55,034 nucleotides of DNA from Syntrophales bacterium (GTDB taxonomy: Bacteria > Desulfobacterota > Syntrophia > Syntrophales > UBA4778), in assembly GCA_028712885.1 (NCBI GenBank), contig JAQTPK010000015.1:1-55034 (forward strand), written 5' to 3'. The translations under genes were made by a program, and so were the position numbers. Shown here piece after piece: positions 1-55,034 of the stretch (the first letter of the stretch is position 1; each line of letters starts with the position of its first letter). The notes below the pieces were generated by a model. It was given only the letters and a program-made list of their open reading frames with translations. It was not told where the DNA came from and did not search any database.

Positions 1-116
1 ATCTGGGGAAATCCTTCCTTCTCCGCGCGTTCGGCAAAAGCCTGCAGCCGGAAATATGCCTTTGCCTCGCCGACGAATGCCGTCAGGAGATTATCTTTCG
101 TTTTAATTTCAGCCAT
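1..116 (-). CDS. Rubrerythrin, N-terminal fragment (cut by window edge)
   Basis: The first 38 codons are present, running off the left edge of the window. The N-terminus (MAEIKTKDNLLTAFVGEAKA) matches the start of the ferritin-like diiron domain of rubrerythrins, including the Glu of the first iron-binding helix in the GEAKA stretch. Rubrerythrins are cytosolic peroxide-reducing proteins of anaerobes that combine a diiron site with a C-terminal rubredoxin-like centre; that second part is outside the window. The start is supported by an AAAGGAG ribosome site a few bases upstream. A CGTAAGG-type repeat hairpin lies between this gene and the divergent deacetylase gene. Confidence 0.85.
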   Translation of the reverse strand, partial: MAEIKTKDNLLTAFVGEAKAYFRLQAFAERAEKEGFPQ

Positions 117-130
117 AACTCTCCTTTGAA

Positions 131-192
131 AGTTCGTAAAGTGTAAGGCGTAAAGCGTAAGGTGTGTTGTCTATCACTTCACGCTTTACGCT
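131..192. repeat. Heptamer array hairpin, CGTAAGG family
   Basis: Four contiguous 7-mers of the form YGTAARG (CGTAAAG, TGTAAGG and so on) lie at 135-162. The same word appears inverted at 175-191. Bases 148-164 can pair with 175-191 over 17 positions with two imperfect ones, leaving a 10-nt loop. It sits between two divergent genes. The same word recurs near 29.0 kb and 52.2 kb. Confidence 0.85.
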
Positions 193-229
193 AAATTAAT
201 ATGAGAATTTCGCTTATTCCAGCTTTTTA

Positions 230-258
230 TTGGATGGGATGGGAAAAAGTGCTAAAAT
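230..258 (+). promoter_or_regulatory. Possible sigma-70 promoter for the PIG-L gene
   Basis: TTGGAT at 230-235, a 17-base spacer and TAAAAT at 253-258 fit a housekeeping promoter. The predicted transcript would start close to the ribosome site at 265-270, giving a very short leader, so the call is tentative. Confidence 0.35.
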
Positions 259-277
259 ATCGCGGAGGAATCTGTTT

Positions 278-1111
278 ATGCGCGAAAGAGAGCCGTCCGT
301 ATTGGTCATAGGGGCGCACCCGGATGACCCCGAACTCCAGGCGGGGGGGACCTCCGTCCTGTTTGCCCGATGCGGAAATTCCGTGCAATTCATTTCGGTA
401 ACGAACGGCGACGCGGGGCACCATCGGCTTTCGGGGGAAGAATTGGCGGAGCGCAGGAAAGCGGAAGCCGCCATGTCATCCCGGGTCGCCGGCATAGGAT
501 ACGTGGTGATGGATAACCGCGACGGTGAGCTCGAGCCTACTGTAGACAACCGCAAAGACCTGATCCGGCGCATAAGGGAGTTCCGGCCCGACATAATAAT
601 CACCCATCGTCCTTACGACTATCATCCCGACCACCGGTACACCTCCATCCTCGTCCAGGACGCGGTTTTTTTTGCCTCGATTCCGAATATCTGTCCCGAT
701 GTTCCGCCCCTGAAAAGAAAGCCGGTCCTTCTTTATTCCGGCGATTCCTTTTTCAAGCCGCTGCCGTTTCATGCGGATTTTGCCGTCGGCATTGATCAGG
801 CAATCGGCGCCAAGCTCGACATGATGCACTGCCATGAATCGCAGTTCTACGAGTTTCTTCCCCTGAGCCTCGGCGTTCCGGAAAAAGTGCCGGAAGGCGG
901 CGCCGAGCGTCGAGCCTGGCTCGAGAGCCAATGGGCGGGGGAATGGCGGGCTGACCCCTGGCGGGAACTCCTGGCGCGTTTTTACGGGGAGCAGGGGAAA
1001 TCGTTCAGGTACGCCGAGGCGTTCGAATTAAGCGAATACGGCCATATCCCCGCCGACCCGCGGGAAATCTTTCCCTTTTTGCCGGAAAGGACACCTCATT
1101 CAAAAGAATAA
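278..1111 (+). CDS. PIG-L/LmbE family deacetylase
   Basis: Predicted Zn-dependent N-deacetylase of the LmbE/PIG-L family, which removes acetyl (or related) groups from GlcNAc-type sugars and other substrates; the substrate here is unknown. The protein (277 aa) has the family's N-terminal Zn motif AHPDD at residues 13-17 and the second metal motif HPDH at about 116-119, preceded by a beta-strand-rich IIITHRP segment. The start at 278 is chosen because GGAGGA lies 7 bases before it; an in-frame ATG at 230 has no such site. It looks monocistronic, since the next feature downstream is a degraded gene on the other strand. Confidence 0.88.
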   Translation: MREREPSVLVIGAHPDDPELQAGGTSVLFARCGNSVQFISVTNGDAGHHRLSGEELAERRKAEAAMSSRVAGIGYVVMDNRDGELEPTVDNRKDLIRRIREFRPDIIITHRPYDYHPDHRYTSILVQDAVFFASIPNICPDVPPLKRKPVLLYSGDSFFKPLPFHADFAVGIDQAIGAKLDMMHCHESQFYEFLPLSLGVPEKVPEGGAERRAWLESQWAGEWRADPWRELLARFYGEQGKSFRYAEAFELSEYGHIPADPREIFPFLPERTPHSKE

Positions 1112-1164
1112 TAGGGCCTTCCAAAAGAAAACTCCTATGTCTGCACTTAATTGAACAGCCTGCG

Positions 1165-1533
1165 TTATTGTGGTTGCGTTACCGCGGACAGCTTCCAGGG
1201 GTTATTCCCCACCTGCCGCGTGAAAGTCCAGTATTCCTCGAACTTGACGGGATCCGTTTTGCTGCCGGAAATGACCTTTCCGCTTCCCCCTGGAATACAT
1301 CGAACATTTCTTCCGTCAGGAGCTGACGCACCGAAGACATGTCGCGGTCGGCCCAGGCCCCCTGAATCCGGAAGAAATCGTCCGTCCGGTCCTCTTTGAA
1401 TTTGATATCGCTGAAACCGGAATCCATCTGGCGGATGTGCCCGATGCCCTTTTCCCTGTCGTCTTCGTCCAATGAAGAAGAAGATCAGGGTGAAAAAGAA
1501 CATACCCGTTTTGATCCAGATTTTCGTCTGCAT
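1165..1533 (-). pseudogene. Decayed Tim44-like domain protein
   Basis: Reading from 1533, the first frame gives a hydrophobic N-terminal segment (MQTKIWIKTGMFFFTLIFFF) after a GGAGG ribosome site. The reading must then shift by one base near 1470 to continue with the Tim44-like segment that includes FRIQGAWADRDMSSVRQLL. It must shift back near 1260 to reach KFEEYWTFTRQVGNNPWKLS, the conserved C-terminal end of bacterial Tim44-like domains. The residues that normally lie between LTEEMFDVF and SGSKTDPVKFEEYW in the family are missing, so an internal deletion is likely as well as the frame changes. Intact relatives are small membrane-anchored proteins of unclear bacterial function. A sequencing error could explain a shift but not the missing middle. 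Confidence 0.72.
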
Positions 1534-1932
1534 ATGCCGCCTCCGCACGGGCTGTCGCCCTCAATTCCGAGTTTAAGTCCAAAGTCTACTGAACTAACCA
1601 GGGACTCAGGATTTTGTTCCGGCTATCATATGGCTTTTGTCATGTCTGTCAACCAAAATCCTCCCCTCCCGGTCATGCCGGCGTCATTCCGGACCCCGGA
1701 TCGTATTCCTTGAATTTGATCTTCGAAAAAGAACTCGATATCCGGGGCTCGGTACTTGGGGGCGTAACCCGAGCGGGTGGGGATTTTGGAGACGGAAAAT
1801 CAGGGTTAGAGCAATACCGAACGATATGACGCTCCGCTAATCTTAAACAATCCCGGTCCGGCGGCTGTGTGACCGGGGACCGTTTATCCGTGTAAACCGG
1901 CTTGCTTGAGCAATTGAAAAAAGGAGGTAAAT
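1534..1932. other. Non-coding stretch of about 400 bases
   Basis: No convincing gene is seen. Around 1670-1760 there are GC-rich palindromic pieces (CCGGTCATGCCGG, and GGACCCCGGATC against GATATCCGGGG) that look like the remains of a dispersed hairpin element. At 1853-1879 CCCGGTC and GACCGGG could form a 7-bp hairpin with a 12-nt loop in the leader of the lipoprotein gene. Neither has a clear function. Confidence 0.4.
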
Positions 1933-2136
1933 ATGAAACGAATACTGGTATTATTTTTCTGCATCCTGTTGATGTTTTCGTTCACCCTGACAGGATGCCA
2001 GAAACCGGAGGAGAAGAAACCGCCTGCCGCCCCGGCTCCGGAAAAGGCCGCCCCGGCTCCGGAAAAAGCGCCTGCCGCCCCGGACAAGCCCGGTGCGCCC
2101 GGAGGCGGTCCACCGCCTGCTCCTCCCACCAAATAG
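1933..2136 (+). CDS. Small proline/alanine-rich lipoprotein
   Basis: A 67-aa predicted lipoprotein. A short charged N-terminus is followed by a hydrophobic signal and a lipobox (FTLTGC) whose Cys is residue 22, so it should be lipid-anchored. The mature part is low complexity: repeated PAPEKAAPAPEKAP-type units and a glycine/proline-rich tail, rich in K/E/A/P. Such tails usually act as flexible spacers or periplasmic linkers; no enzymatic domain is present. The AGGAGGT ribosome site is near-perfect, implying strong translation. A clear intrinsic terminator follows directly. Specific function is not recognised. Confidence 0.8.
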   Translation: MKRILVLFFCILLMFSFTLTGCQKPEEKKPPAAPAPEKAAPAPEKAPAAPDKPGAPGGGPPPAPPTK

Positions 2137-2150
2137 CCGACCAGGCATCA

Positions 2151-2196
2151 ACGGGCGGAGCGAAGCTGCAGGCCTCGCTCCGCCCGTTTCTGTTTA
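2151..2196 (+). terminator. Intrinsic terminator after the small lipoprotein gene
   Basis: ACGGGCGGAGCG (2151-2162) is perfectly complementary to CGCTCCGCCCGT (2176-2187), a 12-bp GC-rich stem with a 13-nt loop, followed by TTCTGTTT. It lies 14 bases after the stop codon. Confidence 0.88.
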
Positions 2197-2276
2197 AATC
2201 GGTTGACAGACAAAAAATCAATCCCGTAAAATCCCCGGGAAACAAGCGCCGATGATAATCGCGCAGAAGGATTCCC

Positions 2277-3464
2277 TTGCCCCGTTTTACGGAAAAACAG
2301 GCTGCCGGATGTTCCGTTCTGAAAAAGAAGACGGCAATCGAAGGCAGGCAGGAACTGGAGAGGCGGATTCTCCACGGTTTGCAGGATGAATGGAAAGAGG
2401 CCGTATGGGTCCTTGATCCGATATTCCGCGACCGCATGGCGATGCCGTTTTTTCGCCTGTCGGACGCGCGGGACAAGTGGGGGCAATGGAGCGCCGGAAA
2501 CAGGGAAATATCTATCGGCCGCCGCCTCGTCTATAACCATCCCTGGTGTGCGGTACGCGAGGTGCTGCTGCATGAATTAGCCCACCAGCTCAGCGACGAG
2601 CTGCTCGGAAACCGGGGCGGCCCTCCCCACGGGCCGATCTTTCAAAAAGCCTGCGAGCTTCTGCGGGCCAATCCCGAAGCCTCCGGCAGCTATCCCCCCC
2701 TTGACGAGCGGATCGCGTCTGTTTCCCCCGATCCGCAGGACAGGCAGATGCTGAAAATCCGCAAGCTGTTTGCGCTCGCTGAAAGCGCGAATCCCTACGA
2801 AGCCGAAAGGGCGCTGGCCAAGGCAAGAGAGCTTGCCGCCAAATGCAATCTCAAGCGGAAAGACGGCAGCGCGGGCCAATACGCGAGTTTCTTCGTCGGC
2901 GAGCCCGCATTGCGCCATGCGCGGGAGCATTACCTTCTGGCGTCCATTCTCCAGGACTTCTACTTTGTCAAGGGAATCTGGGTTGCTGCTTACGTGCTGG
3001 ACAGGTGCCGCATGGGGCGGGTCCTGGAAATCAGCGGCCGGAGGGAAAACGTCTTGACCGCCATGCACGTCCACGATTACATCCGCCGGTTCGAAAAAAA
3101 CCAGTGGCTCATATACAGAAAAGAGCACTCGCAGAGAATACGGAGAAGCGATTTCACGACGGGAATCCTGGAAGGATTCCGTCAAAGCCTCTCGAAGCGG
3201 GCGGCGCGGAAACCCGACGGTGATGAAATAAAGGACCTGGTCAAGGCGGAAGACCGGCGTCTGGGCGAATACATCAAATGGAAATACCCCTCGGTCGTTC
3301 AGTTCCGGACGGCGGGCCGGGTTCGGGACGCAAATGTCGTGCGGGACGGCCGGAGAATAGGAAACAGGATAACGATACCGGAAAACGCGAATGGCGATAG
3401 CGGTCCCTGTCTGCTTCCGGCGCCTCCCTCTGCGGCAAACGTGCGGGGCAGGAGGCGCTCGTGA
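2277..3464 (+). CDS. SprT-like metallopeptidase fused to DUF2786
   Basis: The N-terminal ~150 residues resemble SprT-like zinc proteins, with the HELAH motif at about 99-103 and a downstream HGPIF that could provide the third ligand. Residues ~158-192 form a DUF2786 repeat (KIRKLFALAESANPYEAERA), a helical module known mostly from phage and uncharacterised bacterial proteins. The C-terminal ~200 residues are basic. SprT-family enzymes include DNA-protein-crosslink proteases, but this assignment is only by motif. Start: TTG at 2277 with AGAAGG six bases upstream; a later ATG is possible. The end overlaps the next gene by 4 bases, suggesting translational coupling with the phosphoesterase. Confidence 0.78.
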   Translation: MPRFTEKQAAGCSVLKKKTAIEGRQELERRILHGLQDEWKEAVWVLDPIFRDRMAMPFFRLSDARDKWGQWSAGNREISIGRRLVYNHPWCAVREVLLHELAHQLSDELLGNRGGPPHGPIFQKACELLRANPEASGSYPPLDERIASVSPDPQDRQMLKIRKLFALAESANPYEAERALAKARELAAKCNLKRKDGSAGQYASFFVGEPALRHAREHYLLASILQDFYFVKGIWVAAYVLDRCRMGRVLEISGRRENVLTAMHVHDYIRRFEKNQWLIYRKEHSQRIRRSDFTTGILEGFRQSLSKRAARKPDGDEIKDLVKAEDRRLGEYIKWKYPSVVQFRTAGRVRDANVVRDGRRIGNRITIPENANGDSGPCLLPAPPSAANVRGRRRS

Positions 3465-4573
3465 CTTTCTTTCTGTTCGTCTTTTTCCTTGTCTACGGAC
3501 TCATGCACGCCTATTTTGCCGCCAAGGTCCGGGCCGCGTATCCCGGCTTCACACCGTATGCACTCCTGGTCTTTCCCGTGCTGGTCCTCACGCCCCTTGT
3601 AGTCCGGGTCCTGGAAAGGAACGGGTTCGACCTTGCCGCACGGGGGCTGTCCTGGGCGGGTTATTCCTGGATGGGTTTCCTGTTCCTTTTCATTGTTGCG
3701 GCCCTTATCCTGGATGCCGGCCGCGTGCTTGCGGCGGGATTGCGCCTGATCACCGGCCGCACCTTTTCGTTTCCTTCCCCCGGTAAGACCCTTGCCGTCG
3801 CCCTGGTCGCCGCGGCCGGCATATTCATTTACGGGCTGTATGAGAACCATAATATCCGGACGGAGCGCATATTTTTAAAGTCCGCCAAAATCCCGCGCGA
3901 AGCCCGGATAAAGATTGTCCAGATTTCCGATGTGCACCTCGGCCTTATCGTCGGCGAAAAGAAACTGGAGAAGATCCTCGACCGGATCAAAGAGGAAAAC
4001 CCCGATCTCATCGTCTCCACGGGAGACCTGCTGGACGGCCAGGCAGATCTGGATAATACAGCGGAGCTGCTGAACAGGATCCGTCCTGAATACGGGAAAA
4101 TCGCCGTGTTCGGGAACCATGAATACTATTCCGGATTCGACCGGGCCCGGGAATTTCACGCCAAGGCGGGTTTCGATCTGCTGCGGGGAGAAAAAAAGCA
4201 GGTCTGCGATTTTCTCCAGATAACAGGGCTTGACGATCCCGCCGCCGCCGGTTTCGGCCTGTACCGGCGGATGCCGCCGGAAAATAATCCGGACGCTCAC
4301 GCGGATCGGTTCGTTCTCCTCCTCAGGCACAGGCCCGTATTTGACGGGGAAAGCGGGAGATTCGATCTCCAGCTCTCGGGGCATACGCACGGAGGCCAGA
4401 TATTCCCCTTCGGGCTGGTCACCAGGATATTTTTCGATAACATGGACAGGGGTTTCCACCGGCTGTCGCCGAAGGAACGGCTGTACGTCAGCAGGGGGTC
4501 GGGGACATGGGGACCGCCCATTCGCTTCCTGACGCCTCCGGAGGTGACGGTGATTGAAATGACGAGCGAATAA
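3461..4573 (+). CDS. Membrane-anchored metallophosphoesterase (YkuE/YaeI-like)
   Basis: A 370-aa protein with about four N-terminal membrane segments (first ~130 residues) followed by a calcineurin-like phosphoesterase domain. The dimetal-site motifs are visible in order: DVH near residue 157, GDLLDG near 187, GNHEYYSG near 218 and GHTHGG near 307-312. This architecture matches the COG1408 group, some of whose members hydrolyse phospholipid-type substrates at the membrane. The GTG start overlaps the preceding gene. The catalytic domain is probably cytoplasmic but topology was not computed. Substrate not identifiable from sequence. Confidence 0.88.
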   Translation: MTFFLFVFFLVYGLMHAYFAAKVRAAYPGFTPYALLVFPVLVLTPLVVRVLERNGFDLAARGLSWAGYSWMGFLFLFIVAALILDAGRVLAAGLRLITGRTFSFPSPGKTLAVALVAAAGIFIYGLYENHNIRTERIFLKSAKIPREARIKIVQISDVHLGLIVGEKKLEKILDRIKEENPDLIVSTGDLLDGQADLDNTAELLNRIRPEYGKIAVFGNHEYYSGFDRAREFHAKAGFDLLRGEKKQVCDFLQITGLDDPAAAGFGLYRRMPPENNPDAHADRFVLLLRHRPVFDGESGRFDLQLSGHTHGGQIFPFGLVTRIFFDNMDRGFHRLSPKERLYVSRGSGTWGPPIRFLTPPEVTVIEMTSE

Positions 4574-4665
4574 GTATTTATTGACCCTTCCCCCAGAATG
4601 GGTATGATGGATTCCTCGGACCCGTATTGTTCCGGAACTTCCTGCCGAACTTGGAGAAAACTGAA

Positions 4666-5001
4666 ATGGAGATTCGATCGAGCAAAGATGATGGGGTAAT
4701 CGTTGTTTCCGTCCAGGGAAGAATGGATGCCGTAACAGCGCCCGATTTCGACCAGTGTCTCGAAAAGTTCCTCCAGGAAGGAGAAAAAAAGTTTGTTATC
4801 GATTTCAGCGGGCTTGAGTACATAAGCAGCGCCGGCCTGCAGAGTCTTCTCAAAACGGCCAAGCAGCTCGAGAACACGGGCGGTTTGCTTCACCTCTCGA
4901 ACCTTCGCGGCTCCGTCAGGGACGTCTTCGAAATATCAGGATTCGACTCGATCTTCCGAATCTTTCCGTCCAAGGAGGTGGCCCTGGAACCTTTACGGTG
5001 A
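4666..5001 (+). CDS. STAS-domain anti-sigma factor antagonist
   Basis: A single STAS domain of 111 aa. The segment YISSAGLQ contains the conserved serine (about residue 54-55) that is phosphorylated by the partner kinase in SpoIIAA/RsbV-type antagonists. In that scheme the unphosphorylated antagonist binds the HATPase kinase and releases its target. The start at 4666 has GGAG nine bases upstream; an in-frame ATG at 4627 lacks this. It is followed after 4 bases by the HATPase gene and, two genes on, by an RsbU-like phosphatase, so a complete switch is encoded here. Confidence 0.9.
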   Translation: MEIRSSKDDGVIVVSVQGRMDAVTAPDFDQCLEKFLQEGEKKFVIDFSGLEYISSAGLQSLLKTAKQLENTGGLLHLSNLRGSVRDVFEISGFDSIFRIFPSKEVALEPLR

Positions 5002-5005
5002 TTCC

Positions 5006-5428
5006 ATGAAGTGCTCGGCAAAAATAGAAAATCTCTCTTCCGTAATGAACTGTGTTGTCGAGAATGCCCGGATTCGCGGATTTTCGGAAAAGAGAATCCA
5101 CCAGATCGAACTTGCTCTCGAGGAAGCCCTCGTCAATGTCTTCCGGTATGCATATCCGGAGAGTTGCGGCGAAGTTGAGGTCGTCTGCCGGGAAAAGGGC
5201 GGGCGCCTTGTCATAGATATCATAGACTCCGGTGTCCCTTTCGACCCCGGAGACGTGCCCGATCCCGATACGAAGAATTGCAGTATCCGGGAAAAGAAAC
5301 TCGGCGGACTCGGTTGCTTTCTGATCCGGAAGATGGCGGATGAGGTCCGGTACCGCAGGGAGGCCGGCCATAATGTTCTGACTCTCGTGCTGGGCAGGTC
5401 CTGCCATGATCCGCAGATTTCCAATTAG
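5006..5428 (+). CDS. Anti-sigma-type serine kinase (RsbW/HATPase family)
   Basis: A 140-aa GHKL ATPase domain like RsbW/SpoIIAB. The N-box reads ELALEEALVN (about 35-44), the G1 box has DSGVPFDP (about 74-81) and the G2 box has GGLGCFLI (about 100-107). Kinases of this type phosphorylate a STAS antagonist and sequester a sigma factor or another output protein. The start lies 4 bases after the STAS stop. No sigma factor is visible in the window, so the output partner may be encoded elsewhere or may not be a sigma factor. Confidence 0.9.
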   Translation: MKCSAKIENLSSVMNCVVENARIRGFSEKRIHQIELALEEALVNVFRYAYPESCGEVEVVCREKGGRLVIDIIDSGVPFDPGDVPDPDTKNCSIREKKLGGLGCFLIRKMADEVRYRREAGHNVLTLVLGRSCHDPQISN

Positions 5429-5492
5429 GTTCTTTTGCAGAAGATCGGCTCGTCTTTCTCCTTTAACTTCGATGAAGGGCCGCAGGTAAATT

Positions 5493-6437
5493 ATGGCGGA
5501 AAACACCAAAGGGCGACTTCGCGTTGAGACGTATCTGCGGGAGTCGGTCCTCAACGACGTGGTCGAGCTTGAGAAGCGGGTCTGGAACAAGCAGGGCTAC
5601 CGCGAAGTAAACGCGCCGATGCTCTATTTTGAGCTGGCTTATCTGACGAACGGCATCGTGCTGACAGCCTTCGATGAGGGACTGTTCGCCCCGGAGGAAA
5701 AGGAAAAGATGGCGGCGGAGGATCCCTGGTACGCCGGAGACCATCCGATCGGTTTTCTCGGGTGTTTCGCCGATTTCGACCATCAGGGCCCTTTCTGGTA
5801 CGGCGCCCGCATGGGAGTCGACAGGAAGTACTGGAATCTCAACGTAGCCGAGGAGCTTGTCGGAAATCTTTATGATTGCGCCCTGGAAAGAAATATCCCG
5901 CGCATACGCTGGACGTACGACCCCCTCCAGTCCCGGAACGGGTACATGTACCTCCATAAAATGGGCGGGCTTGTCCGCGAGATCGGGTTTAATTACTACA
6001 GTGCGGTATTTACGAACGACGAGTTCAATCGCGGCATTTCGACCGACAGATTCGTCGTGGACTGGTGGATGCAGGCGGAACGGGTGCAGAAAAGGATGAA
6101 AGAGGGCCGGATCCCGCCCTACGACACCCAAAGCATGAACCCGGAGAATACGGTAAACGAGATCGAGCTGGACGAAAGCGGTCTCGAGAGGCACGGGGCA
6201 AAGTGGGTGCTCAATTCCAGCCTGACGCCTGTCTTTGTCGAGATTCCCTATTCCCAGGACCGCCTCCTGAAGGCGGACCGGGGGAAAGCGCAGACAGTGA
6301 GGGACCGCTGCCGCGCCCTGTTCATGCATTACCTCGCTCGCGGGTACGTGGTCACCGATTTCGTACTGAAGGTCGAAGCGGGCGGCCGCAGGCGGGCCTT
6401 TTACCGGCTGGACAGGGAAGCCGAGTCTCCGTTGTGA
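5493..6437 (+). CDS. COG3375-like GNAT-fold protein
   Basis: A 314-aa protein resembling the predicted GNAT-superfamily acetyltransferases of COG3375. The region IGFLGCF to NVAEELVGNLYDCALE (roughly residues 85-130) fits the acetyl-CoA-binding core of this fold, and the stretch RIRWTYDPLQSRNGYMYLHKMGG is typical of that group. The substrate is unknown. Its position inside a STAS/HATPase/phosphatase module is notable: it could be an output, or simply co-transcribed. An AGGTAAATT ribosome site precedes the ATG. Confidence 0.72.
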   Translation: MAENTKGRLRVETYLRESVLNDVVELEKRVWNKQGYREVNAPMLYFELAYLTNGIVLTAFDEGLFAPEEKEKMAAEDPWYAGDHPIGFLGCFADFDHQGPFWYGARMGVDRKYWNLNVAEELVGNLYDCALERNIPRIRWTYDPLQSRNGYMYLHKMGGLVREIGFNYYSAVFTNDEFNRGISTDRFVVDWWMQAERVQKRMKEGRIPPYDTQSMNPENTVNEIELDESGLERHGAKWVLNSSLTPVFVEIPYSQDRLLKADRGKAQTVRDRCRALFMHYLARGYVVTDFVLKVEAGGRRRAFYRLDREAESPL

Positions 6438-6466
6438 GTTTATTGTATTCTAAAGGACCTGACCAG

Positions 6467-8221
6467 ATGCCCCAGGAAACCGCCAACCGGGAAAACATGC
6501 CGCCCCGTACGGCCCCTTCCGTAGATATTTGCGAGCTGCCGGAATCCGGCAAAAAAGGCATGACCATCAGGACAAAATTGATGGCGGCCTTTCTGAGCCT
6601 GTCCGTTATTTCTCTCGCCGTCTTCGGCTACATAGCCGTCGTGGACATCCGCAAGGTGGGGCAATACGCGCTCGAAAGCGGCGCATCCCTGGGAGAATCC
6701 GCCATCCGGGACAGTACGCGCGCTCTCGAGGAACTGGGTGAAGAAATCATACAGAGGAGGGCTGTTGATGTCGCCCTGCAATGCCGGATATTCCTGGATG
6801 CCCACCCGGGCATGAGCATGCGCGCCCTCCAGAACAATGAGGAATTTCGGAGTATCACCGTGCAGCCGGTGGGAGAGACCGGATATACGATCCTGTTCGA
6901 GATGAAGACGGGTATAATGCGCTTTCATCCCAATCCGGAGCTGGTCAATTACGACATGCACGGCTGGAAGGAAAAGCTCCCGGAATTCTGGGAGATCTAC
7001 GAACAGAGCCTGGACGGGTCGACATCCGAGGGGTATTACGACTGGCAGGATCCCGACGGCCAGATAAGACCGAAATACATGTACATCGCCCCCGTAACCG
7101 GGACGCCGTACATGATCGCCGCAACTACCTACATCGATGAATTCTCCATTCCCATCAGGGAAATCGAAAAAGAAATCGGGGAGGCCACTCTGGAGATCGG
7201 AAAGAATGTAAACGAGAGCATCGACAGCGTGAGAGATGCTTTCGTGAATGCGCTCATCGCCATGATTCTGGTTGTGGCCTCCATCGCCTTTATGCTGGCC
7301 AGAATGATTACCCGTCCCATCCTTGCGCTGACGCGGAGCGCCCGCGCCATCGGCCGCGGCGAAATGGACGTCCAGGTCACGGTCAAGACGGGAGACGAGC
7401 TGCAGGATCTGGCGGCTTCTTTCAACCGGATGGTTGTCGACCTGAAAAAGCACATGAAGGATCTCGAGCGGGCTACGGCCGAGAAGGAGGGCCTGCTGAA
7501 GGAGCTGGAAATCGCCCGGGATATCCAGCAGAGACTCCTTCCCCAGTCTGCGCCTGAGATAGAGGGAGTCGATATCGCCGCGGCCAATATTCCGGCGCGG
7601 GAAGTGGGAGGAGATTTTTTCGACTTCATTCCTGTTGCGAAGGGAATCTGGGGTCTGGCCATTGCCGATGTATCGGGCAAGGGAATGCCTGCGGCAATGT
7701 TCATGGGCCTGACGAGGACGATCATCCGGGCGAGCGCGACCGGAAACTCGTCCGCGCATTCGGCCATTCGCCAGGCAAACGACCTCATCTGCCGGGATTC
7801 CACGTCCGGCATGTTCGTCACCCTGTTTTATGCGGTTTTCGATTCCGCCGAGAGTTCGCTGCATTACGTCAGCGCCGGGCATAACCCGCCGATCCTGTAC
7901 CGTACCTCCGAAGACAGGATGCATTTCCTGAAGGCAAAGGGAGTGGCTCTGGGAGTAAGGGAGAATATCTCCCTCGAAGAAACCCGGATCGATCTGATCC
8001 GGGGGGATATGCTCGTTCTTTATACGGACGGAGTAACCGATGCAGTCAATGAGCACAGTGAAGAATTCGGTCTCGGGCGCCTCATGGACATTCTCCGTTC
8101 GAACCGCGATGCTTCCGCCGCACATGTGCTCGAAGCGATCCTGAAAGGGGTATCCGGGTTCATCGGCGGGCAGCCCTCCTTTGACGACCTGACGCTCATG
8201 ATTCTGAAAATAAAAGCCTGA
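6467..8221 (+). CDS. RsbU-like PP2C (SpoIIE-type) phosphatase with HAMP and sensor domain
   Basis: A 584-aa membrane sensor phosphatase. Membrane segments at about 37-58 and 259-281 flank an extracytoplasmic dCache-like domain (contains FRSITVQPVGETGYTI and later APVTGTPYMIAATTYI, typical of Cache folds). A HAMP domain follows (about 283-335), then a helical linker with ARDIQQRLLPQ, and a SpoIIE/PP2C domain with VGGDFFD near 379, YTDGVTDA near 519 and FDDLTLMIL at the end, holding the metal-binding aspartates. It should dephosphorylate the STAS protein encoded upstream in response to an external ligand. The start at 6467 is preceded by AAAGGA; a long N-terminal extension open in frame overlaps the previous gene and was rejected. 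Confidence 0.9.
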   Translation: MPQETANRENMPPRTAPSVDICELPESGKKGMTIRTKLMAAFLSLSVISLAVFGYIAVVDIRKVGQYALESGASLGESAIRDSTRALEELGEEIIQRRAVDVALQCRIFLDAHPGMSMRALQNNEEFRSITVQPVGETGYTILFEMKTGIMRFHPNPELVNYDMHGWKEKLPEFWEIYEQSLDGSTSEGYYDWQDPDGQIRPKYMYIAPVTGTPYMIAATTYIDEFSIPIREIEKEIGEATLEIGKNVNESIDSVRDAFVNALIAMILVVASIAFMLARMITRPILALTRSARAIGRGEMDVQVTVKTGDELQDLAASFNRMVVDLKKHMKDLERATAEKEGLLKELEIARDIQQRLLPQSAPEIEGVDIAAANIPAREVGGDFFDFIPVAKGIWGLAIADVSGKGMPAAMFMGLTRTIIRASATGNSSAHSAIRQANDLICRDSTSGMFVTLFYAVFDSAESSLHYVSAGHNPPILYRTSEDRMHFLKAKGVALGVRENISLEETRIDLIRGDMLVLYTDGVTDAVNEHSEEFGLGRLMDILRSNRDASAAHVLEAILKGVSGFIGGQPSFDDLTLMILKIKA

Positions 8222-8228
8222 CGAGCCG

Positions 8229-9872
8229 CTACGGAGAAGAGTACCTGTCCCTTCGTCTTAATATCCTACCCGGAAGACTGCCGGTGTGTTCGCCGCGCCG
8301 GAGCACGATCCGGCCGTTCACGATTACGTACTCGATCCCCGCCGGGTAGAGATGCGGTTCCTCCCAGGTGGACAGGTCGATTACGGTTCGGGGATCGAAA
8401 ATTACAATGTCGGCGAAATAGCCCTTCCTGATTTCACCGCGGCGGTCCAGGCCGAACTTCCTCGCCGTCATCGATGTCATTTTCTCGATCGCCCGTCCCG
8501 TGCTCATCAGTTTTTCCTCGCGAACGTACCTTCCGAGCATGCGGGGAAAAGTCCCGTACGATCTTGGATGAGGTTTATTGATTCCGAGTTTCCCATACGG
8601 AGCAAGCGCCCAGCCGTCCGAACCGATAACGACCAGAGGATGCTCAATTATTCTCTTGAACGTCTCTTCGTTCAACGAAAAATTGATCATCGCCACCTGA
8701 TCTTCCTCTTCGATCAGGATATCACGGATGAACTCAAACGGAGCTTTCCCCGAGTCCCGCGCCGCGGCGAGAACGGTTTTTCCGGGCAGATGCCGATTTT
8801 TCCCGGTCATGACGGAACAGATGCGGATAGTATCCCAGGAGCCTATCTTTTCCTCCTGTTTCCGGAGATATTCTCTTAACAGCGGCTCCGTCTCCGGATC
8901 CCTGAGGCGCTCGATGAACTCCTTTGTGGAGCCCTCCTTCAGGCGGGGAGGGAAAAACACGCTCAGAAATGTTGATGTTGCCGTGTAGGGATAACGATCG
9001 GCGAGAATTTCCATTCCCTGGGCGTTCACCTCGGAAATCCTCGATAGAACGGCGTGCACCTTGGGCCAGTTCCTGGGGTAGGAGAGTTTCAAATGAGATA
9101 TCTGAAGGCTGATCCTCGAAGCGGCCGCTATCCGGATCGCTTCCTCGACGGCTTCCATCAGATAGTCCCCTTCGTCCCGCATGTGCGTCGCGTAAATGCC
9201 CCCGGCGGCCGCTGCGACGCGGCACAATTCGATCAATTCTTCGTCCCGGGCATAGCTTCCGGGAGTATAAATGAGGCCGGTCGATAATCCCAGGGCGCCC
9301 TGTTCCAGACATTTCCCCAGGATGGTCTTCATCTTTATCAGTTGAACAGGGGAAACGGGTATGTCCAGGCACGCTCCCACAATGCTTCTGAGGGCGCCAT
9401 GGCCTACCATGGTTGCATAATTGAGGGCCATTCCGCTGTTTTCCAGGCGTTTCAGGAAGCCGTGGATTCCTTTCCAGCTTATCTCTATCCCGTACCGCTC
9501 CCGGAGCTGGACGCTCTTCTCCCGGAAGGCCGTTCCGTTCAGGGGAAAAGGGGAAAAACCGCAGTTGCCCGAAATTTCGGTCGTGACCCCCTGGCGGATT
9601 TTACTTTCAGCGCGGGGATTGACCAGGAGCTCAATGTCGGTATGGCTGTGAGGATCGATGAATCCGGGACAAACGGCGAGGTCAGCCGCGGAAATCGTCT
9701 GCCCGGCGCGGTAATGGCCCAAATCCTGCCCTATCTCCCGGATGATATCGCCGTGCACGGCGATATCCAGGAGCCGGCCGGGACCGCCCAGGCCGTCGTA
9801 TACGATTCCCTTCCTGATCAGCAGATCGCAAATGCGGGAATTTGCATTCTGCGCGCGAGGCTTATGCTGCAT
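8229..9872 (-). CDS. N-acyl-D-amino-acid deacylase (D-aminoacylase family)
   Basis: A 547-aa amidohydrolase. Zn-site motifs of D-aminoacylases are present: HSHTD in GFIDPHSHTD, the metal-bridging Cys in SGNCGFSP, the histidines in GHGALR, YATHMRDEG and QISHLKLS, and the catalytic Asp in GSDGWALAP. The family hydrolyses N-acyl-D-amino acids and related D-amino-acid derivatives, so a role in recycling D-amino acids is likely. It is convergent with the phosphatase gene, with only 7 bases between stops. The start is uncertain: the ATG at 9872 fits the family but has no clear ribosome site; the frame stays open to 9962. Confidence 0.87.
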   Translation of the reverse strand: MQHKPRAQNANSRICDLLIRKGIVYDGLGGPGRLLDIAVHGDIIREIGQDLGHYRAGQTISAADLAVCPGFIDPHSHTDIELLVNPRAESKIRQGVTTEISGNCGFSPFPLNGTAFREKSVQLRERYGIEISWKGIHGFLKRLENSGMALNYATMVGHGALRSIVGACLDIPVSPVQLIKMKTILGKCLEQGALGLSTGLIYTPGSYARDEELIELCRVAAAAGGIYATHMRDEGDYLMEAVEEAIRIAAASRISLQISHLKLSYPRNWPKVHAVLSRISEVNAQGMEILADRYPYTATSTFLSVFFPPRLKEGSTKEFIERLRDPETEPLLREYLRKQEEKIGSWDTIRICSVMTGKNRHLPGKTVLAAARDSGKAPFEFIRDILIEEEDQVAMINFSLNEETFKRIIEHPLVVIGSDGWALAPYGKLGINKPHPRSYGTFPRMLGRYVREEKLMSTGRAIEKMTSMTARKFGLDRRGEIRKGYFADIVIFDPRTVIDLSTWEEPHLYPAGIEYVIVNGRIVLRRGEHTGSLPGRILRRRDRYSSP

Positions 9873-9924
9873 ACGGTAAAATATTATCCATCTGCCGGTA
9901 AATGTCCAGCGGCAAAAAATAGAA

Positions 9925-9956
9925 GATGAGAAGTTGAGATGCTGAGAAGATAGGAG
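9925..9956. repeat. Octamer array, NNTGAGAN family (single arm)
   Basis: Four contiguous 8-mers (GATGAGAA, GTTGAGAT, GCTGAGAA, GATAGGAG). The same word class forms the larger paired array at 11.13-11.27 kb. No inverted partner is evident here. It lies upstream of the deacylase gene, between two divergent coding regions. Confidence 0.75.
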
Positions 9957-10084
9957 GGTCAACCGATGACAAGGGTAGATACATATTGAAACGGTACTTT
10001 CAAAAACGGATTTTTGGTGTTACACTAATTCAAGTTGCATACGACAATTGTTCTGATTGCCGTGTGTGCGATTCGGCTGCCGCA

Positions 10085-10525
10085 ATGATTAAGCATACTT
10101 TCATATTGAAAGAGGGCGTCTGGACGGCCAGGGGAAGGTATTTCAATGAAAAAATGGAGCCATTCCCCCTGGAAGGAAAAACGACCGTCAGCCACGCGGA
10201 AGAATCGTGGGTAATTGACAGCCGCATGAAACTCCTCGGTCGGAAGGAGATAGAATTCCAGAATCTCTACCGGGTGACACCTTTTGCTCCGGGGGCGAGG
10301 ACGGCGAACTGGGAGTCATACAATCCGTCCGTCGGCATTCTGTCGGGCAAATTCATCATCGCCGGGGATTCGATAATCTCGACCTGTGCATCCAAAAACG
10401 GCGCATACGAAGGCGTTGAGTATCTTCAGCTGCATAGCGAGGGGAGGTATTTCAACAGGGGGGCGTTTCTTGAAGGGATGACGATTTTATCCTCCTGGGA
10501 GATTGAAATGCAGCTGCTGGACTGA
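10085..10525 (+). CDS. Unknown protein, probable small beta-rich fold
   Basis: Not recognised with confidence. From the ATG at 10085 the product is 146 aa, rich in alternating hydrophobic/charged strands and aromatic residues (EGVWTARGRYF, ESWVIDSRMKLLG, SWEIEMQLLD), which suggests a compact beta barrel or sandwich without signal peptide or membrane segment. An open frame from a TTG at 9986 would add 33 residues with four Cys, but that part overlaps a region with no ribosome site. It ends 36 bases before a methyltransferase gene on the same strand and may share its transcript. Codon use matches neighbours, so I consider it a real gene. Confidence 0.6.
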   Translation: MIKHTFILKEGVWTARGRYFNEKMEPFPLEGKTTVSHAEESWVIDSRMKLLGRKEIEFQNLYRVTPFAPGARTANWESYNPSVGILSGKFIIAGDSIISTCASKNGAYEGVEYLQLHSEGRYFNRGAFLEGMTILSSWEIEMQLLD

Positions 10526-10561
10526 TTCATATAACACCGGAGCAGGCAGAAGGAGGGGTGG

Positions 10562-11128
10562 ATGAAAACTTTGGTTTACATCCGGAATCTCCTGGCCGAC
10601 CGCTACGTGGCCTCGATCACGCCTTCCTCAAAATCTGCGGTGGAGCGTATCTGCCGCAAGATAAATTTCAAGGCTAAAAACCTCATCATCGAGTATGGTC
10701 CGGGCCTGGGGGTTTTCACTTCCCGCTTTCTGGAATACATGTCCCCGGAATCCCGGCTGATTGCAATAGAAAGGAATCCCGATTTTCACCGCTTGCTCCG
10801 CCGGGAAATCGATGACCCGAGGCTGCTTGTTCATCTCGGTTGCGCCGGCAGCGTGCTGGATGTTCTGCACGGGGTTAACGGGGAGGGGGCGGACTACATC
10901 GTTTCGGGAATACCTTTTTCTCTTCTCAGCGGGCAGATGAGGGCCGGCATTATCAGCAATACATTTTCCGCCCTGAAAAACGGCGGTTCTTTTCTTGCCT
11001 ACCAGACCTTCTATCAGCCGGACAGGCATCTCAAGTCTCTCTTGAAGGAGCACTTCCCTGTTGTGCGCACCGAACTGGTGCTGCCGTGCATACCGCCGCT
11101 TTCTATTATCGAAGCAAAAAAGGAATAG
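10562..11128 (+). CDS. SAM-dependent methyltransferase, PmtA/KsgA-like
   Basis: A 188-aa class I methyltransferase. Motif I is EYGPGLGVFT (about 44-53), the acidic ribose-binding residue is in IAIERNPDF, and IVSGIPFSLL fits motif IV of the KsgA/phospholipid N-methyltransferase (COG3963) group. The short length lacks KsgA's C-terminal rRNA-binding domain, so a phospholipid or small-molecule substrate is more likely than rRNA. It has an excellent AGGAGG ribosome site. The stop codon is followed two bases later by an octamer repeat array. Confidence 0.8.
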   Translation: MKTLVYIRNLLADRYVASITPSSKSAVERICRKINFKAKNLIIEYGPGLGVFTSRFLEYMSPESRLIAIERNPDFHRLLRREIDDPRLLVHLGCAGSVLDVLHGVNGEGADYIVSGIPFSLLSGQMRAGIISNTFSALKNGGSFLAYQTFYQPDRHLKSLLKEHFPVVRTELVLPCIPPLSIIEAKKE

Positions 11129-11130
11129 AA

Positions 11131-11265
11131 GGTGAGAAATTGAGAGCGTGAGAGGGTGAGAAAAGAACGAAGCTGGGAAGTTGCGAAGATACGAGGATAG
11201 GCGGCTTTTTACCATTCCAGTCGCCTATCCTCGCAACCTCCCATCCTCGCAACTTCGTATTTCAC
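11131..11265. repeat. Octamer array hairpin, GGTGAGAA/GTTGCGAG family
   Basis: Nine contiguous 8-mers run from 11131 to 11102+100 bases (11202), starting with GGTGAGAA and grading into GTTGCGA- and GGATAGGC-type words. An inverted arm occupies 11222-11265 with units GTTGCGAG and GATGGGAG. CGAGGATAGGCG at 11192-11203 pairs perfectly with CGCCTATCCTCG at 11222-11233 around an 18-nt loop. The outermost unit on each side begins GGTGA. On the right side this TGA is the stop codon of the YihY gene, and the left arm begins two bases after the methyltransferase stop. Confidence 0.85.
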
Positions 11266-12101
11266 CCGGCCTTCTCAACTTTTTTCCGTGACCCGTACCG
11301 CTCGGCGTATACACGGGACAGCTCGGCCCCGAAAAAAAAGATTTGGGCGGAGTAGTATATCCAGAGGAGCAGCAGGGCGAGGGAACTCGCCGCGCCGTAA
11401 ATGGACCCGACTCCGCTCCTGCCGAGATATATCCCGATAAAAATCCGGCCGACCGTGAAAAGAAAAGAAGTCACCAGGGACGCCAGCCAGACATCCCTCC
11501 AGGAGACGCGCGCTCCGGGCAGTATCTTGTAAAGCATGGCGAACAGAACTGTGACCAGCCCCAGAGAAACCGCGGCGTCGGCCGTCCGGATCAGAAATAA
11601 GGAGACGGCAAACTCCGGCGCGATACTGCTCAGCGTGGAAATGACGGTTCCCGTAACAAGGGACAGGAGGAGAACGAAACCGACGACGAGGACCATCGAA
11701 AATGACAGCAGCCGTGCTATGAAGAATTCTTTAAGGCCCCCTCCTTTTTTGTTTTGCACTCCCCAGATCTGGTTGAGCGAGCTGCGGAGTTCCGCGAAAA
11801 CCGAGGAGGCGCCGATGAAAAGAAGAAATATGGCCATGAGCGAGGCAAGGATGCCAGACCGGAGTTTACCCGAGGTGCGGGCGAATATGTCCTGAATGAA
11901 AAGGGCTCCGTTCCGGCCGACAAGGATTGTCAGCCCCTCGAACAGTTCCCCCTTTGCCGCCTGCTCTCCGAAAACAAAGCCGGCGACGCTTACCGCCAGA
12001 ACCAGCAGGGGGGCGAGGGAAAATACCGTGTAATACGCCAGCGCAGCGGAAAGGCGCGGCACGTTGTCGTCCAGCCATCTCGAAAAGGTTTCCCTCAGCA
12101 T
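11262..12101 (-). CDS. YihY/BrkB family inner-membrane protein
   Basis: A 279-aa protein with about six membrane helices and the family's N-terminal pattern (RLSAALAYYTVFSLAPLLVL). The FAELRSSLNQIWGV segment and the C-terminal LLLLWIYYSAQIFFFGAELSRV, with its buried acidic residue, are also typical. YihY proteins were once mislabelled RNase BN; they are membrane proteins of uncertain, probably transport-related, function. The start codon at 12101 is directly abutted by a nonamer array, so no conventional ribosome site is present. The stop codon lies in an octamer array at the other end. Confidence 0.88.
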   Translation of the reverse strand: MLRETFSRWLDDNVPRLSAALAYYTVFSLAPLLVLAVSVAGFVFGEQAAKGELFEGLTILVGRNGALFIQDIFARTSGKLRSGILASLMAIFLLFIGASSVFAELRSSLNQIWGVQNKKGGGLKEFFIARLLSFSMVLVVGFVLLLSLVTGTVISTLSSIAPEFAVSLFLIRTADAAVSLGLVTVLFAMLYKILPGARVSWRDVWLASLVTSFLFTVGRIFIGIYLGRSGVGSIYGAASSLALLLLWIYYSAQIFFFGAELSRVYAERYGSRKKVEKAG

Positions 12102-12160
12102 GCGTTCTTTGCGTCTTTCGCGTTCTTTGCGTCCTTTTGACCCGATGGACGTAATGGACG
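12102..12160. repeat. Nonamer array GCGTTCTTT x4 plus TAATGGACG copies
   Basis: Four contiguous 9-mers fill 12102-12137: GCGTTCTTT, GCGTCTTTC, GCGTTCTTT and GCGTCCTTT. After six bases come GATGGACG and TAATGGACG (12144-12160). The array touches the start codon of the YihY gene (minus strand). The word TAATGGACG also occurs in tandem at 34.68 kb. Confidence 0.82.
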
Positions 12161-12191
12161 CATATGCGGCGCCTCCCGCGGTGCGGGCTTA

Positions 12192-13097
12192 TTACCGAAG
12201 GGAAGACAATCTGCGCCGGGCCGCGCCGAGAGAAAACCTTTTTCCGCGCGCCGCCTGCCATGGATCACCCTCTCCTTCGATCCGTGCGCGGAGGTTTTTA
12301 AGTGTAAATTTCACGGAGGAGAGGCCGGGATCGTCCAACTCCTCCCAGAATAGCGGAGCGGAAACCGGGGCTCCGGGTCTGGGCCGGACGGAATACGGCG
12401 CAACTGCGGTCTGGCCGTATGCGTTTCGGAGAGTATCGATGTAGACGCGCCCCCGCCTTTTGATCTTGCGGATTTCGGCTGTGACGAGTGAAGGCTCCCG
12501 GATACACAGGCAAGCCGCCGCGTCATGTGCGAAAGAGCGGACCTCATCGAAAGCGGATTTCCGGTCTATCGGCACGAGCACGTGCAGACCCGCCGACCCC
12601 GTCGTCTTTACCAGGCTTTCCAGGCTTATTTCCCGCAGCAGGTCCCCGAGCAGCCGCGCCGCCCGGCATGCGTCCCGAAAACGCCCCTCCGGCGGGTCAA
12701 GATCAAAAATCATCTGGTCGGGATAATGGAGCCGGTCCGCCCTGCTGAGCCAGGTATGGAGGGATATGCACGCCTGATTGGCGACATAAATGAGCGTCGC
12801 CCTGTTCTCGCAAATCAGATGATCCAGCTCGCCGCCTTCCTTCTCCAGCCGGATATGCCGGATCCAGCCGGGAAAATAGTCCGAAATGTTCTTCTGGTAA
12901 AAACCCTCGGACGCGATCCCGTCGGGGAAGCGCTGCATCATGAGGGGACGTCCGTGCAAATAGGGCAGGATCGAGGGCGCAATCCAGGAATAGTAATCGA
13001 TCAGGTCTCCCTTCCTGATATCGTCGTCAGGAAAAAGGACCTTGTCCCTTTTAGTTATGTCGATGACGCGGGCGCCGGCGCGGATCCTCTCGCTCAT
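12192..13097 (-). CDS. Stand-alone LigD-type polymerase/primase domain protein
   Basis: A 301-aa protein homologous to the polymerase domain of bacterial DNA ligase D, an archaeo-eukaryotic primase fold. The catalytic acidic pair is in MIFDLDPPEG (D132, D134), and the flanking motifs GRPLMMQRFPDG, FYQKN, TTGSAGLHVLVP and SVRPRPGAPVSAPL are all present. Such proteins add ribo- or deoxynucleotides during end joining. A full LigD with its own polymerase domain is encoded at 26.4-28.9 kb, so the organism has two. The gene is downstream of the PRC-barrel gene on the same strand. Confidence 0.92.
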   Translation of the reverse strand: MSERIRAGARVIDITKRDKVLFPDDDIRKGDLIDYYSWIAPSILPYLHGRPLMMQRFPDGIASEGFYQKNISDYFPGWIRHIRLEKEGGELDHLICENRATLIYVANQACISLHTWLSRADRLHYPDQMIFDLDPPEGRFRDACRAARLLGDLLREISLESLVKTTGSAGLHVLVPIDRKSAFDEVRSFAHDAAACLCIREPSLVTAEIRKIKRRGRVYIDTLRNAYGQTAVAPYSVRPRPGAPVSAPLFWEELDDPGLSSVKFTLKNLRARIEGEGDPWQAARGKRFSLGAARRRLSSLR

Positions 13098-13124
13098 GAC
13101 ATATTTTTCCCGTCGGACGGCGGA

Positions 13125-13499
13125 TCAGGCCTGAACGGACGGCCCGGAATATTCGGTTTTGTAGTAACTGTGGATCATGGAGACAAACGCCGGGTCGGCC
13201 ATGTCAGGCCAGTTGTCCTTATCGAAACCGGGAGCTTTCTCGAGCTGTTCCTTTTTTACGTCCAGGATGAAGGCGTGCTCCTCTGTGCGCAGCTGAAGCG
13301 CGTTCCAGGGGACGGCGAAAAGTTTGTCGCCCACGCCCAGTATGCCTCCGAAGGATAAAACAGCGTAGCGAATGCACCCATCCTGTGTGTCGATCATAAG
13401 CTCTTCTATTTCCCCGAGATCCTCTCCCGTCAGGTTTCTCACGCTGTCGCCGATGATCGTGGCTGCGGACAGCAATTTACCTTCCTTTGTCTCTTTCAT
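13125..13499 (-). CDS. PRC-barrel domain protein
   Basis: A 124-aa protein. The N-terminal ~70 residues match a PRC-barrel: LLSAATIIGDSVRNLTGEDLG, then a conserved IEELMIDTQDGCIRYAVLSF and KLFAVPWNAL. Stand-alone PRC-barrel proteins of this type are common in stress-related gene groups and are thought to be protein- or RNA-binding adapters. The start at 13499 is supported by GGAG nine bases upstream; the frame is open further upstream but without support. It is flanked by a DUF1328 membrane peptide gene and the LigD-type polymerase gene on the same strand. Confidence 0.85.
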   Translation of the reverse strand: MKETKEGKLLSAATIIGDSVRNLTGEDLGEIEELMIDTQDGCIRYAVLSFGGILGVGDKLFAVPWNALQLRTEEHAFILDVKKEQLEKAPGFDKDNWPDMADPAFVSMIHSYYKTEYSGPSVQA

Positions 13500-13587
13500 C
13501 TGTTTTCTCTCCATTGAAATAATATCCGATCGGCGCCGAAGCGCACGTGCGCGCAGGCTCATGAGGAGGCCGCGGTTCAAAGCGGTC

Positions 13588-13758
13588 TTAAACCGGCGGA
13601 CGCCGGACAATCCCGAGGATGAGAGATGCTATAAACAGGACCAGGAAAATGAAAAACAGGATTTTGGCGATGCCGGCTGCGCCCGCCGCGATGCCGCCGA
13701 AGCCGAAAAATGCGGCGATCAGGGCGACGACAAAAAATATCAGGGCCCAAGTCAACAT
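13588..13758 (-). CDS. DUF1328 (YtjA-like) small membrane protein
   Basis: A 56-aa peptide beginning [20 protein letters not shown] with a second hydrophobic segment ending [11 protein letters not shown], the pattern of DUF1328/YtjA proteins. These have two transmembrane helices separated by a glycine/alanine-rich turn ([11 protein letters not shown]). GGAGAAAG lies five bases before the ATG. Function is unknown in the family; members are often induced by stress. It sits between the PRC-barrel and M50 protease genes, all on the minus strand. Confidence 0.9.
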
Positions 13759-13782
13759 ATCACTTTCTCCTTTCCAACGTTG

Positions 13783-14958
13783 TTATCTGAATTCCGCGCT
13801 CAGCCTTAACGAAAGAAACTGGAGCATATCCTTCAGGGAGAGTATCCCCGCGAGTCTGTCGTTTTCCAGAACTATCAATCTGCTGTTTCCCGACCGGCTC
13901 ATCAGCGAGAGCGCCTCCGCCGCGCCCGTATCGGGCCTGATGGTGTTCTCGGGCGAAAGGCGGGAAGAAATTTCCCCGACCTTTCGCACCGGCCATTCGT
14001 CTTTCGGAACGGATTTTATCTGCCTGATTGTTATGCAGCCGAGAACGTCCCCCGATTTAACCACAGGATACATTTTGTGGTGGTATCTGTATATGTACCC
14101 TTCAACCAACTCGGAGAGGGATATGGAATCGGGGACGGTTACCGGCTCCGTTACCATGAAGCGGCGGATCTTTTCTCCTTCCAGCGCCCGGTTGATCAGG
14201 ACCTGGCGATATGAATTCTCTGCGGCGTTTTTCAGGAAAAGACCGATCAGAATCCACCATATGCCGCCTATGGGATTGCCCTGAAAGATCGCCAGGAGGC
14301 CCAGCAGCATCAGGAGGATGCCGAAAAGCGACCCTATGCCCGAAGCCGTCCGAGTAGCCCGCCCCAGACTGCCCCGCCATTTCCAGAGAATCGATCTGAG
14401 GATGCGGCCTCCGTCCAGCGGAAAGGCGGGAAGGAGATTAAATCCGGCCAGGAGGAGGTTTATCCAGCCCAGGTATTCGAGCACAGCCAGGGTCGGCGCC
14501 GATAAGAATTCTTCCGCAGCGCGGTTTGCGCCGAGGAAAACCACTCCGGCCAGCACGCTCGCCGCGGGTCCGGAGAGGGACATCAGGAATTCCGCTCGGG
14601 CGTCGGGAGGCTCATCCCCCATTTCTGCGACCCCGCCGAAGATGAACAGGGTTATTCCCTTCATGGGAATCCCGAATTTTCTGGCGACAAGGGAATGGCA
14701 CAGCTCATGGAAAATTATGGAAAGAAAGAGGCCGAGCGTCCCCGCCAGTCCCATCCACCAGTAAACAGAATCGGGGAAACCTTCATAATAAGCGGGAAAG
14801 AGCCCGCGGGCGAGAGACCATGTCAGCAGAACGCCGAGAACCAGCCAGCTCGGGTCCAGATGGACATTGAAACCGAATACGCTGAAAAGACGGTATCTCT
14901 GTCCGAACATCCCCCCGGATCTCCGTTTGGCCTCCGTCGTCGTCTCCTGTTGTTTCAC
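13783..14958 (-). CDS. Site-2-type M50 metalloprotease with CBS domains
   Basis: A 391-aa membrane protease. Zn motif HELCH at residues 84-88 lies in a transmembrane helix. The second conserved motif, NLLPAFPLDGGR, near residue 175 supplies the Asp ligand. About six membrane helices are followed by two CBS repeats (FMVTEPVTVPDSISLSE..., KVGEISSRLSPENTIRPD...) that may bind adenosyl ligands and regulate cleavage. The architecture corresponds to the soluble-CBS S2P subgroup common in bacteria and archaea; substrates are unknown. It is the first gene of a minus-strand run continuing into DUF1328 and PRC-barrel genes. Confidence 0.92.
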   Translation of the reverse strand: MKQQETTTEAKRRSGGMFGQRYRLFSVFGFNVHLDPSWLVLGVLLTWSLARGLFPAYYEGFPDSVYWWMGLAGTLGLFLSIIFHELCHSLVARKFGIPMKGITLFIFGGVAEMGDEPPDARAEFLMSLSGPAASVLAGVVFLGANRAAEEFLSAPTLAVLEYLGWINLLLAGFNLLPAFPLDGGRILRSILWKWRGSLGRATRTASGIGSLFGILLMLLGLLAIFQGNPIGGIWWILIGLFLKNAAENSYRQVLINRALEGEKIRRFMVTEPVTVPDSISLSELVEGYIYRYHHKMYPVVKSGDVLGCITIRQIKSVPKDEWPVRKVGEISSRLSPENTIRPDTGAAEALSLMSRSGNSRLIVLENDRLAGILSLKDMLQFLSLRLSAEFR

Positions 14959-15097
14959 ACATCCTCCTCGGGGCCGATCATCCCGTGCTAAAATGATCTG
15001 ATAAAATAGCGGTTTAAACCATAGATCAATGTCCTGATTTGTTTCATCGAATTGCCTGATTAAGAATAGGGCTACGGCTGTTTAAATCACCCGTCTG

Positions 15098-15157
15098 CGG
15101 CGCCTGCCCTGAGACCTTCGATAAACTCAGGTCAAGCCTTCCGGATTTAAGGCGCCG
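15098..15157. repeat. Nested palindrome (REP-like hairpin)
   Basis: CGGCGCCT at 15098-15105 is complementary to AGGCGCCG at 15150-15157. Inside, CCTGAG at 15108-15113 is complementary to CTCAGG at 15126-15131, with CTTCGATAAA in the loop. It lies after the malQ stop codon and could act as a terminator or be a dispersed REP-type element. Only this one copy was noticed in the window. Confidence 0.55.
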
Positions 15158-15183
15158 TTCAGGATGTTTTTGAACTTCTTTTT

Positions 15184-16677
15184 TCATGCGCGCCCGGACA
15201 GCCGGGTCATTTCCGCCAGACGGCGGACCAGGGAAGGCCGGAAGTATTCAGGCCGCAGGCGCCATCTCCAGTTTCCGGCGAACGTTGCGGGCTTGTTCAT
15301 TCTTGCTTCTTCAGACAACCCGAGAACGTCCTGCATCGGAACAATAGCGGTGTCGGAGATTGAATTCATCAGGACGCGTATCAAAACCCAATGCAATTCT
15401 CCCAACCGGGGTTTTGCCCCAAGATATGCGAACAGCCGTTTCCGTTCCTGCGGGCCGGCTTCGCGTCTGAACCAGCCCCTGACCGTGTTGTTGTCGTGCG
15501 TGCCGGTGTATACGACTGTCTTGCGGATATAATGGTGAGGTATGTGGGGCGACTCGGGCATGTCTTCCCCGAACGCGAAGAGCAGGACGCGCATTCCCGG
15601 AATCTCCAGCTCCCGGATAATCTCCCGCACGTCCGGCGTGATCATGCCGAGGTCTTCCGCGATAAGGGGAGGCAAAGGGATTTTTTTGTGTACCTCCCGG
15701 AAAAAATCACGCACGGGACATTCCACCCAGCGGCCGCGCACGGCCGTGCTTTCTCCCGCCGGAACTTCCCAGTAGGCTACCATGCCGCGGAAGTGGTCGA
15801 TGCGGACCAGGTCATGGAGCTTGAGATTGCGCTCCAGCCGGTCCATCCACCATGAGAAGCGGTTTTCGCGCAGACGCTCCCAATCGTAAACGGGATTGCC
15901 CCAGAGCTGTCCCGTGGCGCTGAAGTAATCCGGCGGTACTCCCGCCTGAAAGGCGGGTTTCCTGCTCCGGTCCAGCTTGAAAAAACCGGGATGGGACCAT
16001 ACATCCGCGCTGTCGTAGCTTACATAATAGGGAACATCCCCGACGATAAGGACCCCGTGCCGGTTGCAGAAATTTTTCAATCTTTCCCATTGGGAGTTGA
16101 GCATGAACTGCAGGAAATTCATGTATGCCACCGCTCCGCCGTTCCGGGTCCTGAATTTCTCCAGGGCGCCGGGTTTCCTGTTGCGCAGCGGAACGGGCCA
16201 GCTGCTCCAGTCTCCTTCGGGATGCAGGGTCTTTATCGCGGAGAAAAGCGCGAAGTCTTCCAGCCAGCCGGAATTCCCGGCGCAGTAGTCAAGGTAATCC
16301 GCCCGGCGCAGTCCCCCTTCGTTCAGGAACCGCTCGAACGCCTTCTGAAGAAGACTTTCCTTCAAGGCTGAGGCAACCGGGAGATCGAAAGGGCCGTAGC
16401 CGGCCCGCGCGGGCTTCAGGTCGGACCGGTCCAGTAGTCCTTCTTCGGCCAGGATCTCGGGGCTTGCCAGCAGCGGGTTAATGGCGAAGGCGGAACGCGC
16501 CTGGTAAGGCGAGTATCCGTCCGAGGGGGGGGAGAGGGGCAGGATTTGCCAGTAGCCCTGTCCGGCTTCCGAAAGGAATTCCGCGAAACGATAAGCCGCG
16601 GGGCCGAAATCCCCGATCCCGAAAGGGGAGGGCAAAGAGGTGATGTGCAGGAGGATGCCGCTTCCGCGTCCGTTCAT
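15184..16677 (-). CDS. malQ: 4-alpha-glucanotransferase (amylomaltase)
   Basis: A 497-aa GH77 enzyme that transfers alpha-1,4-glucan segments between maltodextrins. The N-terminus GILLHITSLPSPFGIGD is characteristic. The catalytic triad lies in VRIDHFRG (nucleophile Asp), IAEDLG (acid/base Glu) and TGTHDNNT (Asp). Its ATG overlaps the TGA of treY by three bases, so the two are translationally coupled. The pair would process glycogen-type polymers toward trehalose. An upstream in-frame extension was rejected because it lies inside treY. Confidence 0.95.
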   Translation of the reverse strand: MNGRGSGILLHITSLPSPFGIGDFGPAAYRFAEFLSEAGQGYWQILPLSPPSDGYSPYQARSAFAINPLLASPEILAEEGLLDRSDLKPARAGYGPFDLPVASALKESLLQKAFERFLNEGGLRRADYLDYCAGNSGWLEDFALFSAIKTLHPEGDWSSWPVPLRNRKPGALEKFRTRNGGAVAYMNFLQFMLNSQWERLKNFCNRHGVLIVGDVPYYVSYDSADVWSHPGFFKLDRSRKPAFQAGVPPDYFSATGQLWGNPVYDWERLRENRFSWWMDRLERNLKLHDLVRIDHFRGMVAYWEVPAGESTAVRGRWVECPVRDFFREVHKKIPLPPLIAEDLGMITPDVREIIRELEIPGMRVLLFAFGEDMPESPHIPHHYIRKTVVYTGTHDNNTVRGWFRREAGPQERKRLFAYLGAKPRLGELHWVLIRVLMNSISDTAIVPMQDVLGLSEEARMNKPATFAGNWRWRLRPEYFRPSLVRRLAEMTRLSGRA

Positions 16678-19439
16678 GGCGGATTTCCGCTGAGAAGGAG
16701 AGCTGCGGGGAAATTTTCCAGTATTTCTCCCAGGAAGACGTTTCCCCCCCTGACGGGCGCGGTTCCCGTCAGGACGTCCGTCCACGCGGCGTCCGTTTCC
16801 GGCAGCAGCAGGGCCGTATCGCCCCAGACACGGGATCCAAGGGGAAACCGTCCGGGCTCCACGAGAGACGCAGCCAGTCGCGGAACTACCACAGCCGCCT
16901 GCGTTTCCCGGTACTGCCGGAGAAAGGCGATCGCGTTATTCGATTTATTCCCGGTAATCTCCACAGGACGGTAAATTCCATTCTGGAAAAGGATGCGATG
17001 AGTTTTGCGAGCCTGGAGTGCCCGCCACATGAGGAACATTTTTATCCGCCCGTCCTCCCAGTCGGCCAGATACTCCGCCGCGGCGCCGGGAAGATCCCGG
17101 CTGCTCGCTCGGACTATTTCGCCGAGCAGCGATGACCTCAGGTCGAAATCAACGCTTCTGCGGTTGTCGGGATCCACCAGATCGAGATGCCACAATTCCG
17201 TCCCCTGGTAAAAATCGGGCGCCCCCGGGGCCGCAATCTTGATGAGAAGCTGGGAAAGCGAATTGATGCAGCCGTAAAAAGAAACCTCTCTTTGAAAAGG
17301 GGCAAAGCTGGCCGGGAAAAAATTTTCCGGCGATGGGTCGAGAATCGCGTCCGCAAAATCAAGCAGGGCGGACTCATATCCCGCGTCGGGCATGCTCCAG
17401 GAGGTGAAGACCTTCGCTTCCCGAGCCGCTTTCAGCATGTATTCCTTTATTCTCGCCGTGAATCCGGCGGGGTTGTCCCGGCGCAGAGGCCAGGCCCCCA
17501 GGAGCGTCTGGTAAAGGAAAAACTCCATATTCCCGTCCGGCAGGGCCCGCCCGCCTATCATCTTCTTTCTGCTGCGGTTCAGCTTCTTCCACTCCAGGCA
17601 TTTTTCCCCCCAGCGGCCGGCGATTTCCGAAAGGACGTTGATTCTCATCCGGACGTCTTCGCCGCGCTTGGTGTCGTGTGTGGATGTGGCGTTCATCGCA
17701 TGCGGCCACCGATGCGCCCTCCTTTCCAGAAAGGAATGAAACTCGCCGGGCGAAGCGCCGATTATGCCGGGCTCGCCGCCCACCTCGTTGCGGGAGATGA
17801 ACCGGTTATAGACGTAAAAAGCAGTGTCCTCGACGCCCTTGGCCATCAGGGACCCGGTAAACTGCTGGAGGCGAAGGACCCACGGGCGCCAGAGGTCGAG
17901 CTCGACCGCAGGTTTCTCCCCCGGCGGGCAGAGCATTCCCCGTTCGATGAAAGACAGCTCGGTCTCCAGATCCGGCCTGCGCGCTTTTGCCGCCGCGAAG
18001 CTCTCCCTTACAAGATTCCTGTCTTTTTCCGTGTCGGCTTCGCCGCAGCGCAGATACGTGCGGTACGCGCCGAATCCCGCCATGGCCTCCCGGAGGGCGT
18101 CGCGGAGATTCCGGAAAGCGAGGTCGCGCCCGCCGACGGTCGCTTCCGCAATCCGCTTCAAGCCCCGGGCGATATTGTCAAGGTCCCCCCACATCGGACC
18201 GTCGAGAACTTCCAGCCGCTTGCCCAGAAAAAGGTCCGGGTACCCGCCGGTAAATCCGGTAAAATCACGGTAAATCCGGTCCAGCGTCCGCTCGCTGTCA
18301 CTGTCGCACAGGGCGGCGCTTGCCTCCTCGGCAAAGTCGTATCCCGTTGTGCCCTGGATGGGCCAGTCGTCCGGAATGACCTCGCCTCTCCTCAATATTT
18401 TTTCCGCGACAATGTAGACGTCGCCGGCGGCGCGGCGCAATCTGCCTGCGTACGCCGTGGGATTCAGAAGGCCGTCGATGTGGTCGATCCGGACGCCGGT
18501 AACTGCCCCGGCCCTTATCCATTTAAGAGTTTCCGAGTGGACCTCTTCGAACACGCGGTCCTCTTCCGTATTTATCCCGATCAGGCCGTTGATGATGAAA
18601 AAACGCCGGTAGTTCAACTCGCTGTCCGCGGTCTTCCAGAATGCGGGACGAAAGAACTGCCCGGCGATCACCAGGTGCATCATTTTGAAACCATCCGCGG
18701 ACCGGCGGTTTACCTCGTCGATCCTTTTTTTCAGAAAATTCCTGACGAATCCGCTTCGGGCGCAAAGATCCCCCAGGCCCTTCTTGATATTGTCCGCGCG
18801 TTCCTTCCTGCCTGCGCCGGGCGATCCCGCCTGCGCGAGCATCCCCCGCATTTCAAGGAAATCTGACCGGTCTTCCGGAGTCGTTGCTTCCGGGTGATCG
18901 GGTGCTGCAAGAAAATTGCCGTAGGTCTCAAGCCGCAGGGGAAACCTCATGCCGCTGAAACCGAGGAACAGTCCCCGATCAAAGAGGATTTCAAACTCTC
19001 CTCCGACGAGACATTTCTCATACGGAGCGCCGAGAAAGGGCAGAAGAAGGCTTTTCCCGAATGAGGGATGGTCCCAATCGACATCAAAAAAAGATGAATA
19101 GTCCGAATCCGGTCCGTTTTCAAGAACGTCCATCAGGCGTGCGTTCCGGTCGTGATAGGCCATATGATTGGGGACGATATCCTGAATCCAGCCGATATCC
19201 AGGTCTTTTCTGGACGCGGAGAGCAGCTCGAAATCGCTCCGTGAGCCCAACTCGGGATCAAGGCGGTCCGGGCTGCATACATCGTATCCGTGTTTACTGC
19301 CGGGCGCAGATTCAAGTACAGGGGAGGCGTACACGTCCGAGATGCCGAGTTCAGCAAGGTAAGGAAGCATGCGCCGGAGGTCGTTGAAGCCGAAGCCGGC
19401 GTGGAACTGGATGCGGTATGTCGCTGTCGGAATGCGCAT
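16674..19439 (-). CDS. treY: Malto-oligosyltrehalose synthase
   Basis: A 921-aa GH13 enzyme that rearranges the reducing end of a maltodextrin to an alpha,alpha-1,1 linkage, the first step of the TreY-TreZ trehalose route. N-terminal PTATYRIQFHAGFGF is diagnostic. GH13 motifs are visible in DIVPNHMAY, GVRIDHIDGL (nucleophile), IVAEKIL (acid/base) and STHDTKRGEDVR. The partner TreZ is not in the window. Upstream of the ATG there is no ribosome site: the AGAGTCC repeat array reaches the base next to the start codon, so initiation may rely on another feature. Confidence 0.95.
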   Translation of the reverse strand: MRIPTATYRIQFHAGFGFNDLRRMLPYLAELGISDVYASPVLESAPGSKHGYDVCSPDRLDPELGSRSDFELLSASRKDLDIGWIQDIVPNHMAYHDRNARLMDVLENGPDSDYSSFFDVDWDHPSFGKSLLLPFLGAPYEKCLVGGEFEILFDRGLFLGFSGMRFPLRLETYGNFLAAPDHPEATTPEDRSDFLEMRGMLAQAGSPGAGRKERADNIKKGLGDLCARSGFVRNFLKKRIDEVNRRSADGFKMMHLVIAGQFFRPAFWKTADSELNYRRFFIINGLIGINTEEDRVFEEVHSETLKWIRAGAVTGVRIDHIDGLLNPTAYAGRLRRAAGDVYIVAEKILRRGEVIPDDWPIQGTTGYDFAEEASAALCDSDSERTLDRIYRDFTGFTGGYPDLFLGKRLEVLDGPMWGDLDNIARGLKRIAEATVGGRDLAFRNLRDALREAMAGFGAYRTYLRCGEADTEKDRNLVRESFAAAKARRPDLETELSFIERGMLCPPGEKPAVELDLWRPWVLRLQQFTGSLMAKGVEDTAFYVYNRFISRNEVGGEPGIIGASPGEFHSFLERRAHRWPHAMNATSTHDTKRGEDVRMRINVLSEIAGRWGEKCLEWKKLNRSRKKMIGGRALPDGNMEFFLYQTLLGAWPLRRDNPAGFTARIKEYMLKAAREAKVFTSWSMPDAGYESALLDFADAILDPSPENFFPASFAPFQREVSFYGCINSLSQLLIKIAAPGAPDFYQGTELWHLDLVDPDNRRSVDFDLRSSLLGEIVRASSRDLPGAAAEYLADWEDGRIKMFLMWRALQARKTHRILFQNGIYRPVEITGNKSNNAIAFLRQYRETQAAVVVPRLAASLVEPGRFPLGSRVWGDTALLLPETDAAWTDVLTGTAPVRGGNVFLGEILENFPAALLLSGNPP

Positions 19440-19440
19440 G

Positions 19441-19565
19441 AGAGTCCAGGGTCCAGAGTTCCGAGTTCGTAATAATGCATCTGTACGGAGCTCATCCCCA
19501 AAGCAATTCTCTTGAAACCGTCAAGCCGCCGGCAAAGGCGTCTCTGGACTCCGGACTCCGAACTT
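19441..19565. repeat. Heptamer array pair, AGAGTCC family
   Basis: Four contiguous 7-mers at 19441-19468 (AGAGTCC, AGGGTCC, AGAGTTC, CGAGTTC) and an inverted arm at 19541-19565 (TGGACTC, CGGACTC, CGAACTT). A ~72-nt spacer lies between. The arms fill both ends of the gap between the GH57 stop codon (19566-19568) and the treY start (19437-19439) with at most one base to spare. Confidence 0.83.
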
Positions 19566-21998
19566 TTACTTGAATTTCATCTTGAGCTCATCCCCCAGCC
19601 TCTGGAAACGCTCAAGCCAGCTCTGTGCGCGGGCGTCCCCCGCCTCCGCCTTTTTCTGCATGCCGGCGTACATTTTCGTACCGATCCGGAAGTAGATATT
19701 CTGGGTTTCCCAGAGCCCGATATCGAGATGCAGCGGCTCCAGTGTCCGGATAATTTCTTCTATTTTCTCCCAGAGGGAAAGATCGAAAGGATCTTCGGCC
19801 AGCCTCTTTGCACGGCCCGTTATGGAATTTCTGGCAATGAGGTTCAATGAATTCCGGTCCGGTTCAATGGGCCATTTCCTGATTTCATCCACCTGTTTCC
19901 TCAGGGCGGAGACAGGTATGTCGCTTTTCTCCAGAATGTCCCGCAAATCGCGATTCACAATGAACTCGACTGTCGTGGAAAGGGCCTTTGGAAGCGGCGC
20001 CCGCAGGGCGCTCATCATGTTCATGACGGGATAGTTCGTTTCGTAAATCTGCCGGAATACGGCCTCGACGTTTTCCAGGGTAGTCGCCATGACGATGTTC
20101 AGGATCTTCCTCTGTTCATCGCGGAACATGCTCCAGATGGAATATTCCTGAGAGCGGAAATGGCGGTCAATGAGCCGGATGGTCCCCGGGATATCGCTTT
20201 TCAGGAAGGCTTCCTTTATCTGCCCGCGCATGCGGGTGAAGGCTTCTTCGCCGATAAAATCCCTGGCGCCGCCGCTTATATTGTATCCGCCGAGATTGAT
20301 TACGGCGAAGCTGATCTCCTTCTGATTCCAGGTAAGGTTGGATCTTATTTGTATGCGCCCGGTGGCCAGGCTCAGAAGACCGGTCTCGACCTGCTCGTAC
20401 GCGCGGTTCACACCGCCGTAGCAGTAGATCTGAAATTTTTCCGGGTATTCCGTGAAGAGGGAAGATATGGCGTAATGAGCCCCGACGCGGTAAAGGTCGA
20501 GTCGGGCGGGTTTGACGAAGATCTCGTAAATATGGGCGCCGTTCTGGAAATCCGGGATGTTGGTCGGCACCTTCACGAGCTTCCCCTGAAACGCATTCTC
20601 AAAGGAAACGCCGGTTGCCTTTTCCGCAAGGTGGAGGGCGCGGGCTGCGTAGCTCATAACCTGCGTCGTCTCCAGTCCCGACACCTCGTCGAAAAACCAG
20701 CCGCAGCTCGTGTACATCAGCATGGCGTGGCGCTGCATTTCGAGCAGGGTGAGAATCCTGTTTTTCTCTTCAGCCGAGAGTTCCGGATCCACTTTTTCGC
20801 GAAGAAATTTTTCCACGTTTTCTTCACGCCGGTCCAGGATGACGTCAATATACGCGTCCCTCACTTTCCAGGGGTCGTTGACGTAAAATCCGAGCTCTTT
20901 CTCGTAGACGGGGACAAGTTCGTCCCGGAGCCAGTCCATTGCTTCCCGCAGGGGCGCCCGCCAGAACTGCTTCCAGTTCACTCCCGTATTGCAGCCGCAG
21001 TCGCTTCTCCACCTTTCAATCCCGTGCTCGCAGCTCCAGGACGTGTTTTCGAATATTTCCACCTCATGCCGCGGAGGGAACTTGCCCAGGTACTCGCCGT
21101 AAACGGTTATCCGAGCCTGGCCCTTCGCCTCGATATCATAAAGGCAATAGGCCAGCGACATATCGGCAAGCTTGTAATGGTGTCCGTACGTCTCTCCGTC
21201 CGTTGCGATGTGAACGATCTGCGGTCCTGCGTTGTCCGCGTCCGAAAAAGCGCTCATTATGCGCTTCGCATAATTTTCACCGCTGGTCAGGAGGTTGCCG
21301 AAGGCGATATCGCGCGCAATGGCGCCGTCATAAAAGAACAGGGCTATTTTTCTCCCCGAGGGAAGCTGGCACGAATAAACCGATTTCGTATCCACCTTCT
21401 CGCCGGATACGTCTCTCCATTCTTCGGTTCCGATCAGCCTGACTCTCTTTGCCTGGCGCGGCGCAAGAACAGTGTATTTGATCCCGTTCTCCGCGAGAAT
21501 ATCGAGCGTCAAAAGGTCGGCGGCCGTTTCCGCCAGCCACATTCCCTCCGGGGAGCGTCCGAATCGGGATTGAAAATCTCGGATCCCCCAGATGACCTGG
21601 GTTTTCCTGTCCCTGCCGTTCGCGAGGGGCATGATCATATGGTTGTAGACCTGGGCAACGGCCGATCCGTGCCCCGAAAAACGGGTCCGGCTCATCCGGT
21701 CGGCCTCGATGATCGCTTCGTGAATTTGCGGGGAGTGCACCTTCATCCAGGAAAGGAGCGTCGGGCCGAAATTGAAGCTCATCCTGGAATAGTTGTTTAT
21801 GATGTCTATTATCTTCAAATCCGTGTCCAGGATCCGGGAGGCCGTATTCGGCGCATAGCACTCGGCCGTAATCCGTTCGTTCCAGTCATGATAGGGATAA
21901 GCGGAATCCTGGGTCTCGATGTCCTCAAGCCATGGATTTTCGCGGGGGGGCTGGTAAAAATGGCCGTGGATGCAAACAAATCTCCGGTCGGATCTCAT
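19566..21998 (-). CDS. GH57 family glycosidase with DUF3536
   Basis: An 810-aa protein. The N-terminal half is a GH57 domain: start motif HGHFYQPPRENPW, a GMWLAETAADL segment that carries the likely catalytic Glu, and IATDGETYGHHY with the likely Asp. The C-terminal ~350 residues correspond to DUF3536, which accompanies this GH57 subgroup. Members are annotated as amylases/amylopullulanases/branching enzymes, but biochemical data for the DUF3536 group are scarce. Genetic linkage to treY and malQ points to alpha-glucan metabolism. It is a cytoplasmic protein without signal peptide. Confidence 0.9.
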   Translation of the reverse strand: MRSDRRFVCIHGHFYQPPRENPWLEDIETQDSAYPYHDWNERITAECYAPNTASRILDTDLKIIDIINNYSRMSFNFGPTLLSWMKVHSPQIHEAIIEADRMSRTRFSGHGSAVAQVYNHMIMPLANGRDRKTQVIWGIRDFQSRFGRSPEGMWLAETAADLLTLDILAENGIKYTVLAPRQAKRVRLIGTEEWRDVSGEKVDTKSVYSCQLPSGRKIALFFYDGAIARDIAFGNLLTSGENYAKRIMSAFSDADNAGPQIVHIATDGETYGHHYKLADMSLAYCLYDIEAKGQARITVYGEYLGKFPPRHEVEIFENTSWSCEHGIERWRSDCGCNTGVNWKQFWRAPLREAMDWLRDELVPVYEKELGFYVNDPWKVRDAYIDVILDRREENVEKFLREKVDPELSAEEKNRILTLLEMQRHAMLMYTSCGWFFDEVSGLETTQVMSYAARALHLAEKATGVSFENAFQGKLVKVPTNIPDFQNGAHIYEIFVKPARLDLYRVGAHYAISSLFTEYPEKFQIYCYGGVNRAYEQVETGLLSLATGRIQIRSNLTWNQKEISFAVINLGGYNISGGARDFIGEEAFTRMRGQIKEAFLKSDIPGTIRLIDRHFRSQEYSIWSMFRDEQRKILNIVMATTLENVEAVFRQIYETNYPVMNMMSALRAPLPKALSTTVEFIVNRDLRDILEKSDIPVSALRKQVDEIRKWPIEPDRNSLNLIARNSITGRAKRLAEDPFDLSLWEKIEEIIRTLEPLHLDIGLWETQNIYFRIGTKMYAGMQKKAEAGDARAQSWLERFQRLGDELKMKFK

Positions 21999-22026
21999 TT
22001 TATTATCCTGATCAGGTTCGGTCCGG

Positions 22027-23031
22027 TTAAGAAGGAACGGGATTCAGCTGATTTCCATGTATATAGGCCTGGATGTTTTCGATGGTCGTGCCGAGAATGC
22101 GCTCGACAGCCTCGCGCGTGTTGAAGGCGTTATGCGGAGTGATATAGACGTTTCGCATCCTGAGCAGGATGTGGTCGGCAAGCAGGGTGCTGAGGTCGTA
22201 ATTTTTCCGGAAGAAGGATCTCAGAAGCTCCGCCTCCTCTCTGATGGCGGGTTCTTCCGGAAGAACGTCCAGCCCTGCGGCTGAAATCCTGCCGGCCGCG
22301 AGCGCGTGGAGAAGCGCTTCGACGTCGATCAGGCTCCCTCTGGCGGTATTTATCAGGACGGCTCCTCTTTTCATAATTTCAAATTCCCGGGAGGCTATAA
22401 GGTGCCCTGCCCCGGGCGCGGCCGGCACATGCAGAGAGACGATATCGGAATGCGCCAGAAGATCCTCGAAAGAGGAGTAAGTAAACCCGAGCAGCCGTTC
22501 CAGTTCATGATCGGGACGCAGATCGAAGGCGAGCACCCGCATCCGGAAGCCGGAGGCGATTTCGATAACGTTCCGTCCGATGGCTCCCGTCCCGATCACC
22601 CCCAGGGTCTTATGCCGGAGATCGAAGCCGCGCAGGCCCTTGAGAGAAAAATCGCCTTTGCGGGTGCGGTCTATCGATTCCGCGAGCCTGTGGCTTATCA
22701 TCAGGATGAGGCCGAAAACGTGTTCCGCCACCGTGCTCTCGCCGTATCGCGGCACATTGCTGATGGAAACGTCCCGGCGCGTGCATTCCGGGACATCGAT
22801 ATGGTCAAAGCCTGTCGAGCGGGTCGCGATGAAGCGCAGCGAGGGCAGCCGGTCCAGAACCGCCGCGTCGATGCGGGAATAGATGAAAATCGAAATTATC
22901 TCTGCTTTTTCGTAAGCAGAGGCGGTTTCCGCATTGAGGACGCCCTCGGAAAAGACAATTTCATGACTGCGGCTTAAGGGTCCGAAAGCCGAGCATTCCC
23001 AAGGCTCCACCTCAAAGGCGGCGATTTTCAT
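22027..23031 (-). CDS. D-2-hydroxyacid dehydrogenase (LdhA/SerA fold)
   Basis: A 334-aa NAD-dependent D-2-hydroxyacid dehydrogenase. Cofactor motif GVIGTGAIG is near residue 140, and catalytic residues appear in order as Arg in INTARGSLID, Glu in LDVLPEEP and His in ITPHNAFNT. The catalytic-domain N-terminus includes the family's TRSTGFDHIDV pattern. The likely reaction is reversible reduction of a 2-keto acid such as pyruvate to D-lactate, although the family is broad. It lies between the GH57 and DUF72 genes, on the same strand with a 13-base gap to the latter. Confidence 0.9.
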   Translation of the reverse strand: MKIAAFEVEPWECSAFGPLSRSHEIVFSEGVLNAETASAYEKAEIISIFIYSRIDAAVLDRLPSLRFIATRSTGFDHIDVPECTRRDVSISNVPRYGESTVAEHVFGLILMISHRLAESIDRTRKGDFSLKGLRGFDLRHKTLGVIGTGAIGRNVIEIASGFRMRVLAFDLRPDHELERLLGFTYSSFEDLLAHSDIVSLHVPAAPGAGHLIASREFEIMKRGAVLINTARGSLIDVEALLHALAAGRISAAGLDVLPEEPAIREEAELLRSFFRKNYDLSTLLADHILLRMRNVYITPHNAFNTREAVERILGTTIENIQAYIHGNQLNPVPS

Positions 23032-23043
23032 GCAGCGGATCTC

Positions 23044-23856
23044 CTACCGCGCGCCGGGAAGCAGTCTTTCCGCCTCCCTTTTGTCCCGCGGGCGGACCGG
23101 ACCGGGCTTGTCGGCGGCGGTTCTGTCCCAGACGATCTCCTGGAGGGTCAAGGCGTTCCGGGCGGCGAAGCCGGATTCGTCGTTGTCGAAATAACAGAAT
23201 ACCTCTTTGCCTTCTCCGGCCCAGCCCATGATGATGTCGGCCCAGTCGGAGAGGGCGTCCCGGCCGTAACTCCCCTGGCTCGCCCCTTTGGTGCCGTGCA
23301 TCCGCAGATATACAAAATTCGCGGTAGCGACGCAGGGGGACGTTCTGCTGGCGACGTGATAAACGCCCAAAGCGGCGTTATGTCCCGACAGAATGTCGTA
23401 GGTCTCTTTCACGAACCAGCTGGAATCGCGAAACTCGAAGGCATAAGGGTATCCCTGGGGGAGGGCCTTGAGGAAAGTCCGCAGCCGCTCGGGATTGAAG
23501 CGCCATTGGGGAGGAAGCTGGAAAAGAACAGGCCCCAGTTTATCTCCGAGCGTTTCCACTTTTTTTATGAAAGGAGAAAGGATCTGCCTGCCGTCTTTCA
23601 ATTTTTTGATGTGGGTAATATAGCGGCTCGCCTTCAGGGAAAAAATGAATGAATCAGGCACGCCGTTGCGCCATTGCACCATGGTCCTTTCCTGAGGCAT
23701 CTGATAAAATGAATTATTTATCTCGAGCGTATGGAAATGATCGCAGTAGTATTCCAGATAACTGTTCTTCGGCAGGCTATCGGGATAAAAAGCGCCCCTC
23801 CAGTGATCATAATGCCAGCCTGACGTGCCGATATGAACGAGATTGGCAGGATTCAT
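23044..23856 (-). CDS. DUF72 family protein (YecE-like)
   Basis: A 270-aa member of the DUF72 family, a TIM-barrel fold of unknown activity. The opening HIGTSGWHYDHWRGAFYP, the central FSLKASRYITHIKKL, the aromatic-rich YAFEFRDSSWF and the C-terminal YCYFDN-like segment (FCYFDNDESGFAARNAL) are all hallmarks. It is located between DUF2267 and dehydrogenase genes in a probable operon. DUF72 proteins often co-occur with stress or DNA-repair genes. Confidence 0.92.
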   Translation of the reverse strand: MNPANLVHIGTSGWHYDHWRGAFYPDSLPKNSYLEYYCDHFHTLEINNSFYQMPQERTMVQWRNGVPDSFIFSLKASRYITHIKKLKDGRQILSPFIKKVETLGDKLGPVLFQLPPQWRFNPERLRTFLKALPQGYPYAFEFRDSSWFVKETYDILSGHNAALGVYHVASRTSPCVATANFVYLRMHGTKGASQGSYGRDALSDWADIIMGWAGEGKEVFCYFDNDESGFAARNALTLQEIVWDRTAADKPGPVRPRDKREAERLLPGAR

Positions 23857-23898
23857 TTCTTCACCTCTGGATATGGAATAGGGACAGCCTGGGTCCGG

Positions 23899-24330
23899 TC
23901 AGGCGGAAGCCTTGGGCCAGAGCTCTCTGAGCTCCTTGGGAAGCGTTACCAGGATGTCGTGTATTTCGCCTTCCGAAATTTTTTTGGACAAAACGGAAAA
24001 TACCGCGCGCGCCACTCTCTCCGGGTCGAGCTCCGGGTCTTTCGGCAGCCTGGAAGCCAGACTGTCCAGGAATTCTCTTTTTGTGCGCCACCTCACCGGT
24101 TTGTCCCCGGGCTCCCATCCTTCCATGTAAAATCCGCGGATGAGCATTGGGAGCTGCGCCGAAAGATGAATGGCCTCTTCCATCGTCAACCTGTCCCTGA
24201 GCGTTTGCAGCGCCGCGCGCAGGGCCAGGTAAGCCCGATGCCGGTCTTCCCAGCCTTCCTCGTCCATCAGGCTCTTGAGCCACATGTTCGTTTTTTGGAT
24301 CGTCGTATCGAAAGTCTCCATTTCCGTCAT
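23899..24330 (-). CDS. DUF2267 domain protein
   Basis: A 143-aa helical protein with the DUF2267 signature: MWLKSLMDEEGWEDRHRAYLALRAALQTLRDRL, followed by LSAQLPMLIRGFYMEGW. A C-terminal half-repeat contains ARAVFSVLSKKISEGEIHDILVTLPKELREL. Family function is unknown; such proteins are found in stress or acid-response regulons. Its ATG overlaps the stop of pfkB by 4 bases, implying coupling. A competing frame of similar size (23861-24361) is a shadow. Confidence 0.88.
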   Translation of the reverse strand: MTEMETFDTTIQKTNMWLKSLMDEEGWEDRHRAYLALRAALQTLRDRLTMEEAIHLSAQLPMLIRGFYMEGWEPGDKPVRWRTKREFLDSLASRLPKDPELDPERVARAVFSVLSKKISEGEIHDILVTLPKELRELWPKASA

Positions 24331-25328
24331 GTATATCCTCCTTTGAATTGAACCTGCTCATCCGGCGGTGTTGATATACCGGCTCTTGCGGGGGGGCGGC
24401 CTGAAATCAGCTTGAAGAGGCGTTCCGTGTCTTCCTTGCGGCACAGTTCGGATCCCGGCGTCATAACGGCGGAAGCCCCTGCGGCCACCCCGAAGCGCAC
24501 CGCCTCGGAAAGCGTCTGTCCCCGCGCAAGACTGAGCGCAATCCCTGCCACCATGCTGTCTCCCGCGCCGACCTTGCTCCTGATCGGCACAGTGGGGGCG
24601 CGTAATCTTTCCGTCATATCCCTGGTTTTCAGCAGTGCTCCGGCCGCGCCCAGGGAGACAACCACCGCTTCGCTCCATCCCTTCTCGATGAGCGCCGCCG
24701 CGGCATCCTCGAGGTCGGATTCGTCACCAATATCCCTGCCGGCCAGTTCCCGGAGTTCCGTCATATTCGGCTTTATCAGATAAGAGCCGTACCGTACCGC
24801 CCGGCGGAGAGCTTCTCCGGACGTATCAATTATCAGCCGGCTCCCCAGGTCCCGGACAATCCCTGCCAGATCGCGAAAGAACTGTTCTTCCACCCCGAAG
24901 GTCGGAAAGCTTCCGCTGAAGATGATGAAGCCCGAAGGATGCCCGCAGTCCGTGATCCGGTCCAGTATATTGCGCCACTCGTTTTCCTCTAAATGAGGTC
25001 CCGGCATGCCGAACCGGAACTGCTGGCCGGTAGTTTCTTCCAGAACGATCAGGTTCTCCCTGGTCCACCCTGAAATGGAAACCGGATAATGATCCACTCC
25101 CTCCGCGGTCAGCATATCCTGGAGAAGACGGCCGAACGGCCCCCCCGAGCTGTAGACAGCGGAAGAGTATCCCTCCAGCTTGCGAATGGCCCGGGAGACG
25201 TTTATTCCTCCTCCCCCCGGCTCATCTGCAGGCGCCCGGCAGCGGAGCTTGCGTTCCGGAATGACACGGTCCACGGATGTGCTCCGGTCTATGGTGGGGT
25301 TCAAGGTGATTGTAAGGATTTGCTTCAT
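24327..25328 (-). CDS. pfkB: 6-phosphofructokinase isozyme 2 (PfkB family)
   Basis: A 333-aa ribokinase-fold sugar kinase. It follows E. coli PfkB closely: ILTITLNPTIDRS, KLRCRAPADEPGGGGINVSRAI, WTRENLIVLEE, the QQFRFGMPGP segment, and VGAGDSMVAG with the catalytic Asp. It is expected to phosphorylate fructose-6-phosphate in glycolysis, though fructose-1-phosphate or tagatose-6-phosphate kinases are similar. The ATG at 25328 was chosen over an upstream in-frame start. It heads the run pfkB-DUF2267-DUF72-dehydrogenase-GH57-treY-malQ, which links glucan breakdown to glycolysis. Confidence 0.9.
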   Translation of the reverse strand: MKQILTITLNPTIDRSTSVDRVIPERKLRCRAPADEPGGGGINVSRAIRKLEGYSSAVYSSGGPFGRLLQDMLTAEGVDHYPVSISGWTRENLIVLEETTGQQFRFGMPGPHLEENEWRNILDRITDCGHPSGFIIFSGSFPTFGVEEQFFRDLAGIVRDLGSRLIIDTSGEALRRAVRYGSYLIKPNMTELRELAGRDIGDESDLEDAAAALIEKGWSEAVVVSLGAAGALLKTRDMTERLRAPTVPIRSKVGAGDSMVAGIALSLARGQTLSEAVRFGVAAGASAVMTPGSELCRKEDTERLFKLISGRPPARAGISTPPDEQVQFKGGYT

Positions 25329-25598
25329 AAAAAAATCGGAGCGCCTGTCCGGAGCCTTCCTCTTCTGCAAAAGTAAAGCGGAGATTAAGCTCCGCATTGC
25401 TTTTGCAGGAAGGTGCGCGAAGCCGGGTTTCCGCCATTCTTATGTATTTCCATCCCCGAAGCCATCCGCCGATTCACTGATTTGGCTATTCCAAATTACT
25501 GAATCGCCTGAAGCCGAAAGTAATTCTTCCGGGGCAGGATACATTCATTCCGTACGCCTATTTCAGAATACGGAGCACGCCGTCTGCCGGTCAGAAGG

Positions 25599-25796
25599 CT
25601 AATGGCGCCTCCGGGAGGTTTTCCCCCCGGCCGATCCCCGCCGGAAGAGTCCTGTTCCGGTGCCGCGGTCGTGATAACCCCCGGCACCGCAAGGACAGGG
25701 AGGTATTGTTTCGCCCTTGCGCACGGGAGTTTCCTTCAGACAGTTGCGGCACACCAGGACCTCGTCTCTCCGGGCGCGTGTTCCCGCCTTGGCCAT
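25599..25796 (-). CDS. Small zinc-ribbon protein
   Basis: A 65-aa protein with CRNC and CPCG knuckles spaced by about 18 residues, a plausible zinc ribbon (C20, C23 and C38, C40 region), followed by a glycine/arginine-rich tail. The spacing between knuckles resembles short zinc-ribbon proteins of unknown role. GGAGAAAG lies a few bases before the ATG. Between this gene and pfkB (25329-25598) I see no other gene. Confidence 0.62.
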   Translation of the reverse strand: MAKAGTRARRDEVLVCRNCLKETPVRKGETIPPCPCGAGGYHDRGTGTGLFRRGSAGGKTSRRRH

Positions 25797-25812
25797 GGCG
25801 CTTTCTCCGGGC

Positions 25813-26211
25813 CTACATTCCCAGGCGGCTTCTGATCTGGTCGTTTATGATCCTGGAGGCCTGTTCATTGCCGACCGCTCCCACTTTGATCTGGACTTCC
25901 GTGTTTCCCGGCGACAGCGGCTGAATCGTGATCTGAAGGGGAGTCCCATCAGTTCCCGTTGCGTTGATCAGTCCGCCGGCGACTTTCTGCGTGCTCACAA
26001 CCGGCATCTTCAGATCTTCGAGCGAAACCAGTGCGGCGTTCCATACCTGATCGAATGAGGCGGCGTATCTGGCGTCAAGAATTCCTCCGCTGTAGCTCAC
26101 CATGGGAGGAGTGTAGGCAGGCTTGGCTACGGGAGCCTGCGCCCGGTATGCGCAAGCCCCGGCCAGCGCCGCGCAGAGCAGCGCGATGACGATAATCCGC
26201 AGTTTCTTCAT
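25813..26211 (-). CDS. DUF3568-like lipoprotein
   Basis: A 132-aa predicted lipoprotein. Signal sequence with lipobox (AALAGAC, Cys near 20). The mature part, YSGGILDARYAASFDQVWNAAL..., followed by INATGTDGTPLQITIQPL and EVQIKVGAVGNEQAS, fits the DUF3568 family of small periplasmic lipoproteins. Function unknown. The ATG at 26211 has a purine-rich GGGGGA site upstream; the longer open frame has none. It is separated from the zinc-ribbon gene by 16 bases. Confidence 0.82.
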   Translation of the reverse strand: MKKLRIIVIALLCAALAGACAYRAQAPVAKPAYTPPMVSYSGGILDARYAASFDQVWNAALVSLEDLKMPVVSTQKVAGGLINATGTDGTPLQITIQPLSPGNTEVQIKVGAVGNEQASRIINDQIRSRLGM

Positions 26212-26360
26212 TGGAGATTCCCCCTTTGTTTTTATTTTGCTGCCGACGTTTTTCTGATGATCATTGTAGAGAGCGGGTAGTGCGAAGGGCCATTCAGAAA
26301 TTCCTGATTTCCGCGGTTTCATTTGCTGAAAAGAGGGGCAGGAGAAGGATGAGGAGACGA

Positions 26361-28922
26361 TCAGCCGGTGCGTCCGGCCGGTTCACCGCCGAAGAACTTG
26401 CGCGCCGCCCTGTCCAGCCTTTCCAGGCAGCGCTGCATGTCTATCCCGGGCCCGAGGACGCCTTCCCAGAGATCACCGACGCGGTCGATCCGGCCGGGCA
26501 TGGTCCTCAGGTTGAAAGCCGCGGGATCGAGGCCGGTTCGCACCTCTTTCCACCGGAGGGGTGCGGAGACGGGAGCGCCCGCCCTGGGGCGGACGCTGTA
26601 GACCGAAGCCATCGTCTGGCACCGACGGTTTTGCAGGAAATCAAGATAAACTCTCTTTTCCCGCTTGAGCGGCGGACGCTCCAGGCTTGTGGTCGCGGGC
26701 AGTCTTGCGTTCACGAAAGAATTGACGATTTTTGCGAATTCCAGGACCTGCTCCGTCGTGTATTTCCCTCCGGTCGGCACGAAAATGTGCAGTCCGGTAG
26801 CGCCCGATGTCTTGCAGAATCCGGGGGCTCCGGCTATGTCCAGGACCGCCTTGGTCTCCAGGGCTGCTTCCACCACCCGGTCGAAAGCGATATCGAGGGG
26901 GTCAATGTCCAGAACGAGATAATCGGGATAATCCGGATTCTGAAAGCGGGAATTCCAGGGATTTATTTCTATGCAGCCGAGGTTCGCCATGTATACGAGG
27001 GCGGCTTCGTTCTGGCAGAGGATATACCTGGTCTGCTTGTCCTCCGTTTCCGTCCGGATTCCGACGGTCGTGATCCAGGACGGGGCCTTGTCCGTCATGT
27101 CCTTCTGGAAAAAGCTCTCTCCGTATATTCCGTCGGGAAAGCGATGGAGACTCTGCGGCCGGTCCTGCAGGTGGGGAAGGATCAGGCGGGCTGCGCGCCG
27201 GTAGTAATCGATCAGGTCGCCTTTCGTATACCCGTGCTCCGGCCAGAAAACCTTGTCCAGGTTGGTCAGGCGGATGTCTATCCCGTCGATCTTCACCGTC
27301 CGGTCCCCCGCCCCGCTGATCCGGAACCGGGGTTCTTTCAGGACGCGTGAGGCGCTGCCCGGTATTTCCCTGGTCACCTCCCGGGGGTCCTTGTCTTCGC
27401 GCATGCCCAGATATATCGGGTGTCTCATCAGACCCTCTTCGGTCCACTCCGAAAACCGGACTTCGCATACCAGGACGGGTTCAACCCAGGTGACGGGAGT
27501 ATTTGTCCTGGGCGCCGTCCTGAACGGACAGCGGTCCGTCTTGTGGGCATCCAGGCGTTTGCGGATTTCCAGCAGATCGCGGTCCGTAAACCCGCCTCCG
27601 GAATGCCCTATGTACACGAGGTTTCCGGATTCGTAGACGCCGAGCACGAGAGCCCCCAGGTGCTTGCGCCCTTTTCGCGGAGCCGTGTATCCGCCGATCA
27701 CCGCCTCCTGCCGCAGCGTCGCCTTTATCTTCAGCCAGTCCCTGCCGCGGATGCCGGGACGATACGGGCTCGCGGCGTCTTTCGCCAGGATTCCCTCGAC
27801 ACCGTTTTTGACGACTTCCCGGAAAAGGGAAACGCCGTCTCCTTCCACATCTTCGCTGACGCGGATCCCCGGGATTCCGGGGAGGATCTGTTTCAGGATA
27901 TGCCTTCTGCGGCGCAGGGGCAGCTGAAGCAGGCTTCGCCCTTCCAGGTGCAGAATGTCAAATACGTAGTAGAAAAGAGATCCTCTCCCCGTTCTGAGAT
28001 AATTCTGCAGCAGCTGGAAGTCGGCCTTTCCCCGGGAATCGAGAGCCACAAGCTCCCCGTCCAGCGCCGCATCAAAAGGCATGCCTTCCAGCGCCTTCGC
28101 CGTCTCCGGAAATTTTGCGTTGAATACATTGCCGTTGCGCGAATAGAGAACGGCTTTTCCTCCGGAGACGCGCGCGAAAGCCCGGTAGCCGTCCCACTTG
28201 ATCTCGAACAGCCATCCGCTGCGGTCGAACGGCTCCTCCACCAGAGTGGCGAGCATGGGACTGATCCGGTCGGGCATGGGGCTGCGGGGCAGGGCGGCAA
28301 CGCCGAGGGCCGGGAGATCAGGGCGCGCGGCGGCCTGTTCACCGCTTCCGGCGATTTCGTCCATCGTCCGCCCCGTCGCAGCCGAGCGGTCGTCTTCGGC
28401 GTACTCCGGTCCGGCGGCGTATTCGTCCTTTTTTTTAATCAGGAGCCATTCGTTTTCCTTGCCGCGCTTCAACTTCACGAGGGCGAATTCGCCATGCAGC
28501 TTTTTGCCTTCGAGGACAAAACTGATATGTCCCTTTTTCAATCCCTCCATGACGGCGCGCTCCGAGACGGCGCGGTCCGGGCCGGCCCTGGACGCGTAAC
28601 AGCCCTCGTCCCAGATCATCACCGTGCCGGCCCCGTAATTGCCCTTCGGGATGACCCCTTCGAAGCTCCTGTATTCCAGGGGATGGTCTTCGACCATAAC
28701 GGCAAGGTGTTTCTCCTCCGGAACGGGGCGGATTCCCTTTGGTACGGCCCAGCTCTTCAGAACCCCGTCGAGTTCAAGACGGAGGTCGTAGTGAAGACGC
28801 GAAGCGGCATGTTTCTGTACAACAAAACGGAGGGGCATGGCCCCTCCTTTCGCTGCCGGGCCGCCCTGCGGCTCCGGGGTCTTTTTGAATTTCCTTTTTC
28901 TGTGATATTCCCGCAATGGCAT
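26361..28922 (-). CDS. ligD: Multifunctional DNA ligase D (phosphoesterase-ligase-polymerase)
   Basis: An 853-aa non-homologous end-joining ligase with three domains. The 3'-phosphoesterase domain (about 15-160) contains SRLHYDLRLE. The ATP-dependent ligase domain (about 220-520) has the nucleophile in EIKWDGYR. The C-terminal polymerase domain (about 555-840) has the catalytic pair in LVLDIDPLD and the SVRPRAGAPVSAPL motif. The order PE-LIG-POL is the one common in proteobacteria. The Ku gene lies immediately upstream on the same strand. The start at 28922 has no strong ribosome site; a CGTAAGG array begins 13 bases upstream. Confidence 0.95.
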   Translation of the reverse strand: MPLREYHRKRKFKKTPEPQGGPAAKGGAMPLRFVVQKHAASRLHYDLRLELDGVLKSWAVPKGIRPVPEEKHLAVMVEDHPLEYRSFEGVIPKGNYGAGTVMIWDEGCYASRAGPDRAVSERAVMEGLKKGHISFVLEGKKLHGEFALVKLKRGKENEWLLIKKKDEYAAGPEYAEDDRSAATGRTMDEIAGSGEQAAARPDLPALGVAALPRSPMPDRISPMLATLVEEPFDRSGWLFEIKWDGYRAFARVSGGKAVLYSRNGNVFNAKFPETAKALEGMPFDAALDGELVALDSRGKADFQLLQNYLRTGRGSLFYYVFDILHLEGRSLLQLPLRRRRHILKQILPGIPGIRVSEDVEGDGVSLFREVVKNGVEGILAKDAASPYRPGIRGRDWLKIKATLRQEAVIGGYTAPRKGRKHLGALVLGVYESGNLVYIGHSGGGFTDRDLLEIRKRLDAHKTDRCPFRTAPRTNTPVTWVEPVLVCEVRFSEWTEEGLMRHPIYLGMREDKDPREVTREIPGSASRVLKEPRFRISGAGDRTVKIDGIDIRLTNLDKVFWPEHGYTKGDLIDYYRRAARLILPHLQDRPQSLHRFPDGIYGESFFQKDMTDKAPSWITTVGIRTETEDKQTRYILCQNEAALVYMANLGCIEINPWNSRFQNPDYPDYLVLDIDPLDIAFDRVVEAALETKAVLDIAGAPGFCKTSGATGLHIFVPTGGKYTTEQVLEFAKIVNSFVNARLPATTSLERPPLKREKRVYLDFLQNRRCQTMASVYSVRPRAGAPVSAPLRWKEVRTGLDPAAFNLRTMPGRIDRVGDLWEGVLGPGIDMQRCLERLDRAARKFFGGEPAGRTG

Positions 28923-28935
28923 GGATTCACTTTGA

Positions 28936-29050
28936 CGTAAGGCGTAAAGTGTAAATCGTAAGGTGAAAAGGCGCCGAGAGCAATGATGCCGATGATCCAC
29001 GGTCGTCGCCTGACTCCTTACGGTTCACGCCTTACGCCTTACGGTTTACG
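28936..29050. repeat. Heptamer array hairpin, CGTAAGG family
   Basis: Five contiguous 7-mers at 28936-28970 (CGTAAGG, CGTAAAG, TGTAAAT, CGTAAGG, TGAAAAG) and five inverted 7-mers at 29016-29050 (CCTTACG three times, GTTCACG, GTTTACG). A 45-nt unique spacer separates them. The array fills the ku-ligD gap, ending 3 bases from the ku stop codon. Same word as at 135-191 and 52143-52195. Confidence 0.9.
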
Positions 29051-29053
29051 GGC

Positions 29054-29839
29054 TCACGCTGCGGAGCGCTTCTTGCGGGCGACCTCAAGACTCTCCCTCA
29101 GCTTGGACATGAGATCGGGAACTCCCGTGGGTACAGGCCTCTCTCCCCGCGCTTCCGGTACTTTGCCCTGAGCCTTTTCATTGATGATCCGCATCAGCTC
29201 CTCGGCATACGTGTCCTGGTAACGGTCGTGGTGGAAAGGAGCTGAAAGCTGTTCTACAAGCTTGACCGCCATGTCAAGTTCACGCTTGGATACGGCTTCA
29301 TCGCCGGGAATGGAAAGCTGAGACGAGTCTACAATTTCATCTGCAAACCGGATCTGCTCGAGGATCATCATTCCGTTTTCCGGTTTAAGCAGAACCAGGT
29401 GCTCCCTGGTCCGAAGGACGAACCTTCCGACTCCTACCCTGTTCGTCCGCTTCAGCGCTTCCCTGAGGAGGGCGTAGGCCTTGCCGGATTCTTTCGTCGG
29501 CTCAAGGTAATACGGCTTCTCCATAAGCTTGGAATCGATCTCCTTCGATTCCACAAAGTCCATTATTTCGATTGTCTGTGTTTTCCGCACGTCCGCCTTT
29601 TTGAAATCGTCCTCCTCCAGGATAACGTAATCCCCTTTCCTGTACTGATATCCGCGGACGATTTCCTCGTATGGGATTTCTTCGCCTTCCGCCCGGCAGA
29701 CCCGCGCATAGCGTATCGGGCTCAGGTCCTTGCGGTGCAGCATGTCGAGATCAGGCCTGTTCTCCCGCACGGCGGTGAAAAGGCGGATGGGTATATTGAT
29801 GAGACCGAAACTGATGGAACCGGACCAGATCGCCCGCAT
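29054..29839 (-). CDS. ku: Ku protein (bacterial NHEJ)
   Basis: A 261-aa homodimeric Ku that binds DNA ends and recruits LigD. The N-terminal WSGSISFGLINIPIRLFTAV, the central GYQYRKGDYVILEEDDF, KPYYLEPTKESGKAYALLREAL and the segment ELDMAVKLVEQL are family hallmarks. It ends in a short basic tail (VARKKRS) that may aid DNA binding. The hemerythrin gene lies 16 bases upstream and ligD follows after a repeat array, so the three are likely co-transcribed. Confidence 0.95.
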   Translation of the reverse strand: MRAIWSGSISFGLINIPIRLFTAVRENRPDLDMLHRKDLSPIRYARVCRAEGEEIPYEEIVRGYQYRKGDYVILEEDDFKKADVRKTQTIEIMDFVESKEIDSKLMEKPYYLEPTKESGKAYALLREALKRTNRVGVGRFVLRTREHLVLLKPENGMMILEQIRFADEIVDSSQLSIPGDEAVSKRELDMAVKLVEQLSAPFHHDRYQDTYAEELMRIINEKAQGKVPEARGERPVPTGVPDLMSKLRESLEVARKKRSAA

Positions 29840-29855
29840 GGCGGAACCCCCTTCC

Positions 29856-30296
29856 TCATTTCATGGAAGACATCATGCGCTCTTTTTCTTCCAGGTACTT
29901 TTTCCCTATCTCCTTCACTTCCTCTTTTTCGAAAACGCCCTTGGCGGCTTTGAACAGCTCTTTTTCCTCCTCCTCGACATGGTGCTCGACGATTTCCTTC
30001 AGGACCGATACCTTGGCCATCCATCTTTCGTCGGCGTGGTTCATTTTCTGGAGTTCCTTCAGCACACCCTTGGCGACGTGGTGTTCCTCATAGCCTTCCA
30101 GGGCTTTTTCGCGGGACGAATCATCCTCTTCCAGCATGGGATAGAACAGCTTCTCTTCTCCCTGCATGTGGACCGAGAGCTCCTTGTGAATCTGGCGCAT
30201 CAGATCGTCGGCTTTCGATTCTTTTTTCGACAGCATCTGGTTCATCAGGCTCTTCACCTGATCGTGCTCTTTCTTGAGAATCTGAAAAATATCCAT
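29856..30296 (-). CDS. Hemerythrin HHE domain protein
   Basis: A 146-aa four-helix protein with the hemerythrin-like cation-binding pattern: DIFQILKKEHDQVKSLM, HKELSVHMQGEEKLFYPML, YEEHHVAKGVL and VEHHVEEEEKELF provide the His and Glu iron ligands. Members bind O2, NO or iron and are frequent in stress operons. Highly charged C-terminus. It lies between the SDR and ku genes. Confidence 0.93.
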   Translation of the reverse strand: MDIFQILKKEHDQVKSLMNQMLSKKESKADDLMRQIHKELSVHMQGEEKLFYPMLEEDDSSREKALEGYEEHHVAKGVLKELQKMNHADERWMAKVSVLKEIVEHHVEEEEKELFKAAKGVFEKEEVKEIGKKYLEEKERMMSSMK

Positions 30297-30317
30297 ATGC
30301 GTTCTCCTTTGCTTTTT

Positions 30318-31178
30318 TCAGCCGTTTATTATCTCTCCACCGTTCGGGTGCAGCACCTGCCCCGTCATGTAAGACGAATCCCCGGATGCCAGAAAGACAT
30401 AACAGGGCGCCGCCTCCTCAGGCTCTCCGGGACGCTGCATGGGTACGGATGATCCGAATTGGGAGACGTGTTCTTCGGGGAAAGTCGAGGGAATCAACGG
30501 AGTCCAGATCGGCCCCGGGGCCACGGCGTTGACGCGGATGCCCCTTTTCACCAAGTTTGATGACAGGGATCGGGTGAATGAGACAATGGCGCCTTTGGTG
30601 GCCGAGTAATCGAGAAGATGATGGCTGCCGCGGTAAGCGGTGACGGACGTTGAGTTCACGATCGCGCTCCCTTCCTTGAGATAGGACAGCGCAGCCTTGG
30701 TCATGAAGAACTGGGAAAAGATATTCGTGCGGAAAGTCCTTTCCAGCTGTTCCGCCGATATTTCCTCGAGATGGTCGCGGGGGTGCTGCTCCGCGGCGTT
30801 ATTGACAAGTACGTCAAGGCCGCCGAATTCCACCGCCGCCTTTTCGACCGCCTCCCTGCAGAATTCCTCATCCCCGGCATCGCCGGAAATCAGCAGGCAC
30901 CGGCGGTTCTCCTTGCGGACAAGATCCGCCGTATCCTGCGCGTCTTTGTGCTCGTTCAAATACACTATGGCGATGTCGGCTCCTTCCTTCGCGAAAGCGA
31001 CGGCGACGGCCCTTCCGATGCCGCTGTCCCCCCCCGTGATCAAGGCCGCCTTATCCTGAAGTTTGCCGCTCCCCCGGTATTCGGGTTTCCGGACCTCCGG
31101 GCGGGGCGACATTTCGGATTCGCGGCCCGGCTGCCGTTCCTGGTGCTGGGGAGGACGGGTCTGTCTGGTTTTTTTCAT
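30318..31178 (-). CDS. SDR oxidoreductase (YghA/general stress protein 39-like)
   Basis: A 286-aa short-chain dehydrogenase. The Rossmann motif ITGGDSGIGRAVA, the NNAA motif, the catalytic Ser in VNSTSVTAYRG and the YSATKGA catalytic Tyr/Lys are present. The N-terminal ~45 residues are polar and end in the YRGSGKLQDKAALITGG pattern typical of YghA/YhdF/Gsp39-type SDRs, which belong to general-stress regulons in several bacteria. Substrate not known. I prefer the ATG at 31178, preceded by GAGGA; an in-frame ATG at 31199 lacks a ribosome site. Confidence 0.9.
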   Translation of the reverse strand: MKKTRQTRPPQHQERQPGRESEMSPRPEVRKPEYRGSGKLQDKAALITGGDSGIGRAVAVAFAKEGADIAIVYLNEHKDAQDTADLVRKENRRCLLISGDAGDEEFCREAVEKAAVEFGGLDVLVNNAAEQHPRDHLEEISAEQLERTFRTNIFSQFFMTKAALSYLKEGSAIVNSTSVTAYRGSHHLLDYSATKGAIVSFTRSLSSNLVKRGIRVNAVAPGPIWTPLIPSTFPEEHVSQFGSSVPMQRPGEPEEAAPCYVFLASGDSSYMTGQVLHPNGGEIING

Positions 31179-31293
31179 AAGGTCCTCGGGGAAAAGCATG
31201 CGATAAAAATGCGGAGATCGGAATAGAGCGCGGCCTGATTTTTCTGCGCGAAAAGACTTAATCCGGAATGGTTTATCAGAGGAGGCGGAAGGG

Positions 31294-31584
31294 TCAGACG
31301 TGCTTCAGCTTCATCAAGGCGTTTTCGACGGCCGTCTCCAGTTCCTTCTGGGCGAATTCGACTTCGGGGAGATAGAATTCCCAGTTCTCGCCGGCCGCAT
31401 CAAATTGGTGGAGTTTACGCAAGGCTATTTCCCGCTTCAGGAAGATGTTCTCGACTTCCGGTTCACATTTCATTCTTCGATCCTCCTTCAGCTCATCGAA
31501 GGCGGTCCGGATCTCGTCGATACGATCGCTCCATTCGCTCAGCAGAGCCTCCATCTCGTTGTGGAATTCTTCTTTGTCCGGCAT
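31294..31584 (-). CDS. Sll1863-like stress-response coiled-coil protein
   Basis: A 96-aa, strongly charged helical protein. The pattern EWSDRIDEIRTAFDELKEDRRMKCEPEVENIFLKREIALRKL and a tail rich in A/E/L are like the Sll1863-family stress proteins, which are amphipathic helical and of unknown mechanism. This is a family-level resemblance judged by eye. It precedes the SDR gene with a 115-base gap on the same strand, in a run of stress-associated genes. Confidence 0.6.
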   Translation of the reverse strand: MPDKEEFHNEMEALLSEWSDRIDEIRTAFDELKEDRRMKCEPEVENIFLKREIALRKLHQFDAAGENWEFYLPEVEFAQKELETAVENALMKLKHV

Positions 31585-31693
31585 CGGAAAACTCCGGTAT
31601 TTATTTGGGCTAAGGATAATAATCTTCCGCCGGTTTCTTCCATCCGCGGAATACCTTATTTTAGTCAGCTAAAAACCTTAGAAAAAGGTTCCC

Positions 31694-31825
31694 GTTCTCA
31701 GTTCACAGTTACCCGTTCTTTCGTTTCGCAACTCGGCACCAAAAAATAAAACAGTCACTGCTGCAAACCGAGGATGGAACTGCAAACCGGGAATTGCGGA
31801 CTGGAACCGCGAACTGTGAACTCAA
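31694..31825. repeat. Heptamer array pair, GTTCACA/GTGAACT family
   Basis: Left arm 31694-31735 has units GTTCTCA, GTTCACA, GTTACCC, GTTCTTT. Right arm 31759-31825 carries about nine more degenerate units in the opposite orientation (GTGAACT, GCGAACT, TGGAACC, ...). The right arm begins at the stop codon of the EEP nuclease gene, whose TGA is part of TGAGTTCAC. The same word appears again at 52203-52228 beside mnmG. Confidence 0.82.
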
Positions 31826-32550
31826 AACAAGATGGAGGCCGTGATGGGCAGGTGGTCGGAAGCCGTCCGGGACAGAGGAGTCTTATGCACGGAAAATTCC
31901 GGCCTGGCCCCATTGCCGCATACCCATATCCTGTCGAGGGCGAAGACGGGAAACCGGGAAGGGAAGGTGCGGCACGATGAAGCCGCGCCGACGCGGGAAT
32001 GGATCGTCTTGAGGGAATTGCTCATGGGGATCCATTCGTTGAAGTCGCCCATGATCAAGGCGGGGCGTTCCATCCGGCGGTCTATTCTGTCCAGAAGCCG
32101 GCGGATCTGGTGCCTGCGTTCGACGGCGCTGCATCCGAGATGGGTTACTACCGTCCGCAGGAGCGCGCCGTTGACGTTCAGATCCACGTCCATTGCTCCC
32201 CGGGGTTCCCGGCCGGGAATGCTCAGGTCGATAAGGCGGACGCCCACGACGGGAAATTTCGTCAGGAGGGCATTGCCGTAACAGCCCTTCTTATCTCTGA
32301 TGCAGGGCCCGGCCACCGCTTTGAGCCTCGTCCGGGCGGCAAGATAGTCGAGCTGCAGCATGCGCTCGGCGGCCAGCCTGGAATCGACTTCCTGAAGGCC
32401 GATAATGTCCGGCTGCAATTCCCGAATGACCTCCGCTGTCCGTTCGGGGCTGTACCGGCCGTCAATCCCGAAGCAGCTGTGGATATTGTAAGAGGCCACG
32501 GACAGGCGGGAAGGCAGTATTTCGGCTGCTGCGGCGGGAAAGCGGGTCAA
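31822..32550 (-). CDS. Endonuclease/exonuclease/phosphatase family protein
   Basis: A 242-aa EEP-fold hydrolase. Motifs: SYNIHSCFG, GLQEVDSR (metal-binding Glu), VVTHLG, IMGDFNEW (catalytic DFN) and SDHLPI (catalytic DH). Family members cleave phosphodiester bonds in DNA, phospholipids or phosphoesters. Its start overlaps the stop of the phospholipase-D gene by 4 bases. This EEP/PLD pair is often found together and may act on membrane lipids. No signal peptide is apparent. Confidence 0.92.
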   Translation of the reverse strand: MTRFPAAAAEILPSRLSVASYNIHSCFGIDGRYSPERTAEVIRELQPDIIGLQEVDSRLAAERMLQLDYLAARTRLKAVAGPCIRDKKGCYGNALLTKFPVVGVRLIDLSIPGREPRGAMDVDLNVNGALLRTVVTHLGCSAVERRHQIRRLLDRIDRRMERPALIMGDFNEWIPMSNSLKTIHSRVGAASSCRTFPSRFPVFALDRIWVCGNGARPEFSVHKTPLSRTASDHLPITASILF

Positions 32551-34637
32551 ATCTCTTTCCTCGCGATGTGTCTTGTCAGCCAGTAACTGCCTGATAGAAA
32601 CAGCAGGACGATTCCGGCGAGCAGAAGCAGGCTCTGGGGATTAGGATAACGAATGGCGGCGCCCAGCCGGTCTCCGAACAGCGTAAGGGCAAAGACACCC
32701 GGCACTTCACCGATCAGCGTACCGAGGAAATAGTCCCGAAAGCGGATGCGGGAGGCTCCGGCAATCAGGTTTATAACCGTAAAAGGCGCTATGGCGGTCA
32801 CCCGCAGCAAAATCACGGCAAAGAAGCCGTGCCGGACGATGTGGCGGCTGACGCGGTTCGCCCGCTTTCCGGCGATCCTGCGGATCAGATCACGGCCGAG
32901 GGTCTGCCCGATCCCGTACGAGAGCGAGGCGCTCGAGAGGCACCCTATTAAAGAATAGAAAAAGGCGTATAGCGGGTCAAAGATCAGGACGGTCGAAATG
33001 ATGAGAATAGTGATCGGGATTACCAGTCCCGCCAGGGCGTAAACGGCGGGAACAAGAAAGGGGATCAGCGTATTTTCCCTGAACGGAGCTATCAGCGACG
33101 ATATTACTTCAGGACGAATCCATTCGCCGAGGGGAGACCAGTGCCAGACGGCGGCAAGCGCGCCGAGCGCGGCCAGCAGGGCGACCAGGCTCAGCGGGCG
33201 CGTTCCCCGGCGGTCCTTCACTTCCTCCGGCAGCATCCGGGCAAGGACGTAATCGGCGTTCATCGGCTTCTCCGGATCGCAGATGACCTCGTCGCAGATG
33301 GCCGATCCCCGGTCTTCATTTTCCGGCTCCAATTCCCTTATTTTCCCGCTCTTGCGGCGTATTGACTCAACCGCCCCGACGAGAGAGCCTTCCGCCTCTT
33401 CAGCGGCGGCGACTTCCCCGGCGTCCGTTCCCAGGTGTTCTCCAATGAGCCGCCTCCGGAACAGCACAATGGCCTCGCGAACGCGGCTTTCGCCCCCGGC
33501 TTCGATCATCAGGTCGCACTCGGTATCAAGTCCCATGGATCTGTTGCTCATATTTGCCGATCCTATCCGCAGCAGCTCGTCATCGACGATCAGGACCTTG
33601 GAATGTATCTCCAGGCCGGGCAGAGCCGGGGAATATACGCGGAGTCTGCCGCTGATATCCGCCTTCCGGAGCATCCGGAGCAACTGGTCCCGGTAAATCC
33701 CCATTGTATTCTGCTCCAGCCATCCTGAACACCTGGCCGGAACAATCATGACGATCTCCGGCCCATTTTCGGCCCTCAGGCGGCCTGCAAGGATATTGCC
33801 GATCAGCGAGGACGTGAAATACTGGTTTTCTATATAGATGCTTTTTCGGGCGGAGGAGAGCATATCTATGAAGAGACGCTCCACCTCCCTTACTTCCGGG
33901 TAGTTCCCCCATTTCGGGAAAGTCCTTGCAATGGCCGCCTGCACGTTGTCGATATCGGGCCGCACCCCGGGAGGCCATCTGTCCGCAGGAGCGGCGGCCG
34001 GAATGGAACGGCCGGTTGCCCTTCTCCACCTTTCACGGAAAATTTCCCCCAGGCATGCGGCGGCTTCGCCTTCCACCATAATCTGTACGTCGTGGAAGGG
34101 ATGGTATGGCGCCCCCCAGGGATCTATTCGGTAGGGGTCTTCCGATCTGTGCTCGGGAGTATCCCATCTCCTTGCCGTAAGGTCGAATCCTCCCGAAAAG
34201 GCCACCGAATCGTCAACTACCACGATCTTCTGATGATGTGAGGCCCCCAAGGGATGGTTCCCGTCGAAACGGACATGAATTCTCGACCGCGTCCGCCAGT
34301 TCAATTTGAACAGGGGCATGAACTCCCGTTCAAAAAGGTAGATCATGGCAAAGTCCCAGGTAAGAATATAGATATGCAAATCGTTCCGCTCCGAAACGAG
34401 ATTGTTCAGGAACTCGCCGAGCCGGGCCGGATCATGGCTTTCGGGCCGGTCCGGTTTCAGCTCCAGCCTGCTGTCGATATCCCATCCGGCGATCAGGATA
34501 GATTGGCGCGCCTGCCTCGCCGCTGCCACCAATGCTTCGAAGTAGGCTTTCGCATCCACTAAAAAAGCGGCGCGCCCGGTATGGACGCGTCGCCAGCAGT
34601 TTATTCCTTCAACAGCGATAACTTTTCCCTGAGGCAT
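32547..34637 (-). CDS. Phospholipase D-like protein fused to VTT (TVP38/DedA-like) domain
   Basis: A 696-aa fusion. Residues ~1-400 contain two HKD catalytic motifs (HHQKIVVVDD at 134-143 and HSKVLIVDDELLRIGS at 345-360), as in cardiolipin synthase-like phosphatidyltransferases. Residues ~480-690 are a membrane domain of the TVP38/TMEM64/VTT type (GLVIPITILIISTVLIFDP, GCLSSASLSYGIG), possibly a scramblase or transporter. The combination suggests anionic-lipid synthesis coupled to lipid movement. It is at the head of the minus-strand block and couples to the EEP gene. Confidence 0.9.
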   Translation of the reverse strand: MPQGKVIAVEGINCWRRVHTGRAAFLVDAKAYFEALVAAARQARQSILIAGWDIDSRLELKPDRPESHDPARLGEFLNNLVSERNDLHIYILTWDFAMIYLFEREFMPLFKLNWRTRSRIHVRFDGNHPLGASHHQKIVVVDDSVAFSGGFDLTARRWDTPEHRSEDPYRIDPWGAPYHPFHDVQIMVEGEAAACLGEIFRERWRRATGRSIPAAAPADRWPPGVRPDIDNVQAAIARTFPKWGNYPEVREVERLFIDMLSSARKSIYIENQYFTSSLIGNILAGRLRAENGPEIVMIVPARCSGWLEQNTMGIYRDQLLRMLRKADISGRLRVYSPALPGLEIHSKVLIVDDELLRIGSANMSNRSMGLDTECDLMIEAGGESRVREAIVLFRRRLIGEHLGTDAGEVAAAEEAEGSLVGAVESIRRKSGKIRELEPENEDRGSAICDEVICDPEKPMNADYVLARMLPEEVKDRRGTRPLSLVALLAALGALAAVWHWSPLGEWIRPEVISSLIAPFRENTLIPFLVPAVYALAGLVIPITILIISTVLIFDPLYAFFYSLIGCLSSASLSYGIGQTLGRDLIRRIAGKRANRVSRHIVRHGFFAVILLRVTAIAPFTVINLIAGASRIRFRDYFLGTLIGEVPGVFALTLFGDRLGAAIRYPNPQSLLLLAGIVLLFLSGSYWLTRHIARKEI

Positions 34638-34963
34638 GGCTTTAGCCTTCAGAAATCGCTCCGTATGGAATCACGCGGCGTAATGGACGTAATGGAACAG
34701 ATTAAGAGGGTTCAAGTTGATAAATCCGGAAAAAAGAGGAAGTATGAAGAGAAATGGCGCGATCAAAAACGAGTTCAAAAAGAGATGTTCTCGAAGCCTC
34801 TTTACAGTTTCAATCCTTACTACGAATAGGCAGGGCTGTCAACCCGCCGGGGCGCGATCAGCGCTTGCCGCCGCACATTTCGCGTGCGGACCGGCCTTTT
34901 ATTATGATATAAAAAACCCCCCTTTAAAGGGGAAAGTCCCGCCTTCAGTCAGGGAGAAAAGGT
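34638..34963. other. Non-coding stretch of about 326 bases
   Basis: It separates two divergent genes. It contains two tandem TAATGGACG-type nonamers at 34681-34698, a TATGAT at 34903-34908 that could be a -10 element for terC (no good -35 match), and the palindrome CCCCTTTAAAGGGG at 34919-34932. No gene or RNA gene was recognised. Confidence 0.45.
34681..34698. repeat. Two tandem nonamers, TAATGGACG family
   Basis: TAATGGACG followed directly by TAATGGAAC. The same word is at 12.15 kb. This is the weakest of the arrays. Confidence 0.55.
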
Positions 34964-35704
34964 GTGCCGGAAATACTGGGCCAGATACAGCTTAACTGGG
35001 ATTTCGTTTTAGGTTTTTTAAGCATTGTTGTCATCGACCTGATTCTCGCGGGGGACAACGCCGTGGTCATCGCCATGGCAGTGAGGACCCTCCCGCGTGA
35101 GGAACGGAAAAAGGGGATTATTTTCGGGGCGGGTGCGGCGGTCATGCTCAGGGTCGTGCTGACCTTTTTTGCCGCGCAGCTTCTTCAGGTCCAGTTTGTC
35201 AAGTTTGTCGGTGGTTTGCTGATCATCTGGATCGGAATCAAGCTGTTTATCGAAGGTGTTCCGGACGAAGAGGTGCAGCGGGAGGCAAAGACCTTCTGGC
35301 AGGCGATCTGGGTGATAGTCGTCGCTGATATCACAATGTCTGTAGACAATGTCCTGGCGGTTGCCGGAGCTTCCGGGGGAAATCTCTTTCTCCTTATTTT
35401 CGGGCTGGGCCTGAGCATTCCTCTTGTAGTCTTTACGAGCAATCTTCTTTCCATGCTGATGGACAAGTACCCCATCATAATTTACATCGGGGCCGCCATC
35501 CTGGGAAGGGTCGGCGGGGAGATGATGATAACAGATCCCTTTATCAAGGAAATTTTGCATCCCACTGAGTTCCTGCAATACGGCGTGGAAATATTCTTTA
35601 CGGTCGGGGTAATCGTTGCCGGCAAGCTTTGGCTGCGCATGCAGCGGCAGCGCCAGGGGAAAATACCGGAAGTATGCGAAAACAATGAAAACCGAGGTGC
35701 ATAA
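34964..35704 (+). CDS. TerC family membrane protein
   Basis: A 246-aa integral membrane protein with about seven helices. The two TerC acidic motifs DLILAGDNAVVIAM and DITMSVDNVLAVAG are both intact; these Asp residues bind or move metal ions. Some TerC/Alx/YjbE-type proteins export Mn2+ or help metalate exoenzymes. GTG start preceded by GGAGAAAA. It overlaps the next gene by 1 base (TAATG), implying a single transcript with the kinase-like gene. Confidence 0.9.
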   Translation: MPEILGQIQLNWDFVLGFLSIVVIDLILAGDNAVVIAMAVRTLPREERKKGIIFGAGAAVMLRVVLTFFAAQLLQVQFVKFVGGLLIIWIGIKLFIEGVPDEEVQREAKTFWQAIWVIVVADITMSVDNVLAVAGASGGNLFLLIFGLGLSIPLVVFTSNLLSMLMDKYPIIIYIGAAILGRVGGEMMITDPFIKEILHPTEFLQYGVEIFFTVGVIVAGKLWLRMQRQRQGKIPEVCENNENRGA

Positions 35705-36507
35705 TGGCGGTATTGACCATATCCAGGGAATTCAGAAGCGGCTCTCAGGAAATAGGAAAGATGCTTGCCGATAAGGTGGGCTATACGTATATCGGAAAGG
35801 AGAGAATCCTGAGCGATATGCAGAGAGCGGGCGAACGGTGCGGGCAACTCCTGACGGATCTGGATGAAGCCGCCCCTTCCCTCTGGGAAAGATTCGACAA
35901 CGAATACAGGGGCTTCGTATCACTGATAGAGAGTTACATCTTCGATTATGCCTGGAGGGACCGGGCGATCATCGTAGGCAGAGGCGGCGCCCACCTCCTC
36001 TGCGACATACCTTTCGTCCTCCGGGTCCGGTTGAGCGCCCCGCTCGAGTACAGGATCGACCGGACGATGCGCGAAGACCAGGTGGACAAGGAAACAGCGA
36101 AGTGGATGGTCCAGACTGTAGACCGCAGGAGGGCGGGATATGTCCAGGCCAATTACGGCGTAGACTGGAACGACCAGCGCTGCTACGACATGATCTTCAA
36201 TACCGGCGTCCAGTCTCATGAGCTGATAACGGACATTCTGGCCAGCGCTTTAAAAGACCGGGACAGAAAGGTAACCCCTGAATGGAAAGAGGTTATCCTT
36301 GGGAGAAAAATTGCCGCCAAGATTCGCGCCTCCGCGTTCCTGGACCCCAAGCTGAATGTCCCAACGCTTCAGGTGGAATACGCAAAGGGGAGCCTGATTT
36401 TAAAAGGGACCGTCCACAGCCGGTCGGAATACGACAAAGTGGAAAAATTGGCAAAAAAACTGGCCAAGTCGATTCCGGTCTGCAATAACCTTCATTTCAG
36501 GAAATAA
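35704..36507 (+). CDS. Cytidylate-kinase-like protein with C-terminal BON domain
   Basis: A 267-aa protein. Residues ~1-190 match the cytidylate-kinase-like family: ISREFRSGSQEIGKMLADKVGYTYI at the P-loop position, IIVGRGGAHLL, and VLRVRLSAPLEYRIDR. The classical GxGxGKS P-loop is replaced by RSGSQEIGK as in this family. The last ~55 residues (LQVEYAKGSLILKGTVHSR) look like a BON domain, usually a lipid- or ligand-binding module. Biochemical activity is unknown. Confidence 0.8.
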   Translation: MAVLTISREFRSGSQEIGKMLADKVGYTYIGKERILSDMQRAGERCGQLLTDLDEAAPSLWERFDNEYRGFVSLIESYIFDYAWRDRAIIVGRGGAHLLCDIPFVLRVRLSAPLEYRIDRTMREDQVDKETAKWMVQTVDRRRAGYVQANYGVDWNDQRCYDMIFNTGVQSHELITDILASALKDRDRKVTPEWKEVILGRKIAAKIRASAFLDPKLNVPTLQVEYAKGSLILKGTVHSRSEYDKVEKLAKKLAKSIPVCNNLHFRK

Positions 36508-36525
36508 ATCCGGCAGCGCGCAAGG

Positions 36526-36581
36526 ATCATATTTAAGCATCTTCCTTAAGGATCGGAAGATGCTCCTGGGCCTGCTCCGGA
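36526..36581 (+). ncRNA. Candidate structured RNA element, copy 1 (upstream of oadG)
   Basis: A ~55-nt sequence that aligns with 41492-41545 at roughly 80% identity. GCATCTTCC (36537-36545) and GGAAGATGC (36555-36563) form a perfect 9-bp stem. A second stem-loop follows: CTCC-T-GGG-CCTG-CTC-C-GGAG. It begins 18 bases after the kinase-like gene and ends 129 bases before oadG. It may be a leader element, a 3'-end element or a dispersed repeat. Confidence 0.45.
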
Positions 36582-36710
36582 GAGCTTCAATAAACCTGAA
36601 CAAGCCACCCTTTTCTTTATATGGAAAAAATCAGGAAGAACAAGTGGTTGCTTATAGTTCTTGACTGGGGCGCATGTTTGTGCCACTTTGCGGCGCCCGG
36701 AGGATCTTAG

Positions 36711-36848
36711 ATGGATAAATTTACATTCGGAGTCACGATGACAGTCATAGGAATGGGCGGCACTCTGCTCAGCATCTGGCTGCTCAGCCTTGTCATAGAT
36801 CTTTTAAGACGTATATTCCCGTTCCGGGAATCCGAAAATAAGGAGTAG
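36711..36848 (+). CDS. oadG: Small OadG-like subunit of Na+-pumping decarboxylase
   Basis: A 45-aa single-helix peptide, MDKFTFGVTMTVIGMGGTLL, followed by SIWLLSLVIDLLRRIFPF and a charged tail. It has the size and layout of the gamma subunit of oxaloacetate/methylmalonyl-CoA/glutaconyl-CoA decarboxylases, which anchors the catalytic subunit at the membrane. GGAGGATCT provides a ribosome site 7 bases from the ATG. It is 3 bases upstream of the beta-subunit gene, confirming the call. Confidence 0.82.
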   Translation: MDKFTFGVTMTVIGMGGTLLSIWLLSLVIDLLRRIFPFRESENKE

Positions 36849-36851
36849 ACC

Positions 36852-37991
36852 GTGATTGATGCGTTACTGATGGGCCTGAACGGCCTTATAGTAGGACTCA
36901 CCAATCTTACGTTGCCCAATGTAATCATGATTTCTGCCGGCTGCGGCCTTCTGTATCTGGGGATAAAGAAGGATTACGAGCCGCTCTTGCTGATCCCGAT
37001 CGGTTTCGGGGCTATCCTCGTCAATATCCCCCTGGCCGGAATGATGGAGCCTGAAGGATTTCTCCGGTATTTTTATGATGCGGGCGTCCTGACAGAGATT
37101 TTCCCCTGCCTGATCTTCATCGGGATCGGGGCGATGACCGATTTCGGCCCCCTTCTGGAAAATCCGCGCATTCTGCTTCTCGGGGCGGCGGGTCAGTTCG
37201 GCATATTTCTTACCCTTCTGCTTGCCCTCATGCTCGGGTTCTCCTATCTGGATTCCGTGGCGATCGGAGTTATCGGTGCGTGCGACGGTCCCACCGCCAT
37301 TTACGTCACATCGAAGTACGCTCCCCATCTTCTGGGGGCGGTCTCCGTGGCGGCGTATTCCTACATGTCCCTTGTACCCCTGATCCAGCCTCCCATTATG
37401 CGTCTCCTCACCTCGGACCGTGAGCGCAAGATCGTCATGAAGTACGAGGGGAAGAAGGTTTCCAAGACTCTGAAGATAGTATTTCCGATCGCCGTAACGA
37501 TCGTCACGTGTCTGATAGCGCCGAAGGGAACGCCGCTGATGGGCATGATCATGCTGGGGAATCTTCTCCGGGAATCGGGCGTCGTTTCACGGCTGACCAA
37601 GTCCGCAGAAAATGAGATAGCTAACGTCGTCACCCTCCTGCTCGGACTGACGATCGGGGCGACCATGGAGGGTTCGGCGTTTCTGAAAGGACAAACCCTG
37701 CTCGTCCTCGGTCTCGGATTCCTGGCCATCTGCCTGGATACGGTTACCGGAGTCCTGTTCGGGAAACTCATGTGCTTCCTGTCGAGGGGCAAGGTGAATC
37801 CCCTGATCGGAGCGGCCGGCATTTCCGCCTATCCCATGGCGGCGAGGGTCGTCCAGGTCGAGGCGCGGAAATACAACAAACACAATCACCTTTTAATGCA
37901 TGCCATCGGGGCGAATACGGGAGGGCAGATCGGCTCGGTAATGGCGGCGGCGATCATGCTTTCGGTGCTGAAGGGGATGGGGCTGGGCTGA
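36852..37991 (+). CDS. oadB: Na+-translocating decarboxylase beta subunit
   Basis: A 379-aa membrane protein with about 9-11 helices. The family motifs are GIGAMTDFGPLL, with the essential Asp, IGVIGACDGPTAIYVTS and AAYSYMSLVPLIQPPIM, then GLTIGATMEG. It couples decarboxylation of a carboxybiotin intermediate to Na+ export. GTG start. The alpha (carboxyltransferase) and biotin subunits are not in the window, so the exact substrate cannot be told. The stop codon is followed directly by a GGGTATT array. Confidence 0.93.
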   Translation: MIDALLMGLNGLIVGLTNLTLPNVIMISAGCGLLYLGIKKDYEPLLLIPIGFGAILVNIPLAGMMEPEGFLRYFYDAGVLTEIFPCLIFIGIGAMTDFGPLLENPRILLLGAAGQFGIFLTLLLALMLGFSYLDSVAIGVIGACDGPTAIYVTSKYAPHLLGAVSVAAYSYMSLVPLIQPPIMRLLTSDRERKIVMKYEGKKVSKTLKIVFPIAVTIVTCLIAPKGTPLMGMIMLGNLLRESGVVSRLTKSAENEIANVVTLLLGLTIGATMEGSAFLKGQTLLVLGLGFLAICLDTVTGVLFGKLMCFLSRGKVNPLIGAAGISAYPMAARVVQVEARKYNKHNHLLMHAIGANTGGQIGSVMAAAIMLSVLKGMGLG

Positions 37992-37994
37992 AAT

Positions 37995-38112
37995 CAGGTA
38001 TTGGGTATTGGGTATCGGGTATCAGGTCCGAGGACAGCCCATCTCAGCATATCTCCTTGCGCCCCGCCCAATACCTAACACCCAGCATTCAAAATCCAAA
38101 ACCCAAAACCCC
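37995..38112. repeat. Heptamer array pair, GGGTATT/GGGTTTT family
   Basis: Five contiguous 7-mers at 37995-38029 (CAGGTAT, TGGGTAT twice, CGGGTAT, CAGGTCC). About six inverted units occupy 38068-38112 (AATACC and AAAACCC types). The element fills the 121-base gap between two convergent stop codons: three bases after the oadB stop and directly adjacent to the amrS stop (38113-38115). Confidence 0.88.
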
Positions 38113-39129
38113 TTAAAGTCCCACCCCGGCGATTTCCGTGGCGCACCTCGGGCATTTTCCATCCCGGATCACGTTTTTAAGGACGGAAAAACCGCTGCGC
38201 TGTACGAGCAGCATGCCGCAGTGAGGGCACTTTGTGTCATTTCCCTTGCCGGGTACGTTGCCGAGATACACAAACTGCAGGCCGGCCTCCCTGCCGATGT
38301 CGTAAGCCCTCTCGAGGATGCCGACGGGAGTGGCATTCCGCTCTTCCATCCTGTATTGAGGATGGAAACGGCTGACGTGCCAGGGAATGCCGCGATCGAC
38401 GCCGGAGATAAACTCCGCAATGTCTTTTATCTCCTCCTCGGAATCGTTGAGACCGGGAACGATCAGCGTCGTCACTTCGATCCATATTCCTGTTTTTTTC
38501 ATGAGCTTTATGCTGTCCAGGACGGGCGCGAGGCGCCCTTTGCAGATTCTTTTGTAATAACCGTCGCGAAAAGATTTGAGATCGACATTGGCCGCGTGCA
38601 GGAAGCCGTTATACAGGGAAAGCATCTCCGCGGTCATGTACCCGTTCGTGACGAATACGTTATCCAGTCCTTCCTTTCGGGCCGATTGCGAGATCTCGTA
38701 GGCGAATTCGAAGAAAATCGTGGGTTCGGTATAGGTGTAGGAAATGCTCCGGCACCGGGTCTGCCGGGCCTGGGCGACCACGTCTTCAACGCGCGCCGCG
38801 CGGGGCTTCAGTCCCAGGTCGCGCGCCTCTCCCACCTGGGAAATCTGCCAGTTCTGGCAGAAATCGCAGCGGAAATTGCACCCGATTGCCGCAATGGAGT
38901 AGGAATAAGTGCCGGGATGAAAATGGTACAGAGGTTTTTTTTCGATGGGGTCTATATTCTGGGCGATCAATTCGCCGTATGCATGAGTATAGAGGATGCC
39001 TGCCCGGTTTTCCCGTACGCCGCAGATGCCGAAACCCCCGTCGGATATCTTGCAGCGGTGACTGCATAAAAAGCAGGAGACTTTATTCCCGTCCGATTTT
39101 TTATACAGCAGCGCTTCCTTCAGGACCAT
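38113..39129 (-). CDS. amrS: AmmeMemoRadiSam system radical SAM enzyme
   Basis: A 338-aa radical SAM protein. The cluster motif CNFRCDFC places Cys at 84, 88 and 91. N-terminal Cys pairs (CFLCSHRC, GICGVRE) and a C-terminal CPHC...CPRC zinc ribbon are also present. The pattern IDPIEKKPLYHFHPGT is diagnostic of the AmrS/PflA-like group. The usual partners AMMECR1 and Memo are not in this window. Activity is unproven for the family, although it resembles pyruvate-formate-lyase activases. Confidence 0.9.
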   Translation of the reverse strand: MVLKEALLYKKSDGNKVSCFLCSHRCKISDGGFGICGVRENRAGILYTHAYGELIAQNIDPIEKKPLYHFHPGTYSYSIAAIGCNFRCDFCQNWQISQVGEARDLGLKPRAARVEDVVAQARQTRCRSISYTYTEPTIFFEFAYEISQSARKEGLDNVFVTNGYMTAEMLSLYNGFLHAANVDLKSFRDGYYKRICKGRLAPVLDSIKLMKKTGIWIEVTTLIVPGLNDSEEEIKDIAEFISGVDRGIPWHVSRFHPQYRMEERNATPVGILERAYDIGREAGLQFVYLGNVPGKGNDTKCPHCGMLLVQRSGFSVLKNVIRDGKCPRCATEIAGVGL

Positions 39130-39276
39130 GTCGCCCCACCGGCAGTGGAAAGCATTAAACCCCGTTTTTTACAAGGAAAACACAGCCTATTTTTTTTTGC
39201 AACGGAAATTCCGGACTGTTTCCGCCCGCGGTATTGCGGTCAATTGTGAATGGGACGGCAATGGGCAGCGGACCTG

Positions 39277-40896
39277 CTACAGACCGGAGGAGACGACTCC
39301 CTCCGCCCGGATCTCATGCATGTATTCGGCGATGTTCTCGCAATGATCCGATATCCGCTCGAGGTTTACGAGCATCTCAATGAAAATGGGACCCGCCTCC
39401 GCCTGGCATATCCTTCGATGAAACCTCTCCAGGTGTTTCTCCCTTGCCTGCCGGACGATGCGGTCTATTTCCTTTTCCCGATCGGAGATCATGACGATCG
39501 CTTCCTCGCCCCATGCGTCCACCAGTTTTTCGGCGTCCTCCATGTTCCTCGCCACCAGCAGGCGGATCTCATGCAGCTCCATCATGCCCATTACGGAAAA
39601 TTGAATATCTCTCCGGTGCTTCTGGTGGGCCAGCTCGACAAGGTTGACCGAATGGTCCCCTATCCTCTCAATATCGTCCGCCATGGCCGTATACGAAAAG
39701 AGCTTTTTGGAATTTTCAGCCGACAGCTCCCGGCAGGAGAGCTTCCAGAGATAATTCACGATCTCCGTGCGCAGATTATCGAGGGCGGGCTCAAGATAGA
39801 GTACGTTGCGGCACTTGCCCGAATCGTAGGTTTCGGCGGCCTCCATCGCCTCGTCGGACATCTTCCTTGCAAGTCTGATCGTCCGGGTCATTTCCATCCG
39901 CACGCTTTTGAGCGCTTTTTCCGGATCGGTTATGAGCCGGGGATCGAGATACTCGGGCCACAGCGCGATAATCGATTCACGGCCGGGGATGATTCTCTCG
40001 ATCAGTCTTGCCACCGGACCGAGCACCGGGAGGAAAGCGGCGGCGATGAACACATTGAGAAAAAAGTGCCCCAGGGCGATCTGCTGGGCGGTATTTGCCG
40101 AAATGGTTTTCAGCAGGGCGATGAACAGGGGAAAAAACGGCAGGACCAGTCCGACGCCGGCGAGCTTGAAAAAGAAATGGGCGGCGGCCGTCCTTCTGCC
40201 GCTGATCCCGGCCGTCAGCCCGGCCAGCAGGACCGTAACTGTCGTCCCTATGTTTGCCCCGAACACTATCGGCAGTGCGGTTTCAATCGTCACCAGATCC
40301 TGCTGGGCCATGACTGCGAGAATGCTGATCGGCACCGCGGAGGCATGGATGAGAGCGGTTATGACCAGGCCGACGCCGAATCCGATCAGGGGGTTCGCCG
40401 CCTGGCTGAGCAGAATACCGGCTCCTTGCTCTTTCAGGGGCGCCGCCGCCTGGCCGGTCATTTCCAGGCCGAAGAACATCAGACCGAAATAGAAGAGGAG
40501 CTCTCCGGCTCTTTTCCCTTTCTCTTTTCCCGACAGCCAGAAAATGCTTCCCGCTACGATAAATGCGGGAGACAGGGCGGTCACTTTCCAGACAACGAGC
40601 TGGACGGTAACCGTCGTTCCGATATCGGCGCCGAGGAGGATCCCGAGCGAGTGGTAGAAACTGATGAGTCCGGCGCTGACGATCCCCACGGTGATGACGG
40701 TGGACGCCGTGCTGCTCTGAAGCAGGATGGTGGTTGTGAGCCCTACGAGCAGGCCGCTTAACTGGCGGCCGACCGCATATCTGATGTATTCCCGGATGCG
40801 GGCCGTCAGCAGCTGCCTGACTGTTTCGCCCAATCTGACGAGACCGATAAGGAAAAGGGCCATGCCTGTCAGGAAGAGAATTATTTCGGACCACAT
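39277..40896 (-). CDS. Na/Pi cotransporter with PhoU-like domain
   Basis: A 539-aa NptA-family transporter. Two inverted repeats of the Na/Pi-cotransporter domain contain the paired motifs LTTTILLQSSTASTVITVG and GLVITALIHASAVPISIL, each with a QSS/HAS signature. About eight helices are followed by a cytoplasmic PhoU-like helical domain (about 340-530). Likely imports or exports phosphate with Na+. The upstream region contains a short GGGCTAA hairpin. Confidence 0.92.
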   Translation of the reverse strand: MWSEIILFLTGMALFLIGLVRLGETVRQLLTARIREYIRYAVGRQLSGLLVGLTTTILLQSSTASTVITVGIVSAGLISFYHSLGILLGADIGTTVTVQLVVWKVTALSPAFIVAGSIFWLSGKEKGKRAGELLFYFGLMFFGLEMTGQAAAPLKEQGAGILLSQAANPLIGFGVGLVITALIHASAVPISILAVMAQQDLVTIETALPIVFGANIGTTVTVLLAGLTAGISGRRTAAAHFFFKLAGVGLVLPFFPLFIALLKTISANTAQQIALGHFFLNVFIAAAFLPVLGPVARLIERIIPGRESIIALWPEYLDPRLITDPEKALKSVRMEMTRTIRLARKMSDEAMEAAETYDSGKCRNVLYLEPALDNLRTEIVNYLWKLSCRELSAENSKKLFSYTAMADDIERIGDHSVNLVELAHQKHRRDIQFSVMGMMELHEIRLLVARNMEDAEKLVDAWGEEAIVMISDREKEIDRIVRQAREKHLERFHRRICQAEAGPIFIEMLVNLERISDHCENIAEYMHEIRAEGVVSSGL

Positions 40897-40911
40897 AATC
40901 GCCTCTGGATG

Positions 40912-40972
40912 GGGCTAAGGGCTAAAGACAAAGGATAGCACGGGCATAAGAAACGTCTTTTGCCCTTAGCCA
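40912..40972. repeat. Heptamer array hairpin, GGGCTAA family
   Basis: GGGCTAA twice and AGACAAA at 40912-40932, and inverted TTTGCCC and TTAGCCA at 959-972. Bases 40913-40929 pair with 40955-40971 over 17 positions with one mismatch. The same word class makes the larger array at 48.5 kb. Confidence 0.83.
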
Positions 40973-41077
40973 TAATGTCCAGCTTTTACCCGGTTTCCGC
41001 GGATAATTCAATCTCCCGTCCTGGAAATCTTAATCTGAAAAAGGCATTCCGGAATTATCGTGCGGGTTTCTTCTTTC

Positions 41078-41106
41078 TTGAATCCATGCCGGGTTTCCGT
41101 TATGAT
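41078..41106 (+). promoter_or_regulatory. Sigma-70 promoter for the 59-aa protein gene
   Basis: TTGAAT at 41078-41083, a 17-base spacer, TATGAT at 41101-41106. The predicted start lies about 25 bases upstream of the gene's ATG, leaving room for the AAGGAG ribosome site. It is the best promoter match seen in the window. Confidence 0.72.
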
Positions 41107-41135
41107 TTTTAATATAGCAGAAAGGAGATTTATTC

Positions 41136-41315
41136 ATGTCGAAAGTCATGCCGGAAGGAGAGGATCTGAGAAAGGCGGTCAAGTGGATATCATTTCAGCT
41201 TGAGGACGGTTCCGGCAAGCCGTTGAACAAGCTTATCGAACAGGCGGTATTCACATTCGACCTCTCGCCGAAGGACGCCGAGTATCTGATGTCCTTTTTC
41301 AAAGGGCGAAAATAG
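41136..41315 (+). CDS. Conserved-looking 59-aa protein, function unknown
   Basis: Begins MSKVMPEGEDLRKAVKWISF and ends in the short motif FDLSPKDAEYLMSFF. AAGGAG lies 8 bases before the ATG and a good promoter precedes it, so expression is likely. It is acidic to neutral, mostly helical and has no membrane segment. I believe similar short proteins with KAVKWIS and FDLSPKDxE(F/Y)L exist in other Desulfobacterota, but could not check. The gap after it (41316-41591) holds a candidate structured RNA but no gene. Confidence 0.75.
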   Translation: MSKVMPEGEDLRKAVKWISFQLEDGSGKPLNKLIEQAVFTFDLSPKDAEYLMSFFKGRK

Positions 41316-41491
41316 GAATACCCGCCCGATCCGGTTTCTTTGAAGCGGCGCGGACAAGGCGTTCGACCGGCCGTTGCTCCCGCCGGATTCCGCCCGTCCA
41401 AAGTTATCTCCCCTCCGGAGAGGGACCGGGCGGCTTGAATCCGGCAGCGACCGTAATCCCGGCCGCCTCGGCGGAAGGGATCAGCGAGCGA

Positions 41492-41560
41492 ATCATGTTT
41501 TTAGCATTTCCCTTAAGATCGGAGATCTCCTGAGCTTGCTCCGGATTGTCTCCGATTTTT
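41492..41560 (+). ncRNA. Candidate structured RNA element, copy 2, with terminator-like fold (upstream of uspA-like gene)
   Basis: Related to 36526-36581. ATTTCC and GGAGAT can pair as in copy 1. Alternatively ATCGGAGA (41518-41525) pairs perfectly with TCTCCGAT (41549-41556), enclosing the conserved TCC-GAG-CTTG-CTC-GGA hairpin and followed by TTTT. The two folds compete for GGAGA. It ends about 32 bases before the universal stress gene, so an attenuator is possible; simple termination of upstream transcription is the alternative. Confidence 0.45.
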
Positions 41561-41591
41561 CTCCTCAAAAAAGTGCTTCAGGAGGCAAGTC

Positions 41592-42041
41592 ATGTTCAGC
41601 CCGAAACATATCCTTGTGCCTTCGGATTTTTCGGACCATTCGGATCAGGCATTGATCCTGGCCAGAGACATTGCCCTTCAGTTTCATTCAAAAATTCATC
41701 TTCTTCATGTCATCGATGAAAAAATACAGCAATGCGCCGTCGATTACTGCCTTGACATCGGCACGGTCGAGCGGTTCCGCAGCGAAGCCCGGGACGTTTC
41801 CGGCAAGAAACTGCGGGAGGAGCTGGATCGGATCGGCGACGGCATTGAAGTCGCGATTGAGGTGCGCGAGGGATCTCCTCACGAGGAAATCGCCAAAGTG
41901 CAGCATGAAAAGGGTATTGATCTGGTCGTAATCGGTTCGCGGGGAAAGTCGGGAATCAGGGGTCATGTCGGCAGCGTTACGGAGAAGGTGATGCGGTTGG
42001 CCGGCTGTCCCGTTCTGCTTGTAGGGGCCCGGTCGACCTGA
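41592..42041 (+). CDS. Universal stress protein (UspA family)
   Basis: A 149-aa Usp domain: HILVPSDFSDHSDQALILARDIA at the N-terminus and the ATP-binding signature IGSRGKSGIRGHVGSVTEKVMR with the G-2x-G-9x-G(S) spacing. The central HLLHVIDEK strand is typical. Likely an ATP-binding stress protein. AGGAGG is present about 8 bases before the ATG. The YtpB-like gene follows 27 bases later. Confidence 0.93.
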   Translation: MFSPKHILVPSDFSDHSDQALILARDIALQFHSKIHLLHVIDEKIQQCAVDYCLDIGTVERFRSEARDVSGKKLREELDRIGDGIEVAIEVREGSPHEEIAKVQHEKGIDLVVIGSRGKSGIRGHVGSVTEKVMRLAGCPVLLVGARST

Positions 42042-42068
42042 GACCCGGCGGCCCGTCGGAGCGCTGTA

Positions 42069-43163
42069 GTGAAAAAAGTAAGAGTTCCCAATCGCATCTG
42101 GTCGATGGCGCATTGCGTCTTCAGGACAGTTATCCCGGCCGCACACGGTTTTCTGACCGGATGGGTCCGGAAGGCGCAGAATATTCCCGATCCGGAATTG
42201 CGCCGGCAGGCTTTGATGAGCATCGCCGCCAAGACCTTCCACTGCGAGGGAGGAGCGCTCTACTCGCTTCTGGCCGGCGCGCGGGCGATGGAAGCCGCAC
42301 GGTTCATCATCGCCTATCAGACGATCAGTGATTACCTTGACAATCTCTGCGACCGGAGCACCTCGACGGACCCTTCCGATTTCAGGGCATTGCATGAATC
42401 CATGCTGCACGCCCTCACCCCCGGAGCGCCGGGGGCGAATTATTACCGGAACCGGGAGGAGCAGGCGGACGGGGGGTATCTCCTCGATCTGGTCAGGACC
42501 TGCCAGGATGTCCTGGCGCATACGCCGTCGTATGGAACCATCGCCTCTTCCCTTCATGAACTTGCGGGGTATTACTGCGACCTGCAGGTGCACAAGCACG
42601 TTCCGGCGGAAGCAAGGGTGCCGCGGCTGAAGCAGTGGTTCGAAAGCCACCGCACGATCATGCCGGAGATGAGCTGGTACGAATTCTCGGCATGCGCAGG
42701 ATCCACGCTGGGAATTTTCTGCCTCGTATCCTGCGCCCAGCAGGACGGACTGGCCCAGGATCTGATCAATCGCCTGCGCCGGGCCTATTTCCCGTGGATG
42801 CAGGGGCTGCATATCCTGATGGACTATCTGGTGGACCAGGAAGAAGACAGCATAGGGGGCGACCTGAATTTCTGTTCATATTACGAAAGCGAGCAGCAGA
42901 TGCTCGACAGGATATCCTTCTTTTTTGAAAAGGCGAGCCAGGAAGTTTCCTCCCTGCCGAATCCCGGGTTTCACACCATGATCTGCCGCGGCCTCCCCGC
43001 CATCTATCTCTCCGACCTCAAAGTCAAGCGGCAAAAGGCGGTCCGGGATCTATCCCGTAAGATCCTCCGCCGGGGAGGGTTTCAGACGTGGTTCTTTTAC
43101 CTCCACTCCCTGCTGTACCGGAGACTCATTTCACAGGAGAACACACTGCAACAGCCCGCCTGA
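42069..43163 (+). CDS. DUF2600 / YtpB-like terpene cyclase
   Basis: A 364-aa protein like Bacillus YtpB (tetraprenyl-beta-curcumene synthase, DUF2600). The acid-rich segment TISDYLDNLCDRS, conserved across this class, is at about residue 88-100. Other matches are CEGGALYSLLAGAR, LQVHKHVPAEAR, MSWYEFSACAGSTLGIF and QGLHILMDYLVDQEED, the last an acid-rich second motif. In Bacillus it cyclises a linear C35 prenyl diphosphate; substrate length here is unknown. GTG start. No prenyltransferase is nearby. Confidence 0.85.
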   Translation: MKKVRVPNRIWSMAHCVFRTVIPAAHGFLTGWVRKAQNIPDPELRRQALMSIAAKTFHCEGGALYSLLAGARAMEAARFIIAYQTISDYLDNLCDRSTSTDPSDFRALHESMLHALTPGAPGANYYRNREEQADGGYLLDLVRTCQDVLAHTPSYGTIASSLHELAGYYCDLQVHKHVPAEARVPRLKQWFESHRTIMPEMSWYEFSACAGSTLGIFCLVSCAQQDGLAQDLINRLRRAYFPWMQGLHILMDYLVDQEEDSIGGDLNFCSYYESEQQMLDRISFFFEKASQEVSSLPNPGFHTMICRGLPAIYLSDLKVKRQKAVRDLSRKILRRGGFQTWFFYLHSLLYRRLISQENTLQQPA

Positions 43164-43267
43164 ATTCCAGAGATTCCCCCGGGAATCCGCGATGCTCCTG
43201 GATTTCCAGGGGCGTCCCCCCTCCTTTACCCCTTTACTTCGGCAGTGCGGTTGGTTATAAAAAACCG

Positions 43268-46200
43268 ATGGCAGAAGAAGAAAAGATACGTATTGTCGAC
43301 GCTCGCCAGAATAATCTAAAGGGATTCGATCTGGAGATACCGCTCAAGAGCCTGGTCGTAATAACGGGACTAAGCGGAGCGGGCAAATCGTCTCTCGCTT
43401 TCGATGTGCTGTATGCCGAGGGACAGCGCCGGTATGTCGAGACTTTCTCGCCGTATGCCCGGCAGTTCATGGAGCGCATGGACCGCCCCCGGGTTAAATC
43501 GATCGAAGGCATCCCTCCCTCGCTGGCGATCGCCCAGGGGGATCCGGTCAGGACGTCCCGATCGACCGTGGGAACGATCACGGAAATCACGGACTACATG
43601 AAGCTCCTGTATGCCCGGATTTCCATTCTGGAGTGCCCATCATGCGGGTGCCCCGTAATGAAGCACACTCCCCGGACCATCTATGAAGACCTCCTTCGCC
43701 TGGAGGAAAAAACCCCGGTGGTAGTTACTTTTCCAGGAGGAGCCGAATCGGGCCCGGATTTCCGGGACAGGCTTCGCCGCGCCGGATTCTACCGGGTCTG
43801 GTCGCAGGGGAAAGTCGTGCCGATCGAAGATTCCGGAGACGCCGGCAGCATCGTATTCGACAGGTTTCATTTCAAGGCCTCCGACCGCAAACGGATCGTT
43901 GATTCTCTCGAATCCGCCCTGAAACAGGGGAAGGGCAGGCTGGATATCCACCTCCCCGGGGAAAGCCGCCGTTACAGCGCCCGGCTGGAATGCCCTTATT
44001 GCGGTCTTCGCTTCCGGGACCCCGCGGCGAATGCATTCTCGTTCAATTCGCCGGCCGGGGCCTGCGATACCTGCCGCGGTTTCGGCCGGGTAATAGACAT
44101 TGATCCCGATCTCGTAGTTCCCGACAAAAGCAAGACCATAAGCGGCGGGGCCGTGAAGCCCTGGGCGGGCATAGCCCGCGTTGAATTTGAAGACCTCAAG
44201 TCATTCTGCCGGCGGCGCCGGATCCCTCTCGATACCGCCTTCGGCGAACTGAAGAAGGAGCACCAGCGGCTGATCTTCGATGGGGACCGGGATTTTTACG
44301 GCATAAGGGGCTTTTTCCGCTGGCTCGAGACGAAACGGTACAAACTGCATGTCAGGGTCTTTTTGTCGCGCTACAGGGGGTTTGTCACCTGTCCGGAATG
44401 CGGGGGAGCGAGATTCAAGCCGGAGACGCTGCTCTGGCGCATCCGGGGGGAAAACATCGCCCGGTTTTACAGCCTGTCGATAGACGAAGCGGGAGATTTC
44501 ATCGACGCCCTTTCCGCGGAGCCGCTTGATGATGCCGCCCGGGTCCTCGTGGGGGAAGTCGGCAGGCGGCTGGAATACCTGCGCGGCGTCGGCCTGGGGT
44601 ATCTTACGCTGGACCGGCAGTCGAGGACCCTCTCCGGCGGGGAAGTCGCCCGGGTCAGCCTGACCAAGGCCCTCGGCTCGTCTCTCGTGGATACCCTCTA
44701 TGTCCTCGACGAGCCCACCGTAGGCCTGCATCCCAGGGACAGCGGAAGGCTCCTCTCTTCCTTGAGGAAGCTGCGCGACATGGGAAATACCGTCGTCGTC
44801 GTCGAGCACGACCCCGAGATCATACTCGGCGCGGACCACGTGATCGACCTGGGGCCGGGCGCGGGCGAAGAGGGCGGGTACGTCCTCAGCAGCGGTCCTC
44901 TCTCCAGAATCATGAAGGATGAAAAGTCCGTTACGGGAGGATACCTGTCTGGCCGGTTCCGCATCCCCCTTCCCGGGAAGAGAGTATCCGCCGAGCGGTT
45001 TATCGAAATCCGCGGCGCTGCGGAACATAATCTGAAGGGAATCGATGTGAAAATTCCACTGGGCGCCATGACGGCGATCACGGGGGTATCCGGGTCAGGG
45101 AAGAGCACCCTGGGAATAGATGTCCTGTATCGCGGGCTTAAAAGGCTGAAGGGCGAGCCGGAGGAGAGGCCGGGAAAATACGGCTCCATCAGGGGCGAGG
45201 AACATGTCCGGCAGGTAGTCCTTGTGGACCAGCGTCCCGTGGGCCGGACCCCGCGCGCCGCGCCCGTCACCTTCATGAAGGCGTTTGATCCGATCCGCGC
45301 GCTTTTTGCGGAGCAGCCCCTTGCCCGGGAGCGCGGGCTTAAGAGTTCCTCCTTTTCCTTCAATACTCCGGGCGGCAGGTGCGAGGCATGCAGGGGAGAG
45401 GGTTTTGAGAAAATAGAAATGCAGTTCCTCTCAGACGTCTTTGTCGTCTGCCCCGCATGCGACGGGAGGCGGTTTTCCGGGGCGGCGCTTGAAGTGGATT
45501 ACCGCGGCAGGACTATCGACCGCGTCCTTTCCATGACGATCTCCGAAGCGATCGGCTTTTTCTCCGGCATGAAAAAAATAACGGAACCCCTGCGGGTGCT
45601 TGCATCCGTCGGGCTGGGCTATCTCAGGCTCGGACAGCCGGTTCATACCCTGTCGGGGGGAGAGGCGCAGCGGCTGAAGCTCGCCCGCTACATCGCGGGT
45701 AAAAAGCAGGAGAAGACGCTGTTCATTTTCGACGAGCCCTCGGTCGGACTTCACCCGTGCGACGTTTCCGTGCTGATGCAGGCGTTTGGAGCGCTGGTCA
45801 GGGAGGGACATACGGTCCTTTTTATCGAGCATAATCCGGAAATGATCAAATGCGCCGATTACGTCGTGGATCTTGGCCCGGAAGGCGGGGAAGAAGGGGG
45901 GAGGGTTGTCGCCTCCGGGACTCCCGAGGAAATAGCCGCCGAAAAGAATTCCCGTACCGGGAGGCATTTGCGGCCGTATCTCGAGAACGCATCGGCCGCG
46001 CCGCGGATTCGCCCGCCCGTTGCCGGAAAGACCGCCGCTGTAAACGGCGAAGGTATCGTCATTCGAGGGGCGCGGGAACACAACCTCCGGGAAATATCCG
46101 TCACTATTCCGCGGGGCAGGATGGTGGCGGTAGCCGGGGTCAGCGGATCCGGCAAATCGACGCTCGCCTTCGATGTCCTGTTCGCGGAAGGGCAGAGGCG

Positions 46201-48508
46201 GTACGTGGAGTGCCTGCCGGCGTATATCCGCCAGTACCTCGGGATCATGGAGCGTCCCGACGTGGATGACATTTCGGGAATACCTCCGACCGTGGCGATA
46301 GAGCAGCGGACGAGCCGTTCGGGCCGGAAGTCCACGGTCGCCACCCTGACGGAGATCTACCATTACCTGCGACTTCTCTACAGCAAACTGGGCGTGCAGC
46401 ATTGTCCCGAGTGCGACCGGCCGGCGGCTTCCTACTCGCCCGGGGAAGTCGCGGCCGAGATTTTGAAGCGGTACGGCGGGAAGAAAATAAAAGTGCTCGT
46501 CCCGCTCGTTTCCGGGCGCAAGGGCTTTCATCGCGGGCTGCTCGAAAAAGCCCGGAAGCGCGGAATTCGCGAGGTCATCGCCGACGGATCGGTTTTTGCG
46601 CTCGACTCTCTTCCGGACCTCGGCCGTTACCGGGAGCACGACATTGACGGGGTGATCGGGGAGGTTTCGCCGGGCCGGAAGAACCGGCTTGAGCTGGAGG
46701 AAGCCGTGAAAAAGGCGTTCGAAGCCGGCAAGGGAACGGTCCGCATCATGGCCGGAGGGAGGGCGGAGACTTTCAGCGAGAAGGCGTATTGCGCGAGTTG
46801 CGGCCGCGGCTTCGAAGAACTCGATCCAAGGCTTTTTTCCTTCAACAGCCGGCGGGGCGCCTGCACCCGCTGCGAGGGGATGGGCGTGATAGGCGATTCG
46901 ACCGTATGCCCGCTCTGCGGGGGAAAGAGGCTGCGCCGGGAGGCGCTGGCCGTCCGGGTCGGCGGCTTGAGTATCGGGGAACTGGTTTCATTGCCGGTTG
47001 CGGAGGCGGAGCGGGCCCTCTCGTCCCTGCGCTTTCAGAAGAGAGATCTGGCCGTCGCGGAAGGCATCCTGGGAGAACTGTCGCCGAGGCTCGAATTTCT
47101 CAGGCAGGTCGGGCTCGATTACCTTTCGCTCGACCGGTCCGGAGACACCCTGTCCGGGGGGGAGGGGCAGAGAATCCGCCTGGCGGGCCAGCTTGGGACC
47201 AACCTGCGGGGCGCCTGCTATATACTGGACGAGCCCACAATCGGCCTTCACCCGCGCGACAACAGAAAGCTGCTCTCCGTGCTGGAGCTGCTGAAGAGAA
47301 AAGGGAACTCCATCGTGGTCGTGGAGCACGATGAAGAGACGATCCGCGCGGCCGACCACATTGTGGATCTCGGCCCGGGGGCCGGTCCGGCGGGAGGAAA
47401 AGTGGTCGCCGAGGGCAGTCTCGAGGCCGTCATGTCCTGCCCGGATTCCGTTACGGGCGCATTTCTGAAAAAGAGCCGGGGCCGGATGCCCTCCAGGCTG
47501 AGACAGGCCAGGGGCTGGCTCGGGATATACGGGGCAAACCGCCACAACCTGAAAAATCTGAACGTCCGCATACCGCTGGGCACGCTGACGTGCATAACGG
47601 GAGTCAGCGGCTCCGGGAAATCGACGCTGGTTAAAGATATAATCTGCAGCGGGCTGGAATCCGTTCTGGCCGGAATTCCAGGGAAAAACGGATTCAGGAG
47701 GATTGAGGGATGGAAAGAGCTGAAGCGGGTGTTCGAAGTGGATCACTCCCCGATCGGGCGGACGCCGCGGTCTACGCCCGCCACCTACATCGGGATCTTC
47801 GATGAGATACGCCGGCTTTTTTCGATGCTGCCCGATTCGAGGACGAGGGGATACGGACCGGGGCGCTTCTCTTTCAACACAGCGGGCGGCCGCTGCGAAA
47901 CATGCGCCGGGCAGGGGAGAATCCGGGTCGAGATGGATTTCCTTCCCGATGTTTACATAGAATGTGAAACGTGCGGAGGACGGAGGTTTACGGATGAAAC
48001 GCTCGACGTCCTCTATCGAGGGATGTCCATCCATGACGTTCTGGAGATGACTTTCGGGGAGGGCCTGGAATTCTTTGCCTCGGTTCCCCGCATCCGCAGG
48101 GCGGTGGGCCTTGTCGTGGATATCGGACTGGATTACCTGCGCTTCGGGCAGCCCAGCCCCACTCTCTCCGGGGGGGAGGCGCAACGGATCAAGCTGGGCA
48201 GGGAGCTCGCCGCGGGTTCGACGGAACAGAGTCTGATCATCCTCGACGAGCCCACGACCGGTCTTCACATGGCGGACATCGACCGGCTTCTTTCGGCGCT
48301 GCAGAGACTCGTGGAAAGAGGGGCATCGGTCCTGGTTATCGAGCACAATCTCAGGGTAATCGGAGAAGCGGATTACATCATCGATTTAGGGCCGGAGGGG
48401 GGCCGTCTCGGCGGAAAGATAGTTGCGCAGGGCGCGCCCCCGGATATCCTGAAGTGCGCGGAATCGCATACGGCGAGACATCTAAGGGAGTATTACGGGA
48501 AGGGCTAA
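43268..48508 (+). CDS. uvrA: Tandem UvrA-like protein (two UvrA copies fused)
   Basis: A 1746-aa protein with two complete UvrA-like halves (about 1-915 and 925-1746) and four ABC ATPase modules. Walker A motifs occur near 34 (GLSGAGKS), 605, 956 and 1443 (GVSGSGKS); signatures LSGGE occur near 455, 794, 1294 and 1631, each followed by LDEPT or DEPS. Both halves contain a UvrB-binding-like region and Cys-rich zinc modules. The first half keeps an insertion in the first signature domain; the second half lacks it. It probably senses DNA damage, but usual UvrA is ~940 aa. The ATG at 43268 replaces an open extension that overlaps the previous gene. The stop codon lies in a repeat unit. Confidence 0.93.
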   Translation: MAEEEKIRIVDARQNNLKGFDLEIPLKSLVVITGLSGAGKSSLAFDVLYAEGQRRYVETFSPYARQFMERMDRPRVKSIEGIPPSLAIAQGDPVRTSRSTVGTITEITDYMKLLYARISILECPSCGCPVMKHTPRTIYEDLLRLEEKTPVVVTFPGGAESGPDFRDRLRRAGFYRVWSQGKVVPIEDSGDAGSIVFDRFHFKASDRKRIVDSLESALKQGKGRLDIHLPGESRRYSARLECPYCGLRFRDPAANAFSFNSPAGACDTCRGFGRVIDIDPDLVVPDKSKTISGGAVKPWAGIARVEFEDLKSFCRRRRIPLDTAFGELKKEHQRLIFDGDRDFYGIRGFFRWLETKRYKLHVRVFLSRYRGFVTCPECGGARFKPETLLWRIRGENIARFYSLSIDEAGDFIDALSAEPLDDAARVLVGEVGRRLEYLRGVGLGYLTLDRQSRTLSGGEVARVSLTKALGSSLVDTLYVLDEPTVGLHPRDSGRLLSSLRKLRDMGNTVVVVEHDPEIILGADHVIDLGPGAGEEGGYVLSSGPLSRIMKDEKSVTGGYLSGRFRIPLPGKRVSAERFIEIRGAAEHNLKGIDVKIPLGAMTAITGVSGSGKSTLGIDVLYRGLKRLKGEPEERPGKYGSIRGEEHVRQVVLVDQRPVGRTPRAAPVTFMKAFDPIRALFAEQPLARERGLKSSSFSFNTPGGRCEACRGEGFEKIEMQFLSDVFVVCPACDGRRFSGAALEVDYRGRTIDRVLSMTISEAIGFFSGMKKITEPLRVLASVGLGYLRLGQPVHTLSGGEAQRLKLARYIAGKKQEKTLFIFDEPSVGLHPCDVSVLMQAFGALVREGHTVLFIEHNPEMIKCADYVVDLGPEGGEEGGRVVASGTPEEIAAEKNSRTGRHLRPYLENASAAPRIRPPVAGKTAAVNGEGIVIRGAREHNLREISVTIPRGRMVAVAGVSGSGKSTLAFDVLFAEGQRRYVECLPAYIRQYLGIMERPDVDDISGIPPTVAIEQRTSRSGRKSTVATLTEIYHYLRLLYSKLGVQHCPECDRPAASYSPGEVAAEILKRYGGKKIKVLVPLVSGRKGFHRGLLEKARKRGIREVIADGSVFALDSLPDLGRYREHDIDGVIGEVSPGRKNRLELEEAVKKAFEAGKGTVRIMAGGRAETFSEKAYCASCGRGFEELDPRLFSFNSRRGACTRCEGMGVIGDSTVCPLCGGKRLRREALAVRVGGLSIGELVSLPVAEAERALSSLRFQKRDLAVAEGILGELSPRLEFLRQVGLDYLSLDRSGDTLSGGEGQRIRLAGQLGTNLRGACYILDEPTIGLHPRDNRKLLSVLELLKRKGNSIVVVEHDEETIRAADHIVDLGPGAGPAGGKVVAEGSLEAVMSCPDSVTGAFLKKSRGRMPSRLRQARGWLGIYGANRHNLKNLNVRIPLGTLTCITGVSGSGKSTLVKDIICSGLESVLAGIPGKNGFRRIEGWKELKRVFEVDHSPIGRTPRSTPATYIGIFDEIRRLFSMLPDSRTRGYGPGRFSFNTAGGRCETCAGQGRIRVEMDFLPDVYIECETCGGRRFTDETLDVLYRGMSIHDVLEMTFGEGLEFFASVPRIRRAVGLVVDIGLDYLRFGQPSPTLSGGEAQRIKLGRELAAGSTEQSLIILDEPTTGLHMADIDRLLSALQRLVERGASVLVIEHNLRVIGEADYIIDLGPEGGRLGGKIVAQGAPPDILKCAESHTARHLREYYGKG

Positions 48509-48607
48509 AGGCAAAAGGCAAAGGGCAAAGGGCAAAGGGGAGTTGGAGGCCACAATTCCCGTGATTTTACCTTGAGCCTCGTGCCTTTAGCCCTTTGCCT
48601 CTAGCCC
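48502..48607. repeat. Heptamer array pair carrying both stop codons, GGGCTAA/AGGCAAA family
   Basis: Left arm has six contiguous 7-mers at 48502-48543 (GGGCTAA, AGGCAAA twice, GGGCAAA twice, GGGGAGT). Right arm has five inverted 7-mers at 48573-48607, whose outermost unit is GGGCTAG on the minus strand. The TAA in the first unit is the uvrA stop; the TAG in the last unit is the stop of the M48 gene. The spacer is about 29 bases. Confidence 0.92.
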
Positions 48608-49407
48608 TGTTTTTTATAATATTTCATCGCCTCCGGAATAAGGCCCTGTATGTTCCTGATCCGCGATTCCGGGGCCGGGTGCGTGGACAGGAATTCCGGG
48701 GGCCTCGGTCCGCCTTCTTTGTTCATTCTCTCCCAGAGGGGAACCGCCGCGTGAGGATCGTACCCGGCCTTGGCCATGAGAGCGAGACCGATCCGGTCGG
48801 CTTCATTTTCCTGGATACGGCTGTAAGGAAGAATAAAGCCGATATTCGAGCCGATCCCGTAAAGATTGAGAAATATGCTCCGGGTAGCGGCGCTCTGCTG
48901 GGAAAGAGCCAGATCGAGACCTATCCCCCCCATCTGGGCGACGAGGGCCTGGCTCATTCTCTCGTTCCCGTGTCTGGCGATGGCGTGCGCCACTTCATGT
49001 CCGACGACTACGGCAAGCCCCGTCTCGTCCTGAGTGATGGGAAGAATTCCCGTATATACGCCTACTTTTCCTCCCGGCATACAGAAGGCGTTGACGGTGT
49101 TATCGTCCAGCAGGTTGAATTCCCAGCGGAAGTCCTTTACATCCCGGCTTCTCCCCGCATCGCGCATGAACTCCTCGGCCGCGGTCGCGATGTTCTTTCC
49201 CACCCGCTGCACCATGGCCGTTTTCACAGGATCCGTGGAAACTTTCGTTTGCTCCAGCAATTCATGATATTGCTGGCTGCTGAGAGACAGCATCTGCGTT
49301 TCCGGCACGAGACTGAGCGTTTTCCTCTCCGTAAGGGGAACGGTGGCGCAGGACAGCGCCAGGAGCAGCACGGGAAATATGAAAAGTATCAGCAGCTTCT
49401 TGCCCAT
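48601..49407 (-). CDS. M48 family metallopeptidase, lipoprotein (LoiP/YcaL-like)
   Basis: A 268-aa predicted lipoprotein: signal sequence and lipobox ending LALSC (Cys20). Zn motif HEVAH at 137-141 and the downstream ligand in ENEADRIG. The C-terminal STHPAPESRIRNIQGL is typical of periplasmic M48 proteases such as BepA and LoiP, which degrade misassembled outer-membrane proteins. The stop codon is inside the repeat unit GGGCTAG. It is convergent with uvrA. Confidence 0.93.
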   Translation of the reverse strand: MGKKLLILFIFPVLLLALSCATVPLTERKTLSLVPETQMLSLSSQQYHELLEQTKVSTDPVKTAMVQRVGKNIATAAEEFMRDAGRSRDVKDFRWEFNLLDDNTVNAFCMPGGKVGVYTGILPITQDETGLAVVVGHEVAHAIARHGNERMSQALVAQMGGIGLDLALSQQSAATRSIFLNLYGIGSNIGFILPYSRIQENEADRIGLALMAKAGYDPHAAVPLWERMNKEGGPRPPEFLSTHPAPESRIRNIQGLIPEAMKYYKKQG

Positions 49408-49428
49408 TATCCCGACCTCGCATTATGA

Positions 49429-50436
49429 TCAGAGACGTTCCGCCATGTATTGTGCGAGATCCGCCACCCGGCACGAATATCCCCATTCATTGTCGTACCA
49501 GGCGACCACGCGCGCCATGTCGCGGCGAAGAACATCCGTGAACTGCATGTCTATGATGGACGAGTGGTCGTCGCCTTTGAAATCCGATGAAACCAGCGGC
49601 GCGGGCTCGACCGCCATTATTCCCTTCAGTTCTCCTTCCGCCGCTTTCCGGAGAGCGTCTTTCAGCTCTTCGGTTGCGGCCTCTTTTTTCAGCTGAACGG
49701 TGAAATCGAGGATGGAAACGGTCGGAGTGGGAACTCTCAGGGAGTAGCCGTCGAACCTGCCCTTCAAGTCCGGTATGATGAGGGCAAGGGCCCTCGCGGC
49801 GCCCGTGCTCGTCGGAATAATGTTCTGGGCGGCGGCTCTCGCCCGGCGGAGGTCGCGGTGGGCGACGTCGAGAATTTTCTGGTCGTTCGTGTAGGAATGC
49901 ACGGTAACCATCAGCCCCTTCTCGATGCCGAACTCACGGTGCACTATCCAGGCCGGCGGCGCCAGGCAGTTCGTGGTGCAGGACGCGTTTGACACGATGT
50001 GATGTTTGTCCGGATCGTATGCCCCCTGATTTACTCCGATCGCGATGGTGATGTCCTCTTTTTTGGCGGGCGCCGTGATGATTACCTTCCTGGCTCCTCC
50101 TTCAATATGGGCGGCCGCCTTGGGGCCCTCGGTAAACAATCCCGTGCTCTCCACCACTATATCCACGCCCTCATCGTCCCAGGGGATGTCGGCGGGATCG
50201 CGCACGGCGAAGCTCTTGATCGGCTTTCCACTGATGACTATCCGGTCCTTTTCGGCCGCGACCTCCCCCGCAAAACGGCCGTAATTGGTGTCGTACCTGA
50301 AAAGATGAGCGTTGGTTCCGGTATCGAAAAGATCATTGATCGCCGCAACCTCCAGGGAATCGGGATAGCGCTCCAGGACGGCTTTGAGCACCTGGCGCCC
50401 GATCCGGCCGAAACCGTTGATGCCGAGACGAATCAT
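49429..50436 (-). CDS. gap: Glyceraldehyde-3-phosphate dehydrogenase, type I
   Basis: A 335-aa glycolytic dehydrogenase: [14 protein letters not shown] for NAD(P) binding, the catalytic [12 protein letters not shown] near residue 150 and [11 protein letters not shown]-terminal [12 protein letters not shown] is diagnostic. It interconverts glyceraldehyde-3-phosphate and 1,3-bisphosphoglycerate. The Asp after the second strand (NDLFD) suggests NAD preference. A GAF-protein gene lies 15 bases upstream on the same strand. Confidence 0.97.
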
Positions 50437-50451
50437 ATGAAGTCCCTCACA

Positions 50452-51012
50452 TTAGTTGTCGTCGATGCGGTACTTGGAAGCCGCAAGGAGATCGTAGTTG
50501 GTCTTCAGCGCCTGGTAGAGGCGCGCGTTATCAAGGGCGATTGCGCTCAGATTCGCCACGGCTTCCAGGAAGCGCACCTCCTCCGCGGTGAATTTTCGCA
50601 CTTCTTCGGAATAGACGCGCAATACGCCTATTGTTTTCTTCCCTACGCGCAGCGGCACCACGAGTACGGATTTGATGCCTTCAGTCCGGGCCATTTCTTT
50701 ATATTGAAAACTGTCGTCGGTCTGGGCGTTTTCCAGCCAGATCGTTTCCCCCGCCATCGCTTTCTGGTCCAGGCCGCTCTCTTTCAGCAGAACCGGTCCC
50801 TTGCGGATGTAACTTTCCGAAAGGCCGTACTCCGCGCCCATCAGCAGACGCTTCTTCTTGGCGTCGAGGATGCGGATTGAGGAAGCCTTCACGCCCATCG
50901 TGTTGGCGACACACCTGGTGATTTCATCGAGGATCACGGATGTGTCCAGAGAGGCGTTGACGACCCTGGCGATGTTATAAAGAGCGGTAAAAAAATCCAT
51001 CTTCCTGTTCAT
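50452..51012 (-). CDS. GAF-domain protein
   Basis: A 186-aa protein that is essentially one GAF domain: LDTSVILDEITRCVANTMGVKASSIRILD, then GLSESYIRKGPVLLKES and SVLVVPLRVGKKTIGVLRVYS. GAF domains bind small ligands such as cyclic nucleotides or nitrate or act as redox sensors; no output domain is present. Probably co-transcribed with gap downstream, so it may sense metabolic state. Ligand unknown. Confidence 0.87.
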   Translation of the reverse strand: MNRKMDFFTALYNIARVVNASLDTSVILDEITRCVANTMGVKASSIRILDAKKKRLLMGAEYGLSESYIRKGPVLLKESGLDQKAMAGETIWLENAQTDDSFQYKEMARTEGIKSVLVVPLRVGKKTIGVLRVYSEEVRKFTAEEVRFLEAVANLSAIALDNARLYQALKTNYDLLAASKYRIDDN

Positions 51013-51133
51013 GGTTCAAATCCTCTTTTTGGCGCTGGGATGGAATTGCAGTTACGGCAAGAAAGGAGGATGCGGCCTCCCCGGAGCTGATAATTTTAAT
51101 TTAGAACAGGAGAGGGCCAATGTCAAAAAGGAA

Positions 51134-52057
51134 TCAGTCAAATGGATTCCGGAAGTGTTTTCCCTGCCAGAGCTGCCTTGCGCTCAGCCTTTCCCGGATT
51201 GAATTCAGGTTCTTCTGCTTTTCCAGCGCCCAGAGCGGCGCCGCCAGCTCGGCGGGATGCGGGTCGCCCGTAAGGCGGTGGACGGCCATGGAAGGGTTGA
51301 GAAGGGAAAGGAAATCGCCGACCAGGTCATAATACTCCTCGCGCTCGAGACAGCGGTACTTTCCCGCCTCATATAAGTCGTGCAGCGGCGTGCCTTTGAT
51401 GACGTAAAGAAGGTGAATTTTAATTCCCTGGATATCCATGGCGGACAGAGTGCGAGCGGTGTCCAGCATATCGTTTCTGTCCTCGCCGGGAAGACCGAGG
51501 ATTACGTGGACGCAGACGTCCAGCCCGCGGGCGCGGCAGCGGGCCGTCCCTTCCGCAAACCGGGAAAAATCATGCCCCCTGTTTATCAGGCGGAGCGTCC
51601 GGTCGTGAGCCGATTGCAGGCCGAGCTCTATGCAGACGTAAGTTTCGTTCCCGAGGCGGGCAAGCAGGTCGAGCACGTCATCCTCGAGGCAGTCGGGTCT
51701 GGTCCCGACTTCCAGGCCGGCAACATCGGGAACGGAGAGCGCCTCCCGGTAAAGACCCTCCAGTTTATCGGCGGGAGCATAGGTATTGGAAAAAGATTGA
51801 AAATAGGCAATGAATTTTGATGCCCCGTACCGTTTTTGCAGGGCCTTTTTCCCGGTGATCACCTGTTCCCGGATTGTTTGAGATGCGGACGCCCCTGTTC
51901 CGGAACCGAGCCGGTTGCAGTAAATGCACCCTCCCAAGCCCTTTGTCCCGTCCCGGTTCGGGCAGGTCAGTCCGGCATCGACCGAAATCTTCTGGACCCT
52001 GCATCCGAAACGGCTTCTCAGCACCGTGTTCAGATCTCTATAGAGCGGCCTTGACAT
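51134..52057 (-). CDS. TIGR01212 (YhcC-like) radical SAM protein
   Basis: A 307-aa radical SAM enzyme of the YhcC family. Cluster Cys residues at 32, 44 and 47 form a CX11CX2C motif in TCPNRDGTKGLGGCIYC, the hallmark of this group and of Elp3-like SAM enzymes. Other family segments are LQSAHDRTLRLINRGHDF and HVILGLPGED. Enzymatic role is unknown. ATG at 52057 has GGAA upstream and fits the family's N-terminus; a TTG at 52069 is less likely. Confidence 0.9.
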   Translation of the reverse strand: MSRPLYRDLNTVLRSRFGCRVQKISVDAGLTCPNRDGTKGLGGCIYCNRLGSGTGASASQTIREQVITGKKALQKRYGASKFIAYFQSFSNTYAPADKLEGLYREALSVPDVAGLEVGTRPDCLEDDVLDLLARLGNETYVCIELGLQSAHDRTLRLINRGHDFSRFAEGTARCRARGLDVCVHVILGLPGEDRNDMLDTARTLSAMDIQGIKIHLLYVIKGTPLHDLYEAGKYRCLEREEYYDLVGDFLSLLNPSMAVHRLTGDPHPAELAAPLWALEKQKNLNSIRERLSARQLWQGKHFRNPFD

Positions 52058-52142
52058 GTTATATTCCAATTATATACTTTCGGGCATAGTGTTCCCTCAG
52101 GAATAAAATGTCAACGATTCAGAAGGATGATCTATCTCGCAG

Positions 52143-52195
52143 GCGTAAGGTAATTTTTTACTCAACACCTCACGCCTTACACTTTACACCTTACG
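52143..52195. repeat. Heptamer array, CGTAAGG family (third copy)
   Basis: One unit CGTAAGG at 52144-52150 on the left and four contiguous inverted units at 52168-52195 (CCTCACG, CCTTACA, CTTTACA, CCTTACG). The spacer is 17 bases. It lies between divergent genes, immediately before a second array of another word. Confidence 0.82.
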
Positions 52196-52202
52196 ATCTT
52201 TT

Positions 52203-52228
52203 GAACCGAGAACTGTGAACTGAGAACT
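52203..52228. repeat. Heptamer array, GTGAACT family, next to mnmG start
   Basis: Three contiguous 7-mers GAGAACT, GTGAACT, GAGAACT at 52208-52228, 7 bases before the mnmG ATG. The same word is in the array at 31.7-31.8 kb. No partner arm is present. It occupies the position where a ribosome site would be expected. Confidence 0.78.
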
Positions 52229-52235
52229 ATTTTCT

Positions 52236-54128
52236 ATGGCCATATACCAAAATAGATACGATGTTATCGTGATCGGCGCGGGCCACGCCGGATGCGAGGC
52301 CGCCCTGTCCGCCGCGCGGATGGGTTCCCGCGTGCTCCTCCTGACAATAAATCTCGATACGACCGCCCACATGCCGTGCTCGCCGTCCATCGGCGGGGTG
52401 GGAAAAGGCCACCTGGTCAGGGAAATAGACGCGCTCGGCGGCGAGATGGGAAAGGCGGCCGACAGCACGGCCATTCAGTTCCGTCTCCTTAATACGAGAA
52501 AGGGCCCCGCCGTACGGAGCACCCGTACTCAGAACGATAAAGCCAGGTACAGGGCCGAGATGAAAGGGATTCTCGAAAGGCAGGAGGGCCTGGAGATCAA
52601 ACAAGCCCTCGTGGAGGATTTTCTGGTCGAGAATGGATGCGTTGTCGGGGCAAGGGACAATATCGGGACGGAGTTCATGGCGCGGGCCGTCGTGCTGGCA
52701 GCCGGCACTTTCCTGCACGGACTTATCCATATCGGAAACCGGAAAATCCCGGCGGGCCGGGCGGGGGAGTTTCCCGCGGAGGGGCTTTCTGCCCGGCTGA
52801 GGGCGCTCGGTTTCCGGATGGGGCGGATGAAGACAGGCACGCCGGCGCGCCTCCGGCGCGGCAGCATAGATTTTTCCAGATTCGAGGAGCAGTGGGGAGA
52901 CGGCGATGCGCGGCCTTTTTCGCATACCGGCGCCGGCTCTCTCCTCCCGCAGATCGCATGCCATTTCGGGCACACAAACCCGGCGACGCATGAGATTATA
53001 AGAAAGAACATCGAACTGTCGCCCCTTTACAGCGGGCAGATCAAGGGAGTGTCGGCCCGCTACTGCCCGTCGCTCGAAGATAAAGTGGTGAAATTCTCCG
53101 AACGCCGCCGCCACCAGATTATCCTCGAGCCTGAAGGGCTGGGGACGGAAGAGATCTATGCCGGCGGGACAGGCAATTCGCTTCCGTACGAAATCCAGAT
53201 CCGGATCGTCCGGTCCATCGCCGGTCTGGAGGAGGCTGAGATCATGCGCCCCGCCTATGCGATAGAGTACGATTACGCGGACCCGACCCAGCTCAAGCCG
53301 ACCCTCGAAAGCAAGGTTCTGGGCGGGTTATTCCTTGCGGGCCAGGTGAACGGCACTTCGGGCTACGAAGAAGCCGCGGCGCAGGGCCTGGTGGCGGGGA
53401 TAAATGCCGCCCTCCGAACCCAGGGGCGTGACCCCTTTATCCTGGACCGCTCGGAGGCTTACATCGGCGTCATGATCGATGATCTCGTGACGAGGGGGAC
53501 CTCCGAGCCTTACCGGATATTTACTTCGAGGGCGGAATACCGCCTGCTGCTGAGGGAAGACAACGCCGATCTCAGGCTGCTCGGCAAGGGGTGTGAGCTG
53601 GGACTGCAGCCGCGGGAGAGGCTGGACGAGCTGACCGGGAGGAGAAGACAGATACAGGAAGAGCTCTTGAGGCTGAAGAGCACAAGGATCGGTCCCGCGC
53701 CGGCGGTAAGGAAAATCCTGCAGGAGAAAAGTTCGGCTCCCATCGATGTGTCTACATCCCTGGAGCAGCTGCTGAAAAGACCGGAGATTTCCTACGAGGA
53801 TATCGAGGCCTTCGAAGGGAAGGTTTCTGCTATGCCCAGAGATGTTGTCCGACAGGTGGAGATCCAATGTAAGTACGAAGGATATATCCGCCGGCAGGAG
53901 GAAGAAGTGGATAAGTTCAGGAGTCTTGAGCGCATCCGCATCCCCGAATTATTCGATTACTTTCAGGTCCAGGGGCTTTCCACCGAACTCCGCCAGAAGC
54001 TCTCCCGGTTGCAGCCGGTGTCCGTCGGGCAGGCTTCCCGGATCGAGGGAATAACCCCCGCCGCGATATCCGTTCTGATGATCCACATTCGGAGGATGCA
54101 GCATTTAAAAAATATTTCCACAAGATAG
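52236..54128 (+). CDS. mnmG: tRNA U34 carboxymethylaminomethyl-modification enzyme MnmG (GidA)
   Basis: A 630-aa FAD protein that with MnmE modifies U34 of some tRNAs. The dinucleotide-binding motif [13 protein letters not shown] is near residue 10, followed by [27 protein letters not shown]-contacting [11 protein letters not shown] lies in the middle, then [18 protein letters not shown], and the C-terminal helical domain ends [17 protein letters not shown]. The length fits the family. No clear Shine-Dalgarno sequence is present; a repeat array lies just upstream. Confidence 0.97.
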
Positions 54129-54366
54129 CCGGAGAGGCCGATGCAGGAATTACGTCATTGACAGTGTGAGTTGTTTCTGATAATTAGTGTAAACCTGATG
54201 GCTACTAAACCGTCGATTAACCTTCCGTTTTGACTATCCTTTATGCTGTCCGGGATGTGCGTTCCTCATTCATACCTGTTTGCCCCGACCGGGCGCGTTT
54301 CGTTCCATCTGCGTCATCGAAAGAATATCCTTAAGCCAAAACTGTTTCCGAAGAGGAGAAATGGTC

Positions 54367-55034
54367 ATGGATACCACGCGCGAAAAGCTTGTTGTATCGG
54401 TTCCTTCTGATACTCAGTCCATTCCCGCCCCGCGGCAGCGGGTAATGCCGAGCCGGCTCACCCAGCTGACCGCTTTCGCGCAAAGTCAAATCGATCTTGA
54501 AGACCTCGTAAATACGATTAATTACATACACTTTGTCAATAAAAACATCTCTGTCCATCTGCTCCACCCCAAGCATAACCAGGAGATCCTTGTCAGGGCC
54601 TATCCGGATTCCTGTACGGGCGAAGACCTTACCTGCTACTGGCACCATGACGAAATATCCGGCCTTAAAATCAGTCAATACCGCTTTCTCCACCTCGTGA
54701 TTCAGAAGGGGCCGGCCATGGTCATGGTCCCGGCGGAACCGCAGAGCATCAGCAAGGAGTGCCTGAGCGTGAAGCTGCCGAAAAAGAGCTACCTGATAAA
54801 CAGGCGCGGTACGCGGAGGCTTGCCTGCACCGAAGTGGCGGCCGAACTCACTCAGGAAGGGTTCACGGCCAAGGGCGACCTGGTCGACTTCAGCGCTTCG
54901 GCGTTCCGGGTGAGGCTGAGAGTTGCCCGTTCCGCTTCCTTTAACTGGATGAATCCCGACGCCAAGGTTTCCATCCGCCTGTCCCGGGAAGGGGATCTCC
55001 TGTTCGCGGGAGATTGCCGCATCATCCGGCAGAC
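54367..55034 (+). CDS. PilZ-domain protein, partial (runs off the window)
   Basis: The first 222 codons are present. The N-terminal ~130 residues resemble a YcgR-N/PilZN-like module (FVNKNISVHLLHPKHNQEILVRAY). The C-terminal part starts a PilZ domain with RRGTRRLACTEVAAEL, the RxxxR motif for c-di-GMP, followed by DLVDFSASAFRVRL, matching the second motif D/NxSxxG loosely (S-A-S-A). It is therefore likely a c-di-GMP effector. GAGGAG is 8 bases before ATG 54367; the ATG at 54361 is too close to it. Confidence 0.8.
   Translation, partial: MDTTREKLVVSVPSDTQSIPAPRQRVMPSRLTQLTAFAQSQIDLEDLVNTINYIHFVNKNISVHLLHPKHNQEILVRAYPDSCTGEDLTCYWHHDEISGLKISQYRFLHLVIQKGPAMVMVPAEPQSISKECLSVKLPKKSYLINRRGTRRLACTEVAAELTQEGFTAKGDLVDFSASAFRVRLRVARSASFNWMNPDAKVSIRLSREGDLLFAGDCRIIRQ

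Follow-up and report, generated by a model that had tools for sequence, protein, structure and literature searches.

Two similar segments of the window (the whole 55,034-nt stretch of Syntrophales DNA that was analyzed) are almost certainly copies of a dispersed mobile element and not riboswitches. On our reading as a whole, to which we assign a probability of about 0.62, they are old copies of a gene-free, non-autonomous element of approximately 119 nt whose ends resemble those of IS200/IS605 elements and which is comparable to PATE or REP sequences. Analogy with these elements slightly favors the view that it moves as a folded single strand by an IS200/IS605-like mechanism. The initial annotation, made from the letters alone, had offered a riboswitch-like leader, a small RNA or a dispersed hairpin; the last of these was correct, in the sense of a mobile, multi-copy family.

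The element in the window and its fold

Whole-length alignment of the segments at 36526-36581 and 41492-41545 reproduced the reported identity of about 80%, with a few 1-nt gaps, and their local score of 56 was far above the maxima for about 5,000 random segments of the window (24) and for 2,000 shuffles (23). The segments are thus real, but their bounds had been drawn too narrowly; they represent the 3′ part of the approximately 119-nt element, the full copies of which are listed in Table 1. Both copies were matched by R2, an independent second covariance model built without either of them.

Table 1 Element copies, their parts and the adjoining genes in the window
Feature	Position	Strand	Evidence
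Element copy 1, 87 nt, left hairpin deleted	36505..36591	+	R2, E = 1.3e-7
Copy 1, helix P1: ATCC 36508-36511 / GGAT 36550-36553	36508..36553	+	Direct reading; family covariation
Copy 1, right hairpin HP2, base GAAG...CTTC	36556..36588	+	
Copy 1, 9-bp stem GCATCTTCC/GGAAGATGC of the initial annotation, this copy only	36537..36563	+	
Element copy 2, 121 nt, full length, diverged	41436..41556	+	R2, E = 1.8e-11
Copy 2, left hairpin HP1, TCCC...GGGA, inner palindrome CCGCC/GGCGG	41457..41480	+	Direct reading
Copy 2, right hairpin HP2, holding the 8-bp stem ATCGGAGA/TCTCCGAT of the initial annotation	41518..41556	+	
Downstream neighbor of copy 1: OadG-related small transporter subunit, outside the element	36711..36848	+	NF040909, E = 2.8e-11
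Downstream neighbor of copy 2: universal stress protein, outside the element	41592..42041	+	

Both stems described for the segments are present in the sequence, and neither has the role suggested for it. The 9-bp stem is not a family feature, being confined to copy 1, and that of 8 bp in copy 2 forms the base of HP2, the family's right hairpin, not an attenuator. The TTTT that had been attached to the latter belongs to the flank, and no conserved T-tract follows the element, since TTTT stands directly after CTTCAA in only 3 of 114 copies. The proposal of a structured, covarying sequence held, but the helices that covary are others than the two stems that had been thought to compete. At the left end of copy 1, the ORF 35704-36507 closes with a TAA stop codon that is the first triplet of the element (TAA replacing TGA), which is a local consequence of the insertion. 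Intergenic short repeats (ATTGGGTATTGGGTATCGGG; CAAAATCCAAAACCCAAAACCCC) were also observed in the window at 38000-38110, 3′ of an oadB-like gene.

Copies read from the genome of the window share a unit of 95–134 nt that starts with TGAATCCGG and ends with CTTCAAT. The family layout, derived from a contig pattern scan and from copies of order-mates, consists of a left part, TTGAA^NNN.. AGCGAGCGCATT [HP1: CCCCGC..GCGGGG] TWAGCGAGCGAA and an A-rich linker, and a right part, TTCCTTA, N′N′N′ T C GAAG ATT [HP2] AGC TTCAA^T, with sharp ends at TTGAA^...CTTCAA^T (^ marks the element boundary). The fold comprises two subterminal hairpins, HP1 and HP2, one at each end and on the same strand, together with a short helix, P1, in which the first bases after TGA pair with those preceding GAAG, so that the 5′ end is tied to the foot of the right hairpin; GAAG itself, at the foot of HP2, pairs with CTTC at the right end. 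CTTCAA terminates the near-identical copies in genomes G066, G420 and G127 as well as the family copies. No plain left guide was seen 5′ of the left hairpin, the first element bases being paired elsewhere, in P1.

The sequence of P1 differs among lineages while its pairing is kept (TCC/GGA, TTC/GAA, CTG/CAG, CCG/CGG, AATG/CATT and TCTG/CAGA, and CAGG/CCTG in G066). Among 28 diverse copies, changes on both sides were found at three of the four P1 pairs, a count lowered by a few rows lying one base off in the structure-blind MAFFT alignment, and at 6 of the 13 HP2 pairs. The covariation score was 0.278, compared with 0.139 in shuffles, none of the 500 of which scored as high, and with at most 0.105 in slid controls. 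G-T cells outnumbered A-C cells on the top strand by 43 to 13, which points to the top strand as the folded one; the ratio is rough, because shifted 3′ ends account for part of the G-T count.

HP1 is missing in copy 1, at locus L011, and in genome G042 at a site orthologous to one in G017, and the lost segment was located between its flanking AGCGAGCG direct repeats, before which variable bases stand. At six loci (L164, L179, L156, L128, L008 and L012), foreign short palindromes (TCCCGAT..ATCGGGA, GTCCGCC..GGCGGAC and similar ones) replace or extend the hairpin loops, as though palindromic elements inserted into each other. A tandem pair of elements, the first truncated at its right hairpin, was observed at G000:C34:18935-19111 (L014, L018).

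Distribution and evidence for mobility

Genome-wide DNA search with either segment found further copies, and a first covariance model (R1) gave about 20 clear copies with unrelated surroundings in the genome of the window (in 39 rows, where several entries were the reverse strand of a hairpin already listed). The richest carrier, the order-mate G012, contained at least 118 copies, and two complete chromosomes gave 24 and 12 matches. At a strict cut-off, 24 of 395 Desulfobacterota genomes were carriers; this survey scored nine candidates per genome, so that its copy numbers are floors. An exact 41-nt pattern occurred in Desulfobacterota and, among the matches listed, in at least five Nitrospirota MAGs, which had a variant of their own (TGAATCCAGG..GGATCGAAG). 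The element was absent from both family-mates searched, and its patchy occurrence fits mobility. Plasmid and phage collections gave no element match and viral contigs gave 0. Rfam 15 gave nothing at the element, either in the window or, as an E-value listing, at ten loci that hold intact copies, and no earlier description of it was found in Rfam or in the literature searched.

The flanks of 100 copies revealed a nearly invariant TGAA and CTTCAA, the former in all but one copy. Outside these motifs, the composition equaled background except for T at -1 (63%) and at +1 (79%); because the search pattern required TGA and TTCAA, the weight lies on this background composition and not on the motifs. 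G066 contained nine near-identical 120-nt copies in nine unrelated flanks, all with TTGAA...CTTCAAT, and about 26 long matches in approximately 1.17 Mb; recent amplification in at least one genome is shown. In the genus of G017, two insertions were lacking in both G041 and G043. Empty site 1 in G041 reads GGTTTGAA^TAAAGAGG compared with GGTTTCAA^TTCGG...CTTCAA^TAAAGAGG when filled, and empty site 2 in G041 reads TTTCCGAA^TTGAACC compared with TTTCTGAA^TTCGG...CTTCAA^TTAAGCC. No target duplication was found at these two orthologous empty sites.

The simplest reading of the junction sequences is that TGAA would be host sequence, 3′ of which the element is added. The sites agree with this reading without proving it: three of the four sequences at empty sites (TGAA, TGGA, CGAA and TTAA) deviate from TGAA by 1–2 bases, and the filled copy at site 1 reads TCAA in its place. 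The initial annotation had set a mobile repeat with target duplications against its regulatory reading; a mobile repeat was found, with the duplications absent. Covariance-model search combined with inspection of the neighbors of the matches revealed that pairing is conserved and gene context is not.

Mechanism of movement and alternative explanations

The element has TTGAA at the left, TTCAA at the right and, beside the right hairpin, GAAG; it thus resembles a Y1 transposon that consists of its ends alone. In the mechanism that we propose by analogy, the hairpins would be bound by a Y1 (HUH) transposase acting in trans. Cleavage would follow host TTGAA at the left end and CTTCAA at the right end; the two ends would then be joined to a circle, to be inserted 3′ of a further TTGAA^T. 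The right guide would be the GAAG at the base of HP2, through its pairing with CTTC, and the left end would be kept next to it by P1. In G012, the top strand follows the GC skew (57:19, p=1.5e-5) and not the gene strand, that is, it lies in the leading-strand sense and hence in the lagging-strand template; the reading is indirect, since the strands were counted by hand, each contig contributed one or two 20-kb windows to the skew, and gene strand itself is correlated with replication. The young copies of G066 exhibited no such bias (top strand versus replication, 12:14).

The Y1_Tnp model gave no match in the genome of the window, in G012 or in G047, so the enzyme may have been lost after the spread, may escape the Pfam model, may lie in missing sequence or may be of another kind. 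Given this result and the divergence of its copies, those in the genome of the window are probably fossils. No Y1_Tnp partner emerged by presence, proximity or shared ends: Y1 presence does not track element presence, the flanks of 30 Y1 loci held no element matches, a full element lay within 1.5 kb at 2 of 28 further Y1 loci (about chance by a rough estimate), and the IS200 elements of carriers, judged by eye, end differently. A search for a longer, autonomous version, with a gene separating HP1 from HP2, was negative; the one candidate proved to be two adjacent copies on either side of an ordinary gene. The sole Y1 match in G017, a RAYT-like gene at L103:1417-2253, has inverted GGGGTCGGACC..AAGTTAAGTATTT repeats on both sides that could be the REP of this gene, and its protein was discarded as a partner because it is bordered by these GGGGTCGGACC repeats of its own. 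At L360:13021-13552 (contig C38 of G066), a disrupted RAYT-like gene of the same kind as that at L103 begins about 150 bp after an element copy, which may be a coincidence.

Movement of the dispersed element by an enzyme other than Y1, such as an IS91-like rolling-circle HUH or another transposase for which TTGAA/TTCAA would be short inverted ends, is possible though unlikely. Two rich carriers have no Y1 gene, the ends TTGAA and TTCAA are complementary, and the element and Y1 do not co-occur, all as this alternative would have it; however, the absence of target duplication, the subterminal hairpins, the strand-specific fold, the TCAA right end and the guide-like GAAG suit Y1. Rather doubtful is a further proposal, that the element belongs to another, previously unnamed class of single-strand mobile element, spread over two phyla by a novel enzyme. 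Its internal strand NNNT-C-GAAG would pair with both ends simultaneously, by a helix free to co-evolve on the left and by GAAG:CTTC on the right, and both cut sites would be held together without an IS608-type left guide.

Compensatory changes and one-strand G-U pairs would also be expected of a family of small RNA genes, or of an mRNA-stabilizing structure, kept at the RNA level and spread by duplication. The same covariation is explained by folding of single-stranded DNA, however, and copies occur in both orientations between genes, some overlap predicted ORFs, and their patchiness among the 395 genomes and precise insertion likewise make this explanation improbable. A further candidate is a domesticated chromosomal repeat, REP/BIME-like in protein binding or at transcript ends, whose mobility is long past: the copies in the genome of the window are indeed old and diverged and those in G012 mostly intergenic, but the element has spread recently in both G066 and the genus of G017, and its location is not conserved, which leaves this reading quite improbable.

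The elements between co-directional genes in the G012 and G017 stretches were oriented 16 with and 13 against the genes (p = 0.71), and no neighbor gene was conserved among copies. A riboswitch, attenuator or 5′ leader for ion and stress genes, suggested by the position of both window copies upstream of a gene, by the structured, covarying fold and by the perfect stem plus T that ends copy 2, therefore fails for want of an orientation preference, a conserved neighbor and a T-tract, and with clean empty sites, no Rfam family and near-identical copies at unrelated places it can practically be discarded. The oadG-like and usp genes are neighbors by chance, and any effect on either is incidental. 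A systematic role of the element TGA as a stop codon was also rejected, because it ended a gene (at least 100 open codons) in 14 of 131 copies, a weak excess over the 9 and 5 of the control frames. At L232:18180-18450, an element copy stands after a gene that by eye resembles one for signal recognition particle RNA; the differences of the genus-mates G041 and G043 at this place extend beyond the element.

Relation to known elements and significance

IS608 inserts 3′ of TTAC, which is kept in its left flank, and its right end, TCAA, is recognized by GAAT, a guide that lies 5′ of its right hairpin (PMC5934647); ISDra2 uses the target TTGAT without target duplication (PMC8612924). Like both, the element has a folded top strand and, on a reading that rests on few empty sites, goes in 3′ of an invariant short target, TTGAA, that remains on its left side; it shares with IS608 the TCAA right end and a GAA- guide 5′ of the right hairpin (GAAG in the element). 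It differs from both in having no tnpA/tnpB, and a left guide was not found at the IS608 position.

PATEs (palindrome-associated transposable elements) of Haloquadratum have subterminal palindromes, no gene, no target duplication and many copies; they undergo repeat-mediated deletion of the core, have other small palindromic elements inserted in their palindromes, and spread though intact TnpA genes are nearly absent (PMC3119063). The element is similar in its lack of genes and of target duplication, its palindromes near both ends, its many copies, its deletion between internal repeats, the foreign palindromes in its hairpins and its spread without an obvious intact TnpA. Unlike PATEs, it occurs in Desulfobacterota and Nitrospirota, its ends are joined by the covarying P1, both hairpins lie within 119 nt, and a parental IS605 element was not recognized.

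REP, BIME and REPIN sequences with TnpA_REP (RAYT) share with the element a high copy number, hairpins and non-autonomy. In contrast to them, the element has no GTAG/CGTC tag, measures 119 nt as against 20–65, is a composite conserved across two phyla and exhibits no RAYT association. Identity with a GTAG/CGTC-tagged REP, which carries its tag at the hairpin foot and spans 20–40 bp (PMC3733652), was rejected on account of the variable bases before AGCGAGCG and the 119-nt length. A MITE was likewise rejected, because the terminal inverted repeats are only the 5-nt TTGAA/TTCAA and there is no duplication. The target of ERIC sequences is TA. By description, not by sequence, the element is like the 127-bp ERIC or RU-1 of enterobacteria (PMC2759123) in its similar length, intergenic location and MITE-like nature as a small mobile sequence, but neither a long terminal inverted repeat nor a duplication of TA was seen in it.

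The existence of many-copy genomes without a matching transposase is a puzzle that the element raises. The finding itself is ordinary, a repeat and not a regulator, and the element moderately interesting: it is apparently unnamed, cross-phylum and strand-folded, with a covarying end-joining helix, P1, of a kind not described for IS200/IS605 in the portions of the literature compared. Covariance search alone would show excellent covariation, since the mark left by single-stranded DNA that folds is the same as that of RNA. A recurring hairpin repeat of Desulfobacterota and Nitrospirota, otherwise readable as a regulatory RNA, is thus given an explanation.
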